Virus record (IMG/VR): IMGVR_UViG_3300003690_003506
Location: 1 to 62,104 of that record
Length of the DNA: 62,104 nt
Strand: one strand, 5' to 3'
Origin: a virus
Shown here in pieces: positions 1 through 62,104 of the stretch. Every line of letters starts with the position of its first letter. Position 1 is the stretch's first letter. A model generated the notes under the pieces. That model did not search any database and was not told the origin of the DNA. It saw only the letters and a list, made by a program, of their open reading frames with translations. The translations under genes were made by a program, and so were the position numbers.

Positions 1-2
1 TT

Positions 3-278
3 ACATATCAGCTGACTCTGTATAAGCATTTCTTCTGTCAGAAGCATAATATCGACCCTGAGAATGTAGAAACTCACTTTGCTCTTCTAAAAAGAACTGC
101 CAAAAAAAACCGTGTAGAGATATTTAGGGTAACGAGCGGCAAGAAAAAAACTGAAAACGCTCTTAAACTTTTATACCAAGCAATTTATAATATCTCTAAA
201 AGGGTAAGCATTAAAAATAGGCTCTCTTGCTTTAAGCCTTATCCTTGCAAGCTGTATAAAACCGAACACTGCCCGTAA
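3..278 (+). CDS. C-terminal part of a probable PD-(D/E)XK nuclease (5' truncated)
   Basis: The reading frame is open from the left edge and stops at TAA 276-278, giving about 91 residues with no start in the window. It is rich in Lys and Arg. The end has a spaced cysteine pattern (SCFKPYPC, then EHCP), which resembles the C-terminal cysteines of Cas4/RecB-like PD-(D/E)XK nucleases found in T4-like marine phages. The catalytic core lies outside the window, so the family call rests on recollection of these C-termini. The next gene begins 9 bases later, so it was probably transcribed together with the glycosyltransferases. Confidence 0.6.
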   Translation, partial: TYQLTLYKHFFCQKHNIDPENVETHFALLKRTAKKNRVEIFRVTSGKKKTENALKLLYQAIYNISKRVSIKNRLSCFKPYPCKLYKTEHCP

Positions 279-287
279 AGGAACCCT

Positions 288-1538
288 ATGTCAGATAAAA
301 TTAAGATTTTCACAATTGGCGATCACCCTCTTTCTCCCTCTGGAGTGGGTACACAGTCAAGATATATAATCGAGGGAATGCTCAAAACTGGTAAATATCA
401 GTTTGTATCCTTCGGAGGGGCGATCAAACACCCGGCGCACGAACCCCAACAAACTGAGGAATGGGGCACAGATTGGGTTATATGGCCAGTCGATGGTTAT
501 GGTACAAAAGACATGGTGCGAGCCATGGTACAACAGCAAAAACCAGATATTCTTTGGTTTATGACAGATCCTCGATTTTGGGGATGGTTGTGGCAAATTG
601 AAAATGAAGTGCGTGCACATGTTCCTATGATTTATTATCACGTATGGGACAATTACCCCTATCCTAAATTTAATAGATCATATTACTTGTCAAACGACCA
701 CGTGGCCTGTATATCAAAATTAACTCACGACATCCTGCAAACTGTAGCACCGGAAGTAGAAAGTTCTTATATTCCTCATGCAGTTGATGATGAAATATTT
801 AAGCCACTATCCCCCGAAGTGATAAATCGTCTTAAAAAGGAAAGAGGTTTGGGGGAGAAATTTGTATGTGTTTGGAACAATAGAAATGCGCGTAGAAAAC
901 AATCTGGTACACTAATTTGGTGGTTTAAAGAATTTTTAGATAAGGTGGGACACGACAAAGCAGCTTTAATAATGCATACGGATGTTAAAGATGTCCATGG
1001 ACAAGACCTACAGGCGATTATCCACGAGCTTGGTTTAACTCACGGTGAGGTACTATTTTCCAGGGAAAAGGTATCCTCCCAAGATTTGGCCTTGATGTAC
1101 AATATGTCTGATGTAACAGTTAATATTTCGGATGCAGAGGGTTTTGGCCTATCAACCTTAGAGTCACTTTCGTGTGGCACTCCTATATTGGTGAGTATGA
1201 CCGGTGGCCTTCAAGATCAAATAACGGATGGTAAAAAATGGTTTGGTATTGGTTTGGAGCCATCATCGAAAGCCATTATTGGATCTCAAGAAGTTCCATA
1301 TATCTACGAAGATCGCCTTAATAAAGATGATTTTATTAACGCTTTAGTAGAATTATATGAAATGGGTCCCGAAAAGCGGCAAAAAATGGGAAACTTGGGA
1401 CGGCAGTTTGTACAAAAAAAGTTTAATTTTGAAGATTTTGTCGCTCGATGGGATGACCTTTTTACAAAGATATATGAGGAAAAGGGTTCCTGGGAAACTC
1501 GAGCTGGTTATGAGCGCTATAGTGTAAGGACATATTGA
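288..1538 (+). CDS. GT-B glycosyltransferase (GT1/GT4-type)
   Basis: Predicted cytoplasmic GT-B glycosyltransferase that moves a sugar from a nucleotide donor to an acceptor. The N-terminal domain opens with a strand and a glycine-rich loop (GVGTQSR near residue 20), as in GT4 enzymes. The C-terminal donor-binding domain has the E-x7-E motif, with Glu284 and Glu292 in AEGFGLSTLE, followed by a GTP-containing loop. The 416-aa length is normal for a full two-domain enzyme. The ATG at 288 is preceded by AAAGGA (277-282). It is the first of a run of glycosyltransferases; donor and acceptor are unknown. Confidence 0.88.
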   Translation: MSDKIKIFTIGDHPLSPSGVGTQSRYIIEGMLKTGKYQFVSFGGAIKHPAHEPQQTEEWGTDWVIWPVDGYGTKDMVRAMVQQQKPDILWFMTDPRFWGWLWQIENEVRAHVPMIYYHVWDNYPYPKFNRSYYLSNDHVACISKLTHDILQTVAPEVESSYIPHAVDDEIFKPLSPEVINRLKKERGLGEKFVCVWNNRNARRKQSGTLIWWFKEFLDKVGHDKAALIMHTDVKDVHGQDLQAIIHELGLTHGEVLFSREKVSSQDLALMYNMSDVTVNISDAEGFGLSTLESLSCGTPILVSMTGGLQDQITDGKKWFGIGLEPSSKAIIGSQEVPYIYEDRLNKDDFINALVELYEMGPEKRQKMGNLGRQFVQKKFNFEDFVARWDDLFTKIYEEKGSWETRAGYERYSVRTY

Positions 1539-1539
1539 G

Positions 1540-3624
1540 ATGAGAAAGAAAATATTAATTAAGGGCCCTGTTTTATCTCGCTCTGGGTATGGAGAACAAT
1601 CGAGAATTGCCCTTCGAGCCCTAAGAGAAAGGGCGGACCTGTTTGATATCTATTTGTTGAATATCAATTGGGGCCACACAGCGTTCATAACTTCAGCAGA
1701 TGGCGACGAATACGAATGGCTTCAACAAAAAATATTGGAAACAGCTAATTTTATTCAGGGTGGGGGCACTTTTGACATGTCTTTGCAGATAACAATTCCT
1801 AACGAATTTGAAAAAATAGCACCAATCAATATTGGTTATACTGCCGGAATTGAGACGACCCGCGTTGCACCCGAGTGGATTCAAAAATGTAACGAAATAG
1901 TTGATAAAGTTATAACTATCTCAAAGCATTCGAAAAAAGTTTTTGAGGAAACCAAGTATAATATAAAAAATGACGAAACTGGAGAAGAAACCCTCAATTG
2001 GGGAATTTCAAAGCCAGTCGAGGTTGTTAACTACCCCGTTTACGAGCATAAACCAGAAAGTATTGATATTGAATTTACTACTAATAAAAACTTTTTAGTT
2101 ATTTCACAGTGGGGGATTCGAAAAAACCTCGAAAACACTATCAGATGGTTTATCGAGGAGTTTCAAAATGACGAAGATGTTGGGCTTGTTCTTAAAACAA
2201 ACACCGCATCTGATTGTATTATAGATAGAGAAATTACAGAGAAGAGACTCCAGAATTTATTGGATTCTTTGGGGGATAGAAAATGCAAAATTTATTTAAT
2301 CCATGGTGAGTTAACGTCTGGGGAAATTACGTGGTTATATCAGCACAAGACTATGAAGGCTCTTATCAACATAGCACACGGAGAGGGCTATGGATTGCCG
2401 CTTTTTGAGGCTGCGTATAATCAATTACCTCTGGTGACGATTACTTGGAGCGGCCAAATGGATTTCATTTGTAAGCCAAACAAAAAAGGTAAAAATGTTC
2501 CACTTGTCGCACGCGTAGATTATGATCTTAAACCAGTACAAGAAGAAGCTCGCTGGCCAGGCGTTATAACTGAAGAGTCTATGTGGGCATATGCTCGCGA
2601 AAATTCCTATAAACGTGCGCTCAGAGATGTATATAAAAAGGAAAAGCATTATAAGAATCAAGCCAAGTCCCTACAAAACCATATATTGGCAAATTTTAAG
2701 AAAGAAAAAATTTATAGGCAATACATTACGAGTTTAGGATTTGAAACCTTTTTAGAGAAATCAGATTATGTGTTTGTTAGCGACGCGTTTAGGGACCAAT
2801 TTGTTGGTGGTGCAGAATTAAGCTTGCAGTCTTTAATAGACACATGCCCCGGCACAAAAAGATTAGTAAACTCTTCTGACTTAACAAAGGAGACAATTGA
2901 TTTTTATAAAGATTCTACCTGGATATTTGGTAATATAGCACAGGTTAAAAATGATGAGACACTTCAATATATAATCGATAGTAAAATTAAATATCATTTT
3001 GTTGAGTTTGACTATAAATTTTGCGAATATAGAAATCCCCTTCTTTACAAAATGCTGGAGGATGAAGAGTGTGACTATGCATCAACCGATAAGGGGAAAT
3101 TAATCACTAATTTTGTCAACGGCTCTGTAATGACTCATTTTATGTCTCAAAAACAAATAGATATATATAAAGATAGTCTTGAAAACATAGACGAAAGTAA
3201 AACGCATCTCCTATCATCTGTTTTTGATGACGAATTTTTTGATAAAATTGATGACTTAAGAAATCAACTTCCAGAGGAGAAAGAAAAATATCTTGTTTTG
3301 GGGTCTCGTTCGTGGGTTAAGGGTTTTTCCGATTCGGAGAAATGGTGCAAAGAAAATAAGATGGAATATGAGGTAATTAGTGATCTTACACCGTCGCAAG
3401 TTCTTGAAAAGCTCGCCGGCGCCAAAGGTATCTGCTTTAAGCCCTCTGGGCTAGATACGTGCCCCAGGTATGTTATTGAAGCAAAGCTATTAGGCTGCGA
3501 ATTGGAATTAAATGATAATGTACAGCATCTTGATGAAGAGTGGTTTAATACAAATGATATTGATGGTGTTGTAGAATACCTCAGATCTCGTAGGTCTGTA
3601 TTCTGGAATTGTGCCGCGGATTGA
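1540..3624 (+). CDS. Double glycosyltransferase: two GT-B-like halves in one protein
   Basis: The 694-aa protein is nearly twice the usual GT-B length. Residues 1-400 form a GT4-type enzyme: a glycine-rich N-terminal loop (SRSGYGEQSR) and an E-x7-E motif, with Glu282 and Glu290 in EGYGLPLFE. From about residue 405 a second unit starts (YVFVSDAFRDQFVGGAE) and ends with a donor-domain-like segment near 632-656 (KPSGLDTCPRYVIEAKLLG). The second half lacks an obvious complete E-x7-E motif, so it may be a diverged transferase or a binding domain. The start lies 1 base after the previous stop. Acting in tandem on the same glycan is an inference from the fusion. Confidence 0.85.
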   Translation: MRKKILIKGPVLSRSGYGEQSRIALRALRERADLFDIYLLNINWGHTAFITSADGDEYEWLQQKILETANFIQGGGTFDMSLQITIPNEFEKIAPINIGYTAGIETTRVAPEWIQKCNEIVDKVITISKHSKKVFEETKYNIKNDETGEETLNWGISKPVEVVNYPVYEHKPESIDIEFTTNKNFLVISQWGIRKNLENTIRWFIEEFQNDEDVGLVLKTNTASDCIIDREITEKRLQNLLDSLGDRKCKIYLIHGELTSGEITWLYQHKTMKALINIAHGEGYGLPLFEAAYNQLPLVTITWSGQMDFICKPNKKGKNVPLVARVDYDLKPVQEEARWPGVITEESMWAYARENSYKRALRDVYKKEKHYKNQAKSLQNHILANFKKEKIYRQYITSLGFETFLEKSDYVFVSDAFRDQFVGGAELSLQSLIDTCPGTKRLVNSSDLTKETIDFYKDSTWIFGNIAQVKNDETLQYIIDSKIKYHFVEFDYKFCEYRNPLLYKMLEDEECDYASTDKGKLITNFVNGSVMTHFMSQKQIDIYKDSLENIDESKTHLLSSVFDDEFFDKIDDLRNQLPEEKEKYLVLGSRSWVKGFSDSEKWCKENKMEYEVISDLTPSQVLEKLAGAKGICFKPSGLDTCPRYVIEAKLLGCELELNDNVQHLDEEWFNTNDIDGVVEYLRSRRSVFWNCAAD

Positions 3625-4355
3625 TGAGTAAACATTTCACAATTGTAATTCCTTCCTACAATTGTAGAAATTGGGTTCAAAAAAATTTAAATTCGGCATG
3701 CCGACAGGAATATGATAATTTCGATGTCGTATATATAGATGATGCCTCAACAGATGGTACAACGGAACTTGTTAGAGAATATAAAGACAAAGATAATCTA
3801 GAAATAATATTTAATCCTTTCAATAAAGGTAAAATGGAAAATTTATTTAATGTGGTAAATTCTGCTAAAGATGATACAATCATTCTTATTTTAGACGGCG
3901 ATGACTGGCTATCGCACGCCGATGTCTTAAAAACCCTTAATGAGGTGTATAAATCAGATGATGTGTGGATGACAAACGGATCTTATGTAATAGACTCCAC
4001 AGGGGAAATTGTAACGCCGAAGATAAATTCTTCATATTGGGAAGGAGGAATCAGAAAGAAATCCTGGGAGCTTTCTCATTTGGGCACATTTAGAAAAAAG
4101 TTGTTTTGTAAGATAAAAAGAAAAGATTTAATGAACAAACAGGGAGAGTTTTGGTCAACAACAAGCGATCAAGCAGTAATGTGGCCTATGGCAGAAATGG
4201 CCGGCCCTGAACATTTTCGAGCACTAAAAAATGTTTTATATGTTTATAATAGACTAAATCCATTATCTGATGATCGCGCTCATCGACAAGATCAACTTAT
4301 AACCGAACAGATCATCCGCAATAAAAAACCATATTCTATATTGGAGTGCCTGTGA
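3624..4355 (+). CDS. GT-A glycosyltransferase, family 2
   Basis: A family 2 glycosyltransferase of 243 aa. The N-terminus has the classic opening FTIVIPSYNC, then DDASTDGT near residue 40, then the metal-binding DxD motif as Asp91-Gly92-Asp93-Asp94. It probably uses a UDP- or GDP-sugar with a divalent metal in the cytoplasm. The ATG at 3624 overlaps the preceding TGA by one base; an upstream TTG at 3609 would add only five residues of poor fit. The end overlaps the next gene by four bases (GTGA). No membrane helix is seen. Acceptor unknown. Confidence 0.88.
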   Translation: MSKHFTIVIPSYNCRNWVQKNLNSACRQEYDNFDVVYIDDASTDGTTELVREYKDKDNLEIIFNPFNKGKMENLFNVVNSAKDDTIILILDGDDWLSHADVLKTLNEVYKSDDVWMTNGSYVIDSTGEIVTPKINSSYWEGGIRKKSWELSHLGTFRKKLFCKIKRKDLMNKQGEFWSTTSDQAVMWPMAEMAGPEHFRALKNVLYVYNRLNPLSDDRAHRQDQLITEQIIRNKKPYSILECL

Positions 4356-5260
4356 ATATATTTTTAGAAAATGTCAATTTGAGTTCCAACTCGGGCCCCA
4401 ACTATTTTGCACAAAAATTAATCAAATATTTGGAACCCAGAAGTGTATTATTTGACCCAAAATTCAAGTATGATCTAAAATTAACTTTTATTGAATCTCA
4501 CAATCATATGCCGCAGCTTCCAATGATTCAGCGATTAGACGGAATTTATTTTAACGCCAATTTTGATTGTGATAGAATGAATTATAATATTAAGAGGACA
4601 TATGAGCTGGCGCAAGGGGTAATATTCCAAACGGAATTCAATAAAGAATTGATCTTTAATTGGTTTGGGGAGCACGACAATTACAGAGTCATAAATAATG
4701 GTGCGGACATTTCCTATATTAAAAATCTGCAGGAAGTACAGTCGATAGAAGAGAAGTTTCAGGAGTTTGAGAATGTATGGAGTTGCGCTGCCCATTGGCA
4801 CGTTTTTAAGAGACTCAAAGATAATATAGAATACTTTTTAAATTTTTCTGGTGAAAACGATTGTTTGGTTGTTGCTGGTCCTGGGGCAGATCATCTTATA
4901 ACACATCCTCGTGTTTTTTATGTTGATAACTTAGATACGGATGAATTGCTAACTCTATTTAAGATATCTAAATATTTTATCCATTTGGCATATTTAGATC
5001 ACTGCCCGAATGTTGTAATAGATGCTAGGGTTTGCGGTTGTCAAATTATTTGTTCTTCTACGGGAGGAACAAAAGAAATCGCCGGCGAGGACGCTATTAT
5101 AATCCAAGAGGCTCCGTGGGATTATAGCTTCTTAGACAGTAAGGTGCCTCCCGAGGTAAACTATGACAAGAAGTCTAGAACAGGCATCGAATCGAATATG
5201 TCCATGATAAAAGTAGCAAAAAAATATTATGATTTTTTCAAAGAAACAGGAAAACGATGA
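4352..5260 (+). CDS. GT-B glycosyltransferase
   Basis: A 302-aa predicted glycosyltransferase. The C-terminal half has a donor-domain pattern, HLAYLDHCPNVVIDARVCG followed by CSSTGGTKEIAG, typical of GT4 enzymes, where the first acidic motif residue is replaced by an Asp/His segment. The N-terminal domain (MNIFLENVNLSSNSGPNY) resembles phage GT1-like proteins. I chose the GTG at 4352, which overlaps the preceding TGA (GTGA) and has GGAG at 4343-4346 at good spacing; the GTG at 4346 lies inside that ribosome site. The end overlaps the next gene by four bases. Confidence 0.8.
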   Translation: MNIFLENVNLSSNSGPNYFAQKLIKYLEPRSVLFDPKFKYDLKLTFIESHNHMPQLPMIQRLDGIYFNANFDCDRMNYNIKRTYELAQGVIFQTEFNKELIFNWFGEHDNYRVINNGADISYIKNLQEVQSIEEKFQEFENVWSCAAHWHVFKRLKDNIEYFLNFSGENDCLVVAGPGADHLITHPRVFYVDNLDTDELLTLFKISKYFIHLAYLDHCPNVVIDARVCGCQIICSSTGGTKEIAGEDAIIIQEAPWDYSFLDSKVPPEVNYDKKSRTGIESNMSMIKVAKKYYDFFKETGKR

Positions 5261-7185
5261 CTGAAAGGCAATTTAAAGAGGAAGAATATTTTGGCTGGCG
5301 TGCTTCCTGCGCGCAAGACTATATTGATGCTTGTGTTGAAGCATTGACCGACGACGAGGCTTTTAAGAATTTTCGTCGTAATCCAAAATATACTCCTATA
5401 CTTGCGCATGTTACAGCCAATCAAGGAATAGAATATCTTGCTGATATTATTCAAAATAATTCATATATCATTGATAAATTTATACATATGAAGGACACCA
5501 CAGGAAACCCGCTATTGAGTAATTTTACAATCAGTAAGGAGAATAACCCTGCATATTTAAATCTTAATATGTCTCCAACCGCCACAAGATATATTAAAGT
5601 TTTTAGCGATCTGGTGACGTTATTTGGTTCCTTAGAAAACTTCAATATTGTAGAAATTGGTGGTGGTTTTGGCGGCCTAGCTAATATTTTATCAAAGGGT
5701 AACTATAAAAATTATTATAATATTGATCTTCGTGAGCCGGGACTTTTGGCGAAGAAATATTGCACAACTGTTGGGATTAAAAATTTCCATATAATAACTC
5801 CATCTGAATTACATAAGTTAGAAGATGTTGAAATTGATTTGGTAATTAGCAACTACGCATTCTCGGAATGTAGTTATGAAGCTCAAGACATTTATATTGA
5901 TAAGATAATTTCAAGAGCCAAGAGAGGATATATCACACACAACACAACACAACAGCGTATTGAAAGAACAAAATCTATTATTGGAAACTACAAAAACTTT
6001 ATGTTGTTTAAAAAAGATGTATGTCAGAAAAAACATCCTATTTTTTCATGGGATAAAACAAAATCGCGAATATCTGTGATTGGTATTGGTCGCTTGGGGT
6101 TGTGTTTTTGCTTAAGTCTAGAGAAAGGGCGCCACGATGTTGTTGGATGTGATATTAATCAAGACTATGTTGATAATATAAATAATAAAACTTTTCTATC
6201 TCACGAACTGGGAGTAAATGAACTTTTAGGTAATACGAAGTCCCTTGAAGCAACTACAGATTTAAATAAGACCGTTAAGCATGCAGATTTGATATTTGTT
6301 ACAGTTGCATCGTATTCTGAGCCGGATGGAAGATACGATGTTTCTCAAGTTGATTCTGTGGTCGAATCGCTAATACAACTTGGAAAGCAGCCAACCAAAA
6401 AACATTTGGTAATATGTACAAATGTAAATCCTGGGTATTCTGATACGGTCTACGAAAGGTTAAAAGATTATAATTGGGAAGTTTCTTTTAATCCTGAAAC
6501 AGTTGCACAAGGAACTATACTACAAAATCAAGCAGAGCCGGATTGCGTGTATATCGGTAGTGATACACAAGAATTAGCTGATGAAATAGCTATTATATAT
6601 GAGAATGTATGTAATAATACACCATCAATTCACACAATGGATCGTTTAAGTGCCGAACTTACAAAGGTTTCATTAAATTGTTATCTGACTTGTAAAATAT
6701 CGTTTGCAAATATGGTCGGGGATCTTGCGACTAAGATTGGCGCGGATCCGGAAAAAGTTTTGAGTGCTGTCGGTGCCGACAGTCGAATAAATCCAAAGTT
6801 TTTTAAATATGGTTTTGGATGGGGAGGCCCGTGTTTTCCGAGAGATACGAGAGCGTTTATACGTCTGGCGGCGAATAACGACTTACCTCACGATATGTGC
6901 ACAGCCGCGAACGAAATAAACAAGAAACATTTAGATTTTCAAGTCGACGAGTTTTTAAAAACCGGTAAGAAAAAATATTACACTGACTCGGTGACGTATA
7001 AGAAAGATACTATTATTCTTGAAGAATCCCAGCAGTTAGCTTTCGCAAAGCGTCTTGCTGCAGCAGGAGTTGAAGTAACAATTAAAGAGAGCCCAGAAGT
7101 GGCTCGTGCACTTCAGGAGCAAGGGAGCAAGATAAAAATAATACCGAATTCAACAGGGAAGGATTTATCCAAAAATAATGACTAA
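5257..7185 (+). CDS. Fusion: putative sugar methyltransferase + UDP-glucose/GDP-mannose dehydrogenase
   Basis: Two enzymes lie in one 642-aa chain. Residues 1-265 look like a putative sugar O-methyltransferase with a SAM-binding motif near 129-141 (VEIGGGFGGL). From about 270 a complete UDP-glucose/GDP-mannose dehydrogenase follows: NAD-binding GIGRLGL, the SFNPE segment, the central TKVSLNC helix, and the catalytic cysteine Cys526 in GGPCFPRDT. The dehydrogenase makes a uronic acid by double oxidation of a nucleotide sugar. Both active regions look intact. I know of no standard enzyme with this order, so the fusion is unusual; it suggests methylation linked to uronic acid supply. The ATG overlaps the previous TGA. 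Confidence 0.85.
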   Translation: MTERQFKEEEYFGWRASCAQDYIDACVEALTDDEAFKNFRRNPKYTPILAHVTANQGIEYLADIIQNNSYIIDKFIHMKDTTGNPLLSNFTISKENNPAYLNLNMSPTATRYIKVFSDLVTLFGSLENFNIVEIGGGFGGLANILSKGNYKNYYNIDLREPGLLAKKYCTTVGIKNFHIITPSELHKLEDVEIDLVISNYAFSECSYEAQDIYIDKIISRAKRGYITHNTTQQRIERTKSIIGNYKNFMLFKKDVCQKKHPIFSWDKTKSRISVIGIGRLGLCFCLSLEKGRHDVVGCDINQDYVDNINNKTFLSHELGVNELLGNTKSLEATTDLNKTVKHADLIFVTVASYSEPDGRYDVSQVDSVVESLIQLGKQPTKKHLVICTNVNPGYSDTVYERLKDYNWEVSFNPETVAQGTILQNQAEPDCVYIGSDTQELADEIAIIYENVCNNTPSIHTMDRLSAELTKVSLNCYLTCKISFANMVGDLATKIGADPEKVLSAVGADSRINPKFFKYGFGWGGPCFPRDTRAFIRLAANNDLPHDMCTAANEINKKHLDFQVDEFLKTGKKKYYTDSVTYKKDTIILEESQQLAFAKRLAAAGVEVTIKESPEVARALQEQGSKIKIIPNSTGKDLSKNND

Positions 7186-8095
7186 TGGAACCGTAACCGT
7201 AAATTTTACAATTGGATTTGGGAACAACTTATTTCAATATGTTTGTGCTAGACTGATAGCAGAGAGAAACAATTTACAATTACGCCACCGGGATATTCCA
7301 GAAGTAGGCATTATAGCCGCGGCCGCAGAAGTTGATAGGGGCCTTCCTACTTTTGTTGTAGATGATGGTAACTATAAAAAAGCTTTATTTACAGAAAACC
7401 TTCAGAATTATAATGTGTTGGTTAATGGATATTTTGAAGATTATAAAATACTAAAGAATCATCTATCAGAGGTCAGGACTTGGTTCACTCCACATAAGAT
7501 AACAAACACGAAGGATGTTATTTTACACCTAAGACTCCAAAATAGGCTAATTCAAGTTAGTCATAATAAAAATCACATTAAAGTGGATTCTTTTAAGGAC
7601 GCCATTGGGCAGTTTGAATATGATAGACTTCATATTGTAACTGATGCTGGAAAATGGACACCATACACTCTTGAAGACATAGAAAAGATTAGGCACGAAG
7701 TATCTATTGGGCCAAATCCTCCCTCAAATTCGCCATGGGTTGAAACTGAGCAATCTATGGAATATATGAATCATTTGATAAAAGACTTTGCAGACCTTGA
7801 TCCTATAGTACACTGCAATGGAGAAGAAACGCTAGAGGGCACAGGAGCGCTACGAGGTGGTTTTATGGATGATTTTAATTTACTAAGAAGCTTTAACCAG
7901 GTCATAGTTTTTAATAGTACATTTTCTTGGTGGGGCGCCATTTTAAGCGGAGCAGAAAAGGTGGCAATTTTTAGTCCCTGGAAGATTGCCAAGCCTAAGC
8001 ATCAAAGAAGAAATTTAGGAGGCACCAATTTTCCCGGATGGTTTTCGTGGGGCAACCCAGATGATTTATATTTTAAAAAATATGGTGTAGAATGA
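7178..8095 (+). CDS. GT11-like glycosyltransferase (alpha-1,2-fucosyltransferase family)
   Basis: A 305-aa protein with the two hallmark regions of GT11: GFGNNLFQYVCAR near the N-terminus (family form GLGNQLFQY) and FNSTFSWWGA near residue 246 (family form SSFSWWGA). GT11 enzymes transfer L-fucose from GDP-fucose, usually in alpha-1,2 linkage. No GDP-fucose pathway is seen here, but a GDP-mannose 3,5-epimerase-like gene at 19839 could supply GDP-L-galactose, which resembles GDP-L-fucose. The start overlaps the previous gene by eight bases. The donor is therefore an inference. Confidence 0.8.
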   Translation: MTNGTVTVNFTIGFGNNLFQYVCARLIAERNNLQLRHRDIPEVGIIAAAAEVDRGLPTFVVDDGNYKKALFTENLQNYNVLVNGYFEDYKILKNHLSEVRTWFTPHKITNTKDVILHLRLQNRLIQVSHNKNHIKVDSFKDAIGQFEYDRLHIVTDAGKWTPYTLEDIEKIRHEVSIGPNPPSNSPWVETEQSMEYMNHLIKDFADLDPIVHCNGEETLEGTGALRGGFMDDFNLLRSFNQVIVFNSTFSWWGAILSGAEKVAIFSPWKIAKPKHQRRNLGGTNFPGWFSWGNPDDLYFKKYGVE

Positions 8096-8703
8096 AAAAA
8101 TTAATTATTTTTGATTTAGATGGAGTTTTGGTCGATGCTTGTGAGTGGCATCGTGTGGCGTTAAATGAGGCTTTAAAAGAAGTTTGTAATTATGAAATTT
8201 CTCTGGAAGAACACTATTCTACATTTAATGGAACTCCCACAAAAGTAAAATTGCAAAAATTGACAGAATTGGGAATTTTGCCACTCGATCAGCATCAAGA
8301 AGTATATGATAAGAAGCAAGAGTTAACGGCTGAAACAATTAGAAAGAATGCCACCCACAGAAAAGAAAAAGTCGACATGATCGAAGAGTTAAAACAGAAC
8401 GGATATTCTATAGCTTGTTATACCAACAGTATTCGGAATACTGCTATTTTAATGCTTCAGAAGACAGGGGTACTAGAACATTTAGATTATTTATTGACAA
8501 ACCAAGATGTGAAAAAAACCAAACCGGACCCAGAAGGATATCTCTTCTTGGTTAAAAAATTTAATGTTCAAAAAAATGATGTTATAATAGTCGAAGATTC
8601 TCCGAAAGGCCGAGCTGCAGCACACGCCTCTGGATGTAATGTGATAGAAGTCGAGAATCCGGATGAGGTTAATATAGAACTTTTTAGGGAGTATTTGAAG
8701 TGA
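8092..8703 (+). CDS. HAD-superfamily phosphatase (sugar-phosphate type)
   Basis: A 203-aa HAD hydrolase with all core motifs: FDLDGVLVD (nucleophile Asp8, acid/base Asp10), a TNS motif II in CYTNS, the lysine in KKTKPDP, and the metal-binding VEDSPKG. The helical cap between motifs I and II is of the beta-phosphoglucomutase/phosphatase type. It most likely dephosphorylates or isomerises a small sugar phosphate in the cytoplasm. It overlaps both neighbours by four bases and sits directly before a sugar nucleotidyltransferase, so both may prepare a sugar for activation. The exact substrate cannot be read from sequence. Confidence 0.88.
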   Translation: MKKLIIFDLDGVLVDACEWHRVALNEALKEVCNYEISLEEHYSTFNGTPTKVKLQKLTELGILPLDQHQEVYDKKQELTAETIRKNATHRKEKVDMIEELKQNGYSIACYTNSIRNTAILMLQKTGVLEHLDYLLTNQDVKKTKPDPEGYLFLVKKFNVQKNDVIIVEDSPKGRAAAHASGCNVIEVENPDEVNIELFREYLK

Positions 8704-9416
8704 AGGTGTTGATTCCAATGGCCGGCGAAGGGAGCCGATTTACAAAAGAAGGCTATACGTTTCCAAAGCCTCTAATTCATGTAAATGGTAAACCTATGAT
8801 TCAAACTGTTATAGAAAATTTGGATTTTGATTGTGAGTATATTTTTCTTGTTAGGGAATCTCACGTTGAGCAATATCCTGGCCTCATTGATACGCTTGAT
8901 AGAATCACTAATGGCAATTTTAAGCATATTCTTGTTGACGGTCTTACTGAAGGTGCCACTTGTACGGCACTATTGGCCGAAGAGTATATCGATAATAATG
9001 AGGATTTGCTAATAGCCAATTCAGATCAATATATTGAATATCAACTTCAAAATTTTAATATGCTTAAAAATCAAACATCGGCTGACGCTATAGTTTATAC
9101 TTTTAATGCTGTTCATCCAAAATGGTCATTTGTAAAAACAAATTCGAGAGGGTTTGTGGTGGAAGTGGCAGAAAAGAAGCCAATTTCAAATATTGCTACG
9201 TGTGGTATTTATTGGTACCGCCGAGGGTCTGATTTTGTAAAATATGCCAAACAAATGATAGAGAAAAATATACGAGTTAATAATGAATTCTATATTGCAC
9301 CGGTATATAATGAATTAATTGCAGATGGAAAAACATTGATTCCATTTTATGTTCATAAAATGTGGGGAATAGGAACACCGGAAGACTTAAAACATTTTTT
9401 GGATAACTGCCCCTAA
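8700..9416 (+). CDS. Sugar-phosphate nucleotidyltransferase
   Basis: A 238-aa NTP-transferase of the glucose-1-phosphate thymidylyl/mannose-1-phosphate guanylyl type. The N-terminus has PMAGEGSRF (residues 6-14) for the nucleotide phosphates, then PKPLIHVNGKPM; a NSDQ motif follows near residue 107 where the family has the metal-binding Asp. It would join a sugar 1-phosphate to an NTP. It lacks a C-terminal left-handed helix acyltransferase domain. The GTG start at 8700 overlaps the preceding TGA (GTGA), with AGGGA upstream. Nucleotide and sugar specificity are unknown. Confidence 0.87.
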   Translation: MKVLIPMAGEGSRFTKEGYTFPKPLIHVNGKPMIQTVIENLDFDCEYIFLVRESHVEQYPGLIDTLDRITNGNFKHILVDGLTEGATCTALLAEEYIDNNEDLLIANSDQYIEYQLQNFNMLKNQTSADAIVYTFNAVHPKWSFVKTNSRGFVVEVAEKKPISNIATCGIYWYRRGSDFVKYAKQMIEKNIRVNNEFYIAPVYNELIADGKTLIPFYVHKMWGIGTPEDLKHFLDNCP

Positions 9417-9434
9417 TTATTACGGAGAGAAAAA

Positions 9435-11297
9435 ATGAAATTTTTAATGATATACCCAAATAAGGTTATGATAACCCGCGCACCTCTTGGTATAGGATAC
9501 CTTGCAACATATATTGAAGATGCTGGCCATGAATTTAAATTATTTGATACTACCTTTATTAGTTGCGGCGAATGTCCAAGCGACGATGCCCTGAGAGAAC
9601 AAAATCTTCAAGTAGTAAATCCAGATTTTGAAAAACTTGGCCTTGTAGAAAAAAACATAAATGTATATGATGCCCTTGAAGAGGAAATAGAAAGTTTTCA
9701 GCCAGATATGATTGGTATGTCGACAGTTGATCCAAATCATAATTTTGGAATGCAATTATTACGTCATTGTAAAAGTATTCGGCCGGACATTCCAATTATC
9801 GTCGGGGGTCCTTTAAGTACGTTGGTGCCAGATGACGTGATAGTGGAAGAATCTGTGGATATAGTCGGCAGAGGAGAATGTGATATACATCTTGCTGAAT
9901 TATGTAATAGATATCATGATATTAAATATCCCGATGTAAAAAGTGTATCTTCACGGTCAAACCCTACGAAAGAAAAAAAGAATTTATTCAATGTTATAAC
10001 ACCAGCAGAAGCGCAGCCCCGAAAGAGTGGGTGGGAAAGTTTATATGACATTCCTAATTTTTGGGTTAAAGATAAAGATTATAAAGACAATGGTATAGTA
10101 CATAAGAATAAAGTAACTCTTCCCGAACTTGCGAATGGCCTCTCGCCTAATTTATCAATCTATGACCCGCGCCACTTTTTGCGTCCGCTAGGGGGACGTA
10201 TGTATAATATGGCTACAGTTATTTGGACACGAGGATGTGTATTCAGATGTAGTTATTGTGCAAACGAGACTTTTTATAAGGCTGCTGACGCATCTGCAAA
10301 AGAATACTATAGGAAGAAAGATGTTAAACCACTAGTTGAAGAATTATCTCGGTTTAAAGAACAATTCAACCTAAACTTTTTGATGTTTGTTGATGATATC
10401 TTCCCCTTGCATGAACCAGAACTTATTGATGAATTTTGCAGACTGTATAAGAAACACGTCGATCTCCCATTCTCTGTAAATCTACAACCGCGTCTCGTTC
10501 GTGAAGACACATTCGCTATGGCTGTTGACGCTGGCCTTAGAAATATTTGTGTTGGGGTTGAGGCGGGAAGCGATCGTGTCAGAAGGAAAATATTAAAGAG
10601 AAATTATAGGGATGAACACGTTGAGAAAGTTTTTATCATGGCCCATAAGCATAGGATTAGGTGCTCGTCCTTTAATATAATTGGCTTACCTGATGAAAAT
10701 AGAGAAGATATCTTTGAAACAATAGCTGTTAATAGAAAAATTAACCCAACTAGTGCAACTGTCACCTTCTTTCACCCCTATCGCGGCGCGCCACTGCGAG
10801 AGCTCTGTGTGGAGCGAGGGTATATTGATCCAAACCAGGGAAAACACGAAGATGTTTATAGAACAGACTCACAGTTGAATATGCCACAGATAACCAAGCA
10901 AGAATTAAAGAATATTATGAAATCATTTCAGCTATATATGAAGCTTCCAGAAGAATATGAAACATTAATTAAAATGCAAGAAGATCAATCATCTTTCGAA
11001 GCGCGTCAAATACGAGAGAAGATCTTGTTGCCGGTGTTTAAAAAAATTCAAGATGAAGAATCTAAATGGGATTTCAGAAAAAAGAAAGAATGGTGGACTA
11101 GCGACATCTCCGGCCGCGAAGAAGTAGATTCTAAAATTAAACTACCAGGTACAAAGCCCGGTGATGCGGGATTTATCCCACTACCAGTTCTTAGAGTCTC
11201 CACAAAAAAAGCTGGTGAAGACTTTAAAAAAGAATTATATCCTGGTAACGAATCAGTGATTGACATTCTTGACAAAAGTGCTACAATAAACAAATGA
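9435..11297 (+). CDS. B12-binding-type radical SAM protein
   Basis: A 620-aa radical SAM enzyme with an N-terminal cobalamin-binding-like Rossmann domain (residues 1-200; PLGIGYLATYIEDAG, then IIVGGPLSTL). The [4Fe-4S] cluster motif is Cys268-x3-Cys272-x2-Cys275 (CVFRCSYC). Conserved downstream segments are FVDDIFPLH and GVEAGSDRVR. Members of this class methylate or rearrange unreactive carbons, often in glycan, lipid or antibiotic pathways. The start follows a clear GGAGAG site. The end overlaps the SnoaL-like gene by four bases, which suggests a joint function. A role in sugar modification is inferred only from context. Confidence 0.87.
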   Translation: MKFLMIYPNKVMITRAPLGIGYLATYIEDAGHEFKLFDTTFISCGECPSDDALREQNLQVVNPDFEKLGLVEKNINVYDALEEEIESFQPDMIGMSTVDPNHNFGMQLLRHCKSIRPDIPIIVGGPLSTLVPDDVIVEESVDIVGRGECDIHLAELCNRYHDIKYPDVKSVSSRSNPTKEKKNLFNVITPAEAQPRKSGWESLYDIPNFWVKDKDYKDNGIVHKNKVTLPELANGLSPNLSIYDPRHFLRPLGGRMYNMATVIWTRGCVFRCSYCANETFYKAADASAKEYYRKKDVKPLVEELSRFKEQFNLNFLMFVDDIFPLHEPELIDEFCRLYKKHVDLPFSVNLQPRLVREDTFAMAVDAGLRNICVGVEAGSDRVRRKILKRNYRDEHVEKVFIMAHKHRIRCSSFNIIGLPDENREDIFETIAVNRKINPTSATVTFFHPYRGAPLRELCVERGYIDPNQGKHEDVYRTDSQLNMPQITKQELKNIMKSFQLYMKLPEEYETLIKMQEDQSSFEARQIREKILLPVFKKIQDEESKWDFRKKKEWWTSDISGREEVDSKIKLPGTKPGDAGFIPLPVLRVSTKKAGEDFKKELYPGNESVIDILDKSATINK

Positions 11298-11653
11298 AAG
11301 ATATAGTTGTTGATAATATTATTAGGTCTCAAGTTGTTGAGGATTATTTAGATTTTTTTGAAAATAAAGACTTAGATGGCATAACCGATCTGCTTGCGGA
11401 AAACTGTTCTTTAACAGATTGGAATATTGGGCTTGTGGAAGGGAAAGAAAATGTTTTAGAAATATTTTCTAATATTTTTGATTCTTTTGAAAAAATAGAG
11501 GTAAACATATTTCATCTTCATGAGGACGTAACTGGAATCTTGACGTGTGAGATGACCTTAGCACTAGATGATCAAGAATTGCTTGTAGCCGATATATTTG
11601 AATTTGACGACGATGATCACATTCAATCCTTGCGAGCTTATAAAGGAAATTAA
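11294..11653 (+). CDS. SnoaL/NTF2-like small protein
   Basis: A 119-aa acidic protein with the sequence pattern of the SnoaL-like/NTF2-like cone fold: an N-terminal helix pair (VVEDYLDFFENKDLDGI), LLAENCSLTDW, a GKENVLEIFSNIF helix, then beta strands ending in a DIFEFDDDDHIQSLRAY hairpin. The fold hosts isomerases, cyclases and binding proteins, so function is open. The ATG overlaps the stop of the radical SAM gene (ATGA), which suggests translational coupling and perhaps a shared substrate. Confidence 0.72.
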   Translation: MKDIVVDNIIRSQVVEDYLDFFENKDLDGITDLLAENCSLTDWNIGLVEGKENVLEIFSNIFDSFEKIEVNIFHLHEDVTGILTCEMTLALDDQELLVADIFEFDDDDHIQSLRAYKGN

Positions 11654-11654
11654 T

Positions 11655-12392
11655 ATGAAAGTTGCATTCTGCTTACACGGGTTAGTAGGAACAACCGATA
11701 AGTATGGAATAGGGAAAAGAGAGATTCCATATAAAATTGGTCATAAACACTATAAAGAGCACGTTTTTGATAAAAATGATGACGTAGATATCTTTATTCA
11801 TACTTGGTCACACCATCATCGCGACGGCATTAAAGAACTTTACAAGCCACTGGCAATAAAATCAGCGCCACCGCCAGATTTTGATATTCCGGATCCGAAT
11901 GGAAATTTGGACGAGATTAAACAAGCGCGGCTATATGCCATAAAATGTAAGTGGAAATCTTATAAAACTGTTATAGACATGGTAAAAGAAAGCGGAAATA
12001 CCTACGATTGGGTGTTTGTAACAAGATTTGACTTGGCTTTTAGTGTAGACTTTTGTTTTGATAAGTATGATAACTCAAAATTTTATGCTCAAGGCCCCCC
12101 AGGCCCGGTGCAAAATGGATTTCAATTGATTAATGATTTGTGGTACTTCACAAACCAGAAAGATATGGAGAGATTTGGGGCCCTGTACGATCACATGAAT
12201 CAAGGGCCCTATAAATCCTTAGAAAGTAATCACGAATTAGAGCGGTTACATTTACAGAAAACTGGTTTACAAGACAAATTGGAATATATATTTCGTCGCG
12301 ATTGGACGCCCGGAAAGGCCAGTAAAATGACTACCGAAACGCCTTTGGTACGATGGGTTTATTTTGAAGGCGGCGATAGAGGCTTTACTTAG
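11655..12392 (+). CDS. Putative GT-A-like glycosyltransferase, unassigned family
   Basis: A 245-aa protein I do not recognise firmly. It starts MKVAFCLHG and has FIHTWSHHH near residue 47, which resembles bacterial capsule transferases of the 'FIHTW' type, and a VTRFDLAF segment near 121 where GT-A-like proteins have an RxD motif. No membrane segment is seen. The ATG at 11655 follows AAAGGA (11642-11647) at good spacing; the longer frame from TTG 11598 lies inside the previous gene and is unlikely. A transferase role fits the neighbourhood but is unproven. Confidence 0.6.
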   Translation: MKVAFCLHGLVGTTDKYGIGKREIPYKIGHKHYKEHVFDKNDDVDIFIHTWSHHHRDGIKELYKPLAIKSAPPPDFDIPDPNGNLDEIKQARLYAIKCKWKSYKTVIDMVKESGNTYDWVFVTRFDLAFSVDFCFDKYDNSKFYAQGPPGPVQNGFQLINDLWYFTNQKDMERFGALYDHMNQGPYKSLESNHELERLHLQKTGLQDKLEYIFRRDWTPGKASKMTTETPLVRWVYFEGGDRGFT

Positions 12393-12821
12393 ATGAATCT
12401 GATAGCTCATAGGGGGAATATCAATGGGCCACATCCAGAGTTAGAAAATAGCCCAGAATATTTGGATAAGGCTCTCAATGCTGGTTATGATGTCGAAATA
12501 GATATATGGCTGATAAATGATAAACTATTCTTGGGCCACGACGGACCACAATATCAAACAACTTTAGATTATTTATCAAATAGTCATTTTTGGTGCCACT
12601 GTAAGAACATAGAGGCTTTAAAATATCTTTTAGAAAATAATATTCATTGCTTTTTTCACAAAACTGATGATGTAACGTTAACTTCGAAAGGTATTATGTG
12701 GACTTTCCCAAGAAAGAGATTGATGGAGGGTTCTGTTTGTGTGATGCCGGAATATGGATACGAAGGAAATCTCGATAACTGCTCTGGAATCTGCAGCGAC
12801 TATGTAGAGAAATACAAATGA
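12393..12821 (+). CDS. Compact GDPD-like phosphodiesterase family protein
   Basis: A 142-aa protein with the signature residues of the glycerophosphodiester phosphodiesterase family: AHRG near residue 5, ENS, the metal-binding EID in GYDVEIDIW, and LGHDGP. It ends with a short SGICSDYV segment that matches the last strand of the family (GI.TDY). Usual members have about 240 residues, so this is a short version lacking much of the middle of the barrel. It starts directly after the preceding stop and overlaps the next gene (ATGA). It may cut a phosphodiester in a lipid or glycan; this is an inference. Confidence 0.68.
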   Translation: MNLIAHRGNINGPHPELENSPEYLDKALNAGYDVEIDIWLINDKLFLGHDGPQYQTTLDYLSNSHFWCHCKNIEALKYLLENNIHCFFHKTDDVTLTSKGIMWTFPRKRLMEGSVCVMPEYGYEGNLDNCSGICSDYVEKYK

Positions 12822-13657
12822 GCAAAAAGTTGCTTGTTGTTGGCCGCGGGCCCTCTTGGGAAAGGGCCAAAGAGATACCAGATGATTATGAAATGGTATT
12901 ATTTATTAATACACCACAGATTTTTGATTCTGCCAACCGGGATGAAGAGTTACTAGAGAGATTAAGATCTAAAAAAGTAATAATGTATACAAATATGCCT
13001 CAACGACTTGTGGCATTTCAAGAACATATTTTAAATTTTTTTAATGTTGATGAATGTGCAATTGCTCGCTGTAGTCCCAATTGGCCTTTGTGGAGAGAGC
13101 ACAAAGCTAAGCAGAAGAGGGTGTGTCCTGCATGGAAACAATTATCGTGGCTTCCCCCTTTAGAGGAGGATGAACCATATATGTATATTTGGAGGGGCCC
13201 CGAACCAGCGAACGCCCCTGAAATGTTTACCCCTGGCGGCCGTAAGATAAATCACCTAGTAGACGAAGCGGAGCCTTATTTGGCATCGGTTTATGGTGAT
13301 AGAATGATGTGTAATTGCTCGATTTTTGCTTCTTTGTATGCAATACTAAAGTTGCAGGTTGATCATATTTATTATTGTGGATTAGACTTTTATCACGATC
13401 TTAAGGTGGCCAAGGAATCTTACTTTCAGGCCCCGGCGTATATGTCGGGTCAAAATTGGTGGCAGCTTAGAGTTAAAACCGAAGGTGAGCATACAAAGAT
13501 AGTTTATGATGAATATATGACCAAGTTTTTTCCAAATGTGACTTATGAATTTTATACAGATGCAGATTGGACTCCCAGCAATAAAAATGTTGTAACGCAT
13601 TGTTCGGGGAAGGAAATCATTTTTAAGAAATATGATTCAAATTATTATAAAGGATAA
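12818..13657 (+). CDS. Candidate sialyltransferase-like / DUF115-like protein
   Basis: A 279-aa protein of uncertain family. Residues 6-14 read VVGRGPSWE, like the N-terminal glycine loop of GT42 sialyltransferases and DUF115 proteins (GNGPSL). Near residues 173-197 it has NCSIFASLYAILKL followed by YYCGLDFYHD, which parallels the region in GT42/DUF115 proteins ending in a G-D-F-Y motif. It sits just before the NeuB/NeuC/NeuA set, so transfer of a CMP-activated nonulosonic acid is a reasonable hypothesis. Weak points: overall similarity is remote and the central 120 residues are unfamiliar. It ends the first half of the sugar block. Confidence 0.5.
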   Translation: MSKKLLVVGRGPSWERAKEIPDDYEMVLFINTPQIFDSANRDEELLERLRSKKVIMYTNMPQRLVAFQEHILNFFNVDECAIARCSPNWPLWREHKAKQKRVCPAWKQLSWLPPLEEDEPYMYIWRGPEPANAPEMFTPGGRKINHLVDEAEPYLASVYGDRMMCNCSIFASLYAILKLQVDHIYYCGLDFYHDLKVAKESYFQAPAYMSGQNWWQLRVKTEGEHTKIVYDEYMTKFFPNVTYEFYTDADWTPSNKNVVTHCSGKEIIFKKYDSNYYKG

Positions 13658-13669
13658 TTAGTAATATTA

Positions 13670-13680
13670 TTACACTGTAA
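13670..13680. promoter_or_regulatory. Small palindrome upstream of the promoter
   Basis: TTACA-C-TGTAA is a perfect 5-base inverted repeat lying 8 bases before the -35 box of the promoter at 13689. It could be an operator half or chance in AT-rich DNA. Confidence 0.25.
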
Positions 13681-13688
13681 TAAATCTA

Positions 13689-13717
13689 TTGACATAGATA
13701 GTTTGTTGTGTTAAAAT
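13689..13717 (+). promoter_or_regulatory. Sigma70-type promoter for the nonulosonate operon
   Basis: The -35 box TTGACA (13689-13694) is a perfect consensus, followed by a 17-base spacer and the -10 box TAAAAT (13712-13717), five of six matches. It lies in the 82-base gap between two genes, one of the longest gaps in the window. Transcription would start near 13724, about 15 bases before the ATG at 13740. This suggests that the second sugar block is transcribed by unmodified host RNA polymerase, hence early. Confidence 0.65.
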
Positions 13718-13739
13718 TAACCTTAATGAGAAAAAACCA

Positions 13740-15368
13740 ATGAGCACTGATATCAAGAAATCAAAACTTAATGTTGTTGACGCTAACGAAAATTATGCTA
13801 AATATGCGCCCGAAATGGATGATAAACATACGCGGATTGTTGATCGAAAATTAGGAAGCAAAGATGTTAATCCTCTATTAAAAATAAATTACGATGGTAA
13901 GCACTTCAAGGATACGAGCGGCCCTAGAAAATATAATTTGCCCTCTTTGTCTAAAGGTGAAAAGCGCGGACGATTTCTTTTTATCATGGTCGACCAATAT
14001 GATAAAATGCCATATTGGACTTTTGGGCCTGCTTATTTAGGGGCCGTCCTTGAAAAAAATGATTATGAAGTAGAAATTTTTAATGGTACTTGTTGGCACT
14101 TAACCCCCAAAGATCTTGAAAGATTTTTGCGTGATAAGAAACACTTCGATTATATAGGAATCGGATACCTCACAAATTATATCCACTCAGTTATTGAGCA
14201 TATAGAAGTGTGTCGTTCGGTTTCTCCTGATTCAAAAATTATATTAGGGGGGAATGGCTACACCCCGCTGCCTGCTTTCTATTTATCTAAAACTGGCGCC
14301 GATTACGGCGTTGCCGGTGAAGCAGAGAATTCACTTTTAAATCTAGTTAACGCATTATCGCTTGGTGAATCAGTAGAAAATATTCCGTCTGTATCCTTTA
14401 GAGATGGCGAAGATATGTATGTTTCCGATTTAAGAGAACCAGTTCCTGACATCACAACGATACCCACACCAGCATATCATCTTTTTCCAATTGAAAAATA
14501 TATATGGTACGAACATCGAGGATATCATAAGGGCGTAAAGTCGTTTAATATTCTTTCTAGTAGAGGCTGTCCTTTTCGGTGTAACTTTTGTTATCGTCTA
14601 GAGGAAGGATTCCGATATCGTCCATTTGAAGATATTATAGAAGAACTGAATTTTTTGAATGAAAAATACGGCATCCGTCATTTCAATATGTCTGATGAAC
14701 TCTTTATGACGAGCAAAAAACACGTGATTAGTTTTTCCAATCAAATGGTTGAGGCAATGGATAGTGGCGGCCTTGCAAGAATTTCGTGGGAAACTACCGG
14801 AAGACTCAATATAGTAAATCAAGAAGTAGCTAATGCTATGGCAGCCGGCGGCTGTAATAGAATATTATATGGTCTTGAATCTGGAGATACAAAAGTTTTA
14901 GAATTGATGAATAAAAAAACTACTAGTGAAATGATCGAGACGGGAATTCAAGCCACATTTAATGCTGGAATGGAAGTACAGCTTCCTTGTATGTTTGGTA
15001 ATATTGGCGAAACAGCCGAATCAGTTAAAAAGACTGTTGAAATATTGAAAAAATATGGAGGCAACGACGAGAGACTATTAAGGCCCGTAACTCCATATCC
15101 AGGGTCTCCTCTTTATTACTATGCACTAGAAAAAGGCTTATTAAAAGATCACGATGAATTTTTTGAAATCTCAAAAAATCCTGATCTTCTAACAATAAAT
15201 TTTACTGAAATGGATGATGAAACATTTTATAAAGTTTTATATGAAGCAAATGTGGAATTAATTGAAGATTTTCATAGTCGTATGTGCGAGGCCGAAAAAC
15301 AGTCTTTTCGGGATCTATATTTTGAAGACGATGATTCTACCTTTGGTTTAGTCGATCACCGTCGATAA
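13740..15368 (+). CDS. Second B12-binding-type radical SAM protein
   Basis: A 542-aa radical SAM enzyme. Residues 80-220 form a cobalamin-binding-like domain (FGPAYLGAVLEKNDYEVE, then IILGGNGYTPLP). The iron-sulfur motif is Cys277-x3-Cys281-x2-Cys284 (CPFRCNFC), followed by FNMSDELF and GLESGDTKVLELM, typical of the class. The N-terminal 75 residues are an extra charged stretch without known domain. It is the first gene after the 13689 promoter and is followed by neuB. Substrate unknown; a modified sugar or lipid carrier is possible. It differs clearly in sequence from the enzyme at 9435. Confidence 0.87.
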   Translation: MSTDIKKSKLNVVDANENYAKYAPEMDDKHTRIVDRKLGSKDVNPLLKINYDGKHFKDTSGPRKYNLPSLSKGEKRGRFLFIMVDQYDKMPYWTFGPAYLGAVLEKNDYEVEIFNGTCWHLTPKDLERFLRDKKHFDYIGIGYLTNYIHSVIEHIEVCRSVSPDSKIILGGNGYTPLPAFYLSKTGADYGVAGEAENSLLNLVNALSLGESVENIPSVSFRDGEDMYVSDLREPVPDITTIPTPAYHLFPIEKYIWYEHRGYHKGVKSFNILSSRGCPFRCNFCYRLEEGFRYRPFEDIIEELNFLNEKYGIRHFNMSDELFMTSKKHVISFSNQMVEAMDSGGLARISWETTGRLNIVNQEVANAMAAGGCNRILYGLESGDTKVLELMNKKTTSEMIETGIQATFNAGMEVQLPCMFGNIGETAESVKKTVEILKKYGGNDERLLRPVTPYPGSPLYYYALEKGLLKDHDEFFEISKNPDLLTINFTEMDDETFYKVLYEANVELIEDFHSRMCEAEKQSFRDLYFEDDDSTFGLVDHRR

Positions 15369-15395
15369 ATTATTTTTTATGAAAGGTACAAACAT

Positions 15396-16442
15396 ATGCC
15401 GGAAATTTTAATCGGCAATAGAAAAATTAGTCATAAAACTAAGCCATTTATAATTGCAGAAATTGGCATTAACCATGAAGGAAGCTTTACAAAAGCTCTT
15501 CAAATGGTTTATGACGCCCAACGAGCAGGCGCAGAATGTGTTAAATTTCAATGTCATATTTTAGAAGATGAAATGACGAAAGATGCGCAGAAGACCATTC
15601 CGAGTAATAGTGATAAATCAATTTATGAGATTATGAAAAGATGTTTGTTGAATGAAGATGAAGAACGGTCCCTCAAACAAATTGTAGACGACTTGGGTAT
15701 GATATATCTCTCTACTCCTTTTTCTAGAGCGGCTGCAGATAGACTCGAAAGTATGAACGTTAAAGCATATAAGATTGGTTCCGGCGAATGTAATAATTAT
15801 CCGCTAATTGAGCACGTAGCATCTTTTGGAAAGCCAATTATCTTAAGCACTGGTATGAATAATATTAAATCAATTCAGGCTGCTGTAGATATATTAAGGA
15901 AGCACAATATTCAATATGCTCTTTTACACTGTACGTCTTTATACCCAACTCCATATGATAAAGTTCGATTAGGCGCTCTCTCTCAAATGAAGGAATCTTT
16001 CCCTGATGCCGTTTTGGGGCTAAGTGATCATTCTATAGGAAATTATACTTGCTTCGGTGCAGTACCCCTCGGCGCGTCAATACTAGAAAAGCATTTTACC
16101 TCTGATAAAACGTGGGCCGGCCCCGATATTGAAATATCTATAGATCCTTCGGAGTTAAAAGAACTGATCAATGGTTCTTCGGCTATTCATGCGGCTCTTG
16201 GGGGCACCAAAGACGTACTTAGCGAGGAAAAACCAACTATTGATTTTGCATATGCGTCAGTTGTTGCGATTAAAAATATCAAAGCTGGAGAAGTCTTCTC
16301 TAAAAAAAATATATGGGTAAAGCGCCCGGGCACCGGACAAATTCTTGCCAAGGAATATAATGGCATACTGGGGCGACTGGCTGCGAAAGATATAGTTAAC
16401 GATCGCCAACTGAGTTGGGATGATATTAATGAGTCACGTTGA
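15396..16442 (+). CDS. neuB: Nonulosonic acid synthase (NeuB-like, with SAF domain)
   Basis: The enzyme condenses phosphoenolpyruvate with a 6-carbon N-acetylated sugar to form a 9-carbon nonulosonic acid. The barrel keeps the active-site segments: GINHEG (His27, Glu28), VKFQ (Lys50), YKIGSGE (Lys126, Glu131) and GLSDHS (Asp211, His212). A C-terminal antifreeze-like SAF domain covers about residues 285-348, giving 348 aa, the normal full length. The GSGECNNYPLIEH wording resembles legionaminate-type NeuB proteins, but sialate versus legionaminate cannot be settled here. ATG at 15396 follows GAAAGG. neuC and neuA lie downstream on the same strand. Confidence 0.92.
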   Translation: MPEILIGNRKISHKTKPFIIAEIGINHEGSFTKALQMVYDAQRAGAECVKFQCHILEDEMTKDAQKTIPSNSDKSIYEIMKRCLLNEDEERSLKQIVDDLGMIYLSTPFSRAAADRLESMNVKAYKIGSGECNNYPLIEHVASFGKPIILSTGMNNIKSIQAAVDILRKHNIQYALLHCTSLYPTPYDKVRLGALSQMKESFPDAVLGLSDHSIGNYTCFGAVPLGASILEKHFTSDKTWAGPDIEISIDPSELKELINGSSAIHAALGGTKDVLSEEKPTIDFAYASVVAIKNIKAGEVFSKKNIWVKRPGTGQILAKEYNGILGRLAAKDIVNDRQLSWDDINESR

Positions 16443-17124
16443 TTATATTTATAAAAATGAAGACTATACAGACAAACCCAAAGACCAGTTTAAAAGAATT
16501 TTAGATTGGCTGAAAAGGAACACACGCCCAGAGCAAAAATACAACCTCCTCGACCTTGGTTGCGCGCGTGGTGAATTAATACATTTTTTGAATAAAAATA
16601 CCGAGAATGTGTCTTTTGTTGGGGTCGATCATTCAGATGACTTAATAAAAATGGCAAAAGAGAGTGTTGGTGTTGATTTTGAATTATCAAGTGTAGAACA
16701 ATACGAGAGCGATAAAAAATATGATTTTGTTGTAATATCTGGTGTGATTGAATATTTGGATGATCCAGAAATAATAGTAAAAAAGATCTCGAGTCATCTA
16801 AAGCAATTCGGAAGGGCGCTGGTATTAAACATTTTTAATGAGTACGATATTGATGTCAGGGTACGGTATAGAAATAACAAATATTTTAATGAATTTAAAA
16901 ACGGCTGGAGTTTACATTCCATCAAAACCTTTTATAAGATACTAGAAGCAAATAATTTTGCTGTGGAAAAGGAAGAAAAGTTTTTTCCAGATTGTTTTTT
17001 GGCTCCGAAAGAAGATCCGGCGCGCTCTTGGATGATAAGAAATCAAGATGGCGTACTCAAATATATGAATGGATTATCTCAAGTCTATGATAGCTACGTA
17101 CTTGAAATTCTGAAAACGAAATGA
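16429..17124 (+). CDS. Class I SAM-dependent methyltransferase
   Basis: A 231-aa methyltransferase with motif I LLDLGCARG (near residues 40-48), the acidic GVDHSD at the end of strand 2, and VISGVIEYLDDPE as motif IV/post-II. It probably methylates a small molecule or sugar. Of two ATG codons I prefer 16429, which has TTGGGA eight bases upstream; 16420 adds three residues and lies inside that site. The gene overlaps the end of neuB by 14 bases and the next gene by four. Its place between neuB and neuC suggests modification of the nonulosonic acid or of its glycan. Confidence 0.85.
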   Translation: MSHVDYIYKNEDYTDKPKDQFKRILDWLKRNTRPEQKYNLLDLGCARGELIHFLNKNTENVSFVGVDHSDDLIKMAKESVGVDFELSSVEQYESDKKYDFVVISGVIEYLDDPEIIVKKISSHLKQFGRALVLNIFNEYDIDVRVRYRNNKYFNEFKNGWSLHSIKTFYKILEANNFAVEKEEKFFPDCFLAPKEDPARSWMIRNQDGVLKYMNGLSQVYDSYVLEILKTK

Positions 17125-18020
17125 AAACGATAATGTATCATTATGTTCGCTACTTTGATAAACAATATCCTGAGTTTAGATATTTGGATGTCGATAAATT
17201 TATAGAACAACTTAATTTCTTTGAAAAAGAGTGGGGATTTCTGAAGAAAGAAGAGTTTTTAGAATCTGTGGAAACTGGCATTTCAAAATCTGGGGTTATT
17301 CTTACATTTGATGACGGATTTAAAGAACATTATGATATAGTGTTGCCCATCCTAAAAGATCGCGGCCTCTATGGGCTCTTCTATATTCCCACAGGACACT
17401 ACCAGAATGATCATAAAGAATTATTAGATGTTCACAGAATTCATTTTTTGGTATCGAAATGCGATTCTAATAGTTTGTATAAAGAAGTATCAGATAATAT
17501 AGATTCTTCAATGCTAGAGACGGGAAGAACTGCACAGTTCGAAGGGGAACTATATAATAATCAAACAAATGATGAGAAGGTTTTAAAATTTAAGAAGTTG
17601 ATGAACTATTCTCTAAAGTATGAGCATAAAAAGCCGATACTGGACTTTCTAGCTAAAAAATATTTAATAGAACACGAAATCTATGATAAATTATATCTAA
17701 CTACGGATGAATTAAGTGAGATTGAAAAGGAAGGCAACATCGTTGGTGCCCATACGGTAAGTCATAAAGTTTTATCTAGATTGCCTGTGGCTGAACAAAG
17801 AGAAGAAATAGGGAGTTCTTTTTCATTCTTGAGTAAATTTTTGAAACTCGACGTAAAAAGTTTTTGTTATCCTTATGGAACAGATAAAACTTTTAATTCT
17901 GATACAGTTATGATTTTATCGGATTTAAATGTGCATCATGCGTTTATGTTTAGTAACAGTGAATCCGGTAGAGAAATCGATAGATACAGGCTGGAAAGAA
18001 TTGATTGTAATAGGTTTTAA
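17121..18020 (+). CDS. NodB-type polysaccharide/sugar deacetylase
   Basis: A 299-aa protein with the three NodB metal motifs: LTFDDGF (Asp64, Asp65), HTVSH (His211, His215) and FCYPYG. It hydrolyses N- or O-acetyl groups with a divalent metal. About 140 residues separate motifs 1 and 2, more than in small chitin deacetylases, so it may have an added substrate subdomain. There is no signal peptide, which fits a cytoplasmic precursor or nucleotide-linked sugar. Overlaps the methyltransferase by four bases (ATGA). Within a neu operon it could tailor acetylation; this is inferred. Confidence 0.88.
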   Translation: MKTIMYHYVRYFDKQYPEFRYLDVDKFIEQLNFFEKEWGFLKKEEFLESVETGISKSGVILTFDDGFKEHYDIVLPILKDRGLYGLFYIPTGHYQNDHKELLDVHRIHFLVSKCDSNSLYKEVSDNIDSSMLETGRTAQFEGELYNNQTNDEKVLKFKKLMNYSLKYEHKKPILDFLAKKYLIEHEIYDKLYLTTDELSEIEKEGNIVGAHTVSHKVLSRLPVAEQREEIGSSFSFLSKFLKLDVKSFCYPYGTDKTFNSDTVMILSDLNVHHAFMFSNSESGREIDRYRLERIDCNRF

Positions 18021-18022
18021 TT

Positions 18023-19186
18023 ATGAGAAAAGTATGTGTCGTAACCGGCTATAGATCTGATTATACAAAATTAAAAAGTATTTTAAGTGGCATTAAGAAA
18101 CAAAAAGACTTAAAACTGCAATTGGTTGTTTTCGGCGCGCATATGCTCGACAGCTTTGGCAAAACTGTAGATCAAATTGAAGGGGACGGTTTTCCGGTTG
18201 ATTTAAAGTTGACCACGAATATTGATGGAAATACACCCTATTGTATGGCCAAATCAATCGGTTTGGCAGTTATTGAGCTCACCGGCTCTCTGGAGCATCT
18301 CAACCCAGACTTAGTATTAATTGTAGGCGATCGTTATGAAATATTTTCTGTTGCTATTGCAGCTAGCATATCAAATATTCCTGTTGCACACGTTCAGGGC
18401 GGTGAACTAAGCGGAACAATTGATGAAGTGCTGAGGCATTGTATTACAAAATTGTCTCATATTCATTTTCCTTCTACTTCTTTGAGTGCAAAAAGAATCG
18501 AATATTTAGGTGAGAATCCTGATAATATATATAATGTAGGATGTCCCGCCATAGATTTTATCAAAAAGACTAAATTTGTTGGAAAAGAAAATATTAAAAC
18601 CTTAGAAGGCCTTAAATATTCAAATTTGGACTTAAGCAGCCCGTATTTTATTTTAATACAACACCCAGTCACAACTGATTACGCCCAATCGGGCCCCGAT
18701 ATGAAAACTGTTTTGGAGGCATTGCAGGAAATCGGCACCCAAACAATTCTCATTTATCCCAATCCCGACGCAGGTGCAGACGAAATTCTCCGCGAAATAA
18801 GAAGTTTTGGGACAATTCATGGCAAGAATTCTATTTTGGTCAATAAATATAAAAATATACCGTTTGATTCCTATTTGAATTTGCTTAAGTATAGCAGCTG
18901 CTTAATAGGCAACTCTAGTAGTGGAATCCGCGAAGCGCATGCTTTTGGGACACCGGTTATTAACGTAGGGCGCCGCCAGGAAGGCCGCGAGCGTACACAA
19001 AATATTATAGATGTCCGCTGTGAAAAACAGCTTATCATCGATGCTATTTTGGATGTTCAAGATAAAAAATATAATATTGAAGAAACTCTCTATGGCAACG
19101 GTCATGCCGGCACAAAGATAGCAGATATTTTATCAGATATTGATATCGACAAAATAATAAACAAGAGACTTCATTTTGAATTATGA
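18023..19186 (+). CDS. neuC: UDP-GlcNAc 2-epimerase, hydrolysing (NeuC-like)
   Basis: A 387-aa GT-B-fold hydrolysing epimerase. In sialate synthesis it turns UDP-GlcNAc into ManNAc plus UDP; legionaminate relatives (LegG) use a UDP-diamino sugar. The N-terminus has the NeuC-type opening VVTGYRSDYTKL. Active-site candidates are Asp103 in VGDRYE, Glu128 in QGGELSG, the TIDEVLRH segment and His214 in QHPVT; GNSSSGIREA follows for nucleotide binding. The length matches the family. It overlaps neuA by four bases. No LegB/LegC-like gene is present in the window. Confidence 0.9.
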   Translation: MRKVCVVTGYRSDYTKLKSILSGIKKQKDLKLQLVVFGAHMLDSFGKTVDQIEGDGFPVDLKLTTNIDGNTPYCMAKSIGLAVIELTGSLEHLNPDLVLIVGDRYEIFSVAIAASISNIPVAHVQGGELSGTIDEVLRHCITKLSHIHFPSTSLSAKRIEYLGENPDNIYNVGCPAIDFIKKTKFVGKENIKTLEGLKYSNLDLSSPYFILIQHPVTTDYAQSGPDMKTVLEALQEIGTQTILIYPNPDAGADEILREIRSFGTIHGKNSILVNKYKNIPFDSYLNLLKYSSCLIGNSSSGIREAHAFGTPVINVGRRQEGRERTQNIIDVRCEKQLIIDAILDVQDKKYNIEETLYGNGHAGTKIADILSDIDIDKIINKRLHFEL

Positions 19187-19842
19187 AAGAATTTGCAATT
19201 TTAATACCTGCCCGCGGCGGCTCTAAAAGAATACCAAATAAAAATATAGTTGAACTAGCTGGTCGCCCTTTGATTGAATACTCAATAGAAGAAAGCTTAA
19301 AAGTTACAAAAAATGTATACGTAAGCACAGATTGCCCCAATATTAAAAAAGTTTGCGACAAATATAAAGATGTAAAGATTGTTCATCGTCCTATGAAGTT
19401 AGCAGAAGATGATTCTACAACAAATTCAGTTATAGAACACTTTTTAGAAAATCATAAAGTTGGTATTTTTGCATTGGTACAAGCAACATCTCCGCTTTTA
19501 AAATCTTTTTATTTAAAGGAAGGATTTAATAAATTTAAAAAAGGCGTGTATGATACGGTTATATCAGCCAATAAAACTGTAGAGTTTTATTGGAGACAGG
19601 ACGGAACTCCATTAAATTTTGATTTGTCTAATAAAAAGAGGACACAGGATATAGAAGATTGGTTTGTTGAAAACGGAGCTTTTTATATAACGACCAAAGA
19701 TTCTTTTTATAAGAGAAACAACTTAATAGGTGATAAAGTAGCATTTATCGAGATGCCTAAAATTGATTCAATAGATATTGATAATTATGATGATCTTGAA
19801 ATGGCTGAATCAATAATCTTCTACAGAAAGGAGAAAGAGTGA
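19183..19842 (+). CDS. neuA: CMP-nonulosonate cytidylyltransferase (NeuA-like)
   Basis: A 219-aa cytidylyltransferase that activates a nonulosonic acid with CTP. The CTP-binding P-loop-like motif PARGGSKRIPNKN (residues 9-21) is intact, followed by VSTDCP and ATSPLL, all family marks, and a C-terminal segment with IDSIDIDNYDD for the metal. The length equals single-domain NeuA enzymes. ATG at 19183 overlaps neuC. With neuB and neuC it completes the three core steps from UDP-sugar to CMP-nonulosonate; the transferase could be the gene at 12818. Confidence 0.92.
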   Translation: MKEFAILIPARGGSKRIPNKNIVELAGRPLIEYSIEESLKVTKNVYVSTDCPNIKKVCDKYKDVKIVHRPMKLAEDDSTTNSVIEHFLENHKVGIFALVQATSPLLKSFYLKEGFNKFKKGVYDTVISANKTVEFYWRQDGTPLNFDLSNKKRTQDIEDWFVENGAFYITTKDSFYKRNNLIGDKVAFIEMPKIDSIDIDNYDDLEMAESIIFYRKEKE

Positions 19843-20849
19843 AAAGAATTTTGGTCTGTGGCGCCGGCGGATTTATTGGCGGCGCTATGATAAAAAGGCT
19901 AAAAGCAGAGGGCCATTGGGTTCGAGGCGTCGATCGGAAGAAACACGAATTTTTTGAAGCCCGAGAGGTTGCTGATGAATTCATTATTGGCGATTTGCGA
20001 GATCCAGCTGTCTGTGACCAAGTTGTAACTGAAGATTTAGATGAAATTTATCAATTTGCGGCCGACATGGGGGGCGCCGGATTTGTGTTTACCGGCGAAA
20101 ATGATGCTGATATTATGCATAATTCGGCGATGATAAACCTCAATATTGCTGAACAGTGCGTAAAAAAGGGGGTCAATCGGATCTTTTACTCATCGTCGGC
20201 TTGTATGTACCCCCAACACAATCAGATGGATCCAGATAACCCCAATTGTACGGAAGATTCTGCATATCCAGCTCAGCCAGACTCAGAATATGGTTGGGAA
20301 AAGCTGTTTAGTGAGCGATTATGGTTCGCTTTTGCAAGAAATTATGATCTCACAGTTCGTGTTGCACGATATCACAACATCTTTGGGCCCGAGGGCACCT
20401 GGGACGGCGGTCGCGAGAAAGCTCCCGCAGCATTCTGTAGGAAGGTCGCTGTGGCCTCTGAGGGCGACGCTGTTGAGGTTTGGGGGGATGGCCTACAGAC
20501 GAGGTCCTTCCTCTATATTGACGAGTGTATAGAGGCTACCAGACGCCTTATGGACCATCCCACTTTTGAAGGCCCGGTAAATATTGGCTCCGAGGAGATG
20601 ATCGCGATCAATAAATTTGCTGAGATGGCAATTGACATTTCTGGTAAGAGTCTTACAATTGATAATATTGATGGGGAAAGATTTAAGACTAAATATGGAT
20701 TCCCCACACCAATTGGAGTTCGGGGACGCAATTCAGACAATGCGCTCATTCGTGAAAAACTCGGTTGGGATTACGAACAGCTGTTGCGCGTAGGAATGGA
20801 AAAGACCTATGCGTGGATATTACATCAAGTGGAGGCAATAAATGGCTAG
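19839..20849 (+). CDS. GDP-mannose 3,5-epimerase-like SDR enzyme
   Basis: A 336-aa extended SDR protein strikingly like GDP-mannose 3,5-epimerase, an enzyme best known from plant vitamin C synthesis and also found in bacteria. It keeps CGAGGFIGG for NAD, the AADMGG segment, SSSACMYP with Cys122, Tyr151 and Lys155 (YGWEK), and GGREKAPAAFCRK with Lys194, corresponding to the plant catalytic residues. The product would be GDP-L-galactose (or the gulose form). The GTG start overlaps the stop of neuA (GTGA) with AAAGGAGAAAG upstream. A possible user is the GT11-like transferase at 7178. Confidence 0.87.
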   Translation: MKRILVCGAGGFIGGAMIKRLKAEGHWVRGVDRKKHEFFEAREVADEFIIGDLRDPAVCDQVVTEDLDEIYQFAADMGGAGFVFTGENDADIMHNSAMINLNIAEQCVKKGVNRIFYSSSACMYPQHNQMDPDNPNCTEDSAYPAQPDSEYGWEKLFSERLWFAFARNYDLTVRVARYHNIFGPEGTWDGGREKAPAAFCRKVAVASEGDAVEVWGDGLQTRSFLYIDECIEATRRLMDHPTFEGPVNIGSEEMIAINKFAEMAIDISGKSLTIDNIDGERFKTKYGFPTPIGVRGRNSDNALIREKLGWDYEQLLRVGMEKTYAWILHQVEAING

Positions 20850-21714
20850 GTGCTTGGTTACAGGTCATAAAGGGTATATAGGATCAAAACTTTTTAGAGA
20901 GTTGGAAAATCTGGGGCACGAGGTTGTGGGAATCGATCTTGCTAGCCCGATACCGCATGATATCTGTCGTTTTTTAGAGGAAACCGGCGACGGCACATTT
21001 CATCCGTATTACCAGAACTTTCAACCCGAGTATATTTTTCATTTGGCGTGTTGGCCGAGAATTGGTTTATGTCTGGAAAAACCAGTTGAAACTATGCGTA
21101 ACAATGTATTGGCCGGTAGTATTGTGTTAAATTTTGCTAGAAAATGTAAATCTGTTAAAAGGGTGATATATTCATCTTCATCCTCTATTGTGGGTAACGG
21201 CGATGGTCCAACAAATCCGTATGCCCTTCAGAAGCTAATTACCGAAAAAGAGTGCGGTATATATTCAAGTGTTTACGGTCTGGATACTGTTTGCTTAAGA
21301 TATTTTAATGTTTATTCAGAAGATCAAAAGGCAGACGGACCCTACGCCACAGCTATAGCAAATTGGCGAAGAGCTCTGACAGAAGGCGACAAACCCTTTA
21401 TCACGGGCGATGGAGAACAAAGAAGAGATATGGTCCATGTAAGTGATGTGGTCTCGGCTAATATATTTGCTATGAACTATAGTAAAGATTTTAATGGCCA
21501 GCACTATGATGTGGGTACCGGCGAAAATATATCTTTAAATGAAATTAAAGATATTGTTCAGAAGCATCATAACATAAAATTTAACTATATTCCACGCCGC
21601 CCCGGAGAAGTCTTGAGTACCTGTGCAGATATAAATGGTTTGAAGAAATTAGGCTGGGTGGCTGCTACCACTATAGGGGAAGGAATTAATAGTTGTTTTA
21701 AACAAGAAAATTAA
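20842..21714 (+). CDS. NAD-dependent nucleotide-sugar epimerase/dehydratase
   Basis: A 290-aa extended SDR enzyme. NAD binding is seen in VTGHKGYIGS (residues 6-15), the serine-rich strand SSSSSIVG near 111, the catalytic pair Tyr127/Lys131 (YALQK) and RDMVHVSDV near residue 193, as in UDP-glucose 4-epimerase and related proteins. Compared with most members (310-340 aa) it is slightly short. It overlaps the upstream epimerase by eight bases. Substrate unknown; UDP-sugars are the usual ones. It closes the sugar block. Confidence 0.87.
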   Translation: MARCLVTGHKGYIGSKLFRELENLGHEVVGIDLASPIPHDICRFLEETGDGTFHPYYQNFQPEYIFHLACWPRIGLCLEKPVETMRNNVLAGSIVLNFARKCKSVKRVIYSSSSSIVGNGDGPTNPYALQKLITEKECGIYSSVYGLDTVCLRYFNVYSEDQKADGPYATAIANWRRALTEGDKPFITGDGEQRRDMVHVSDVVSANIFAMNYSKDFNGQHYDVGTGENISLNEIKDIVQKHHNIKFNYIPRRPGEVLSTCADINGLKKLGWVAATTIGEGINSCFKQEN

Positions 21715-21729
21715 AAAGGAGAAATTAAA

Positions 21730-21948
21730 ATGAAATTATCAAATCAAGCAATGGGGGCCCTTATGATGGCTCTCCAGAAGTCATTAATGGAGCAAAGTGA
21801 TATTCTCCCGTTATTGGCTGAAATGAATTTTGAGAAGGCGCCAACCGCAAAGCGATGGGGAACCAAGAATGGAGAATTAATTGTTAATAATCCTCCGGTG
21901 GTTTCACTTGCCGGCGTGGCGCCATCATTTACTATAGAAGAAGAATAA
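21730..21948 (+). CDS. Small conserved phage-type protein, unknown
   Basis: A 72-aa protein starting MKLSNQAMGALMMALQKSLMEQ, an amphipathic helix, then a basic spot (KRWGTKNGE) and an acidic end. It has a strong ribosome site, AAAGGAG (21715-21721), and a 15-base gap to the upstream gene. I have the impression of similar short proteins in marine T4-like phages but no function. It opens the small-gene region before the late sigma factor. Confidence 0.7.
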   Translation: MKLSNQAMGALMMALQKSLMEQSDILPLLAEMNFEKAPTAKRWGTKNGELIVNNPPVVSLAGVAPSFTIEEE

Positions 21949-21963
21949 GGAAAGGAGAGAAAA

Positions 21964-22125
21964 ATGACAAATCAAAAAAAAGTAGCAAGTGAAGCAAGAA
22001 TTGTTGAAATAGTTGACAATTTACTTCGTAAAGCTTTCCGTGATCAGGCACGAGATTTAGAGAAACACCTTAATGATATTGACAAGCGATTGTCTGCATT
22101 AGAAGACAAGACTAAACGTGCCTAG
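21964..22125 (+). CDS. 53-aa charged helical protein, unknown
   Basis: ATG 21964 to TAG 22123-22125 encodes 53 residues. It has AAGGAGAG upstream (21951-21958), lies 15 bases after the previous stop and overlaps the zinc-ribbon gene by eight bases. The sequence is highly charged and heptad-like (VEIVDNLLRKAF, then LEKHLNDIDKRLSALEDK), so a coiled coil is likely. No function is known. Confidence 0.65.
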   Translation: MTNQKKVASEARIVEIVDNLLRKAFRDQARDLEKHLNDIDKRLSALEDKTKRA

Positions 22126-22369
22126 ATATGTATACCGATGTAAAGAGTGCGATGAACTATCAGTAATTTCACATTTATCTGACGAAACAATTACAGAATG
22201 TCCCGAATGTGCCAAGTCTGATGTGTTGGTTAAAGTATTAACGTCGTTTACTACGACAAATAAAAATATATCGAATAAAACAAAAGTTGGTCAAATAACT
22301 GAAGAATTTATCCAAGACGCGCGTCAAGAATTGAGCCAACAAAAGGATGAATTGGACAAAAATAGATGA
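22118..22369 (+). CDS. FmdB-type zinc ribbon protein
   Basis: An 83-aa protein with an N-terminal zinc ribbon: Cys8-x2-Cys11 (YRCKEC) and Cys28-x2-Cys31 (ECPEC), in the FmdB pattern beginning MPRYVYRC. A charged helical tail of about 40 residues follows. Such proteins probably bind nucleic acid or protein partners; their role in phages is unknown. The start is GTG at 22118, inside the previous gene. The end overlaps the next gene by four bases. Confidence 0.8.
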   Translation: MPRYVYRCKECDELSVISHLSDETITECPECAKSDVLVKVLTSFTTTNKNISNKTKVGQITEEFIQDARQELSQQKDELDKNR

Positions 22370-22692
22370 CACTGTATATTATAATATCGGCGTCAATCAT
22401 TCTTAACCTATTGTTATTTTGGTATGTAATTAGATTATTAAGAAAATTTCTTTTTATATCGGAAACGATCTCCGATCTGTATCTTACAACAAGATCTTTT
22501 CAAGTATTTGCGCGTTCTTTATATAGTATGGATACATATCACGGTGAACCGATGATCCAGGAACTTGTATTCAAAATAAAAGAAGTTATTGAAGAAGTAG
22601 AAAATTTTAGAGACGTATTTGAATACACATTAGATGAAGAAATAGAGGAAGAACTTAATGCCACTGAAGAAGAAGCGACGAGCACGCACTAA
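22366..22692 (+). CDS. Small single-helix membrane protein
   Basis: A 108-aa protein. Residues 4-22 (YIIISASIILNLLLFWYVI) form one clear membrane helix at the N-terminus. A soluble, helical and very acidic C-terminal part follows, ending in a Glu-rich stretch. An orientation cannot be settled. It overlaps the zinc-ribbon gene by four bases and the sigma factor by 35 bases, so expression is coupled to both. No family recognised. Confidence 0.75.
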   Translation: MTLYIIISASIILNLLLFWYVIRLLRKFLFISETISDLYLTTRSFQVFARSLYSMDTYHGEPMIQELVFKIKEVIEEVENFRDVFEYTLDEEIEEELNATEEEATSTH

Positions 22693-23356
22693 AAATTATT
22701 ATTTTACACAAGTACACGAAGATGCAATTGTAAAATATGCCGCTACCAACGATCTAGGTTTAAGAACACATTTATATATTGAATATATACAGCCCGCCTT
22801 TGATCAAATGGTTGATAAAATAATTTATACTTATCGATTTACAACCCTTCCAAATATTGATTATTTAAAAGACGACTGCAAGGTGTGGCTTACCACTATA
22901 TTAAACAAATACGATCCCAATAAAGGCTCAAAGGCCTTTTCATATTTTTCTGTTGTTACAAAAAATTGGTTTATTCACAAGGTGAAAAGAACCCAAAAGC
23001 GTAATGCAACAGAAGTGTTTATGGAAGATATGCTTAATCAGCTTGAAGAAGATTTGATATCAGCAGAACCAACTTATGAACAAAAAAGAACTGATTTAGA
23101 ATTTTGGGAATCGTTAAATGGGGAGATTGATACCTGGAATTCTTTCATGCTTAAAGAAAATGAAAAAAAAGTTCTTATGGCAGTCCGCATTTTACTAGAT
23201 TCAGCCGATACAATTGAAATTTTTAATAAAAAAGCTATTTACTTATATCTACGAGAGATTACTGGACTCAACACAAAACAGGTTGTTAATAACTTAAATA
23301 AATTAAGAAAAAGATATAAGGTATTTAAAAACAAATGGGAAAACGGCGAAATTTAA
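22658..23356 (+). CDS. gp55: gp55-like late sigma factor
   Basis: A 232-aa protein resembling the T4 gp55 family of minimal sigma factors, which direct host RNA polymerase to late promoters. The pattern seen is a basic N-terminus (MPLKKKRRARTKNYYF), then LTTILNKYDPNKGSKAFSYF and TKNWFIHKVKR, which corresponds to the sigma region 2 core, and a C-terminal helical part (LYLREITGLNTKQVVNNL). It starts 35 bases inside the preceding gene and ends 22 bases inside the next. It is placed just before the virion genes, as expected for a switch to late transcription. Confidence 0.8.
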   Translation: MPLKKKRRARTKNYYFTQVHEDAIVKYAATNDLGLRTHLYIEYIQPAFDQMVDKIIYTYRFTTLPNIDYLKDDCKVWLTTILNKYDPNKGSKAFSYFSVVTKNWFIHKVKRTQKRNATEVFMEDMLNQLEEDLISAEPTYEQKRTDLEFWESLNGEIDTWNSFMLKENEKKVLMAVRILLDSADTIEIFNKKAIYLYLREITGLNTKQVVNNLNKLRKRYKVFKNKWENGEI

Positions 23357-23646
23357 ATTTAGATGATTATATAGAAGAGGCGACCACTAATATTCGTGAA
23401 GACCGAGCTATGGCTAAGTCTCTTTTAATGGATGCAATCAGTGATATGAAGTTATCTGATTCAGCCCGCAAGGAACTCGGACCAATTGCGGCAAAATATG
23501 TAGAAAATTTGCAGCGCTCAAACGAACAAATGGTTAAGTTGGGCGCGCTTCTTCAAAAACAGAAATCACAGCAATTTGGATTGTCACCCGATGATAAAGA
23601 ACAATTATTTGATCTTCTAAACGAAGGGACCCCGATCGATGACTGA
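23335..23646 (+). CDS. Helical phage protein of unknown function
   Basis: A 103-aa hydrophilic protein, mostly helical by composition: DDYIEEATTNIREDRAMA, then AAKYVENLQRSNEQMVKL, which could be a coiled coil, then FDLLNE near the end. The start lies 22 bases inside the sigma factor gene and the end overlaps the next gene by eight bases. It might be a small terminase subunit or a sigma partner, as the position allows both, but no motif supports either. Confidence 0.7.
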   Translation: MGKRRNLNLDDYIEEATTNIREDRAMAKSLLMDAISDMKLSDSARKELGPIAAKYVENLQRSNEQMVKLGALLQKQKSQQFGLSPDDKEQLFDLLNEGTPIDD

Positions 23647-24910
23647 AACATTTCGCACCGCCGGCGGCCTTCCATTGGAAGACTTCTTTGAACACAGGCC
23701 CATAGAAGATGAAAACTTGGTTCCGGCAGTCGACCCTCGACGTGATAATACTACAACACAACTGCGCACTGCCTTACACGCGCTGAGAACGCCAAAAGAC
23801 GGGTTTGTTTACGAAGGTGTTGTTATTAATGTTTATCCTTCAAATACGGCTGCCTATGTGAAAAGAGGGCAAGCCTTGAATATGAAAGCAATCACAAGAA
23901 ATCTGATGAACCCACAAAGCAATTTTAAACTTCCTATTGACACTGAACCATCTATCAATGTATATAAGGTTTTTATGAGAGGAGATGCAAAGCCATTTCC
24001 GTGTGGCCCAAACGATCCTATTATATATACTTATCCGGAGATTCTTGCTCATGAAAGTCTCCGAGACAAAGAACCATTTTCAGTTGGAACCATCGTTGAA
24101 CTCGACGATAAAAAGCAATCAACCATAGTTAATTTTTATCCTGGCGCGGTTCCCATTCAATGGAAAGATAAATCTAACAAGAGGTCTCTGTTTAAAAATA
24201 AGACGCCTGTTACGGTCGACGCCGTAGTTGACCGGCCTGCTACTGGTACTCGCGCCGCTCGCAGGGAAGCCTCGCGCGCCGCCGCCCGCGCAGCCGCTCT
24301 CGCCGCGAAATCTGGCATTCGAAAACAAATATTTGAAGAGAATAATTATACTTTGAAGCTTAGGCATAATCATACCGGCGTGAGATCAAATGCTATTCTT
24401 AATAAAACACATCAAGTAGCTTTGAAAGCCAAACATCAAAGTAAAATCAAATCTGTAACGAGGGAAATGAGAATGCGAGTAAAGACCCTAGAAAAGATTT
24501 TCTTGAAAGAAGGCGGCACATTTGACCCTTATGCCATAAATAATAATACAAATGCGACAGGGTTGATTCAGTGGATGCCATCCACAGCCCGGGCCTTCGG
24601 GATCACCACCGATGAGTTACTGAAGAAGGGGCCAGACTTTCAGCTAGATCAGGTACTGAAATATTTTAAAAAGAATAAGGCGCAGAGACCTAGCAGTAAC
24701 TGGGAAGAGGTAGACTGGTATTTCATTGTTTTTTATCCGAGTGCCATTGGAAAGAAAGACGACTATGTGATCGGGTACACCGGTAAGACTAATGCCGAGA
24801 GAGCCGAGAGAGCAACGTACACCGCCTCCGTTAATAAGGGATACATAGATCCACACCATCCTCGCGGATGGATCACGCGCCGCTCAGTGAGAGCGGCATG
24901 GATGAGGTGA
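23639..24910 (+). CDS. Virion-associated lytic transglycosylase-like protein
   Basis: A 423-aa protein. The C-terminal part from about residue 280 resembles a lysozyme-like/SLT transglycosylase: probable catalytic Glu291 in KEGG, then DPYAINNNTNATGLIQWMP and STARAFG, matching the family pattern E...NP.A.S..GA.GL.Q.MP.TA...G. The N-terminal 190 residues are beta-rich and may attach it to the hub. Between them lies a linker of Ala/Arg (TGTRAARREASRAAARAA), locally GC-rich. As first gene of the virion block it likely cuts peptidoglycan during entry, comparable in role to T4 gp5. Confidence 0.75.
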   Translation: MTETFRTAGGLPLEDFFEHRPIEDENLVPAVDPRRDNTTTQLRTALHALRTPKDGFVYEGVVINVYPSNTAAYVKRGQALNMKAITRNLMNPQSNFKLPIDTEPSINVYKVFMRGDAKPFPCGPNDPIIYTYPEILAHESLRDKEPFSVGTIVELDDKKQSTIVNFYPGAVPIQWKDKSNKRSLFKNKTPVTVDAVVDRPATGTRAARREASRAAARAAALAAKSGIRKQIFEENNYTLKLRHNHTGVRSNAILNKTHQVALKAKHQSKIKSVTREMRMRVKTLEKIFLKEGGTFDPYAINNNTNATGLIQWMPSTARAFGITTDELLKKGPDFQLDQVLKYFKKNKAQRPSSNWEEVDWYFIVFYPSAIGKKDDYVIGYTGKTNAERAERATYTASVNKGYIDPHHPRGWITRRSVRAAWMR

Positions 24911-24936
24911 CGTCATGAGGAAGGTATAAATAAAGA

Positions 24937-26001
24937 ATGGGCGGAAAAAGAAATAATAAACTAATCGATACACAGCTGATGTCAGATCGAGATAAGGCTG
25001 TCTACGACGCGCTCCCGGCTGATGAAAAGTTAATTTGGCTCGGCTTTGGCATAGGCGAACGACGCAATTTTGATGTGCCTGAATTTAATAAGTTGCCTTG
25101 GGAACAGGTTCACCAGAAAGGAAATGCTTTTATAACCTTAGGATTGGATCGAAACGGCGACGAGACTTCTGGTTTTGGGGCCCAAGGCGCTACACATTGT
25201 GGTGCAGTGGATATCGTCGCCGGCCGCAAAGGGTATCTCGCACGCAAACGAAGAAAAAGGAGTGGCACTATTAGAATTGTGGATAATGATTTTGTTCTTG
25301 ACGCCGCGCGCCTATATCTTAGTCAAAGAGCTGATCCTGATGGGTATTTCCGAATAATGCCAGGGAATGTGGGAAATACAAGCGACGAGGAGCCTCGTTC
25401 TGCTGCCGTACTTAAAGCAGATGCTGTAAGAATTGTCGGACGTGAAAACATTAAATTAGTAACAAGAACAGATATAATGAATTCTCAGGGAGGAATATTA
25501 ACAAATATGATTAAGGGTTCATATGGCATTGATTTAATGGCAATGAATGGTGCTGGGGGCCAGCAGCCCCTAGTAAAGGGCGATAACCTTGTGGAGCTGT
25601 TAACCGTTTTGATCCAGCTTATTCAGCAGCTGGCGTCGACATTCACAACGTATGTGTCAGAAACCAGAAAGTTTCAGACTGCCTTAATAACGCATGATCA
25701 TTTGGCTCCATTTTTTGGTAATATGACTGCTCCAGATTTCCGAAACAACATTCCCACAGGGATAAACACCTTGATTAATAATGTCTGCAATGTTGATGTA
25801 GGAGCCCGTACCACCCAACTGGCCCTCAATCAGCTGATATTTGAATATTTGAGCTCTCCCGGCGGCGCCGAATTTGGTGAAAGCGGCGGCGGCGTTGGGA
25901 ATCATGGACATGTGGATGATGAAGGTGAGCCCGGGCATAAACACCAACTGAGCCCCGGCCCCACCAGAAATATATTAAGTATTTACAATAGTACTAACTA
26001 A
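24937..26001 (+). CDS. Probable baseplate/tail protein
   Basis: A 354-aa protein without a firm family. Residues 130-210 have repeating strand patterns (LKADAVRIVGRENIKLVTRTD), as seen in phage spike or hub proteins; the end has a His/Gly-rich stretch (NHGHVDDEGEPGHKHQL), possibly metal-binding. It lies between a transglycosylase-like gene and the 2009-aa virion protein, so a baseplate place is likely. GAGGAAGG (24917-24924) precedes the ATG at 24937 by 12 bases, with the sequence TATAAATA (24925-24932) between. Confidence 0.7.
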   Translation: MGGKRNNKLIDTQLMSDRDKAVYDALPADEKLIWLGFGIGERRNFDVPEFNKLPWEQVHQKGNAFITLGLDRNGDETSGFGAQGATHCGAVDIVAGRKGYLARKRRKRSGTIRIVDNDFVLDAARLYLSQRADPDGYFRIMPGNVGNTSDEEPRSAAVLKADAVRIVGRENIKLVTRTDIMNSQGGILTNMIKGSYGIDLMAMNGAGGQQPLVKGDNLVELLTVLIQLIQQLASTFTTYVSETRKFQTALITHDHLAPFFGNMTAPDFRNNIPTGINTLINNVCNVDVGARTTQLALNQLIFEYLSSPGGAEFGESGGGVGNHGHVDDEGEPGHKHQLSPGPTRNILSIYNSTN

Positions 26002-26013
26002 TGGACAACGATA

Positions 26014-29000
26014 ATGTCTAGCCCATCTGATTATTTTTTAAGCGGTCACGTTGCTAATAAAACCGGGTTTCGGTCTAAAAAGCGGAATATTCCATTTTAT
26101 AATCCTCACGACGAGACAATAAAAGTAAAAATAACTTATGATGAGTTTGCAGATCCTCAAGATTTTCTTGGCAAAGTTAACGGGGTTACAAACAAGCTAG
26201 TAAATCGCTTTATTCTACATTATTATCCTGAATTTTATCCGTACTTACAGGACGCGAGTTACACGTCAGGCATTGCAATTTTGGATGATGCCTTCACCGA
26301 CATAAAGAGAATGTTTAAAGAGTCTCTAGAAGCTGGCAGCTTAATATACTATGTACCACATGACCCTTATTTAAAATCACAGAATAAACATATGGTTTTG
26401 GGAAGCATTTCATCCTTTACATATGATTTGCTGCCTTGTGATGTTCGCACTCTGAAGAAAAGATCTCTGCTAGCTTTCACAGCTAGAATTTATGCAAAAA
26501 TTCAAGTAATGACGGTACCGGCCCCGGGCGACACACTAACTTTTACTACTCGGTCACCTCTGGAAATAAGAGAACTATTGGAATTGGCAAACAGAATGCC
26601 CAGTTGGGATTCGGCCTTGTCTCTTTTTAATCAGGATCAAAAGATAACTAATCCAAATGATCAAACAACAATAGTAATCGGTGGGTTGATGGAAAATAAT
26701 AACCTTATGAACGATGGTTTATCATCTTTCCAATCAGAAATAGCAGGATTTGGGGGGTTGTTCCCCCTACCTATTGATTTTAATGCAATCCAGAAAAGCA
26801 TGATGTTCATTCTTAATGTGACAATTTTAAAATCTATTGTAGAAGAACTGACTGATATTGGTGTCAAAGGCTACACCGGCCGTTCTAAATTTACGGAATT
26901 TGGAGATGCTGACTCAATTACTATATATTTTGGTAAAAAAAGACGTCCTGGTCCTCCACCGCTCCCGTCGGAAACTGCCATTGGTCGGATTACTTATGTT
27001 GTAAACGAAGAGGGCCCCGAAGAAAATGTTTTAAAGACCGGTTATATGACAAATGTCAAATATAACAAAGAATTTCAAGACCCACTGACTCTCTCCACCC
27101 TTAAAAACTATGAATATCTACTTCAACGTATGCGTCTAGCTGCCATTGATCCCAATGGCCCTCCGTTTTCGTTTACAGAGTTTATAACTGATTCCTCTGG
27201 AGATTTTGGATTACCGGCGGATTTTACGCTGGATGAGTTACCAGCACCAGCCCCACCGGTAAAAAATGCATTCCTTAAGCAAGCGGTAGAGATGGGGTTA
27301 GTCGACCTTAAGGATACACAGGCTCTAGAAAAAGGTTTTGTTGAATCTATGTCTCCGGCCGAGATGAAGAAACTAAGACAGCAAGTAAGACAAAATCCAG
27401 AAATTTTTAAAAAGGTTTTTGAAGCCAACAAAGCAAAAGCACTCAAGACAGGGCAAAACGTTGCAAAAGGGATAGCAGCCGTTTTAAATGGCGACATCCC
27501 GGGCGGTAAAAAGAATAAAAAAGCAGCTTTATTATTGAGATCTCTTGGAATCGACGAAATAGCCAAAGAAGCTATGATCTGTGCCACTTTGGGGATGGCG
27601 CCCTCGATGGCCAGAATTGCCCAGGCCGCCGCAAATGCGATGCAGACAGTTGGTCAACGCAATCTTCCGTCGCCGGGGATGCAGATAAATATCCAGCCGT
27701 ATGAAGTCCCTGATCACCCGGACTCGGCCGTCAAAATACCACCGATCGATATTAAAAAGATTTTTAAGACTTTTACTATTGATGGAGATATGTGGAAAGA
27801 GATATTAAAAATTATGCTCGACAGTCTCCAGGAAATGGTTATGGAAATTGTTAAGGGCCTCGCCGAGCTACTGAAGGATTTGTGTGAATTAGCTAATCCC
27901 TTTGCCTCAGACTTCGGTGAAAATGATCTTGCAGACTTGGTCCAAGACAATCTAACCGACGATGCTGCGAATCTTCCAAATATTTCTAATCCGTCCGCAT
28001 TGGATCAATTGTTTGAAAGAGATAACATGACTTTTGACGACGTCATGAAATATTTCAGAGATTTATCGGCAATACTAAGTTCAATGGAAATTTGCTTTTT
28101 GTTTACGGATCGTGATGAAGTTTCGTATGATACGATGGAAAAAATATTGGACTTTAATGCAGCATATGGAGATGTGCATATTAGAAATACTCTTAATAAT
28201 TATGGAGCGGTGATGGGATTTTTTGCGAATCTATCGCGCTTTGTTGATTTTTCAGATTTTTGTAATAAGATAGCCAGCGACTTAGTCCATTTGAATCATG
28301 ATAATCTTTGTTTATTGGAGGTAAAAGCTCCAGATGCTATAGCTGATATCTTGAGTAATATAGCAGATGGTATCAAACTTGATCAGCCAAAGATTAATTT
28401 AGATTGTCCTTTGCGCCCGGGTTTTATCAAAAATCCTTTGGTCAGCGATACAATACCAGATTTGATAAATACAATTGTAAGAGTGGTTGAAATGGAGTTT
28501 ACCAATTCTATTAGTTCGGTCACTCAGATTCTTAAAGAGCCGACAATTGTTACGAACAAGGATGCGGATGGAAATATAGATCCGGCTATGAAAAAAATCA
28601 TGGACGCGCTGGCGGCTGTCCGCGACGGCGATGAGGATCCCTATTCCGAAGTGCGCAAGCCCCCGACTGACGCCACAAAGGCCGTTTTAACGAAAATCAA
28701 AGAAGCCTTTGCTGAGATCCCACTCATGGATACTAGCAACCTCCAGGAGACGTGTAATATTGACCTGACACAGGCCTTTGGAGTCGAAGTAGGTGCCGTA
28801 CAAGGTGTCTTGAATATGATTATTACCATCCTTGATGAACTTCTATCGGATCCAGAATTTTTATCAGCAATAGGCGATCTTGAGGATATGCTCGGCCGTA
28901 TGAGCGGCGACCCCGACGATTCCGCCGCACCACCAGTAACAGCAACAAAAACCTTTCAGTTCCCCAGGAAATATAAGAATGAGTTTACGAATTATATGGG

Positions 29001-32000
29001 TACCCCAGACCGAGGCGCCTTAAGCACCAGCTTCAGCGTATATACTTTCGAAATCTCGAGGGCGAACAAATTTAGTTCTAAAGCGAGTTTCAGCTACCAG
29101 AATGACTCCTTCGACAAGCTGGAGCTTAAATTTAGATTTGGTCGATCACAAACTCGACCCAGGTGGGCGCCCTTCAATCCGCCGCGGTCGAACAACGTGA
29201 CGTACACACTTCCTGATGGCACCTCGGGTAGCTATGCAATCCCGGGTTATGAGTTGCGGGCCCCGGGCAGCGACAGCACTGAAATGGTAAAAATTAAATA
29301 CGAGCCCCACACCGGTGCCAGCTACGGCACCGATCGGGGCAGAATTCAAGTTAACCTTAGTTCAGATTTAATTCCGGGCGCTGGCAATATAAGTGCGTTT
29401 AGCTTTTCTGCTCCTGATACCAGCGGCACTGGCCAGGGTGGGAATTATAATCCGACGATCGTGGACATAAATCAATATGTTGATATTTTCGCTGCAGCGC
29501 TGGCAGAAAATCTTAGGTTCGACCCGGGCCCCGGGCCACATCCCCACGACTTTGTCGGCGACGCCTGGGAACGCATTACTCTCCAGGATTTTGATGCGCC
29601 CACCGTCACAGGTATTTCGGCCACCCCCGAGGAAATCAAGAAGGAGATCGTCGGCATATTGTTTCCTGCAGCTTTTGCTGGGATGGTCGAATCAGCTTTT
29701 GATTATATCGAAGCAAACGGTATCTTTGATATGGAAAGATTAAATGCAGTGAACTTTTTCCATGACAATAGGAATTGTATACCAGATAACGTGGCCGATT
29801 TCTTAGATATAGATGGTATTTTGGCAATACTAAAAGATGAAATGTTGGACGCACTTTGTTATGATGAGGACAAAGAAGATTTAAATCCAATGGGGGGTAA
29901 GATAAGGGATGTTATTCGATACGGGCTTTTCTTGTTATTGACTCAAATTCATATAGCCCAATTCTTGATCAAAAATATATTTGTTCTCTCGGCATTCAAA
30001 GTAGAAGATATTATGGCATCCCAGATGATAACAGATTTACTAGCAGTAACAGTTCGCGATCAAATGACGGCATTCTTGCAAACAGAACCAGTTATAGGGC
30101 ACCAGATGGTTCAATATTTTAGCAAGAAGGCCAAGAGACCATCAATTGTTTCTAAAGGCGGCTTTGAAGATAGGGCGGGAAATATGGTTTTCCCAGTGGC
30201 CACACCCACAACAAATATGCAGGATTTCAATTTTGAAGATTCTTTTGATGGATTTAGTATTAGTGATTTTCCTGCAATTATTGAATATGTCACTAAATTA
30301 CGAATGTCTGATTCAAAAAAATCTGTGTCTAATGCCATGAAAAGGTCGAGCGCAATGACTCCTTCAAAGTCGGTTGATAAAATCTTTTTAGAAAACATTC
30401 TTACAGTACAGCCTATGTGGTTCGGAGACCTTACTCCTGAATTATATATAGAGGATGGCCAACACAATATTGTGATGCATCAACCCGCCATCACCAACAA
30501 CAGCTGGAAGACAGTCCTGCTCCGAGAGCGGATTCAGGGTGATTGGGCACAGCAGGCCACTTTCGGGAAGCTCGTCTTGGAAAGAGTGGTTGTTTGGGAT
30601 TCTGCGTGGGTCACCTTCGCGACAGGCGGCGAGCCTCGATCGGCCGCCGGCGTGTCCTGGGCGCCACTCGCCGGCGCCAACAATGGATTAGAAATTAGTT
30701 TGTTTAATCACGCTTTAGGTATTGAGGGTGCCGCGATGGTGCACTGGAGTACCAACGAAGCCCATACTGCCCGGGATTTGCTGAGCAGCGACGATCGAGA
30801 CTCGTCGTCCGGAATTAGCTTTTTTGGCCTAGGCATAAGACATCGTATAGTATATTATTTACCCGGCACCGAACACGACCAGCCGGGCGAAGACTTATTT
30901 TATAGAGATTACAGCGACGAGCTTCATCCATCCCAACGCCACGATTCGTTGGGTCTACGTAGGGTTGTTATAGCAGATCTCGGTACTCTAGTATCATTGG
31001 GGGATAAACAGACTACAGACCCAGCCTTCGCAGAGGATATGCTATATTATAATTCATCAAAAATTCGTGGGAGCGAAATTAGTCAAATTAGTACAGATCC
31101 CGTGTATCAAGAACTTTTTGGGAAGACGTTTAACAAAGAATTGATTATGCTTATTCCTATAATGTATAATTTCTATCTTACAAATGCTCATTTCTCCGAG
31201 ATAGACGATCGTTTCAGGGCGCCCAAGTATCGTTGTCTTCAAATATTTAAAGATAGTGTACGTGACGAAAATAATTTTAGCAGCCCTGTTCCGGATCCTG
31301 CGGGAGCAAAGCGCTTGGGAGCAATAGATCCAGAAGATCCTCTTCTTGATTTAGGATTCTCAGCATTGGACTTTATATTAAAAATGCTTATACAAACACC
31401 AATTAAAATTTTTAAGGGGGTATCTGAAATAATAGATCCGCACGTTGCAATATCTAAGATAGTTAAAGATGTTTCCGGCGCGGCCTTTAATGAGCTTGCT
31501 AAAGTTATCGACGCAGCTCCTCCGGTCATCGCGTTGCGTGAGCCTATACCACACCCTCGCCGCGGGCAGCCTCCTGCTAATGATCCCGAAGGCGAGCCGA
31601 TTGAAGAAGACGCAACACTCCCGGCAATTGCACCAGCCATCACCGGCGAGGGTATTCTTTCCTTCCTCTTATGTATGATTACAATAGGAATGAAAGAAGG
31701 TCTTGAAGATGTATCTCCAACTCCGCCCGGTTGGCACAAGGCCCTGGAAGATGGAATTCTTTATCCAAAAATTAATATAAAAGGTGTTGATTTCCTCGGC
31801 ACATTACCGGGAATGTTTATGGCACCTCCGTTTGTGTTTGGTATAATATATTTGCTATTATCACTACTTATGAAAGAAGTGGAGGATGATCTTAATGATT
31901 TGAGAGACGATGTACCGCCAATGTCGCCGCCGGCTGATGATGGTCTTAATCCACCTGGATCCAGCGCCTGCCCTGATCCAGTGGCCACCACCCTTAGTCC

Positions 32001-32043
32001 CTCGAATCCTAATTATGTGCCACCAGAGTCTGGCGAGTGCTAA
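26014..32043 (+). CDS. Giant (2009 aa) baseplate/virion structural protein
   Basis: A 2009-aa structural protein. The backbone is helical and AT-rich with many acidic helices. Two parts differ: residues about 970-1200 and 1490-1650 are GC-rich and beta-rich, and look like inserted domains. A stretch near residues 850-856 (KDADGNIDPAM) looks like an EF-hand loop. A hydrophobic segment lies near 1936-1952 (PPFVFGIIYLLLSLLM), followed by a Pro-rich end. Located directly before gp25 and gp6, it is probably a baseplate protein; a tape measure is less likely as there is no long coiled coil. The ATG at 26014 has only a weak ribosome site. Confidence 0.8.
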   Translation: MSSPSDYFLSGHVANKTGFRSKKRNIPFYNPHDETIKVKITYDEFADPQDFLGKVNGVTNKLVNRFILHYYPEFYPYLQDASYTSGIAILDDAFTDIKRMFKESLEAGSLIYYVPHDPYLKSQNKHMVLGSISSFTYDLLPCDVRTLKKRSLLAFTARIYAKIQVMTVPAPGDTLTFTTRSPLEIRELLELANRMPSWDSALSLFNQDQKITNPNDQTTIVIGGLMENNNLMNDGLSSFQSEIAGFGGLFPLPIDFNAIQKSMMFILNVTILKSIVEELTDIGVKGYTGRSKFTEFGDADSITIYFGKKRRPGPPPLPSETAIGRITYVVNEEGPEENVLKTGYMTNVKYNKEFQDPLTLSTLKNYEYLLQRMRLAAIDPNGPPFSFTEFITDSSGDFGLPADFTLDELPAPAPPVKNAFLKQAVEMGLVDLKDTQALEKGFVESMSPAEMKKLRQQVRQNPEIFKKVFEANKAKALKTGQNVAKGIAAVLNGDIPGGKKNKKAALLLRSLGIDEIAKEAMICATLGMAPSMARIAQAAANAMQTVGQRNLPSPGMQINIQPYEVPDHPDSAVKIPPIDIKKIFKTFTIDGDMWKEILKIMLDSLQEMVMEIVKGLAELLKDLCELANPFASDFGENDLADLVQDNLTDDAANLPNISNPSALDQLFERDNMTFDDVMKYFRDLSAILSSMEICFLFTDRDEVSYDTMEKILDFNAAYGDVHIRNTLNNYGAVMGFFANLSRFVDFSDFCNKIASDLVHLNHDNLCLLEVKAPDAIADILSNIADGIKLDQPKINLDCPLRPGFIKNPLVSDTIPDLINTIVRVVEMEFTNSISSVTQILKEPTIVTNKDADGNIDPAMKKIMDALAAVRDGDEDPYSEVRKPPTDATKAVLTKIKEAFAEIPLMDTSNLQETCNIDLTQAFGVEVGAVQGVLNMIITILDELLSDPEFLSAIGDLEDMLGRMSGDPDDSAAPPVTATKTFQFPRKYKNEFTNYMGTPDRGALSTSFSVYTFEISRANKFSSKASFSYQNDSFDKLELKFRFGRSQTRPRWAPFNPPRSNNVTYTLPDGTSGSYAIPGYELRAPGSDSTEMVKIKYEPHTGASYGTDRGRIQVNLSSDLIPGAGNISAFSFSAPDTSGTGQGGNYNPTIVDINQYVDIFAAALAENLRFDPGPGPHPHDFVGDAWERITLQDFDAPTVTGISATPEEIKKEIVGILFPAAFAGMVESAFDYIEANGIFDMERLNAVNFFHDNRNCIPDNVADFLDIDGILAILKDEMLDALCYDEDKEDLNPMGGKIRDVIRYGLFLLLTQIHIAQFLIKNIFVLSAFKVEDIMASQMITDLLAVTVRDQMTAFLQTEPVIGHQMVQYFSKKAKRPSIVSKGGFEDRAGNMVFPVATPTTNMQDFNFEDSFDGFSISDFPAIIEYVTKLRMSDSKKSVSNAMKRSSAMTPSKSVDKIFLENILTVQPMWFGDLTPELYIEDGQHNIVMHQPAITNNSWKTVLLRERIQGDWAQQATFGKLVLERVVVWDSAWVTFATGGEPRSAAGVSWAPLAGANNGLEISLFNHALGIEGAAMVHWSTNEAHTARDLLSSDDRDSSSGISFFGLGIRHRIVYYLPGTEHDQPGEDLFYRDYSDELHPSQRHDSLGLRRVVIADLGTLVSLGDKQTTDPAFAEDMLYYNSSKIRGSEISQISTDPVYQELFGKTFNKELIMLIPIMYNFYLTNAHFSEIDDRFRAPKYRCLQIFKDSVRDENNFSSPVPDPAGAKRLGAIDPEDPLLDLGFSALDFILKMLIQTPIKIFKGVSEIIDPHVAISKIVKDVSGAAFNELAKVIDAAPPVIALREPIPHPRRGQPPANDPEGEPIEEDATLPAIAPAITGEGILSFLLCMITIGMKEGLEDVSPTPPGWHKALEDGILYPKINIKGVDFLGTLPGMFMAPPFVFGIIYLLLSLLMKEVEDDLNDLRDDVPPMSPPADDGLNPPGSSACPDPVATTLSPSNPNYVPPESGEC

Positions 32044-32064
32044 TTATAAAAAGGAAATAGAATT

Positions 32065-32457
32065 ATGGCATCAGGAATAGCAGTTAGATTACCACTTAAA
32101 GAAGATAATGTTAATGGGCCGTATGGGCTTATAAAAAATTATGTTGAGCTAGCTAGACAAAATTTTAAAATGCTTTTACTAACAAGTCCCGGGGAAAAGA
32201 TGATGAATCCTGATTTTGGAGTTGGGCTTAAGAGGTATTTATTTGAATTAAATGGATCGACGGTATATGCAGAAATAAATGATAGAATACACTCGCAGAC
32301 AAAGCGCTATATGAGTTTCATTCAGCTTAATAAAATCGATTTTAGCGTGCCAGAAAATGAACCGGACTTTTTTCCACACACCATATCAGTGTCAATACAT
32401 TTTACAATTGTGCCGCTTCAAACAAGCACTTTGCTTCAAATTGAATTTGATAACTAA
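32065..32457 (+). CDS. gp25: gp25-like baseplate wedge protein
   Basis: A 130-aa protein of the gp25/lysozyme-like baseplate wedge family, which links the inner wedge to the sheath initiation. The typical motif appears as GEKMMNPDFG (residues 43-52; family form ER.M.P.FG), followed by a helix (LKRYLFE) and the paired strands of the C-terminal half. The length matches T4 gp25 (132 aa). AAAGGA stands upstream of the ATG. It is next to gp6, the same order as in other T4-like phages. Confidence 0.88.
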   Translation: MASGIAVRLPLKEDNVNGPYGLIKNYVELARQNFKMLLLTSPGEKMMNPDFGVGLKRYLFELNGSTVYAEINDRIHSQTKRYMSFIQLNKIDFSVPENEPDFFPHTISVSIHFTIVPLQTSTLLQIEFDN

Positions 32458-32477
32458 TTATTATTGGGACCACTTTA

Positions 32478-34274
32478 ATGCCAAAGAAACAACAAGCCAT
32501 AAATTATACAAGTCGAGATTTTGATTCTATTAGGCGCGACTTAGAGACGTACGCTAAAAGATATTATCCGGATACTTATCAAGATTTTAGTGAGGCATCT
32601 TTTGGGTCATTAATGCTCGATACGGTAGCTTACGTAGGCGATATTTTATCATTTTATTTAGACTACCAAGCAAATGAAAGTTTTTTAGATTCCGCAATTC
32701 AATATGATAACGTTGCGAGGCATTCACGTCAATTTGGATTTCGCCTGCCGGCTAGCCCTTCCTCGTTCGGAATTTTGACTTTTTATATTAAAATACCGGT
32801 CACTTCGGTTGGCGGGGGCCCAGACTTAGATTTTGCTCCCACACTTAGGGCCGGCTCAACCTTTAGTTCTGTGGGCGGTGGATCCTACACTTTACTTGAT
32901 AGTATAGATTTTTCTGTAGGGACTAACCAGGTTGTTGTTGCAGAGGCTGATTCAGACACTGGAGAGGCTCAGTCATTTGTTATACGCGCGTTAGGCAGAG
33001 CTGTATCTGGTAGAGCTGTTGTACAAGAGTTTGAAGTGGGAGAATTTCAGAGATTTTTGAAATTGTCCCTTTCTAATGCTAATGTTACAGCCATATTGAG
33101 TATTATGGATTCAGAAGGTCACGAATATGTTCAAGTTGATAATTTATCGCAAAACGTAATTTATAAAGCTCTTAGAAATTCAGATTCTAATAGTTCAACG
33201 GTGCCAAATATACTTAAAGCTGTGCCTGTTCCAAGAAGGTTTGTATTAGAAAATTTAGGTAACGAGTCCTTTTTACAATTTGGATATGGATCTGATTCTG
33301 AGTTATTAACAAATTCTGTTTTAGATCCGACAGAGTTGGTGCTCGACTTAAATGGCAAAAATTATATTACTGATTTAGATTTTGATCCAACAAAATTAAT
33401 AAGTACAGATAAATTTGGAATTGCCCCAGCCAATACAAAGCTAAGAGTGTCATATCGAATTAATACCGGCAGAGACATCAACGCGGCGGTTAATACCGTC
33501 ACGACAATAAAAACCCCTCTTTTCAAGTTTTCACGACAAGCGGAATTACAATCTTCAACGAGGGCAAGTGTAACAACTTCACTGGAGGTTACAAACGAGC
33601 AGGCATTTGTTGGTAATTTAGCGCTTCCTTCATCTGAAGAAATTAAGCAAAGAACTATGTCATATTTTGCAGCACAAAATAGAGCTGTTACGGCTCAAGA
33701 TTATCAGGCAATTATATATGGAATGCCGGCCAAATTTGGCGCCATCCACCGAGCGCAGATAGTAAGAGATTTTGATGAGTTTAAAAGAAATTTAAATTTA
33801 TATATTATTTCAAAAGATGTTAATGGTAAACTAACTTCAGCGAACTCAACATTAAAAAGTAATATTAAAAGTTGGATTATGCAATATAAGATGATTAATG
33901 ATACTGTTGATATTCTTGATGCAGAAATTGTTAATTTTGGAATTCGTTATAGTATTTCTTTAGATTCAAATGCCAACAGATACACTGTTATAAGCAGAGC
34001 CAATAAAAGACTTGCTAAATTTTATTCTAAAAGACAATTTGATATCGGAGAATCCATTCAAATCTCGGATATTTATCGTGAACTACAAAAAGTTAAAGGA
34101 ATTATGGATGTATACGACGTACAGATTGTAGATAAAATCGGCGGCTTGTATTCTAATAGCAATTATGATTTACGTTCTTCTGTTTCCATGGATGGAACCA
34201 GGGTTTTGGCCTCCAATAGAATTATATTTGAACTCAAATTTCCAAATGTTGATATACAAGGAACTGTCAAATAA
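32478..34274 (+). CDS. gp6: gp6-like baseplate wedge protein (baseplate J family)
   Basis: A 598-aa protein related to T4 gp6/baseplate J. The N-terminus INYTSRDFDSIRRDLETYAK, followed by SFGSLMLDTVAYVGDILSFY and ANESFLDSA, is the conserved opening of gp6 proteins in T4-like marine phages. T4 gp6 forms the iris of the baseplate and holds wedges together. The C-terminal domain (DIYRELQKVKGIMDVYDVQ) agrees with the J domain. It ends in TAATG, the next start, so the two are coupled. Confidence 0.9.
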   Translation: MPKKQQAINYTSRDFDSIRRDLETYAKRYYPDTYQDFSEASFGSLMLDTVAYVGDILSFYLDYQANESFLDSAIQYDNVARHSRQFGFRLPASPSSFGILTFYIKIPVTSVGGGPDLDFAPTLRAGSTFSSVGGGSYTLLDSIDFSVGTNQVVVAEADSDTGEAQSFVIRALGRAVSGRAVVQEFEVGEFQRFLKLSLSNANVTAILSIMDSEGHEYVQVDNLSQNVIYKALRNSDSNSSTVPNILKAVPVPRRFVLENLGNESFLQFGYGSDSELLTNSVLDPTELVLDLNGKNYITDLDFDPTKLISTDKFGIAPANTKLRVSYRINTGRDINAAVNTVTTIKTPLFKFSRQAELQSSTRASVTTSLEVTNEQAFVGNLALPSSEEIKQRTMSYFAAQNRAVTAQDYQAIIYGMPAKFGAIHRAQIVRDFDEFKRNLNLYIISKDVNGKLTSANSTLKSNIKSWIMQYKMINDTVDILDAEIVNFGIRYSISLDSNANRYTVISRANKRLAKFYSKRQFDIGESIQISDIYRELQKVKGIMDVYDVQIVDKIGGLYSNSNYDLRSSVSMDGTRVLASNRIIFELKFPNVDIQGTVK

Positions 34275-35806
34275 TGAGCATCGCAAGGTATACAGCCAGT
34301 CTGGATACAACTATAGTTAATGCATTTGAGGCTGATTTATCAACAAGAGCCAGCGGCTCAAATATGGGGTACGCAGATTCCCTAGAAATTTTTTCAATTT
34401 ATGGCCAAACTTCAGCTTCAGTTGGTCAGTCTCAAGAGCTTTCTAGAGCGCTCATAAAATTTCCTATATCTTCAATTTCAGCCGATAGGACGGCCGGTAC
34501 TATTGGTGCTAGCGGAAGCGTATCATTTTATCTTAAAATGTTTAATGCCGAGCATCCATTTACGCTTCCCCAAGACTTTACTTTGGTTGTGGCACCTATT
34601 TCTCAGTCTTGGACAGAGGGAACGGGCCTCGATATGGATGAATACCAAGATCTTGGCTATGCTAGTTGGATGTCTGCTAGCAGTACCGCAGCATGGACCT
34701 CTATCGGCGGCGATTATTTAACGGATCAAAATTATGAGATCACCTTTCCGGGCGGCTACGAAGATGTAGAGGTAAATGTAACAGATCTTGTGGAAAATTG
34801 GATCTTAGGGGATTCGGGTGGTAAGTTTGATAATCACGGCATAGGTTTTAGACTAACAGCCAGCCAGGAAGCTTATTATTCTGCTTCTACTGGAGCTGAT
34901 ACGGGAAGTATTATACACAACACAGCCGGCGCAACAGAATCATATTATACAAAAAAGTTCTTCGCTCGGTCCTCGGAGTTCTTCTTTAAACGTCCGTTCA
35001 TCGAGGCGCGTTGGGATTCGCGTATACAAGATGATAGAGAAAATTTCTTTTATTCTAGTTCATTGGCGCCCGCGGAAGATAATTTAAATACTTTATATCT
35101 TTACAATTATATACGCGGGCGTCTTGTTGACATTCCAAACGTTGCTGGCGGCGAGATTCTTGTTTCCTTATACTCTGGTTCCTCGGCGCCAACTGGTTCA
35201 AAGATGAAGATGTCGGCGGGCGGCGGCACTGTTGCTGCAGCAGACACCGATGTTACTGGTGGCTGGGTTAAGACCGGTATCTATTCTGCTTCCATGGCCA
35301 TCACGGCCGCGGCAACTCCATTTGAAGCTCTTTTCGATGTGTGGCACAGCGGGACTACGGATGTAGAGTACTTTACAGGATCAATTTACCCCGAAAAGAT
35401 GCCAACATATGAAGCAGCACCAACTTTCACAAAACTTACAAGCTTAACAAATCTTAAGAGGAAGTATTCAACAAGCGAAAAAGCAAGATTTAGATTTTTT
35501 GTTCGTGATAGAAACTGGAGTCCGACGATCTATACAGTTTCAAATAGTACTAATCCAACTGATGTAATTCATAGTGCTTCTTATTCGGTCCGCCGTGTAA
35601 TAGACAACTGGAATGCCATTCCGTATGGGACAGGTTCTGATTTTAGTACTTATTTGTCTTATGACAAGGACGGTAATTATTTTGATCTGGATTTATCTAT
35701 GTTAGAGTCTGGATATATGTATGAGATTAAATTGTCCTATTACAATGATAGCATAGGCGACTGGCAGGAGCAGGGACAAACGTTCAAATTTAGAGTTGAA
35801 GAATAA
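34274..35806 (+). CDS. Virion structural protein, beta-rich
   Basis: A 510-aa protein with high Ser/Thr/Gly and aromatic content. The first 240 residues look like a DNRLRE-type beta sandwich: TIVNAFEADLSTRASG, then ALIKFPISSI, and VEVNVTDLVENWI; the remainder is strand-rich with FRFFVRDRNW. It is probably a baseplate-outer or fibre-related component, since it lies between gp6 and the 3949-aa LamG protein. ATG overlaps the TAA of gp6 by one base. Confidence 0.75.
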   Translation: MSIARYTASLDTTIVNAFEADLSTRASGSNMGYADSLEIFSIYGQTSASVGQSQELSRALIKFPISSISADRTAGTIGASGSVSFYLKMFNAEHPFTLPQDFTLVVAPISQSWTEGTGLDMDEYQDLGYASWMSASSTAAWTSIGGDYLTDQNYEITFPGGYEDVEVNVTDLVENWILGDSGGKFDNHGIGFRLTASQEAYYSASTGADTGSIIHNTAGATESYYTKKFFARSSEFFFKRPFIEARWDSRIQDDRENFFYSSSLAPAEDNLNTLYLYNYIRGRLVDIPNVAGGEILVSLYSGSSAPTGSKMKMSAGGGTVAAADTDVTGGWVKTGIYSASMAITAAATPFEALFDVWHSGTTDVEYFTGSIYPEKMPTYEAAPTFTKLTSLTNLKRKYSTSEKARFRFFVRDRNWSPTIYTVSNSTNPTDVIHSASYSVRRVIDNWNAIPYGTGSDFSTYLSYDKDGNYFDLDLSMLESGYMYEIKLSYYNDSIGDWQEQGQTFKFRVEE

Positions 35807-35813
35807 TTAGGGT

Positions 35814-38800
35814 ATGAGCTTTAAAGATTATTTTAACAAAGCATCAACTATTCGCGCGTTATCCAACAAATCTGCTGAAGAAATAGCAGCAGAAGTTGAA
35901 TCGGTTGGATATCACGAAGAAGACATAGTTCGCGAAGAGAGGTTTATCCCCCGGGTTGACTTTACTCGCCCAGAGAGTTTTGTTCGTTATGGCTCTGCGA
36001 CAGAATATTACGAGCAATCTTTAAAAAGAATTTATGAAGATTATCCATATGATGGTTCTCTTAGAGAAAAAATCAAATGGGAAAATGAATCAACTTATTT
36101 AGATTTACATATTTTTAATAATAGGTATCCTCGCACCAATGGGTATGCGCTGTTTTCCCCGGCCGGCTGGGGAACTGTTAGTAGCGGCTCGGGAGATACT
36201 GGTTATGGATTACCGGCAGATTTAGAATACATTTACTTGAAGGGGGGGCCCCACGCCAACCTCCACGGGATGTCGCCTTACTCAATTCAGTTTACTGGGT
36301 CAAACTATTACGACACAGATAAAAATCGTGAAAACAATTTAAAGTTCGATCTGAAAGATAATGGAATTTCGGTTGAATTCTGGCTTAGGAAAGACGCGTT
36401 TGATGCCTCTAAGACACAGAAGGAAGTAATATTTGATCTTTGGAATGGCGAGGCCTCTTCGTCGGCCCAATACGGTCGTTTTCGTATCGAGTTAACGGGC
36501 GCTGCCAACGAGGCAGGCGCTGATCCATTTAGGGTTACCCTTGTGTCTGGTACGACGGGTTTTGTAAGTTCGTCTATTGTGGCCAGCACATTTACAACAT
36601 CCGACGTCGCCGACGATAATTGGCATCATTATGCCTTCACATTTAAATCAGCTTCTGCTGGAATTACATCTAGATTTTATGTCGATGGCACACTGAACAA
36701 TGAATGCCTCAGCGGAACTATAGCAGCCGATGGAGATCCATCAGCCACGGCTGCGGGGATGAATGAGGTGACAGGTGCCCTCAGAGCTTATATGGGCGCC
36801 TTAATAACCCCAAATCATAGAAGCGTCAATCCCGCTGCTGCAGGCGCAGGCAAGCTCTCGGGCTCTATCGATGAGTTTAGATATTGGAAGACAGAGAGGA
36901 CGGCTAAAGAGATCGGCCGTCATTGGTTTACCCAAGTTGGCGGCGGAACAAATGATGACCCAACTCCCGGCATTACCACTACCGAAAATATTAATACTAA
37001 ATTGGGTGTTTATTATAAGTTTAACGAAGGAATTACCGGAGTATCATCCACGGATTCGGTCGTACTTGATTATTCCGGCCGCATCACCAATGGAGCTTGG
37101 ACAGGATATTCGAGCGACTCAAGAAATACTGGTTCGGCAATCGTTTCTTCTAGTGCCGCAATAAAAGAATTTAAAGATCCAATTATTTATAAATTTCATC
37201 CATCGGTGGAAACTTTAGCTGCCGATTTGCAGATAACTGGCTCTGAATATGATGTAAATAATAATGCATCAATATATAACTCTATTCCGGCTTGGATTAC
37301 AGAAGAAGATTCGGGCGATAAAGGACAAAAACAACTCAAATATTTGACACAAATTATGTCAAGCTATTTTGATACGCTTCAATTACAGATTGAATCGTTG
37401 GCAAACCTTAAAGATATAACTTACAACACAGGAAGCAATAAGCCATTGCCGTTTGCTGAAAAACTTCTTTCCTCGGCCGGCCTCTTTGCACCAGAAATTT
37501 TTATAGATGCAGATGTGTTGGAAAAATTGGCTGATAGAAGCGAAAATAGAGTATTTGAGAAATCTCTGCATGATGTAAAAAATACGATATATCAAAACAT
37601 TTATAATAATTTAGTTTATATCTATAAAACGAAAGGAACCGAAAAAGCTTTTCGAAATATGATTAGATGTTTCGGCATCGATGATGAATTAGTAAAACTG
37701 AATATGTATGCCGGCGGTATTGAGTATGAGGCGAGAGATAATCGTCGTAACATAGTATCGATAGTGGATAAATTTGTTAATTTTAATACAGCAGATAATA
37801 GTAACGCGGTGGTGTATCAACAGCAGGATGCTTCAGATACAACAGATACTACAGGATATTTTCCTGCTAATTCTAAATTGGCCGATGGCTATGCTCAAAC
37901 ATTTGAGGCGGACATAAGCTTCCCCAAGAAGCCAGATGCGAATGCTTCCTTTTATTTTGACACAAATACAATAAGTTCTTCGTTATTTGGTGTTCATGGG
38001 GTTGTTTCTGAAGAATCTGTTCCACAATGGGATGATACTGCCGATGCTGCCAATTATCAAGTATTTGCTGTAAGAGATGAGATAGATTCCACCAATGTAC
38101 GCTTTGTGTTGACTGGTACTGAGGGGGGTTATGTACCATATTTGGTATCTGATTTATACCAAGATACTTATGAAGATAGCCACTGGAATTTAGCTGTTCG
38201 AATTAAGCCAGAAAACTACCCGTATGCCGGTACGAAGCCGGGTGGCGAGTTCGGCGTCCTTGGCGGCGCTTGTTGCGGAAATTATACCGTAGAACTCCAC
38301 GGAATACAAATAGACGCTGGCGTCGTACGTAATGAGTTTAATTTGAGCGGCTTAGCAGCAACCGAATCAGATAGTTTAAAAAAGACACCAGCTGGATTTA
38401 TAACGGGCAGTAAGAGAGTATATCTTGGAACACACAGGACAAACTTCACGGGCACGATTCTTAACTCTACAGATGTTAAAGTTAACGCATGTAGATATTG
38501 GTTTGATTATGTAGAGGACGAGACACTCTTGGGTCATGCATATGATACAGAAAATTACGGCTCTTTAAAACCACGTGCTTATGCTTACCCATTCGATTTC
38601 TCTGGGTCATATGGTGATATATTAAAATTTGATACTCTAGCATTAAATTGGGAATTCTCACAGAATACTGGTTCCGATGCATCTGGACAGTTTACTGTCA
38701 AAGATCGATCTTCTGGATCTGCAACCACCGCGGCAGCGCGCTTTGGTTGGCTTGGGAATTACTTAAACAGACAATATAGCGGAAAAGGCTATGATTTTTT

Positions 38801-41800
38801 GACTTCTTCAAGTACGGTAGTTGATAAAGACTTTGTTGTATCTTCAAAACTTCAGTTACCAGAAAATGTTCAATCTAGTGAAATGGTTACAGTTCTTAAT
38901 GCGCAAGAACAAAACGTCTTTACAAGAGATTCTCGGCCAATAAACTATTTCTTTGCTTTTGAAAAGAGCATGGCGCAAGCAGTTTCAACCGAAATGATCA
39001 ACTATTTCGCTACCTTAAAAGATATTAATACTCTAATCGGTGCTCCAGTAAATCGATATCGACCCGAATATAAAGGACTTAAGATATTAAGACAAAGATT
39101 TTTTGAAAGAGTGAGCAATAGTGAGATTGATTTTGAAAAATTTTATGAATTTTATAAATGGTTCGACTCCACCTTAACAATAATGCTGCAACAACTTGTT
39201 CCTGCCTCTGCTGATTTTGCCGAGAATGTAAGAACAGTTATAGAAAGCCACGTTCTCGAAAGAAGCAAATACCAAAGCAAATTCCAGAATGTTAAAAAAC
39301 AACTTAATGATATCGAGGCAGTCGCGGTTGGTTCTGAAACTGATACAGAATCGACTATTATGGCGGCCACTAACACACCCGGAAGTGGATTTGAAACACC
39401 CAATAAAAATACAAATCGACAAACAGGGGATTCTGATCTGGCCGGCTCCGGGCAAGCGGGCTGGAAATGGAGCACGCCAGGCCTTGATGAGAACGAGGAA
39501 TTAGACCAAACAGTAAATAAAGAATATTGGAAATATGAAGCCGAAGCTGACAGTCCGGTACTTTCTCAAAGCGCCGCAGCAGTTAATGAAGATAAACAGA
39601 TCATTCGTGCAAACATTCGGGTTACAAAGCATCGTGCCAAGGGATCTGTTTACAGATTTTCTGCCGGCGGAAATTCAATTCTCGGTAGCGTCGGGTTCAA
39701 TGAAAACAAGAAGGTTGATTTTATATATAATGCCACGACTCCTTATGGAAAAACATCACAAGGCGAAAGAGCGCCAGAAAATATTATCCTTGCTTCCGGC
39801 TCTGGTGTTGAAAAGTTGCAGGGCACATCTGATGATATATTCCCAGCAGTCTCACAAAGGCTTGGATTTGATGTAGATCCAGATATTAATAAAAATAATG
39901 ATAGTGAAAATAAAAATGATGGTAATTTATTAGTTCCATTTAGTTTATATTCTTCTTCTGTCGTGAGCGGCTTCAATCAGGAGGTGATTAAAAATTATGC
40001 TTCCGGAGTGATGATTACAAATTTACATCACGATCTTGTTTACGATAATGATATACCGATGCAGGGCCCATTTGCCGAAAAGTTTGTTGGTGGACGCTCT
40101 CATCGACATATTGAGTTTAATCAACCTTGGATCCGGCGCGCCGCGGCAGTTAGAGATTATAAACAAACAAAGTATGTTAGTTTTTCAGGTTCATTCGATG
40201 CAAGCAAAGCGCCTAGGTTCGTAATTGACAATAGTTCAGCGTGGACTGCAATTACCGGTGCGACATACGCCGGCTGGGTTAGGTTTAACGATCTTTCACA
40301 GGATAGAACGTGGTTTAGATTTGGAGATAGCGGCTATCAAATAGCTGTATTTTTATCAAATGGAAATGTTGCTTTAAGTCGTTCTTGGAGCGGCCGACCA
40401 ATTCACGCTGAAGCTGCCACGCCCTTCGCCGGCGGCGCGCCCGCAACAGACACTTGGTATCATGTTGCCATAGCATATAGCTGCTCGGCATTGGGAGATG
40501 TCCCAGTAGTCTATGTTAATGCCACAGGTACTGTTGCGACCGCAGCGCAAACCCCGATCGGAACCCCGGTAGCTGCAGATCAGAAAGCTGCCATTGGTGG
40601 CGACCAACACGCCAGCTGGACAAACAGCGGCCCTTCAAGTATCAATCAAACGTTTGGTACTGCCAGTATGGCAGAGTTTACATTGTGGAAAACTTGCTTG
40701 ACCGAAGATGAAATTAAAGAACTGTATCATCGCAGTGCAGGTGAGATTGATGAAGTGCGCGCCTATAATGTGGGCCCATATGATTTATATTCCCATTCCA
40801 GAGTTTCTGAATTAGCTGGTTGGTGGCGTATGGGTATGGGCACTGGTTCTGCCGCCCACGGTGGTTGCCATGATTCTGAAGACAACTATATTGATGAAGT
40901 TAGCGGCTCAACCTGTGTCATATACGATATGTCCCCCGTCGGCAATTTCCTACACGGCTCAGGAAGTGATGAATTCTATTCCGGCGATGGGGCCAGGGGC
41001 GGTATCGCCACTCTGACATCGGCCGACAAACTTGTTATGGGAGGTGGAGATTTTACTGCATCAATACCCGGACATGCTTGGCAGCCGGCCAGCAAGGGCG
41101 GCCTTTCGTGGGATACGTCAAAGCGTCGCCCAGAAGCGTGGCAGCTAAAGTTTAAAGATGTAACGTCATCTGGAGGAGACACATTTAAGTCTTCCTTCGC
41201 CATCACCCCGGCAAACTATGATGCCACTCTCGCCCGCGGTCACGACAGTAATATTCCAACTGCGCATCGTCTTCGCAACGAAGGCACAAAACGACCGGTT
41301 AATATTCAGAACATCTTAATGACAACAGCTTCTACGGAAATCAGACTTGATGGTGTATTGGCTCATGGTTCTATCGGTAACTACCAGAAGAATTATCAAA
41401 TTGTTCAATCTGCGGCCCGAAGTAAGAATGATCCATTCTTTAGGGATGAGTCATTTAAATTTGCTATTCACCCGGAAACCCTCAGTATTAGGGGTCGGCT
41501 ACCCTTGGACCCACCACGTGGTCGCTCGTTGCAGTGGGATGGAGATCCCAGTGTTGCCGGTAATACTTTTATCCGCACCTTTACAAACGTTACTGGCAGC
41601 GCCAACGGTTGGAATTATGTGGCCGGCGGAGCTGGAAGTGATGCTAAAGCATTTAGTGTTTCGGCCTGGGCATATTTGACAAATTATGGTGATAGTTCCA
41701 CTGGGATGCTTTTTAATATTGGCGCTATCGATCGTTACGCACAGATGGTGAGTAATAAGCTTCGATTTGTTATAGACGGCGCCGCAGATGGTCGGGTTGA

Positions 41801-44800
41801 AAGTAGCACTTTAAGTTTGAATCAATGGTATCATATTACTTTGACTTTTGCCGGCGGCGATCCCGGTGGTTCAAATACGGCAGACTATATGAAAGTGTAT
41901 ATTGATGGCGTGCTGGATTCTACAGTCACTCAAGAGTTAAATAATCCGGATTACATCTCCGAGGCCGCGACCACATATCAGCTTACGATCGGAGCCAGTT
42001 ATGGCTCAGCCCCGTGGAATGTTTGGGGTGGCAATATAGTCGACTTTGCTTTTTGGACAAAAGAATTGTCTGCTGCAGAGGCCGCCGAAGTTTATAATAA
42101 CGGCACAAGGCTTAATTTAAGGATTACTTCACCAGCTATAGGGTCTCTTTTCTTGTGGTATAAACTTGGTGACGGTCATTACCCGGGCGACTCCGGGCCC
42201 GATGGTTACCTATTTGACGAAGCTGGTGGAACTTATGGATATACGTATAACTTCGATGCCACTGCGTCGATCTTACGTTCCCCTCCATATGGCGCAGTTG
42301 GTCCATCCTGGCAAGCTGCCGGCGGCAATTACGGATCCTTCTACGGTCGACACTTCTCCAATCCCGGTACTCAGTTCCCCGGCGGCACTTTAGATTACGC
42401 TTTGCCGGACAGAACAGGCCCCAACTCAAATAAGAGCATCATCGTCACCCGGTTCGGCGCTCCAGGTGGCCCGGAAGTGCAAAGCAGGGGTTATATGGAC
42501 CCGGCCCACGAAGAGATGTCGGTCTACAATGCTTTGCCATATAGAAATCGGTCAGTAATTGATTTCGGTGGTGTTTGGCGCGATAAGCTTTTCTCAATGC
42601 GATCGCACTGGGAAGGCCCAGGCGATGCCATTTGGACCGGCGGCGTGATCCGAGGCCTTGCGTCTTCATCGATCGACGGAACTATTACTGCTTCAATTAA
42701 TACAAGGGATCACTTAAATGAACAAAGAGGATTGAATCAGCTTTCGGCATTGCGATGCGGAAAATATGGATCTGATGCCACGTATGGCATAATAACCGAA
42801 CCGGTGCATAGGAACCAGCACGATAATCACAATTATTCGTTAGCATCAGGCTTTACTCGAGTCGATCGTGATCTGGGGTATTGTGAAACTCCATCATTTC
42901 ATAAAGTAAATAGAAATTCCAGGAAAATAATAAAAAGTGGCAGCGCCGCACAGACCTATCTTGGGGGCCCCAAAATTAACACGCTCACGAGTTCGGTATA
43001 CGACAATTTGTATATACAACATCAGATTCCTCAAAATATGTCTCAATATACCTGGGTTACAGCTTCTATGTGGAAAGGCCTAGCCCAAGGTCAGATCATT
43101 GCCCGCGGAACAACATTGGCCGAAGGAAGACTTGGTGGAGGCACTGGCCATCCAGCATTCCGGAACAGCCCGGCTTATAGTGGAAAGAGAGCCGCTCTCT
43201 TCCTCGCACCACTTTCTTATCCAACTTGTTATAGTGCTTCAACTTTAGAGATTATTTGTACGTCAAGCCTTGTTGCTGCTTCGGATTTGACCATGTCATG
43301 GACCAACAAACCTCCGGGGATGATGTTTCCATTTAGCTTACCGACTAATATTTATGATAGTATCGTATTCAGAAATCCTGGAAATATGATGGCTGGAAAT
43401 TTTGGTGTACTGCAAGCTCTCATTAAGGATCCTGTTTGTGAATGGCCAATAGATGATGAAAACCCCTCCGCATATCTGGGAGCGGAGCCATCGATGTCAA
43501 TGGAAAATACTCTGGGCTACCCCCTTCAGGGAATGAAATGGATAGGTGATTCTAACGAAATGCACAATCCATATGATTTTACACCCTTATGTTGGGATTG
43601 GCTGGATACATCTGATCTCAAGCTCGCCCCGCCGAAAAATAAATTTCAATATGCAAATAGATATTTAAATGTATCTGGTTCCCCAACAAATGCAGAAGGC
43701 TTTATTAATGTCTTTATGATCCCCAGCGGCGCCTTTGCCGATTCTAATAACATGGACCCTCGGCTGGCTTCTGCGCATATGTTTAACGTTTTGATGTGTC
43801 ATCGCAACGGTCCGTACGGATATCCTACTTTCAAGCAAGTTCGAACAGGACAACATCCTGTCTCTCGATGGTTAAGAAAAAATAATCTGATTGGTGCTTT
43901 GGTGCCTCCTCCTGTTATTAGAGGCGGCAATGGCACAATTCAAGGATTGAGGTCAAATAAGTTCGTGAATTATAAAGAAATGCCAATTGCATCGAATGCA
44001 CTGCCCATTACCTTTGCATTTGAGGATAATGATGAAGATCCAAACGTTGTGAACAATATCATATTAAACGTATCTTATCAGAATAACTTGGATTACTTTA
44101 CCAATCAAGGTCTCAATAATCGTTTGAATCTCGGAGAAAGAAAATCTGCAGATGATGGGAATGCATATAACACACTTGCTGATTTTACGCTCGAATCTAA
44201 TTTGAGTACAGTCATCCGATTTGGTCAAAAGATATATCCAGCAGCCGAGAATGTCTATCAATCTAAGGTTCGAACGAGAGAAAATTACGATATTCGAACC
44301 ATATGGAATGATGTTCGTCAATTCCGTTCGACGCAACTTGATGTAACTGGTGCAATCCTCAGCGGCTATAATGGCACAACTTCTTCGATGGGTCGTATCG
44401 ATCCAAGCGCAAGTATGTGGCCACTTGATGGCAAATATGGTACTCGATCGGTGCCCCCAAATGCACTTGGTGAGTCATATGCAAATACTGGATCTACCAT
44501 GGGTGAGCTTTTGAATACCTATGCAAGATACGGGAATGATGATGCAGGCACTCTTCGGCCCGGGCCAAGTTATGTGATGCCGTTACGTATGGGATCGGGA
44601 TCCCACCCAGACGATTCCACGGATACTGAATCATATGTGATTATTACTGGTCCAGAGTGGGAAGCACCAGACCAGGCAGGAGTTAACCCATATCAACCAT
44701 ACGAAGATTATGCAAAAACTATTCGTTTAATTGGTAAAGATATGTCCATCATTCCTGAATTTAGGATCAGCGAACATATAGAAACATATTTTAATATATA

Positions 44801-47663
44801 CGGCGGGGATTTCTTGGCCAAATTTGATAATGTGCTTAGTTTAACCGGCGCGTCGCTCAGTGGCACTGCACCCACAGCCTCCAACGATAGAGGCACGATA
44901 TCGCCAGATTTCTATAAAGTGTATTCAACAACAGACTTTATGAAATATTTTAAGATTGTCGACGATGATTTGGCGGATCAAGCAAATGCAGCAGATAATA
45001 AAATACGAAGACACTCCCTCGAACTTACCTGTGATGCTGTACTTCAATTCTTGCCTTATAAGGGATTTTATCCGGCCGAGCGAACGTTGGAATTAGCCTC
45101 ATTGCTTTCTAAGTCACTAGGACGGAGACAGCACGACTTTGGTGCGTCATACGTTCCAGGGGAACCACACAATGCCACTGATGCGATCGCAGATAGGATT
45201 TTGTATGAACCATTAATGGCGCCAGGAATTTTATATAACACAATAAAATCAGGAATTGCTGTCAGTAATTTCGTGATGCTTCAAACAAAACCTTACACCG
45301 ACCAATACTCGGTGTCGGGTATGTACGCATTAACGTCGAGTGTGGCAATCTTACCAGAAAATAGTGGTTCCGCATTGGATTCGTGCGGGACGAAAAGGTG
45401 CTTCGCTGAATCAGCTGGCATCAATGGCTATTTTAGCAACTTCTTTTTTGTCGGCAATGGGAATGCGGGGGACCCGCTTCGGCAGAATATTGCGAGCCAG
45501 TTATATACAAATAAAGGTTTTATGCCTATGTTAGACTTAGTTGGCTCCGGATCTTCAGCTGAAACCGGAAGTGCAGAAGGTTACTATATGCATAGACTTC
45601 CGTTCGAAGCGCTCAGAGATCCTGAAAAATATCTTGGGGAGAAAACTATTCCCGGTCGATGGATCTTTGATACAGGCATGTATAGTTCTAGTACCTATTA
45701 TGTAAATGGTCTCGCCGGCGGCTCGTCGGCGGCGATCGTGGCGCCACCATATGTAGTGTATAGCGGTGTCGCCGCAAAACCCTTCTATAAGTTAGCCATA
45801 GATAATTTCTTATGTGAAACCTATAATTTTTTCCAGCCCGGGCCCCAAGCAACAACTTTTCTATCGAAAGATGATGATTCATTTGGCAGAGTAGAAAAAG
45901 GTAAATATTATGGACTAAGAGTTAATCTTGGAACTGCCGACCAGATCGGTGGATCCACAAACCTTGCAGAAACTCCTAATTCTTTCTGTATGTATAGCCG
46001 CGCAAGTGCATTCGGCGTACCTCTCGTATTATCGGGTACCAATTCACATGATACTGGCTATGGTACTTCCTCCGAGTCAAATCGCTGGCCAACATTTGAA
46101 CACGTATTACCTCCCTATTATTATGGTCGTGCATCGGCAAATATAATTTTTAAAGCACCATATTCGGGCAAAGTAACAGTGGATGAAATTTTAGGTAACT
46201 GTACAGTTGAATATAATAAAAGATCGTTTTGGGAGGGACCTAAGTATTATAGCTATAATGATCCGACGATTGAAAAGTTTGATGTTGAAGAGCGAAGTGT
46301 TGTACAATCGCAAATAGATACAAGCGTTGATTTGTTCGAAAAATATCTTGTTGTTCCAGAGGGTACGAATACACAGAAGGCTCGGTGGATGATTCGACCG
46401 AAATTTGAAACTCCTATAATGAATTTCTTGGATAAACCCACTACTCCGGTTAATACAGGATCTATGTATTCCTGGGGCGGCAACAGCGCTGCTGGTTATT
46501 ACGCCGGTATGCCAATTCGTGGTATGTGGCATCAATATGGTCGCCCACCGACAGCATCCGCCGGCCTTACCTTAGATATTGTCGAGCTGCCTACCGAAAT
46601 GAGTTCTTCAAAGCATGGAGATATTAAAGTTGAATCGTTGGCAAACCTTGTAGGATTTAATACAACCGCGAAACGAATCGGCCAAGTTGCCTCGTCTAAG
46701 AGACTTGAGGAAGCAATTGTTTGCATTCCGTTTAGAACATCTAAGGGTGAAAGAAAATTCTTTGATGTTGATAAAGATTCGCAAGAATATGTCACGCAAT
46801 TAGCCCTTTTGAATAAGTATATTTTCCCGCCGACATTTGATTTCTTGATAAATGAGGACGTAAGCCCCGTTGCTTTCTATGCATTTGAGTTTAATATGAA
46901 TTTGACTCAAGATGATTTGATCAATATTTGGCAAAACTTACCACCAGATTCACAGTCGAAGTTCCAAAAGACTACAACTACAATCAAGATTCGAAGTCTC
47001 GTTGATAGATTGCTTGATAATGATGAGCATTTACAGTGGATGGTGTTTAAAGTTAAGAGAAAAGCAGAAAAGGATTATAATGTTCTTGTGAAGAAGAAAC
47101 TTGGGAAAGGTCTCCCGATTGTTCAGCCAGCAATTGACTCGCCATATTCGTATAACTGGCCCTATGATTATTTCTCATTTGTTGAGCTAATTAAGATAAA
47201 AGAACAGGTAGTATATGCAACGGAGGATATTATAACTGAAGAAGATCGCGAACCAGCAGTCATTCCGGACTTAAGAGAATTTATTCCTGCCCCAGCAGAT
47301 ATGCCAGAGAGAACAAGACCTCGACAAGATGTTCTTGATGTTTCTCATAAAGGCAGAAAACCTGGAGAACTGATTAGCGAAAAGGAGCTCTTGGATGCTG
47401 CAAGACGTAAGAGGACGGAAGAAGAACGATTAGCAAGAGTCGCAAAACAGCCCACTAATGCCGAGAAGTTGGCTGATCGTGTAGATGATGATCGTGCCTC
47501 CCAACGCCGAGCACAACGTGAAACAAAGCGAGCTCAAAAGCGTTCTGGAAAGAAAGCCAGCACCTTGAAACGTACGCCGCCGCCGCGACTTACTGAAGAC
47601 CAGCGAAAAGAGGCAATAAGACGCAAAAGACGCGCTGATAAGCGCGCCAAGAAGAAGAAATAA
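35814..47663 (+). CDS. Giant (3949 aa) LamG-domain virion protein
   Basis: The largest gene. Three concanavalin/LamG-like domains are recognisable: about residues 183-374 (VEFWLRKDAF, NWHHYAFTF, GSIDEFRYWKTERTA), 1466-1642 (WYHVAIAYS, AEFTLWKTCLTEDEI) and 1942-2100 (WYHITLTFAG, VDFAFWTKELSAAEA). These folds often bind carbohydrate. The rest is large strand-rich or mixed sequence with no known family. Residues about 3890-3949 are Lys/Arg-rich (AIRRKRRADKRAKKKK). The N-terminal 180 residues resemble wedge-type attachment parts. A baseplate-periphery, adhesive role is likely. Gene start lacks a strong ribosome site. Confidence 0.82.
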   Translation: MSFKDYFNKASTIRALSNKSAEEIAAEVESVGYHEEDIVREERFIPRVDFTRPESFVRYGSATEYYEQSLKRIYEDYPYDGSLREKIKWENESTYLDLHIFNNRYPRTNGYALFSPAGWGTVSSGSGDTGYGLPADLEYIYLKGGPHANLHGMSPYSIQFTGSNYYDTDKNRENNLKFDLKDNGISVEFWLRKDAFDASKTQKEVIFDLWNGEASSSAQYGRFRIELTGAANEAGADPFRVTLVSGTTGFVSSSIVASTFTTSDVADDNWHHYAFTFKSASAGITSRFYVDGTLNNECLSGTIAADGDPSATAAGMNEVTGALRAYMGALITPNHRSVNPAAAGAGKLSGSIDEFRYWKTERTAKEIGRHWFTQVGGGTNDDPTPGITTTENINTKLGVYYKFNEGITGVSSTDSVVLDYSGRITNGAWTGYSSDSRNTGSAIVSSSAAIKEFKDPIIYKFHPSVETLAADLQITGSEYDVNNNASIYNSIPAWITEEDSGDKGQKQLKYLTQIMSSYFDTLQLQIESLANLKDITYNTGSNKPLPFAEKLLSSAGLFAPEIFIDADVLEKLADRSENRVFEKSLHDVKNTIYQNIYNNLVYIYKTKGTEKAFRNMIRCFGIDDELVKLNMYAGGIEYEARDNRRNIVSIVDKFVNFNTADNSNAVVYQQQDASDTTDTTGYFPANSKLADGYAQTFEADISFPKKPDANASFYFDTNTISSSLFGVHGVVSEESVPQWDDTADAANYQVFAVRDEIDSTNVRFVLTGTEGGYVPYLVSDLYQDTYEDSHWNLAVRIKPENYPYAGTKPGGEFGVLGGACCGNYTVELHGIQIDAGVVRNEFNLSGLAATESDSLKKTPAGFITGSKRVYLGTHRTNFTGTILNSTDVKVNACRYWFDYVEDETLLGHAYDTENYGSLKPRAYAYPFDFSGSYGDILKFDTLALNWEFSQNTGSDASGQFTVKDRSSGSATTAAARFGWLGNYLNRQYSGKGYDFLTSSSTVVDKDFVVSSKLQLPENVQSSEMVTVLNAQEQNVFTRDSRPINYFFAFEKSMAQAVSTEMINYFATLKDINTLIGAPVNRYRPEYKGLKILRQRFFERVSNSEIDFEKFYEFYKWFDSTLTIMLQQLVPASADFAENVRTVIESHVLERSKYQSKFQNVKKQLNDIEAVAVGSETDTESTIMAATNTPGSGFETPNKNTNRQTGDSDLAGSGQAGWKWSTPGLDENEELDQTVNKEYWKYEAEADSPVLSQSAAAVNEDKQIIRANIRVTKHRAKGSVYRFSAGGNSILGSVGFNENKKVDFIYNATTPYGKTSQGERAPENIILASGSGVEKLQGTSDDIFPAVSQRLGFDVDPDINKNNDSENKNDGNLLVPFSLYSSSVVSGFNQEVIKNYASGVMITNLHHDLVYDNDIPMQGPFAEKFVGGRSHRHIEFNQPWIRRAAAVRDYKQTKYVSFSGSFDASKAPRFVIDNSSAWTAITGATYAGWVRFNDLSQDRTWFRFGDSGYQIAVFLSNGNVALSRSWSGRPIHAEAATPFAGGAPATDTWYHVAIAYSCSALGDVPVVYVNATGTVATAAQTPIGTPVAADQKAAIGGDQHASWTNSGPSSINQTFGTASMAEFTLWKTCLTEDEIKELYHRSAGEIDEVRAYNVGPYDLYSHSRVSELAGWWRMGMGTGSAAHGGCHDSEDNYIDEVSGSTCVIYDMSPVGNFLHGSGSDEFYSGDGARGGIATLTSADKLVMGGGDFTASIPGHAWQPASKGGLSWDTSKRRPEAWQLKFKDVTSSGGDTFKSSFAITPANYDATLARGHDSNIPTAHRLRNEGTKRPVNIQNILMTTASTEIRLDGVLAHGSIGNYQKNYQIVQSAARSKNDPFFRDESFKFAIHPETLSIRGRLPLDPPRGRSLQWDGDPSVAGNTFIRTFTNVTGSANGWNYVAGGAGSDAKAFSVSAWAYLTNYGDSSTGMLFNIGAIDRYAQMVSNKLRFVIDGAADGRVESSTLSLNQWYHITLTFAGGDPGGSNTADYMKVYIDGVLDSTVTQELNNPDYISEAATTYQLTIGASYGSAPWNVWGGNIVDFAFWTKELSAAEAAEVYNNGTRLNLRITSPAIGSLFLWYKLGDGHYPGDSGPDGYLFDEAGGTYGYTYNFDATASILRSPPYGAVGPSWQAAGGNYGSFYGRHFSNPGTQFPGGTLDYALPDRTGPNSNKSIIVTRFGAPGGPEVQSRGYMDPAHEEMSVYNALPYRNRSVIDFGGVWRDKLFSMRSHWEGPGDAIWTGGVIRGLASSSIDGTITASINTRDHLNEQRGLNQLSALRCGKYGSDATYGIITEPVHRNQHDNHNYSLASGFTRVDRDLGYCETPSFHKVNRNSRKIIKSGSAAQTYLGGPKINTLTSSVYDNLYIQHQIPQNMSQYTWVTASMWKGLAQGQIIARGTTLAEGRLGGGTGHPAFRNSPAYSGKRAALFLAPLSYPTCYSASTLEIICTSSLVAASDLTMSWTNKPPGMMFPFSLPTNIYDSIVFRNPGNMMAGNFGVLQALIKDPVCEWPIDDENPSAYLGAEPSMSMENTLGYPLQGMKWIGDSNEMHNPYDFTPLCWDWLDTSDLKLAPPKNKFQYANRYLNVSGSPTNAEGFINVFMIPSGAFADSNNMDPRLASAHMFNVLMCHRNGPYGYPTFKQVRTGQHPVSRWLRKNNLIGALVPPPVIRGGNGTIQGLRSNKFVNYKEMPIASNALPITFAFEDNDEDPNVVNNIILNVSYQNNLDYFTNQGLNNRLNLGERKSADDGNAYNTLADFTLESNLSTVIRFGQKIYPAAENVYQSKVRTRENYDIRTIWNDVRQFRSTQLDVTGAILSGYNGTTSSMGRIDPSASMWPLDGKYGTRSVPPNALGESYANTGSTMGELLNTYARYGNDDAGTLRPGPSYVMPLRMGSGSHPDDSTDTESYVIITGPEWEAPDQAGVNPYQPYEDYAKTIRLIGKDMSIIPEFRISEHIETYFNIYGGDFLAKFDNVLSLTGASLSGTAPTASNDRGTISPDFYKVYSTTDFMKYFKIVDDDLADQANAADNKIRRHSLELTCDAVLQFLPYKGFYPAERTLELASLLSKSLGRRQHDFGASYVPGEPHNATDAIADRILYEPLMAPGILYNTIKSGIAVSNFVMLQTKPYTDQYSVSGMYALTSSVAILPENSGSALDSCGTKRCFAESAGINGYFSNFFFVGNGNAGDPLRQNIASQLYTNKGFMPMLDLVGSGSSAETGSAEGYYMHRLPFEALRDPEKYLGEKTIPGRWIFDTGMYSSSTYYVNGLAGGSSAAIVAPPYVVYSGVAAKPFYKLAIDNFLCETYNFFQPGPQATTFLSKDDDSFGRVEKGKYYGLRVNLGTADQIGGSTNLAETPNSFCMYSRASAFGVPLVLSGTNSHDTGYGTSSESNRWPTFEHVLPPYYYGRASANIIFKAPYSGKVTVDEILGNCTVEYNKRSFWEGPKYYSYNDPTIEKFDVEERSVVQSQIDTSVDLFEKYLVVPEGTNTQKARWMIRPKFETPIMNFLDKPTTPVNTGSMYSWGGNSAAGYYAGMPIRGMWHQYGRPPTASAGLTLDIVELPTEMSSSKHGDIKVESLANLVGFNTTAKRIGQVASSKRLEEAIVCIPFRTSKGERKFFDVDKDSQEYVTQLALLNKYIFPPTFDFLINEDVSPVAFYAFEFNMNLTQDDLINIWQNLPPDSQSKFQKTTTTIKIRSLVDRLLDNDEHLQWMVFKVKRKAEKDYNVLVKKKLGKGLPIVQPAIDSPYSYNWPYDYFSFVELIKIKEQVVYATEDIITEEDREPAVIPDLREFIPAPADMPERTRPRQDVLDVSHKGRKPGELISEKELLDAARRKRTEEERLARVAKQPTNAEKLADRVDDDRASQRRAQRETKRAQKRSGKKASTLKRTPPPRLTEDQRKEAIRRKRRADKRAKKKK

Positions 47664-47665
47664 AA

Positions 47666-48685
47666 ATGGCAGAGTTTTTTAATAAAAAAGAAGAGATGTT
47701 AGAAGTCCAGCTCACTGAGTATGGGAAATATTTATTGTCTATGGGCAAGTTGGATCCCGCTTATTACGCTTTTTTTGATGATGAAATCTTGTATAATTCG
47801 GAATATGCCGGTATAAAAGGCGCGGCCGCAGAGGCCCAGAACAATATCGATCGTAGAATTAGGCATGAAACACCGAATTTGAAGATTGTTCCAACTAGAA
47901 CAGGCGCAGAAACTCGCGTAGAGCGATTTATAAATAGCGTTAGTGGTGCATTAGCCAGTTCTAATTCAGAGCCGTCTGAAAATGCAGAAGCATTTCAACA
48001 GCAATATTTTATCGAAAAAGTTAATTTCTCGTCTTTTCCAATTGGTACTGGCGACATGACGAGCGACAAGAATGCATCCTGGTCGATCAACGCATTAAAG
48101 AATACTATTTCTGGCTCTAAAGAATATATCGTAACAAATCCTAGCAGCAGCTTTGCTGATATAAATAATGGTGTTATAAAAAGAATCCCTCAGCTTGATA
48201 TTGACATAAATTATCAAACTTTCTTTCAGAAGGGAGATTTTTCTGAATTTGCAATAAGTGATTATTTAGGTGCAGCTGGAGAAAATATATATCTTTCTTT
48301 ATATGAAGATTATTTAGTGTTGGAGATAGTAGAAGAAAACACTGTTTTTCAAAAGGAAAATTTTGATGTAGAGGTTTATTATGTTGGTGTTACTGCTTCT
48401 CTTAATCCTGCGTTTCCCGCGAATGACGCTCGACAACCAACGCAAAGGAGTGTTTTAAAACAAATGTCTTTTGTTAAAGAAGATCCTGGCACGTTCGCGG
48501 CGCCCAAGAAAATCGGGAATATGGAAACAAATATTGGAGACGTTGAATACTATTTTGATTTATATTTAGATGACGATATACCTTTTGATATAGCCGACGC
48601 AGCTAAAATTTCTGATATGGGCTTGAGTAGGTTTAAGCTGAATAGAGATTTGTATGTGAGCGAACCAGATGAGGACCCGTGTTAA
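47666..48685 (+). CDS. Virion structural protein
   Basis: A 339-aa protein starting MAEFFNKKEEMLEVQLTEYGKYLLSMGKLDPAYYAFFDD (only parts quoted here: EMLEVQLTEYGKYLLS). This opening, a helix then a strand with YYAFFDDEIL, is common in proteins of large marine phages, where they are annotated as structural. The middle is strand-rich (FDVEVYYVGV). It starts two bases after the giant gene and ends in TAATG. Probably an adaptor or baseplate part; T4 counterpart unknown. Confidence 0.75.
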   Translation: MAEFFNKKEEMLEVQLTEYGKYLLSMGKLDPAYYAFFDDEILYNSEYAGIKGAAAEAQNNIDRRIRHETPNLKIVPTRTGAETRVERFINSVSGALASSNSEPSENAEAFQQQYFIEKVNFSSFPIGTGDMTSDKNASWSINALKNTISGSKEYIVTNPSSSFADINNGVIKRIPQLDIDINYQTFFQKGDFSEFAISDYLGAAGENIYLSLYEDYLVLEIVEENTVFQKENFDVEVYYVGVTASLNPAFPANDARQPTQRSVLKQMSFVKEDPGTFAAPKKIGNMETNIGDVEYYFDLYLDDDIPFDIADAAKISDMGLSRFKLNRDLYVSEPDEDPC

Positions 48686-51645
48686 TGAAACTAACAAAAG
48701 ATTTATTTAATGGCTGTTTGCCACTTCTTCTTATAGAAAAAGTACAGATTCTTCCAACCGATGACGCCGCTTCTAAACAAAGAGTAGACATCACCTTATC
48801 AATACAGAAGCGAGCAGATGCCAAAATTCTTCCTTATAGAATCTTTACGGCATGTTCTTACACTTTGAAGCCAATTCAGAAAATGCTTAATAATGCATTG
48901 ATTGCAAAAGATTTTATTCGAACACCAACCCGTGGCCAGAAGACTGTTCAAAAAGAGTATTTAAAACTAGAGGCCAAAGAAGGCGATTTTGATGAACCAG
49001 GCGTCGCTGCAGATAATTCCCGTATTGTAAAAAAATCTCTGACATTTACAAAAGATTTTGACTCTGACAAGGTTAACAATCTTTATTTATATGCTGTGGC
49101 CTATGCTATTGATTCCAAATCAGACAGCAAGTCCGGCATCGATGGTACAATTGCTAGTATGCTCATCGGTAAACCGGCTGTTGAAACAATTATATCAAGC
49201 GGGAAAACCCCAAATGAGAGTGTTATTTATAAACTTGATGCCGACGTTGTAGGTCAAGGCAAAAAAGGGGATATTTGGGTGGGCCCTACCAATGTAATAA
49301 ATGGTGATGTTGTAACTGCCACAGAAACTCCGGACACAGTGCCGGTATCTTTGGTGCCAATTCGTGTTTCCAATCAGAAAATGCAAGACATGAGATTTCT
49401 TAATGCTGCTGAAAATTTACCATTTAATAATACCACTAACGGGTCTCGAAAAAGTCAAAAAGATGCTGAAGTAATTAAAAAAATATTTAAGACATCTGGC
49501 GCGATATCTGATGCACACTATTCAAGAACTAGAAAAAGTTTAAATATTTTATTTACCATAGACCGTATCACGCTAGCTAGACAAAATACAAAGTTGGGAT
49601 ATTTGATGCTTAATAATACTTCTCTGGGTAGTTGTTTGAAAATAGAAAATATACGAGTTTACAGGACCAGGATTGAGCCAAATGTAAAAGCAAACGAACT
49701 AACTCCGGGAAAAATAAGCGTATGTGGATCGAATACCCGTATTTCAACAGATAAACTTGTAGCAACGTTGCGAGATGGCGGTGTTAAAGCAACTGATCTC
49801 GGTACCAGAACAGGGCCCGCAATGAGCTTGATAATTACAGATGGTAGTATTTCAAGTGACAATATGGGAACACACGAATATACAATATTTTTAGAGATGA
49901 TTGATTATTCAACTAGTGCTATAGCGGAGATTTCCGACACATTAACAACTTTATTATCGCGATACAGTAAATTTGTAGACAATATTGAAATTGGGGGACG
50001 TTCAGCAAAGGGTGCCAACTTTAAAATTTATTTGAAGGCCAAGAAAATTTCGATCAAAGAAGAAAGTAAAGACTGGCAAAGACTTATAGATTATTATTTA
50101 ACGGCCGTTCGTTTTATTTTTGGATCACAACCCTTTAATAGATATTCCCAGATAACATGGAGAAAAAATTTATTAGCTATGGTAAATCCTGATAATGGAG
50201 ATATGAAATCTATTCTAAAGGTTAGAGAAATAATAACCAATTTTAATACAAATCTTATGAGAATGTATAAGGGTTCCACCATGGGGGGTGCTGAGGATAA
50301 TTTTAAAGTTACTTCTAAGGGTGGCAGCACCGCAGCCGGTAAAAGAATAATTGGATTAGAACACACATTTTCTTCTAAATATGTTAAAAATAGTTCTGAC
50401 GAGGAAGGAATGGATTATCTGGATATGTCGTTATCCAAGCCAAATCCTGGTAATTTTACAAACATACCGCTTTCGGGCTTTGATAGAAGAATTGCTGCCG
50501 AGGTAAAAAAATATGGTGTAGGGGATCCAGATAGCGTGGGGGTCAATAAGTATGGATATCTTAGTCCAAAAAGAGTACATGTAAAAGGTAACGTAGTTGA
50601 AACAGATACAAAATACTTTCCCCAAGAATCCGGAAATGGCATATTAAAATCCAATATAGGCCCTGGTAAAATAGGTTTGCATTCTCCCTCTAGCATATCA
50701 GATAAAGTCTACACGTCAGAAATGGATTCTTTATTGAATTATTCCGATGTTTCTATTGTACCTCTTAAAAAGTCAATTGGTAAATTACTTCAAATTCCCA
50801 GAGTTAAGATTGTAAAAGCTGATTTGGACTCTACTTCCTATTTCTCAAATAATTCACCATTTAATAAAGACATAGAGGATAAAAAAACCGCCATTAGTGG
50901 TTCTTCTGAATTAAATATAAAAACGGATAGATCGCGTGAAGAGGAAATACTCAAATCAGATGTGGCCAAGACTATGACAGATTCTTTATCTGTTGGTTTT
51001 AAGAGATCAAAAGTTGTGATAGACGACGACGACACAGCACCATCACTTGCCGCACAAGCCTTAAAGGCTGATTCTGGATTAGTGATTGAAAATAACAATT
51101 TTGAAAATGCAATGAATTATAATTCAATAGCAAAAATTCAATATTTTGATGGATTTAAGTCTCAAAACGGAAAAGTAAATATTAATGAGCCACGCTGGAA
51201 GACTCTAAATAAGGGGAAGATTGATAGTCTTAAATCCAATGGTGATCGCGTATTGTGCAGAACTGTTTTGATAAATAATATGGTAGATATTCCGAATAAG
51301 TATACATTACCAGAATATGATTGTTTATTTGTGTTGGGTGATAAGCCGCCTGCCACAAAAAAGATTAATCCCCCAACATATAAAACTTTATTAGAGACTT
51401 CACTAGGAAGTGCTAAAAAGCAAGCTAAAAATGTAGCATTAAATATAGAAAGCGGCGCCACAGCAGAGGTCGATGTGTCTTATGCAATATCTCCCCTTCC
51501 GGGCCGAGCCACTCCGGCGCGCCCAGGTGGCGTAACCAAAGGTGGCAGAGGCGGTAGCACTCCCACTGGTGGCGGTAGTGTGCCTGGAGGCGGCGGCGCT
51601 CCCGGTGGGGGCTCAATGCCCAGTGGTGGCGGAGCAGATTATTAA
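48685..51645 (+). CDS. Virion structural protein with Gly-rich tail
   Basis: A 986-aa structural protein. The sequence has alternating strands and charged helices without a recognised domain. The last 40 residues are Gly-rich with Ser/Pro repeats (GGGSVPGGGGAPGGGS), much like the next gene. I chose the ATG at 48685, which overlaps the previous TAA and has GATGAGGA upstream at good spacing; the GTG at 48679 is too close to that site. Ends in TAATG with the next gene. Confidence 0.75.
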   Translation: MKLTKDLFNGCLPLLLIEKVQILPTDDAASKQRVDITLSIQKRADAKILPYRIFTACSYTLKPIQKMLNNALIAKDFIRTPTRGQKTVQKEYLKLEAKEGDFDEPGVAADNSRIVKKSLTFTKDFDSDKVNNLYLYAVAYAIDSKSDSKSGIDGTIASMLIGKPAVETIISSGKTPNESVIYKLDADVVGQGKKGDIWVGPTNVINGDVVTATETPDTVPVSLVPIRVSNQKMQDMRFLNAAENLPFNNTTNGSRKSQKDAEVIKKIFKTSGAISDAHYSRTRKSLNILFTIDRITLARQNTKLGYLMLNNTSLGSCLKIENIRVYRTRIEPNVKANELTPGKISVCGSNTRISTDKLVATLRDGGVKATDLGTRTGPAMSLIITDGSISSDNMGTHEYTIFLEMIDYSTSAIAEISDTLTTLLSRYSKFVDNIEIGGRSAKGANFKIYLKAKKISIKEESKDWQRLIDYYLTAVRFIFGSQPFNRYSQITWRKNLLAMVNPDNGDMKSILKVREIITNFNTNLMRMYKGSTMGGAEDNFKVTSKGGSTAAGKRIIGLEHTFSSKYVKNSSDEEGMDYLDMSLSKPNPGNFTNIPLSGFDRRIAAEVKKYGVGDPDSVGVNKYGYLSPKRVHVKGNVVETDTKYFPQESGNGILKSNIGPGKIGLHSPSSISDKVYTSEMDSLLNYSDVSIVPLKKSIGKLLQIPRVKIVKADLDSTSYFSNNSPFNKDIEDKKTAISGSSELNIKTDRSREEEILKSDVAKTMTDSLSVGFKRSKVVIDDDDTAPSLAAQALKADSGLVIENNNFENAMNYNSIAKIQYFDGFKSQNGKVNINEPRWKTLNKGKIDSLKSNGDRVLCRTVLINNMVDIPNKYTLPEYDCLFVLGDKPPATKKINPPTYKTLLETSLGSAKKQAKNVALNIESGATAEVDVSYAISPLPGRATPARPGGVTKGGRGGSTPTGGGSVPGGGGAPGGGSMPSGGGADY

Positions 51646-54434
51646 TGAGCGCTCAAAACCCAGACTTTAAAGTTAAGACACGGTATATAAATTCTGACTT
51701 GAAGAGCGTTGCTCCCTCGGAGGTTTTGGGAAACAGCGAAGGTTCATCTCACCTGTGGCTAAGACATTCCTGGGGGACTTCCGACAGGTTTCGTGGAATA
51801 ACAGGAAATTCTTTGTATTTCTATCAAGGGCGCCTCCTAAATTTTAGAGACCTGGAACCCGGGTTCCATAGCCAGATCGTGGGTTTCCCCCTCGAAATGA
51901 TTGAGTTGCCTGGCGGATCCGCACAAGGCACCAGTGGCGGCGGTAGTGGGTATAACAGTTATACATCTCATTATCTGATTCTCCCTAACCATATATACTG
52001 GAAGGCCGGCGTTGTCAATCCAGATCTCCCGGGGGTTGTTCTAGATACATTACTTAAAGAAATTCAAATACTTCCAGGCCTAGACCAAGGGGATCCATAC
52101 TGGAAGATGTTTCTGAAAGATGGTATAGACAACACCGACAGTCGCTTCTTCGGCGTCGTCGACGGCGGAACGAAATGGGATCCAATTTTTAATCACCTTA
52201 ACAATAACGATTATTTTAACGACTTTACTTATAGTTATTTAAGGCCGTCGAATGATGAAAAAATTCGAAAGAAAAGCGGCATGGATGTCCGTGTTGATTC
52301 GGTTTATAACTTTTATTTAGATACGACTCCTCCATACGAAGACGCGATTAAAAATGTATCAGACTCACTGATTACGAATTTTTATTGTTTAGAATCCGAA
52401 CTTCGAAACACTGGGTCTACTTATAATTCTCAAGACTACTATAATCAAATTACATTAGAAAATAACTTAGGGTGGTTTGTTGTTAAAGATCTTGGAGTTG
52501 GAGGCCTCACCGAGGAGCAACGACGTCAGATCGCGCAAGCCCAGGCAAGCTATGCGGCCGGCCAGTCCGCCGCCGTCGAGGGCGAGGTCACCTCGATGGG
52601 CATGGAAGAGTTCGTCCCAGCGGTCCAGGCCGGCGGCTCGCAGCAACCCGAATGGTTTAACAATATTCAAGGAGGAGTTAATTCCTATAATGAGTCAACT
52701 ACCGCTGAGTTTTATAGTCTTTATAGTAAGGGTATTGGTGGCGCCGCATCGTCGCAAGACTTAGTGAACAGCATGCTCACAAAATATAAAAATATGGTAA
52801 TTTTATGCTCTGATCTTGATATGTTAAGCGATTTAGCAGTAAGAGATGATGATACCTCTGGGGTATCAAATCTTCCATTTTATAACAAGATAACAATTGG
52901 TGTGAACGACGACGATATTACTGGCGGCGCGCTCACCGTGCTTCGAGACGCCTACCGAAATCTCGAAGGGGGCTCCTTCTTCAAAAATCTATTGGTCCTT
53001 TTCGGTCTTGGTCAACAAGATCTCGATCCTGCCTTCGTCCCCGCTACCATATTAGACATAATCCAAATGTATATAATTCAAAAAATTGAAGGCACTGGGC
53101 CGTTCACTGGCGGTGGTGACCAAGACTCTCTTAATTTTGCAAAGTCGGTACGTACGCCGACAAACTCGGAAAACGCTAGCCTAGCGCAGAGCAGCCAGGG
53201 AGTCAATGAAACCTCGGTAGTTTCCTTTTCGTGGAGGGAATTTATGGAAGATATCCGCAACCCCACGGCCCGGGCACAAGTTATAACGCCTCTTATTAAC
53301 AGAATAAACAATAATGTAACTACTGGCGACGACAATTTTATTTTATTAAGAAACTATAATGAAGGATTGGCCATTGCAGACGATACCTTTCTTGAAACTC
53401 TCAGAACCCAGGCAGGTTCCAACCACATACACTTTCCCACAAGAACCTATGAACAAATATTGGCAAACGAAGATTGTTATAGCGAGCCTATATTATATAA
53501 AATTGATAAATATAGCGTTCAACCGTTGACGACCGGAACCACACTATCGCAAACGTTTTATATTAGTGCGCGCGGCGAGAATTGGGAACCTAGGCCGATA
53601 ACTTATATCGATTCGCAGGTTAAATATGGTGTAGAATATAGATATGATATTAAACAAATAAGGATGGTATTTGGAAATAGTTATGGTTATAGAGATCTTC
53701 AGGCCGACAATACACTTATCGGTGGCCGCGGCAAACAGGTAGCAAATTCTTTAGGGTTTTATAGGCCTACAGATCCTAACACGCATTTCGATGATTACGT
53801 TGAGGCGCAGTACGGCGTGCGCGCAGGACCAGACTACACCGACAGTGATCGGGACAGCTCCGACGCGTTGCTCACCGTTGCTCCACCCAACCCGAACCTC
53901 GGCCCCGGCTTCCGCGACCTAGGTGATAAGACTTATTTGCGAGGGAATTTCGTATTTAAGCAAAGACAGCCCGGAGAGACTGGCGGCTCACCGTGGCGCC
54001 TGCAGTGGGCTGGTGGTGAGCATTCGGCCCAGGAATATTATGATGTATTAATGGATCAGGGTACCCGGCCCTGGCGCGGACAGCCAGGAGGCCAACATTC
54101 TCTCAGTTTTACTTCCGCCGTACTGCAGAATATGTTTATTAGGATCCACGAGGCGGCCGGTTCGTATGCCGGTGGAGCTGTTGCGTCTCACGTTAATTGG
54201 TCTGCGTTAACATGGCCAGCGGCGATCACACCGCCGCCAACAGGACCACCGCCGGCCACCTCCCCACAGCTCGGCGACGCGGGCTTCACCGGTGACGACG
54301 ACGATCCAAATACGTGGTGGGATGAGAGCCGATACGATCAAGAGGAACAGCATCAGCAGGCAATAGACAATGAGATGATCCCCGGCGGCGGTACCGGCGG
54401 CGGTGGCGGAGGCGGTGGCGGAGGCGCCTCGTAA
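51645..54434 (+). CDS. Virion structural protein with poly-Gly tail
   Basis: A 929-aa protein ending in a run of glycine (TGGGGGGGGGGAS) after a Pro-rich linker (PPPTGPPPATSPQ). The N-terminus has aromatic-rich segments (SHLWLRHSWGTSDRF, NSLYFYQGRLLNF). Residues about 288-335 and 725-830 are encoded by GC-rich DNA, unlike the AT-rich frame around. No catalytic motif seen. It shares the glycine-tail style with the preceding gene and may be its partner in the particle. Overlaps it by one base. Confidence 0.75.
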   Translation: MSAQNPDFKVKTRYINSDLKSVAPSEVLGNSEGSSHLWLRHSWGTSDRFRGITGNSLYFYQGRLLNFRDLEPGFHSQIVGFPLEMIELPGGSAQGTSGGGSGYNSYTSHYLILPNHIYWKAGVVNPDLPGVVLDTLLKEIQILPGLDQGDPYWKMFLKDGIDNTDSRFFGVVDGGTKWDPIFNHLNNNDYFNDFTYSYLRPSNDEKIRKKSGMDVRVDSVYNFYLDTTPPYEDAIKNVSDSLITNFYCLESELRNTGSTYNSQDYYNQITLENNLGWFVVKDLGVGGLTEEQRRQIAQAQASYAAGQSAAVEGEVTSMGMEEFVPAVQAGGSQQPEWFNNIQGGVNSYNESTTAEFYSLYSKGIGGAASSQDLVNSMLTKYKNMVILCSDLDMLSDLAVRDDDTSGVSNLPFYNKITIGVNDDDITGGALTVLRDAYRNLEGGSFFKNLLVLFGLGQQDLDPAFVPATILDIIQMYIIQKIEGTGPFTGGGDQDSLNFAKSVRTPTNSENASLAQSSQGVNETSVVSFSWREFMEDIRNPTARAQVITPLINRINNNVTTGDDNFILLRNYNEGLAIADDTFLETLRTQAGSNHIHFPTRTYEQILANEDCYSEPILYKIDKYSVQPLTTGTTLSQTFYISARGENWEPRPITYIDSQVKYGVEYRYDIKQIRMVFGNSYGYRDLQADNTLIGGRGKQVANSLGFYRPTDPNTHFDDYVEAQYGVRAGPDYTDSDRDSSDALLTVAPPNPNLGPGFRDLGDKTYLRGNFVFKQRQPGETGGSPWRLQWAGGEHSAQEYYDVLMDQGTRPWRGQPGGQHSLSFTSAVLQNMFIRIHEAAGSYAGGAVASHVNWSALTWPAAITPPPTGPPPATSPQLGDAGFTGDDDDPNTWWDESRYDQEEQHQQAIDNEMIPGGGTGGGGGGGGGGAS

Positions 54435-54449
54435 AAAGAAAATAAGAAA

Positions 54450-55175
54450 ATGCAAGAAAAAGAATTTGAATATATAAAAGGAGCTGCAAGAACTAATATA
54501 CCGTGGTTTCGTCCGCAAGCGCACCGGCTAAATTTATGGAAAGAAGAGTTCTTCAAAATTCCAGGCGTAGATAAATATAAGTTTTGGATTTGCGGGGGCG
54601 CCCTGGAGAACTGGAAATCTTGGGATACTGACATACTTGTTACTGGAAAAGTTACATCATATATGGAATTGCAAAATATTATGGTATCCGCTACTCAACT
54701 TGGGCTTGATCTTAGACAATTAATTGATATTAATTGGAATGATTCTTTAGAAAAATATTTAGAAAAGGGCCCTTGCTCTCGGCGAAGTATATGTTGCGAT
54801 CATTTTTTTAGATACGAGTGGTGCAACATTGAACATTGTTTAACTGAAATGGATTTTGAAACGATTATTATAAGCCCGACAACCATAAAAAATGGCGCAG
54901 TCATCGGTAGAAAAAAAGATCCAAACCCTATACAGCTGGCTTCATCTTTATGGAAAATTGCTATGAATAGGGGCTATAATGTACTTCCATCAAAAAAACA
55001 GGCAAAAAGAATAAAAAATGGCATTATTTATAAAGGAAGACCGACTTTGTTAACATACGATTTGGATTTTAAAACAATTATCCCCCCGGATCATCGGCGC
55101 CAAGACCTTTTCTTGAAGGAATCTCGGCCACAACGCGCAGTAACGCCTGCTTGGTTGGATTCTCTAGGAAATTAG
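54450..55175 (+). CDS. Putative Pol-beta-like nucleotidyltransferase protein
   Basis: A 241-aa protein amid structural genes. Near residues 46-66 it has ICGGALENWKSWDTDILVTG: a GG pair (49-50) followed by D-x-D at 59-61, which is the metal-binding arrangement of the Pol-beta nucleotidyltransferase superfamily (GG...D.D). A third acidic residue could be in EMDFETIII. A cysteine-rich part (CSRRSICCDHFFRYEWC) is odd. If active it would add a nucleotide to a protein, RNA or small molecule; target unknown. The upstream region (AAAAGAAAATAAG) has no strong ribosome site. Confidence 0.55.
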   Translation: MQEKEFEYIKGAARTNIPWFRPQAHRLNLWKEEFFKIPGVDKYKFWICGGALENWKSWDTDILVTGKVTSYMELQNIMVSATQLGLDLRQLIDINWNDSLEKYLEKGPCSRRSICCDHFFRYEWCNIEHCLTEMDFETIIISPTTIKNGAVIGRKKDPNPIQLASSLWKIAMNRGYNVLPSKKQAKRIKNGIIYKGRPTLLTYDLDFKTIIPPDHRRQDLFLKESRPQRAVTPAWLDSLGN

Positions 55176-55176
55176 T

Positions 55177-56622
55177 ATGGCAAGTATTTATTACTATATA
55201 GATATTCAAGAACGGAACTATTATAGCGCCTCGGCGGTGATGATGTGGTATAGCCACCTGAACAGATATGAGCTCATGGATCCGGCGGGATCCCTTGCCG
55301 ACCCAAACGATGAGGGCGTCCCTGCTCTAGAAACTTTTTCAGTCGGCCCGATCGAGTTCCAGGATCAGGGGCAATATTCCATTGCTCAGTTCATGACCAA
55401 AATCAATGATGCTTTTACCACAGCGCTCCTCTACAGTGACGCACCAAGGCTATATCAGATTCAGATTCGTCCGCATGACCCAGGGAGTACTACGCCGGGC
55501 CCGGGCTTCCAGCCCATGCCACTCGGTAACAAATCCGGCGCCATGCTAACCGCCCTCACTGCCGCCCGCGCGAACGGTGAAATTTTAATAAATTATGACA
55601 TCTTCAATGAAGACCGCGTTACTTTTAAACTTTTGTTTCGTTCTGGAGAACACGGATCCAGCATTGCGTCAACTCCATCAATCCCGGCTGGAGGCGGCCG
55701 CACGGCAAATTCGCCACCTTGGGCCACCGTCAAAGTCAAAAATAAACTAAACATTGCCAAAGCTGTTGAAGTTCCGTATTGTTCAATATCCACCACAATT
55801 ACTGACAAACCCCCTGTCCCTCCTGATATATTATTTGTTCCCTATGTAGGCGTCAATAACAAAGTGTTAATTATGTTAAATTCTACTGCCGGCGAAAGAC
55901 TAGAGAAGCCAATTATATTGGACGATGATGACATAACGTTTATAAGAGAGGAGTACAACTCTCAGTACGGCATCGACGTCGGTCTGTTTACAGATGCCCA
56001 GCTCACCGCTGTAGATTTGAGTCTTGCCGCAGGCAAACTTTTGCAATATAGAAGCGACGACCCGGTAAAAAAATATGAAATATTTAGAGTTGATCGTAAA
56101 CCAACAAATTATCAAAGTTTTAAAGGTTTTCGAATTGCTCGAATTGAAGAAAAAATAGGCCCCGATAAAGCTTCTACTGCGGCTTCTTTTATAGACACAA
56201 TTCAGCCAAATAAAAAGTATTGGTATTGCGCCCGCGCAATTGACGTACACAACAATATCTCTAATCCAACTTATATTTTCGAAGTCGAGATGGTGGACAA
56301 TAGAGGACAAATGTATTTTATAAGCAAGCCGATTGCTTTTGATGCGCGGAAACTAGATTATAAGAAACAAGGCAGAAGGTACCTTGCTATTCGTCCGCAA
56401 GCATCTCAAACAACGTACGACCCCAATTCTGATCAGGCAGCCAATTTGGGTTCTGTGGCTATCGACCAGCCCCCAGGCGCCACCGCGGCAATTTTAGGAT
56501 TGGCGAGTATTGAAGATTCAATTTGGGAGAAAAAGTTCAAAATTAGAGTGACCAGTAAAAAGACTGGAAGGAAAATTGATTTAAACGTGACGTTTAAAAA
56601 TGATGGAGTTATCATTCCATAG
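55177..56622 (+). CDS. Virion protein with fibronectin type III-like domain
   Basis: A 481-aa structural protein. Residues about 290-385 have the look of a fibronectin III domain: KYEIFRVDRKP, ASFIDTIQPNKKYWYCARAID and VHNNISNPTYIFEVEM (family form Y.....A.D..G..S). The first 190 residues are strand-rich and partly GC-rich. Fn3 domains are common on phage tail surfaces and probably bind sugars or proteins. It starts two bases after the preceding stop. Confidence 0.75.
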   Translation: MASIYYYIDIQERNYYSASAVMMWYSHLNRYELMDPAGSLADPNDEGVPALETFSVGPIEFQDQGQYSIAQFMTKINDAFTTALLYSDAPRLYQIQIRPHDPGSTTPGPGFQPMPLGNKSGAMLTALTAARANGEILINYDIFNEDRVTFKLLFRSGEHGSSIASTPSIPAGGGRTANSPPWATVKVKNKLNIAKAVEVPYCSISTTITDKPPVPPDILFVPYVGVNNKVLIMLNSTAGERLEKPIILDDDDITFIREEYNSQYGIDVGLFTDAQLTAVDLSLAAGKLLQYRSDDPVKKYEIFRVDRKPTNYQSFKGFRIARIEEKIGPDKASTAASFIDTIQPNKKYWYCARAIDVHNNISNPTYIFEVEMVDNRGQMYFISKPIAFDARKLDYKKQGRRYLAIRPQASQTTYDPNSDQAANLGSVAIDQPPGATAAILGLASIEDSIWEKKFKIRVTSKKTGRKIDLNVTFKNDGVIIP

Positions 56623-56642
56623 GATATAACTAATTGTTATTA

Positions 56643-56651
56643 CTATTTATA
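56643..56651 (+). promoter_or_regulatory. Possible late promoter element (CTATTTATA)
   Basis: CTATTTATA lies 20 bases before the ATG at 56672 in a 49-base gap. The same nine bases occur at 58828, also just before a virion gene. Position fits a -10-like late element for the gp55-like sigma factor; in AT-rich DNA chance is possible. Confidence 0.35.
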
Positions 56652-56671
56652 TACAGAAAGAGGTTTAAAAG

Positions 56672-57652
56672 ATGGGTTTCTTAGATAATTCAGGCGACAT
56701 TCTACTTGATGCAGTCCTCACGGATGCGGGTAGGCTTCGCTTAGCCAAGGGTGATGGAAGTTTTAAAATTGATAAATTTGCACTTGGTGATGACGAGATT
56801 GATTATGGTTTATACGACAAGAACCATGCCAGTGGTTCTGCTTATTACGATTTGAGTATTTTACAGACACCAGTATTGGAGGCATTCACTAACAATATGT
56901 CTAGCATGAAGTCTAGACTTTTGACTGTTAATAATAATGATCTTCTATATCTGCCGGTTATTAAACTATTTACACAATCCGGCAAAGGATCTGAATTAAA
57001 TGCGAATGGGTCTTTTGTGGTACCGGTTGATAAAAGTACTGTTGAAACTGGCTTCGGCTCCGTTTTGGGTGCTGGATTATTAAACGGGTATATCCCCTCG
57101 GATGATCCCGGCAGGATTGAACTTCATCAAGGACTTAATACTAATGAAAAACCCAAAGAGGAACCACTTCAATCCCAATTAGTTGAAAGTCAGTACATTG
57201 TTCAAATTGATAATCGATTAGGACAAATTTACCCGACCGCTGATTCTGAAGCCGAAGGTGACGATGTCGGCATACAAATTGCTCCCGCAAGTTATGCTTT
57301 CTTGGATGATGATAATATTGCTAACTATTATTTTGTATCCTCGGCCGGCCGCGGCTTTGTGGGTAACTTGAGGTCAACCGAACCCTCACCCATACTGGGC
57401 CCACGAGGAACTAAGATTACTTTTCGAATCGGTGCTAGCTTGGAATTGAGAAACAGTGAGTTCTTGTTTGATCAGCTCGGCACAGTCGGCGCCGCAACGA
57501 TTGCAAACTCCGCCGCCGACGAAGACGCCGGCGCGGATCTAAACCCTGCCTCAAACCCCTATAAATTTATTGATTCTACTGTCCGGATTTCTGGTGTTAA
57601 TACGGGTTTTAGTGTTGATATACCGCTTAGGTTTGTTAAGTTAAGCGCATAA
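56672..57652 (+). CDS. Virion structural protein
   Basis: A 326-aa protein starting MGFLDNSGDILLDAVLTDAG, then GRLRLAKGDGSFKIDKFALGD. This opening is common in structural proteins of large marine phages. The body is strand-rich (VIKLFTQSG, YIVQIDNRLGQ) and the end reads VDIPLRFVKLS. Preceded by AAAGAGG (56657-56663). First of three consecutive genes probably encoding particle-surface or neck/tail components; no T4 counterpart is evident. Confidence 0.75.
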   Translation: MGFLDNSGDILLDAVLTDAGRLRLAKGDGSFKIDKFALGDDEIDYGLYDKNHASGSAYYDLSILQTPVLEAFTNNMSSMKSRLLTVNNNDLLYLPVIKLFTQSGKGSELNANGSFVVPVDKSTVETGFGSVLGAGLLNGYIPSDDPGRIELHQGLNTNEKPKEEPLQSQLVESQYIVQIDNRLGQIYPTADSEAEGDDVGIQIAPASYAFLDDDNIANYYFVSSAGRGFVGNLRSTEPSPILGPRGTKITFRIGASLELRNSEFLFDQLGTVGAATIANSAADEDAGADLNPASNPYKFIDSTVRISGVNTGFSVDIPLRFVKLSA

Positions 57653-57663
57653 GGATATAAATA

Positions 57664-58800
57664 ATGGCAAATTCATTTAAGACAATTAATCCAAAAGACA
57701 TAGTTTCAACAAGAAATTTATTGCACGAAGCAATACCGTTAACAGGAGCGATTATATCTGGTACGTATATTGATAACAATATCAAAAACTTTTCTCATGG
57801 AATGTTTCAATCAATATACGATTATCCCTATTTAAGTTCTTCTGCAAATCACATAATGGATTTGACTCTCGGGTATGCAAACACTTCTAGTCTTTCGGGC
57901 GCTTCCAATACGCAAAATGCTAAGAAAATTAACATTTATAACGAGATGGCTCAGGTGCTTGCTGGATTTGATGCATCCAGTAACTTGAGAAGGTTCGATG
58001 AGGACGGCGACTTAACTGGTGGAGCTAAGATTCAGCAGGCCATCGTTTTTAATTTTACGAGACTTTTACAGAAGGACGAGATTAAGAAAGGCAGCTTCGC
58101 GTTGGAACTGGGGGTAAGTTCTTCGTATCTTGATCCGTTTAGTGGCTATAGAATCAAACTTACTGATTATAGTGGCTCTGATGGGTTTAAGGTGAATTCA
58201 CCAGCCGGCGAGTTTGGCATTCTGTATGCTACAAGTAGCGGCGCTGAAATATCTTTAGCTGAATCCAATGTCGACGGTAATGGATATATGAAAGCTGGCT
58301 TAATATATTATCAAGCCGGCATTGTTATTGTATCATCTTCTATCTTTGGAAGCGCAGTTACTTCTAGTGGACCTACCGACACCGACAATTATGGCGGAAT
58401 TGCACCAATTAGTAGTTCGGTTTTAAACATTTCTGGCGGAATGAATTCTGCCGGCGATTCAATCGAGGCATTGCTCACAGGTTCTGCGATTAGTTCGTCT
58501 TGTGATGCCATAAGGCATAGAATTTATAATATTCAGTTTAATAATACAACGGAATTAAATTCTACAGTTTATTTCTGTAGAGCAAATCATGGCGATTTTA
58601 ATTATTCTGCAAATCCAACATACTTGAGTGCAAGTAAAATGGTGGTTAAGAATAATTCTACAGATTCGCCAGTAAGTTATGCTACGGCGGTTGGTCTTTA
58701 TTCTGCTGATAACGAACTTTTGGCAGTTGCTAAGTTGTCCGAGCCACTTAAGAAAGATCCTACGACAGAATTTACGCTTAGAGTTAGACTGGATTATTAA
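57664..58800 (+). CDS. Virion structural protein with shared C-terminal module
   Basis: A 378-aa structural protein. The last 75 residues (NPTYLSASK, then VGLYSADNELLAVAKLSEP and FTLRVRLDY) can be aligned by eye with the end of the next protein, so both carry the same C-terminal domain. The rest is Ser/Gly-rich with strand patterns. AAGGA (57651-57655) precedes the ATG by eight bases, with TATAAATA between them. Confidence 0.75.
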   Translation: MANSFKTINPKDIVSTRNLLHEAIPLTGAIISGTYIDNNIKNFSHGMFQSIYDYPYLSSSANHIMDLTLGYANTSSLSGASNTQNAKKINIYNEMAQVLAGFDASSNLRRFDEDGDLTGGAKIQQAIVFNFTRLLQKDEIKKGSFALELGVSSSYLDPFSGYRIKLTDYSGSDGFKVNSPAGEFGILYATSSGAEISLAESNVDGNGYMKAGLIYYQAGIVIVSSSIFGSAVTSSGPTDTDNYGGIAPISSSVLNISGGMNSAGDSIEALLTGSAISSSCDAIRHRIYNIQFNNTTELNSTVYFCRANHGDFNYSANPTYLSASKMVVKNNSTDSPVSYATAVGLYSADNELLAVAKLSEPLKKDPTTEFTLRVRLDY

Positions 58801-58827
58801 CGTTCGTTTCTTAAAAATTGGATCAAA

Positions 58828-58836
58828 CTATTTATA
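58828..58836 (+). promoter_or_regulatory. Possible late promoter element (CTATTTATA)
   Basis: Second copy of CTATTTATA, 16 bases before the ATG at 58853, in a 52-base gap. See the copy at 56643. The order motif, then a purine-rich ribosome site (TAGGGAT), then ATG is the same. Confidence 0.35.
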
Positions 58837-58852
58837 ATAGTAGGGATCTAAA

Positions 58853-60205
58853 ATGCCGTTTTACAAATTTAAGAAAAACGATGTATATTTTAACACACTA
58901 AAGACTTACCCAGAGGTAAAGTTTTTCATTTATAATCAAGTGTCATATTATAATGATACTCCTCATATCTCTGGATCTTTCACTGGTTCACTTCGGGCAA
59001 CTTCGCCCGGCCACGTTAGTTTATTCGAGCTTAATATTGATCGCCGCGCTGGCAGTAACGGATATATAAGTGAATTCAAGGACCCAGATGGCACCACGGT
59101 CTCTCTCAAATCTGTTAAAAATACTGGCCTGATATATCAATTTATGGTGAAGGATGCCACAAGGCTCGCATTTAGTTCAGTTACGTCGACAGCCTTTGGT
59201 GGGGCCGAGATCGGCGAGGTATTCACGGGCAGCTATCCTTACACAGCTACAATAACAAAGAAATATTATCCTGCAGCTCTCGATCGTTCTGAGGCACCGT
59301 CGATTACGCGCATCGCTGGTGGCATTGGTCGAGAAGTATCAGATTCGGGCTCTGTAACACAGTTGAGAGCTTTGAAAAACACGATAAATCACTATAATTA
59401 TGTTAATCCTCATTTTCTTTATTCGTCTTCATATATTGGGGGCCCGACAGATGCTCCCGGTGTTTTAAATCGAGATTTTGATAATATTGATGTTGGATTA
59501 ATTGACATACCGTCGATTTTTTATGGAAGTAAAATTAAGCCTGGCACCATAAAATTAGATTTTCTTATTTCCGGCAGCCTTCATGGCCGCCTGCGCGATA
59601 TAAATCAAGACGGTGTTCTTTATCAAACTGCGCCGGCAGGGTCACCTGGTTCGGGTACGGTGGCTGGGATTGCTTTATATAACGAAGGCTTTATTATATT
59701 AACAGGCAGTTGGGATTTATCTGACGGGACACACACAGAGGATTATGTTACAAAGGGTGTTAATGTGGCGCCGTCTTGGATTTACTTCGCTCAGTCGATA
59801 TCATCTTCGGTAGGTCTTGCCGACAACACTTGGATAACTACACCATCCTCTTCATTTTTGCTTGAAATGAGTGGCACCACGAAGATTCAAAATCTCACTA
59901 TGTTTGCGAACGCTCCAAAGGGCGCCCTCAATCAATCAGGCAATCCGACATTCACAAATTATGTTACAGGCGCGATTGGGGTCACAAGTAGTATGGCATA
60001 TATACAGAATCGAGAGATAGGTATTAAAAATATTGTTAGTTCGTCGTATAATACACCCAGTGCTTCTTTCGAAAGAACCACTTATATTTCTAAAATCGGA
60101 ATATATGATAAAAATATGAATTTGATTGCTATAGCAAAACCGGCAACTCCTATTAAGAAGACTGCTGAAAGAGACTTTACCTTTAAGATTGAACTGGATA
60201 TTTAA
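58853..60205 (+). CDS. Virion structural protein with shared C-terminal module
   Basis: A 450-aa structural protein. Its end (SGNPTFTNY, then ISKIGIYDKNMNLIAIAKP and FTFKIELDI) matches the preceding protein in order and in many residues. The N-terminal half is different: MPFYKFKKNDVYFNTLKTYP, then strand-rich Ser/Gly segments (ISGSFTGSLRATSPG). It may be a trimeric or repeated particle protein sharing an attachment domain with its neighbour. The TAATG end couples to the RuvC-like gene. Confidence 0.75.
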   Translation: MPFYKFKKNDVYFNTLKTYPEVKFFIYNQVSYYNDTPHISGSFTGSLRATSPGHVSLFELNIDRRAGSNGYISEFKDPDGTTVSLKSVKNTGLIYQFMVKDATRLAFSSVTSTAFGGAEIGEVFTGSYPYTATITKKYYPAALDRSEAPSITRIAGGIGREVSDSGSVTQLRALKNTINHYNYVNPHFLYSSSYIGGPTDAPGVLNRDFDNIDVGLIDIPSIFYGSKIKPGTIKLDFLISGSLHGRLRDINQDGVLYQTAPAGSPGSGTVAGIALYNEGFIILTGSWDLSDGTHTEDYVTKGVNVAPSWIYFAQSISSSVGLADNTWITTPSSSFLLEMSGTTKIQNLTMFANAPKGALNQSGNPTFTNYVTGAIGVTSSMAYIQNREIGIKNIVSSSYNTPSASFERTTYISKIGIYDKNMNLIAIAKPATPIKKTAERDFTFKIELDI

Positions 60206-60738
60206 TGATCCTGGGGTTGGATGTTTCAACTAGTATAACTGGTTATACAATATTAGATTACGATGGCAATGTCGTTGCTTGTGACCACATCGATTTGCGC
60301 AAAGAAAAGAATTTTTTTAAGAAGGCTCGGGAAATCCAGGGTCGTCTCCATTTTATAGCGGACACATATAAAATAGAGCACGTCTATATTGAGCAGTCAT
60401 TGCAATCGTTTCGGTCGGGCTTCTCTTCAGCGCAAACGCTTTCATTATTATCAAAAATTAATGGCATTGTTTCCTGGTTGTGCTATAATATATTTGGAAG
60501 CGAACCGCAATATTTTGCCGCAACATCCGCTCGCAAGCTCTGCGGCATTAAAGTTCCCAAGGGCCAGAAAGCAAAAGCGGTGTCGCTGCAATTTGTGGTT
60601 GACAACGTACCCAACTTTGAGGTACAATATACAAAACATGGAAATCCTCGCCCCGGCTATGCAGACCGGTCAGATAGTTATGTTATAGCAAAGGCTGGCT
60701 GGCTGAATGAAAGACAAGAAACTCAAAATACTGGTTAA
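60205..60738 (+). CDS. RuvC-like Holliday junction resolvase
   Basis: A 177-aa RNase H-fold nuclease. The four acidic residues of RuvC-type sites are present: Asp6 in LGLDVSTS, Glu63 in YIEQSL, and Asp154 and Asp157 in DRSDS. It would cut branched DNA during replication and before packaging, the role played in T4 by gp49 of a different fold. ATG overlaps the preceding TAA by one base. The end overlaps the primase gene by 32 bases. Confidence 0.85.
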   Translation: MILGLDVSTSITGYTILDYDGNVVACDHIDLRKEKNFFKKAREIQGRLHFIADTYKIEHVYIEQSLQSFRSGFSSAQTLSLLSKINGIVSWLCYNIFGSEPQYFAATSARKLCGIKVPKGQKAKAVSLQFVVDNVPNFEVQYTKHGNPRPGYADRSDSYVIAKAGWLNERQETQNTG

Positions 60739-61642
60739 TGTGTTGGGGTCCCATTATAGGACCAACAACGAGTTTCTTTTTAAGTGCCCCTATTGCGATC
60801 ATCACAAGCGTAAATTCTCTGTAAATCTCGATAAAGGATTCTATAAATGCTGGGTCTGTGATACCCGAGGCAAGAACCTGTATCGTGTCGTTCGCCGCTT
60901 CGGCACCAACCATGATAAAGCACAGTGGCGTGATCTCACATCTGAGATTGACTTTGATAAGCTCGAAGATTTATTTGCCGAGAAAGTAGAAGAAAAACAA
61001 ATACTTGAGATGCCTGAAGGATTTGTATCTTTGGCAAATAAAGATGTGCCTCCAACTGGTTTCGCCGCAAGAAACTATCTAAGGAAGAGAAATATCAGCA
61101 AGCAAGATATTGTTTGGTGGAAAATGGGCTATTGTAGTGAGGGCGAATACGAAGGACGAATCATTATTCCATCGTTTGATGAAGAGGGTGATTTGAGTTA
61201 TTTCGTTTCCAGATCTTATGATAAGGCGTTTTATCCAAAATATAAAAATCCACCCGCAAGTAAAAATATTATATTCAACGATTTGTTTGTTGATTGGAGC
61301 TCGGATATAATTCTTGTTGAAGGAGTTTTTGATGCAATTATCGCGGGCCGCAATGCGGTTCCTGTTCTTGGATCCACATTAAACCAAAGTTCATTATTGT
61401 TGAGGAAAATTGTTAAAGAAGACGCAGGAGTCTACATTGCTCTCGATCCTGATGCAAAGAAAAAAGAACTTGAGATTATCAAAACTTTATTGGATTTTGA
61501 CATTGAAGTATGGAAGGTGGACATCGGCGACAACGACGATGTGGGCTCCATGAGCAAAGAGCAATTCCAAAAATGCCTGGAAAATGCGACCCTTATCACT
61601 TCGGACAACTATTTATTGTTGACACTTGCAATGTCAGTGTAA
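60707..61642 (+). CDS. DNA primase (Zn finger + TOPRIM)
   Basis: A 311-aa DnaG-type primase. The zinc ribbon is Cys27-x2-Cys30 and Cys48-x2-Cys51 (CPYC, CWVC). The TOPRIM domain has the Glu in ILVEGVFDAI near residue 208 and DPD in YIALDPDA near residue 246. It makes RNA primers for the lagging strand, like T4 gp61 with its helicase partner. It is shorter than bacterial DnaG, with no C-terminal helicase-binding domain seen. The start lies inside the RuvC-like gene. Confidence 0.87.
   Translation: MKDKKLKILVNVLGSHYRTNNEFLFKCPYCDHHKRKFSVNLDKGFYKCWVCDTRGKNLYRVVRRFGTNHDKAQWRDLTSEIDFDKLEDLFAEKVEEKQILEMPEGFVSLANKDVPPTGFAARNYLRKRNISKQDIVWWKMGYCSEGEYEGRIIIPSFDEEGDLSYFVSRSYDKAFYPKYKNPPASKNIIFNDLFVDWSSDIILVEGVFDAIIAGRNAVPVLGSTLNQSSLLLRKIVKEDAGVYIALDPDAKKKELEIIKTLLDFDIEVWKVDIGDNDDVGSMSKEQFQKCLENATLITSDNYLLLTLAMSV
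61620..61636. promoter_or_regulatory. Small inverted repeat at the primase end
   Basis: TGACA (61620-61624) and TGTCA (61632-61636) form a 5-base stem with a 7-base loop within the last codons of the primase, before AAAGGA and the 48-aa peptide. Could be an operator or weak hairpin; no T-run follows, so not a terminator. Confidence 0.2.
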
Positions 61643-61656
61643 AGGAACAATATAAA

Positions 61657-61803
61657 ATGAAACTATTATTATTAAACACCGTAGCTTTAGGTAAGGATCT
61701 TTTGTTACTCCGAGCCCCTCGTGAGCTTTATGTGCTTTTGGCGGCGAATAGTGCGGTTGCTCTTGTTGTTGGCCTCGTTGTCGGCCACTGTTCCCTGCTT
61801 TAG
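61657..61803 (+). CDS. 48-aa hydrophobic peptide
   Basis: ATG 61657 has AAAGGA at 61641-61646 at good spacing and encodes 48 residues. The C-terminal half (YVLLAANSAVALVVGLVVG) forms one likely membrane helix ending in HCSLL. A longer frame from 61510 lies inside the primase gene and is not preferred. Small one-helix phage proteins often act in membranes, for example in lysis or superinfection control, but no such role is shown here. Confidence 0.55.
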   Translation: MKLLLLNTVALGKDLLLLRAPRELYVLLAANSAVALVVGLVVGHCSLL

Positions 61804-61812
61804 GAGCGAAAA

Positions 61813-62013
61813 ATGAAAATCACCAAACAAAGACTTGAAGAGATTATTAAGGAAGAGCTTGGAAGCATAAGCGAAGTAACTCAGGGCCTCGGAGTAAACG
61901 AGGCGCTAGACACACTTTATCAAACAATAGATCTTTTGCTGAATATATTGGACCCCGAGACGGTGGTCCAGGAGCTCGAAGCCCAGATTAAAGACATAAG
62001 AGGCAGCCAATAG
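61813..62013 (+). CDS. Small helical protein with MKITKQRL N-terminal tag
   Basis: A 66-aa protein. The first 16 residues (MKITKQRLEEIIKEEL) are basic-then-acidic amphipathic helix and almost the same as in the next gene. The rest (LDTLYQTIDLLLNIL, then VVQELEAQIKDIRG) is also helical. GGAGCGAAAA precedes the ATG. I recall similar N-termini on several small proteins in marine viruses, in some way like T4 capsid-targeting leaders, but this is an inference. Confidence 0.75.
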   Translation: MKITKQRLEEIIKEELGSISEVTQGLGVNEALDTLYQTIDLLLNILDPETVVQELEAQIKDIRGSQ

Positions 62014-62104
62014 ATGAAAATCACCAAGCAAAGACTCAAAGAGATTATTAGGAACGAGCTTCATGAAGCGCAATCACATGTAAGAACTGAGGATCTGCTT
62101 GATA
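62014..62104 (+). CDS. Second MKITKQRL-tagged protein (3' truncated by window)
   Basis: The ATG follows the previous stop directly. Thirty codons are visible: the tag MKITKQRLKEIIRNEL, then HEAQSHVRTEDLLD. In the first 48 bases, 42 are the same as in the preceding gene, so the leader has been duplicated or shuffled recently, while the following residues differ. The gene runs off the right edge. Confidence 0.75.
   Translation, partial: MKITKQRLKEIIRNELHEAQSHVRTEDLLD

Follow-up and report, generated by a model that had tools for sequence, protein, structure and literature searches.

In uncultured marine T4-like phages, a short N-terminal sequence, here termed tag A, stands at the start of hundreds of proteins whose remaining parts are unrelated, and this tag is very probably a cleavable capsid-targeting propeptide. 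The evidence consists of the portability of the tag among unrelated proteins, a protease consensus at a fixed distance, the presence and adjacency of a Peptidase_S77 prohead protease, tag swapping, and the synteny of the island containing tagged genes; binding to the core, cleavage, encapsidation, and ejection are inferred. In the mechanism we propose, tag A would attach dissimilar small proteins to the prohead core (the scaffold) as the head assembles, and a T4-type prohead protease would then cleave at (L/I)xE, with residue 14 and/or ~21-22 as the probable last residue before the cut. The cut would free the cargo within the head, from which it would enter the next host along with the DNA. 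A second tag of the same phages, tag B, would perform the same job, with cargos moving between the two tags.

The tagged gene pair and its genomic setting

The window (the whole stretch of DNA that was analysed) is a 62,104-base virus record and is itself a fragment. A RuvC-like resolvase and a DNA primase lie upstream of a pair of tagged genes at its end, where we recognised the following features:

60707..61642, + strand: DNA primase (phrog_47, E=8e-49), by synteny the left border of the tagged-gene row in 31/32 relatives
61657..61803, + strand: 48-aa hydrophobic small protein between the primase and tagged gene 1, with neither tag A nor tag B
61813..62013, + strand: tagged gene 1, 66 aa, made up of tag A and a 45-residue cargo (identified as an ORF with a position-specific score of +46.7)
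61813..61875, + strand: putative tag A propeptide of gene 1, residues 1-21, MKITKQRLEEIIKEELGSISE, with predicted cuts after IKE-14 and/or ISE-21
62014..62104, + strand: tagged gene 2, start only, 30 codons, ending with the contig (score +41.4)
62014..62067, + strand: putative tag A propeptide of gene 2, residues 1-18, MKITKQRLKEIIRNELHE, with a predicted cut after LHE-18

Both genes of the pair open with MKITKQRL(E/K)EII(K/R)(E/N)EL, their DNA being identical at 42/48 bases, and the remainders of the two proteins exhibit no mutual similarity. This confirms the claim of the preliminary description that a 16-residue start is common to two adjacent genes that are otherwise unlike. As gene 2 is truncated by the contig end, the comparison of remainders within the window is limited to the first 14 post-tag residues. 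The gene 1 cargo has no relative at E<0.1 among the fetched loci, and a structure model of gene 1 (built without an alignment, pLDDT 72) contains only the tag helix and two further helices. Over the whole gene 1 protein, (L/I)xE is matched solely at residues 8-10, 12-14, and 19-21. Neither head genes nor Peptidase_S77 were identified in the window, which is only a fragment. Two very large ORFs are present at 26014-32043 (2009 aa) and 35814-47663 (3949 aa), and these presumably encode virion proteins.

Following the primase, 31/32 relatives with downstream sequence have between one and seven genes that carry tag A and/or tag B, and the resulting island is usually closed by a large conserved gene of ~860-985 aa. 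The 48-aa hydrophobic protein (61657-61803) is kept at the same place in many relatives, and the set of tagged genes varies from phage to phage. The tagged row starting at 61813 is such a variable cargo island, and the window stops inside it.

Distribution of tag A and the proteins behind it

Tag A was defined as MKITKxRLKxIIKEEL. A degenerate DNA pattern for this sequence identified at least 119 stretches in the viral collection and a single stretch in 257 Gb of bacterial and archaeal genomes. The sole bacterial-genome match is located in an Opitutia MAG (L248, PBSV01000031.1) on a contig with tag A on two genes and tag B on three, which is therefore phage-like; it probably represents phage DNA that was placed in the bin of a marine Opitutia genome, and it provides a weak hint of the host. 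Relatives of the neighbouring primase added 55 loci to the tag search. Among the fetched viral contigs, tag A starts 257 unique proteins at the first pass (median length of the complete ones, 110 aa) and at least 410 distinct proteins in the final set. The parts behind the tag in the fetched loci fall into 146, 175, or ~247 unrelated clusters, depending upon the set and method, and 150 cluster representatives align solely in the tag (consensus MKITKxxLKxIIKEELxxxxxE, mean column identity 4%). The preliminary description had envisaged a family of tagged small proteins and would have been refuted by a tag confined to the pair with homologous remainders; the scan of related phages bears out the former and excludes the latter.

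Chance similarity is ruled out by reversed-sequence and random-contig controls. True tags scored +14 to +50 with a position-specific matrix, while the best of 27,517 reversed-sequence starts scored -11.4, and a random viral sample of 120 loci (1.06 Mb) yielded zero tag A starts. The conservation of I12 and E15 is partly imposed, because the search pattern demanded such residues, though E14 is 98% conserved despite being only weakly constrained by the pattern. The four tagged records that were fully read each contain 3 to 6 tag A genes, some within the post-primase island and others elsewhere. When 50,697 phage records were searched by tblastn, the 66-aa protein and the consensus tag gave chance-level matches only, and tag B gave no match.

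The majority of the cargos have no Pfam match. Pfam domains of tag A cargos include DnaJ, pentapeptide repeats, and S-adenosylmethionine lyase (the latter on a divergent tag), and those of tag B cargos include a Zeta-toxin-like kinase, protein kinase, NUDIX, GNAT, peptidase M23, C-5 DNA methylase, and HAD. Such enzyme domains are of the sort expected of injected proteins. The S-adenosylmethionine lyase (L228:13203-13907; G015 about 151103) scores above the Pfam cut-off, and its divergent tag A ends in MLLE before S. The S-adenosylmethionine lyase-type enzyme of phage T3 is anti-restriction, and the L228 lyase may likewise be an injected anti-restriction protein. Several cargos resembled ADP-ribosyltransferases by eye, an identity for which Pfam gave no support.

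Predicted cleavage, head genes, and exchange of tags

The T4 prohead protease gp21 cuts after L/I-x-E (PMC9026906). Among the 150 representatives, (L/I)xE starts at residue 19 or 20 in 49, versus 5.2 +/- 2.2 in shuffles (maximum 14 in 1000), and (L/I/V/M)xE starts there in 72, versus 8.8 in shuffles. Past residue 22 behind tag A, (L/I)xE is at background level. Tag A thus meets two criteria for a T4-type capsid targeting propeptide, namely a short N-terminal sequence on unrelated mature parts and an (L/I)xE at the border of tag and cargo; it also has an internal I-x-E at residues 12-14. Since about half of the representatives lack (L/I/V/M)xE at 19-20, either residues 12-14 or other sites serve in these proteins, or cleavage is not universal. 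At ~residue 60, the major capsid protein of this phage group carries LL(R/K)E before S/A/Q, which parallels the FLTE before A at residue 65 of T4 gp23 and makes it plausible that the shell obeys the same cleavage rule.

Peptidase_S77, the family of T4 gp21, was found in 18/20 primase- or tag-selected records and 15/16 long tag-selected records, making a total of 33/36 tag-bearing or closely related records and meeting a third criterion, an encoded gp21-type protease. The family was present in 3/16 records of a random control, which drew on shorter contigs than the tagged records. The tagged phages also encode a gp23-type capsid, gp20-type portal, and gp17-type terminase. Among the 119 tag A-selected loci listed, S77 occurs in 28 (5-10 expected) and at least one head gene in 59. 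At least 12 tag genes sit 0-14 bp from S77, every one on the same strand, and several tag genes are far from head genes.

The T4 prohead-core genes 67 and 68 lie directly before gene 21, in the spot matching the S77-adjoining tag genes, and several tag genes occupy exactly this gp67/gp68 position. Together with the many tagged proteins that are small, of unknown function, and devoid of any known domain, this leaves some room for an account in which the tagged proteins are structural parts of the prohead core that are degraded at maturation, and not cargo destined for the host. We consider it unlikely for the tagged proteins in general, as gene content that varies among close relatives and cargo with enzyme domains are both unlike essential core parts, though it could apply to the protease-adjacent subset. 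A conserved gene that directly follows the prohead protease or lies close to it (L194:19078-19524, L206:2120-2554, and L200:11175-11579) starts with MKKSELKKILKPLITECIKESLLEDG, which resembles tag A and is followed by LxE. This gene possibly encodes the core protein from which tag A derives.

Tag B has the pattern MKL(L/I)(L/M/F)ENW(R/K)(K/R)(F/Y)(L/I/V)xE, or MKLLxENWRKFLxE in short form. In the sampled loci, it was found in at least 120 stretches and at least 189 distinct proteins (median 201 aa) forming at least 94 cargo clusters; (L/I/V/M)xE is present in 188/189 of these proteins, a count largely set by the search pattern. The T4 ipIII protein starts MKTYQEFIAEA, with targeting mapped to residues 4 and 7 and processing to residues 8 and 10 (PMC9026906). 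The W-x-x-(F/Y)-(L/I/V)-x-E of tag B has the same spacing as Y4-x-x-F7-I8-x-E10 of ipIII. Resemblance to the capsid targeting sequence (CTS) of T4 (aromatic residues at 4 and 7, I/L at 8, and E at 10) is thus met by tag B and not by tag A, and for this reason we refer to tag A as CTS-like in function and not as a homologue of the T4 CTS.

In the fetched loci, 8 of the ~247 tag A cargo clusters recur behind tag B. Six cases were found in which a cargo bears tag A in one phage but tag B in a second, with identities of 85% (L175/L142), 82% (L237/L053), 88% (L115/L118), 87% (L315/L248), and 75% (L014/L329) for the cargo pairs, and further shared cargo was recognised by eye (L008/L146 and L153). 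In the swapped cargos, alignable sequence begins at residues 18-24 of the tag A proteins and 15-20 of the tag B proteins, i.e., at or near the predicted cuts, which for tag B would fall after residue 14.

The exchange of tags also bears upon whether tag A might be a protein-protein docking helix for another site in the infected cell, such as the host polymerase, the replication compartment, or a membrane. Tag A is a charged amphipathic helix in the model (residues 5-20, mean pLDDT 72), and many tag genes adjoin the primase and not head genes. However, we regard this account as improbable, because it leaves unexplained the fixed-distance protease consensus, the S77 adjacency, and the exchange with a T4 CTS-like signal. 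There is very little to recommend a DNA-level origin of the tag, either as a repeat or recombination site read as protein or as a translation-enhancing 5' leader. A codon bias does exist (CAA at residue 6, AGA at 7, and GAA at 14), consistent with common ancestry of the tag or recombination within it, but most synonymous positions vary near background while the residues are fixed, the tag is always in frame at the start codon, and tag B, of another DNA sequence, replaces tag A. The third-position variation at conserved tag residues indicates selection on the protein. Plain tandem duplication with later divergence of the remainders, as the adjacency and 42/48 identical bases of the window pair might suggest, merits almost no credence and is refuted as a whole account, since the remainders are not homologous but form ~247 unrelated clusters, among them DnaJ, pentapeptide-repeat, and S-adenosylmethionine lyase domains, each with a fold of its own, and the same cargo is found behind a different tag, although spread of the tag by duplication remains possible.

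A cleavable packaging signal for internal head proteins, as suggested in the preliminary description, is the best-supported reading, given the protease site, the S77 protease, the head-gene adjacency, and the swap with tag B. Packaging has not been shown directly; neither virion proteomics nor cleavage data are available for the tagged phages, so their virion content is inferred.

Relation to known packaging systems

The internal proteins of T4 are described as a highly diverse defence set in which the CTS alone is conserved (PMC3012670). As proposed for tags A and B, the T4 CTS (of IPI-III and Alt) is a short N-terminal propeptide on unlike small proteins (PMC3012670, PMC9026906) with an (L/I)xE site for a gp21-type protease, and tag B matches it at all four functionally mapped ipIII positions. 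In contrast, the T4 CTS has 10 residues, whereas tag A has ~21, with a different sequence and no aromatic residues. The marine phages further differ from T4 in having two interchangeable signals and apparently in making much broader use of them, with ~247 cargo clusters for tag A and 94 for tag B among the loci sampled. A more distant parallel exists in phiKZ and SPN3US, in which inner-head ejection proteins have N-terminal propeptides that are cut after xxE by a related prohead protease (PMC5694885), though these propeptides, unlike tag A, are mostly >100 residues and include no short shared tag.

The idea of a delivery system not yet described therefore holds only in part: the mechanism is the known capsid targeting of T4, while the tags themselves, the number of cargos, and the interchangeable two-signal form appear to be undescribed in the literature searched. 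Literal tag-string searches across 5.39 million papers found no published description of the tag, nor did word searches of the Far-T4 paper find it mentioned. We lean, with some reserve, toward the broader view that a portable two-signal packaging code, readable from sequence alone, operates in uncultured marine T4-like phages and marks a very large and so far unrecognised host-delivered repertoire. The two tags may sort cargo by kind, with tag A mostly on proteins without known domains and tag B richer in enzyme domains. Proteins delivered by the virion share no fold, which makes them some of the most difficult phage proteins to identify. Should the tags be packaging signals, they would supply a sequence-only rule listing hundreds of candidate injected effectors in uncultured marine phages, possibly anti-defence or host-takeover proteins, and would also serve as new short signals for loading phage heads with foreign proteins, a role that the T4 signal already fills.

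Flavobacterium phage immuto (MW353175) has the same head gene order as the tagged phages, with S77, gp20, and gp23. At least four of its proteins start with MKKS(Q/E)(L/I) and continue with a helix like that of tag A, e.g., MKKSQLRQIIKEAL; the tag A-like core is about two residues shorter than that of tag A. At least four other starts resemble MENFDLKKFLVENKLTxNSxLLxE, some of them adjoining terminase and protease, and this tag B-like signal differs from tag B in sequence. As immuto is cultured, with Flavobacterium sp. LMO8 as host, and has two tag sets, with proteins starting MKKSQL... and FDLKKFLVENKL... among those tagged, the packaging idea is testable. In its genome (L250, MW353175.1), proteins annotated as cob(I)alamin adenosyltransferase share an N-terminal MxxFDLKKFLVENKLT-like tag with hypothetical proteins, and this annotation may be spurious.
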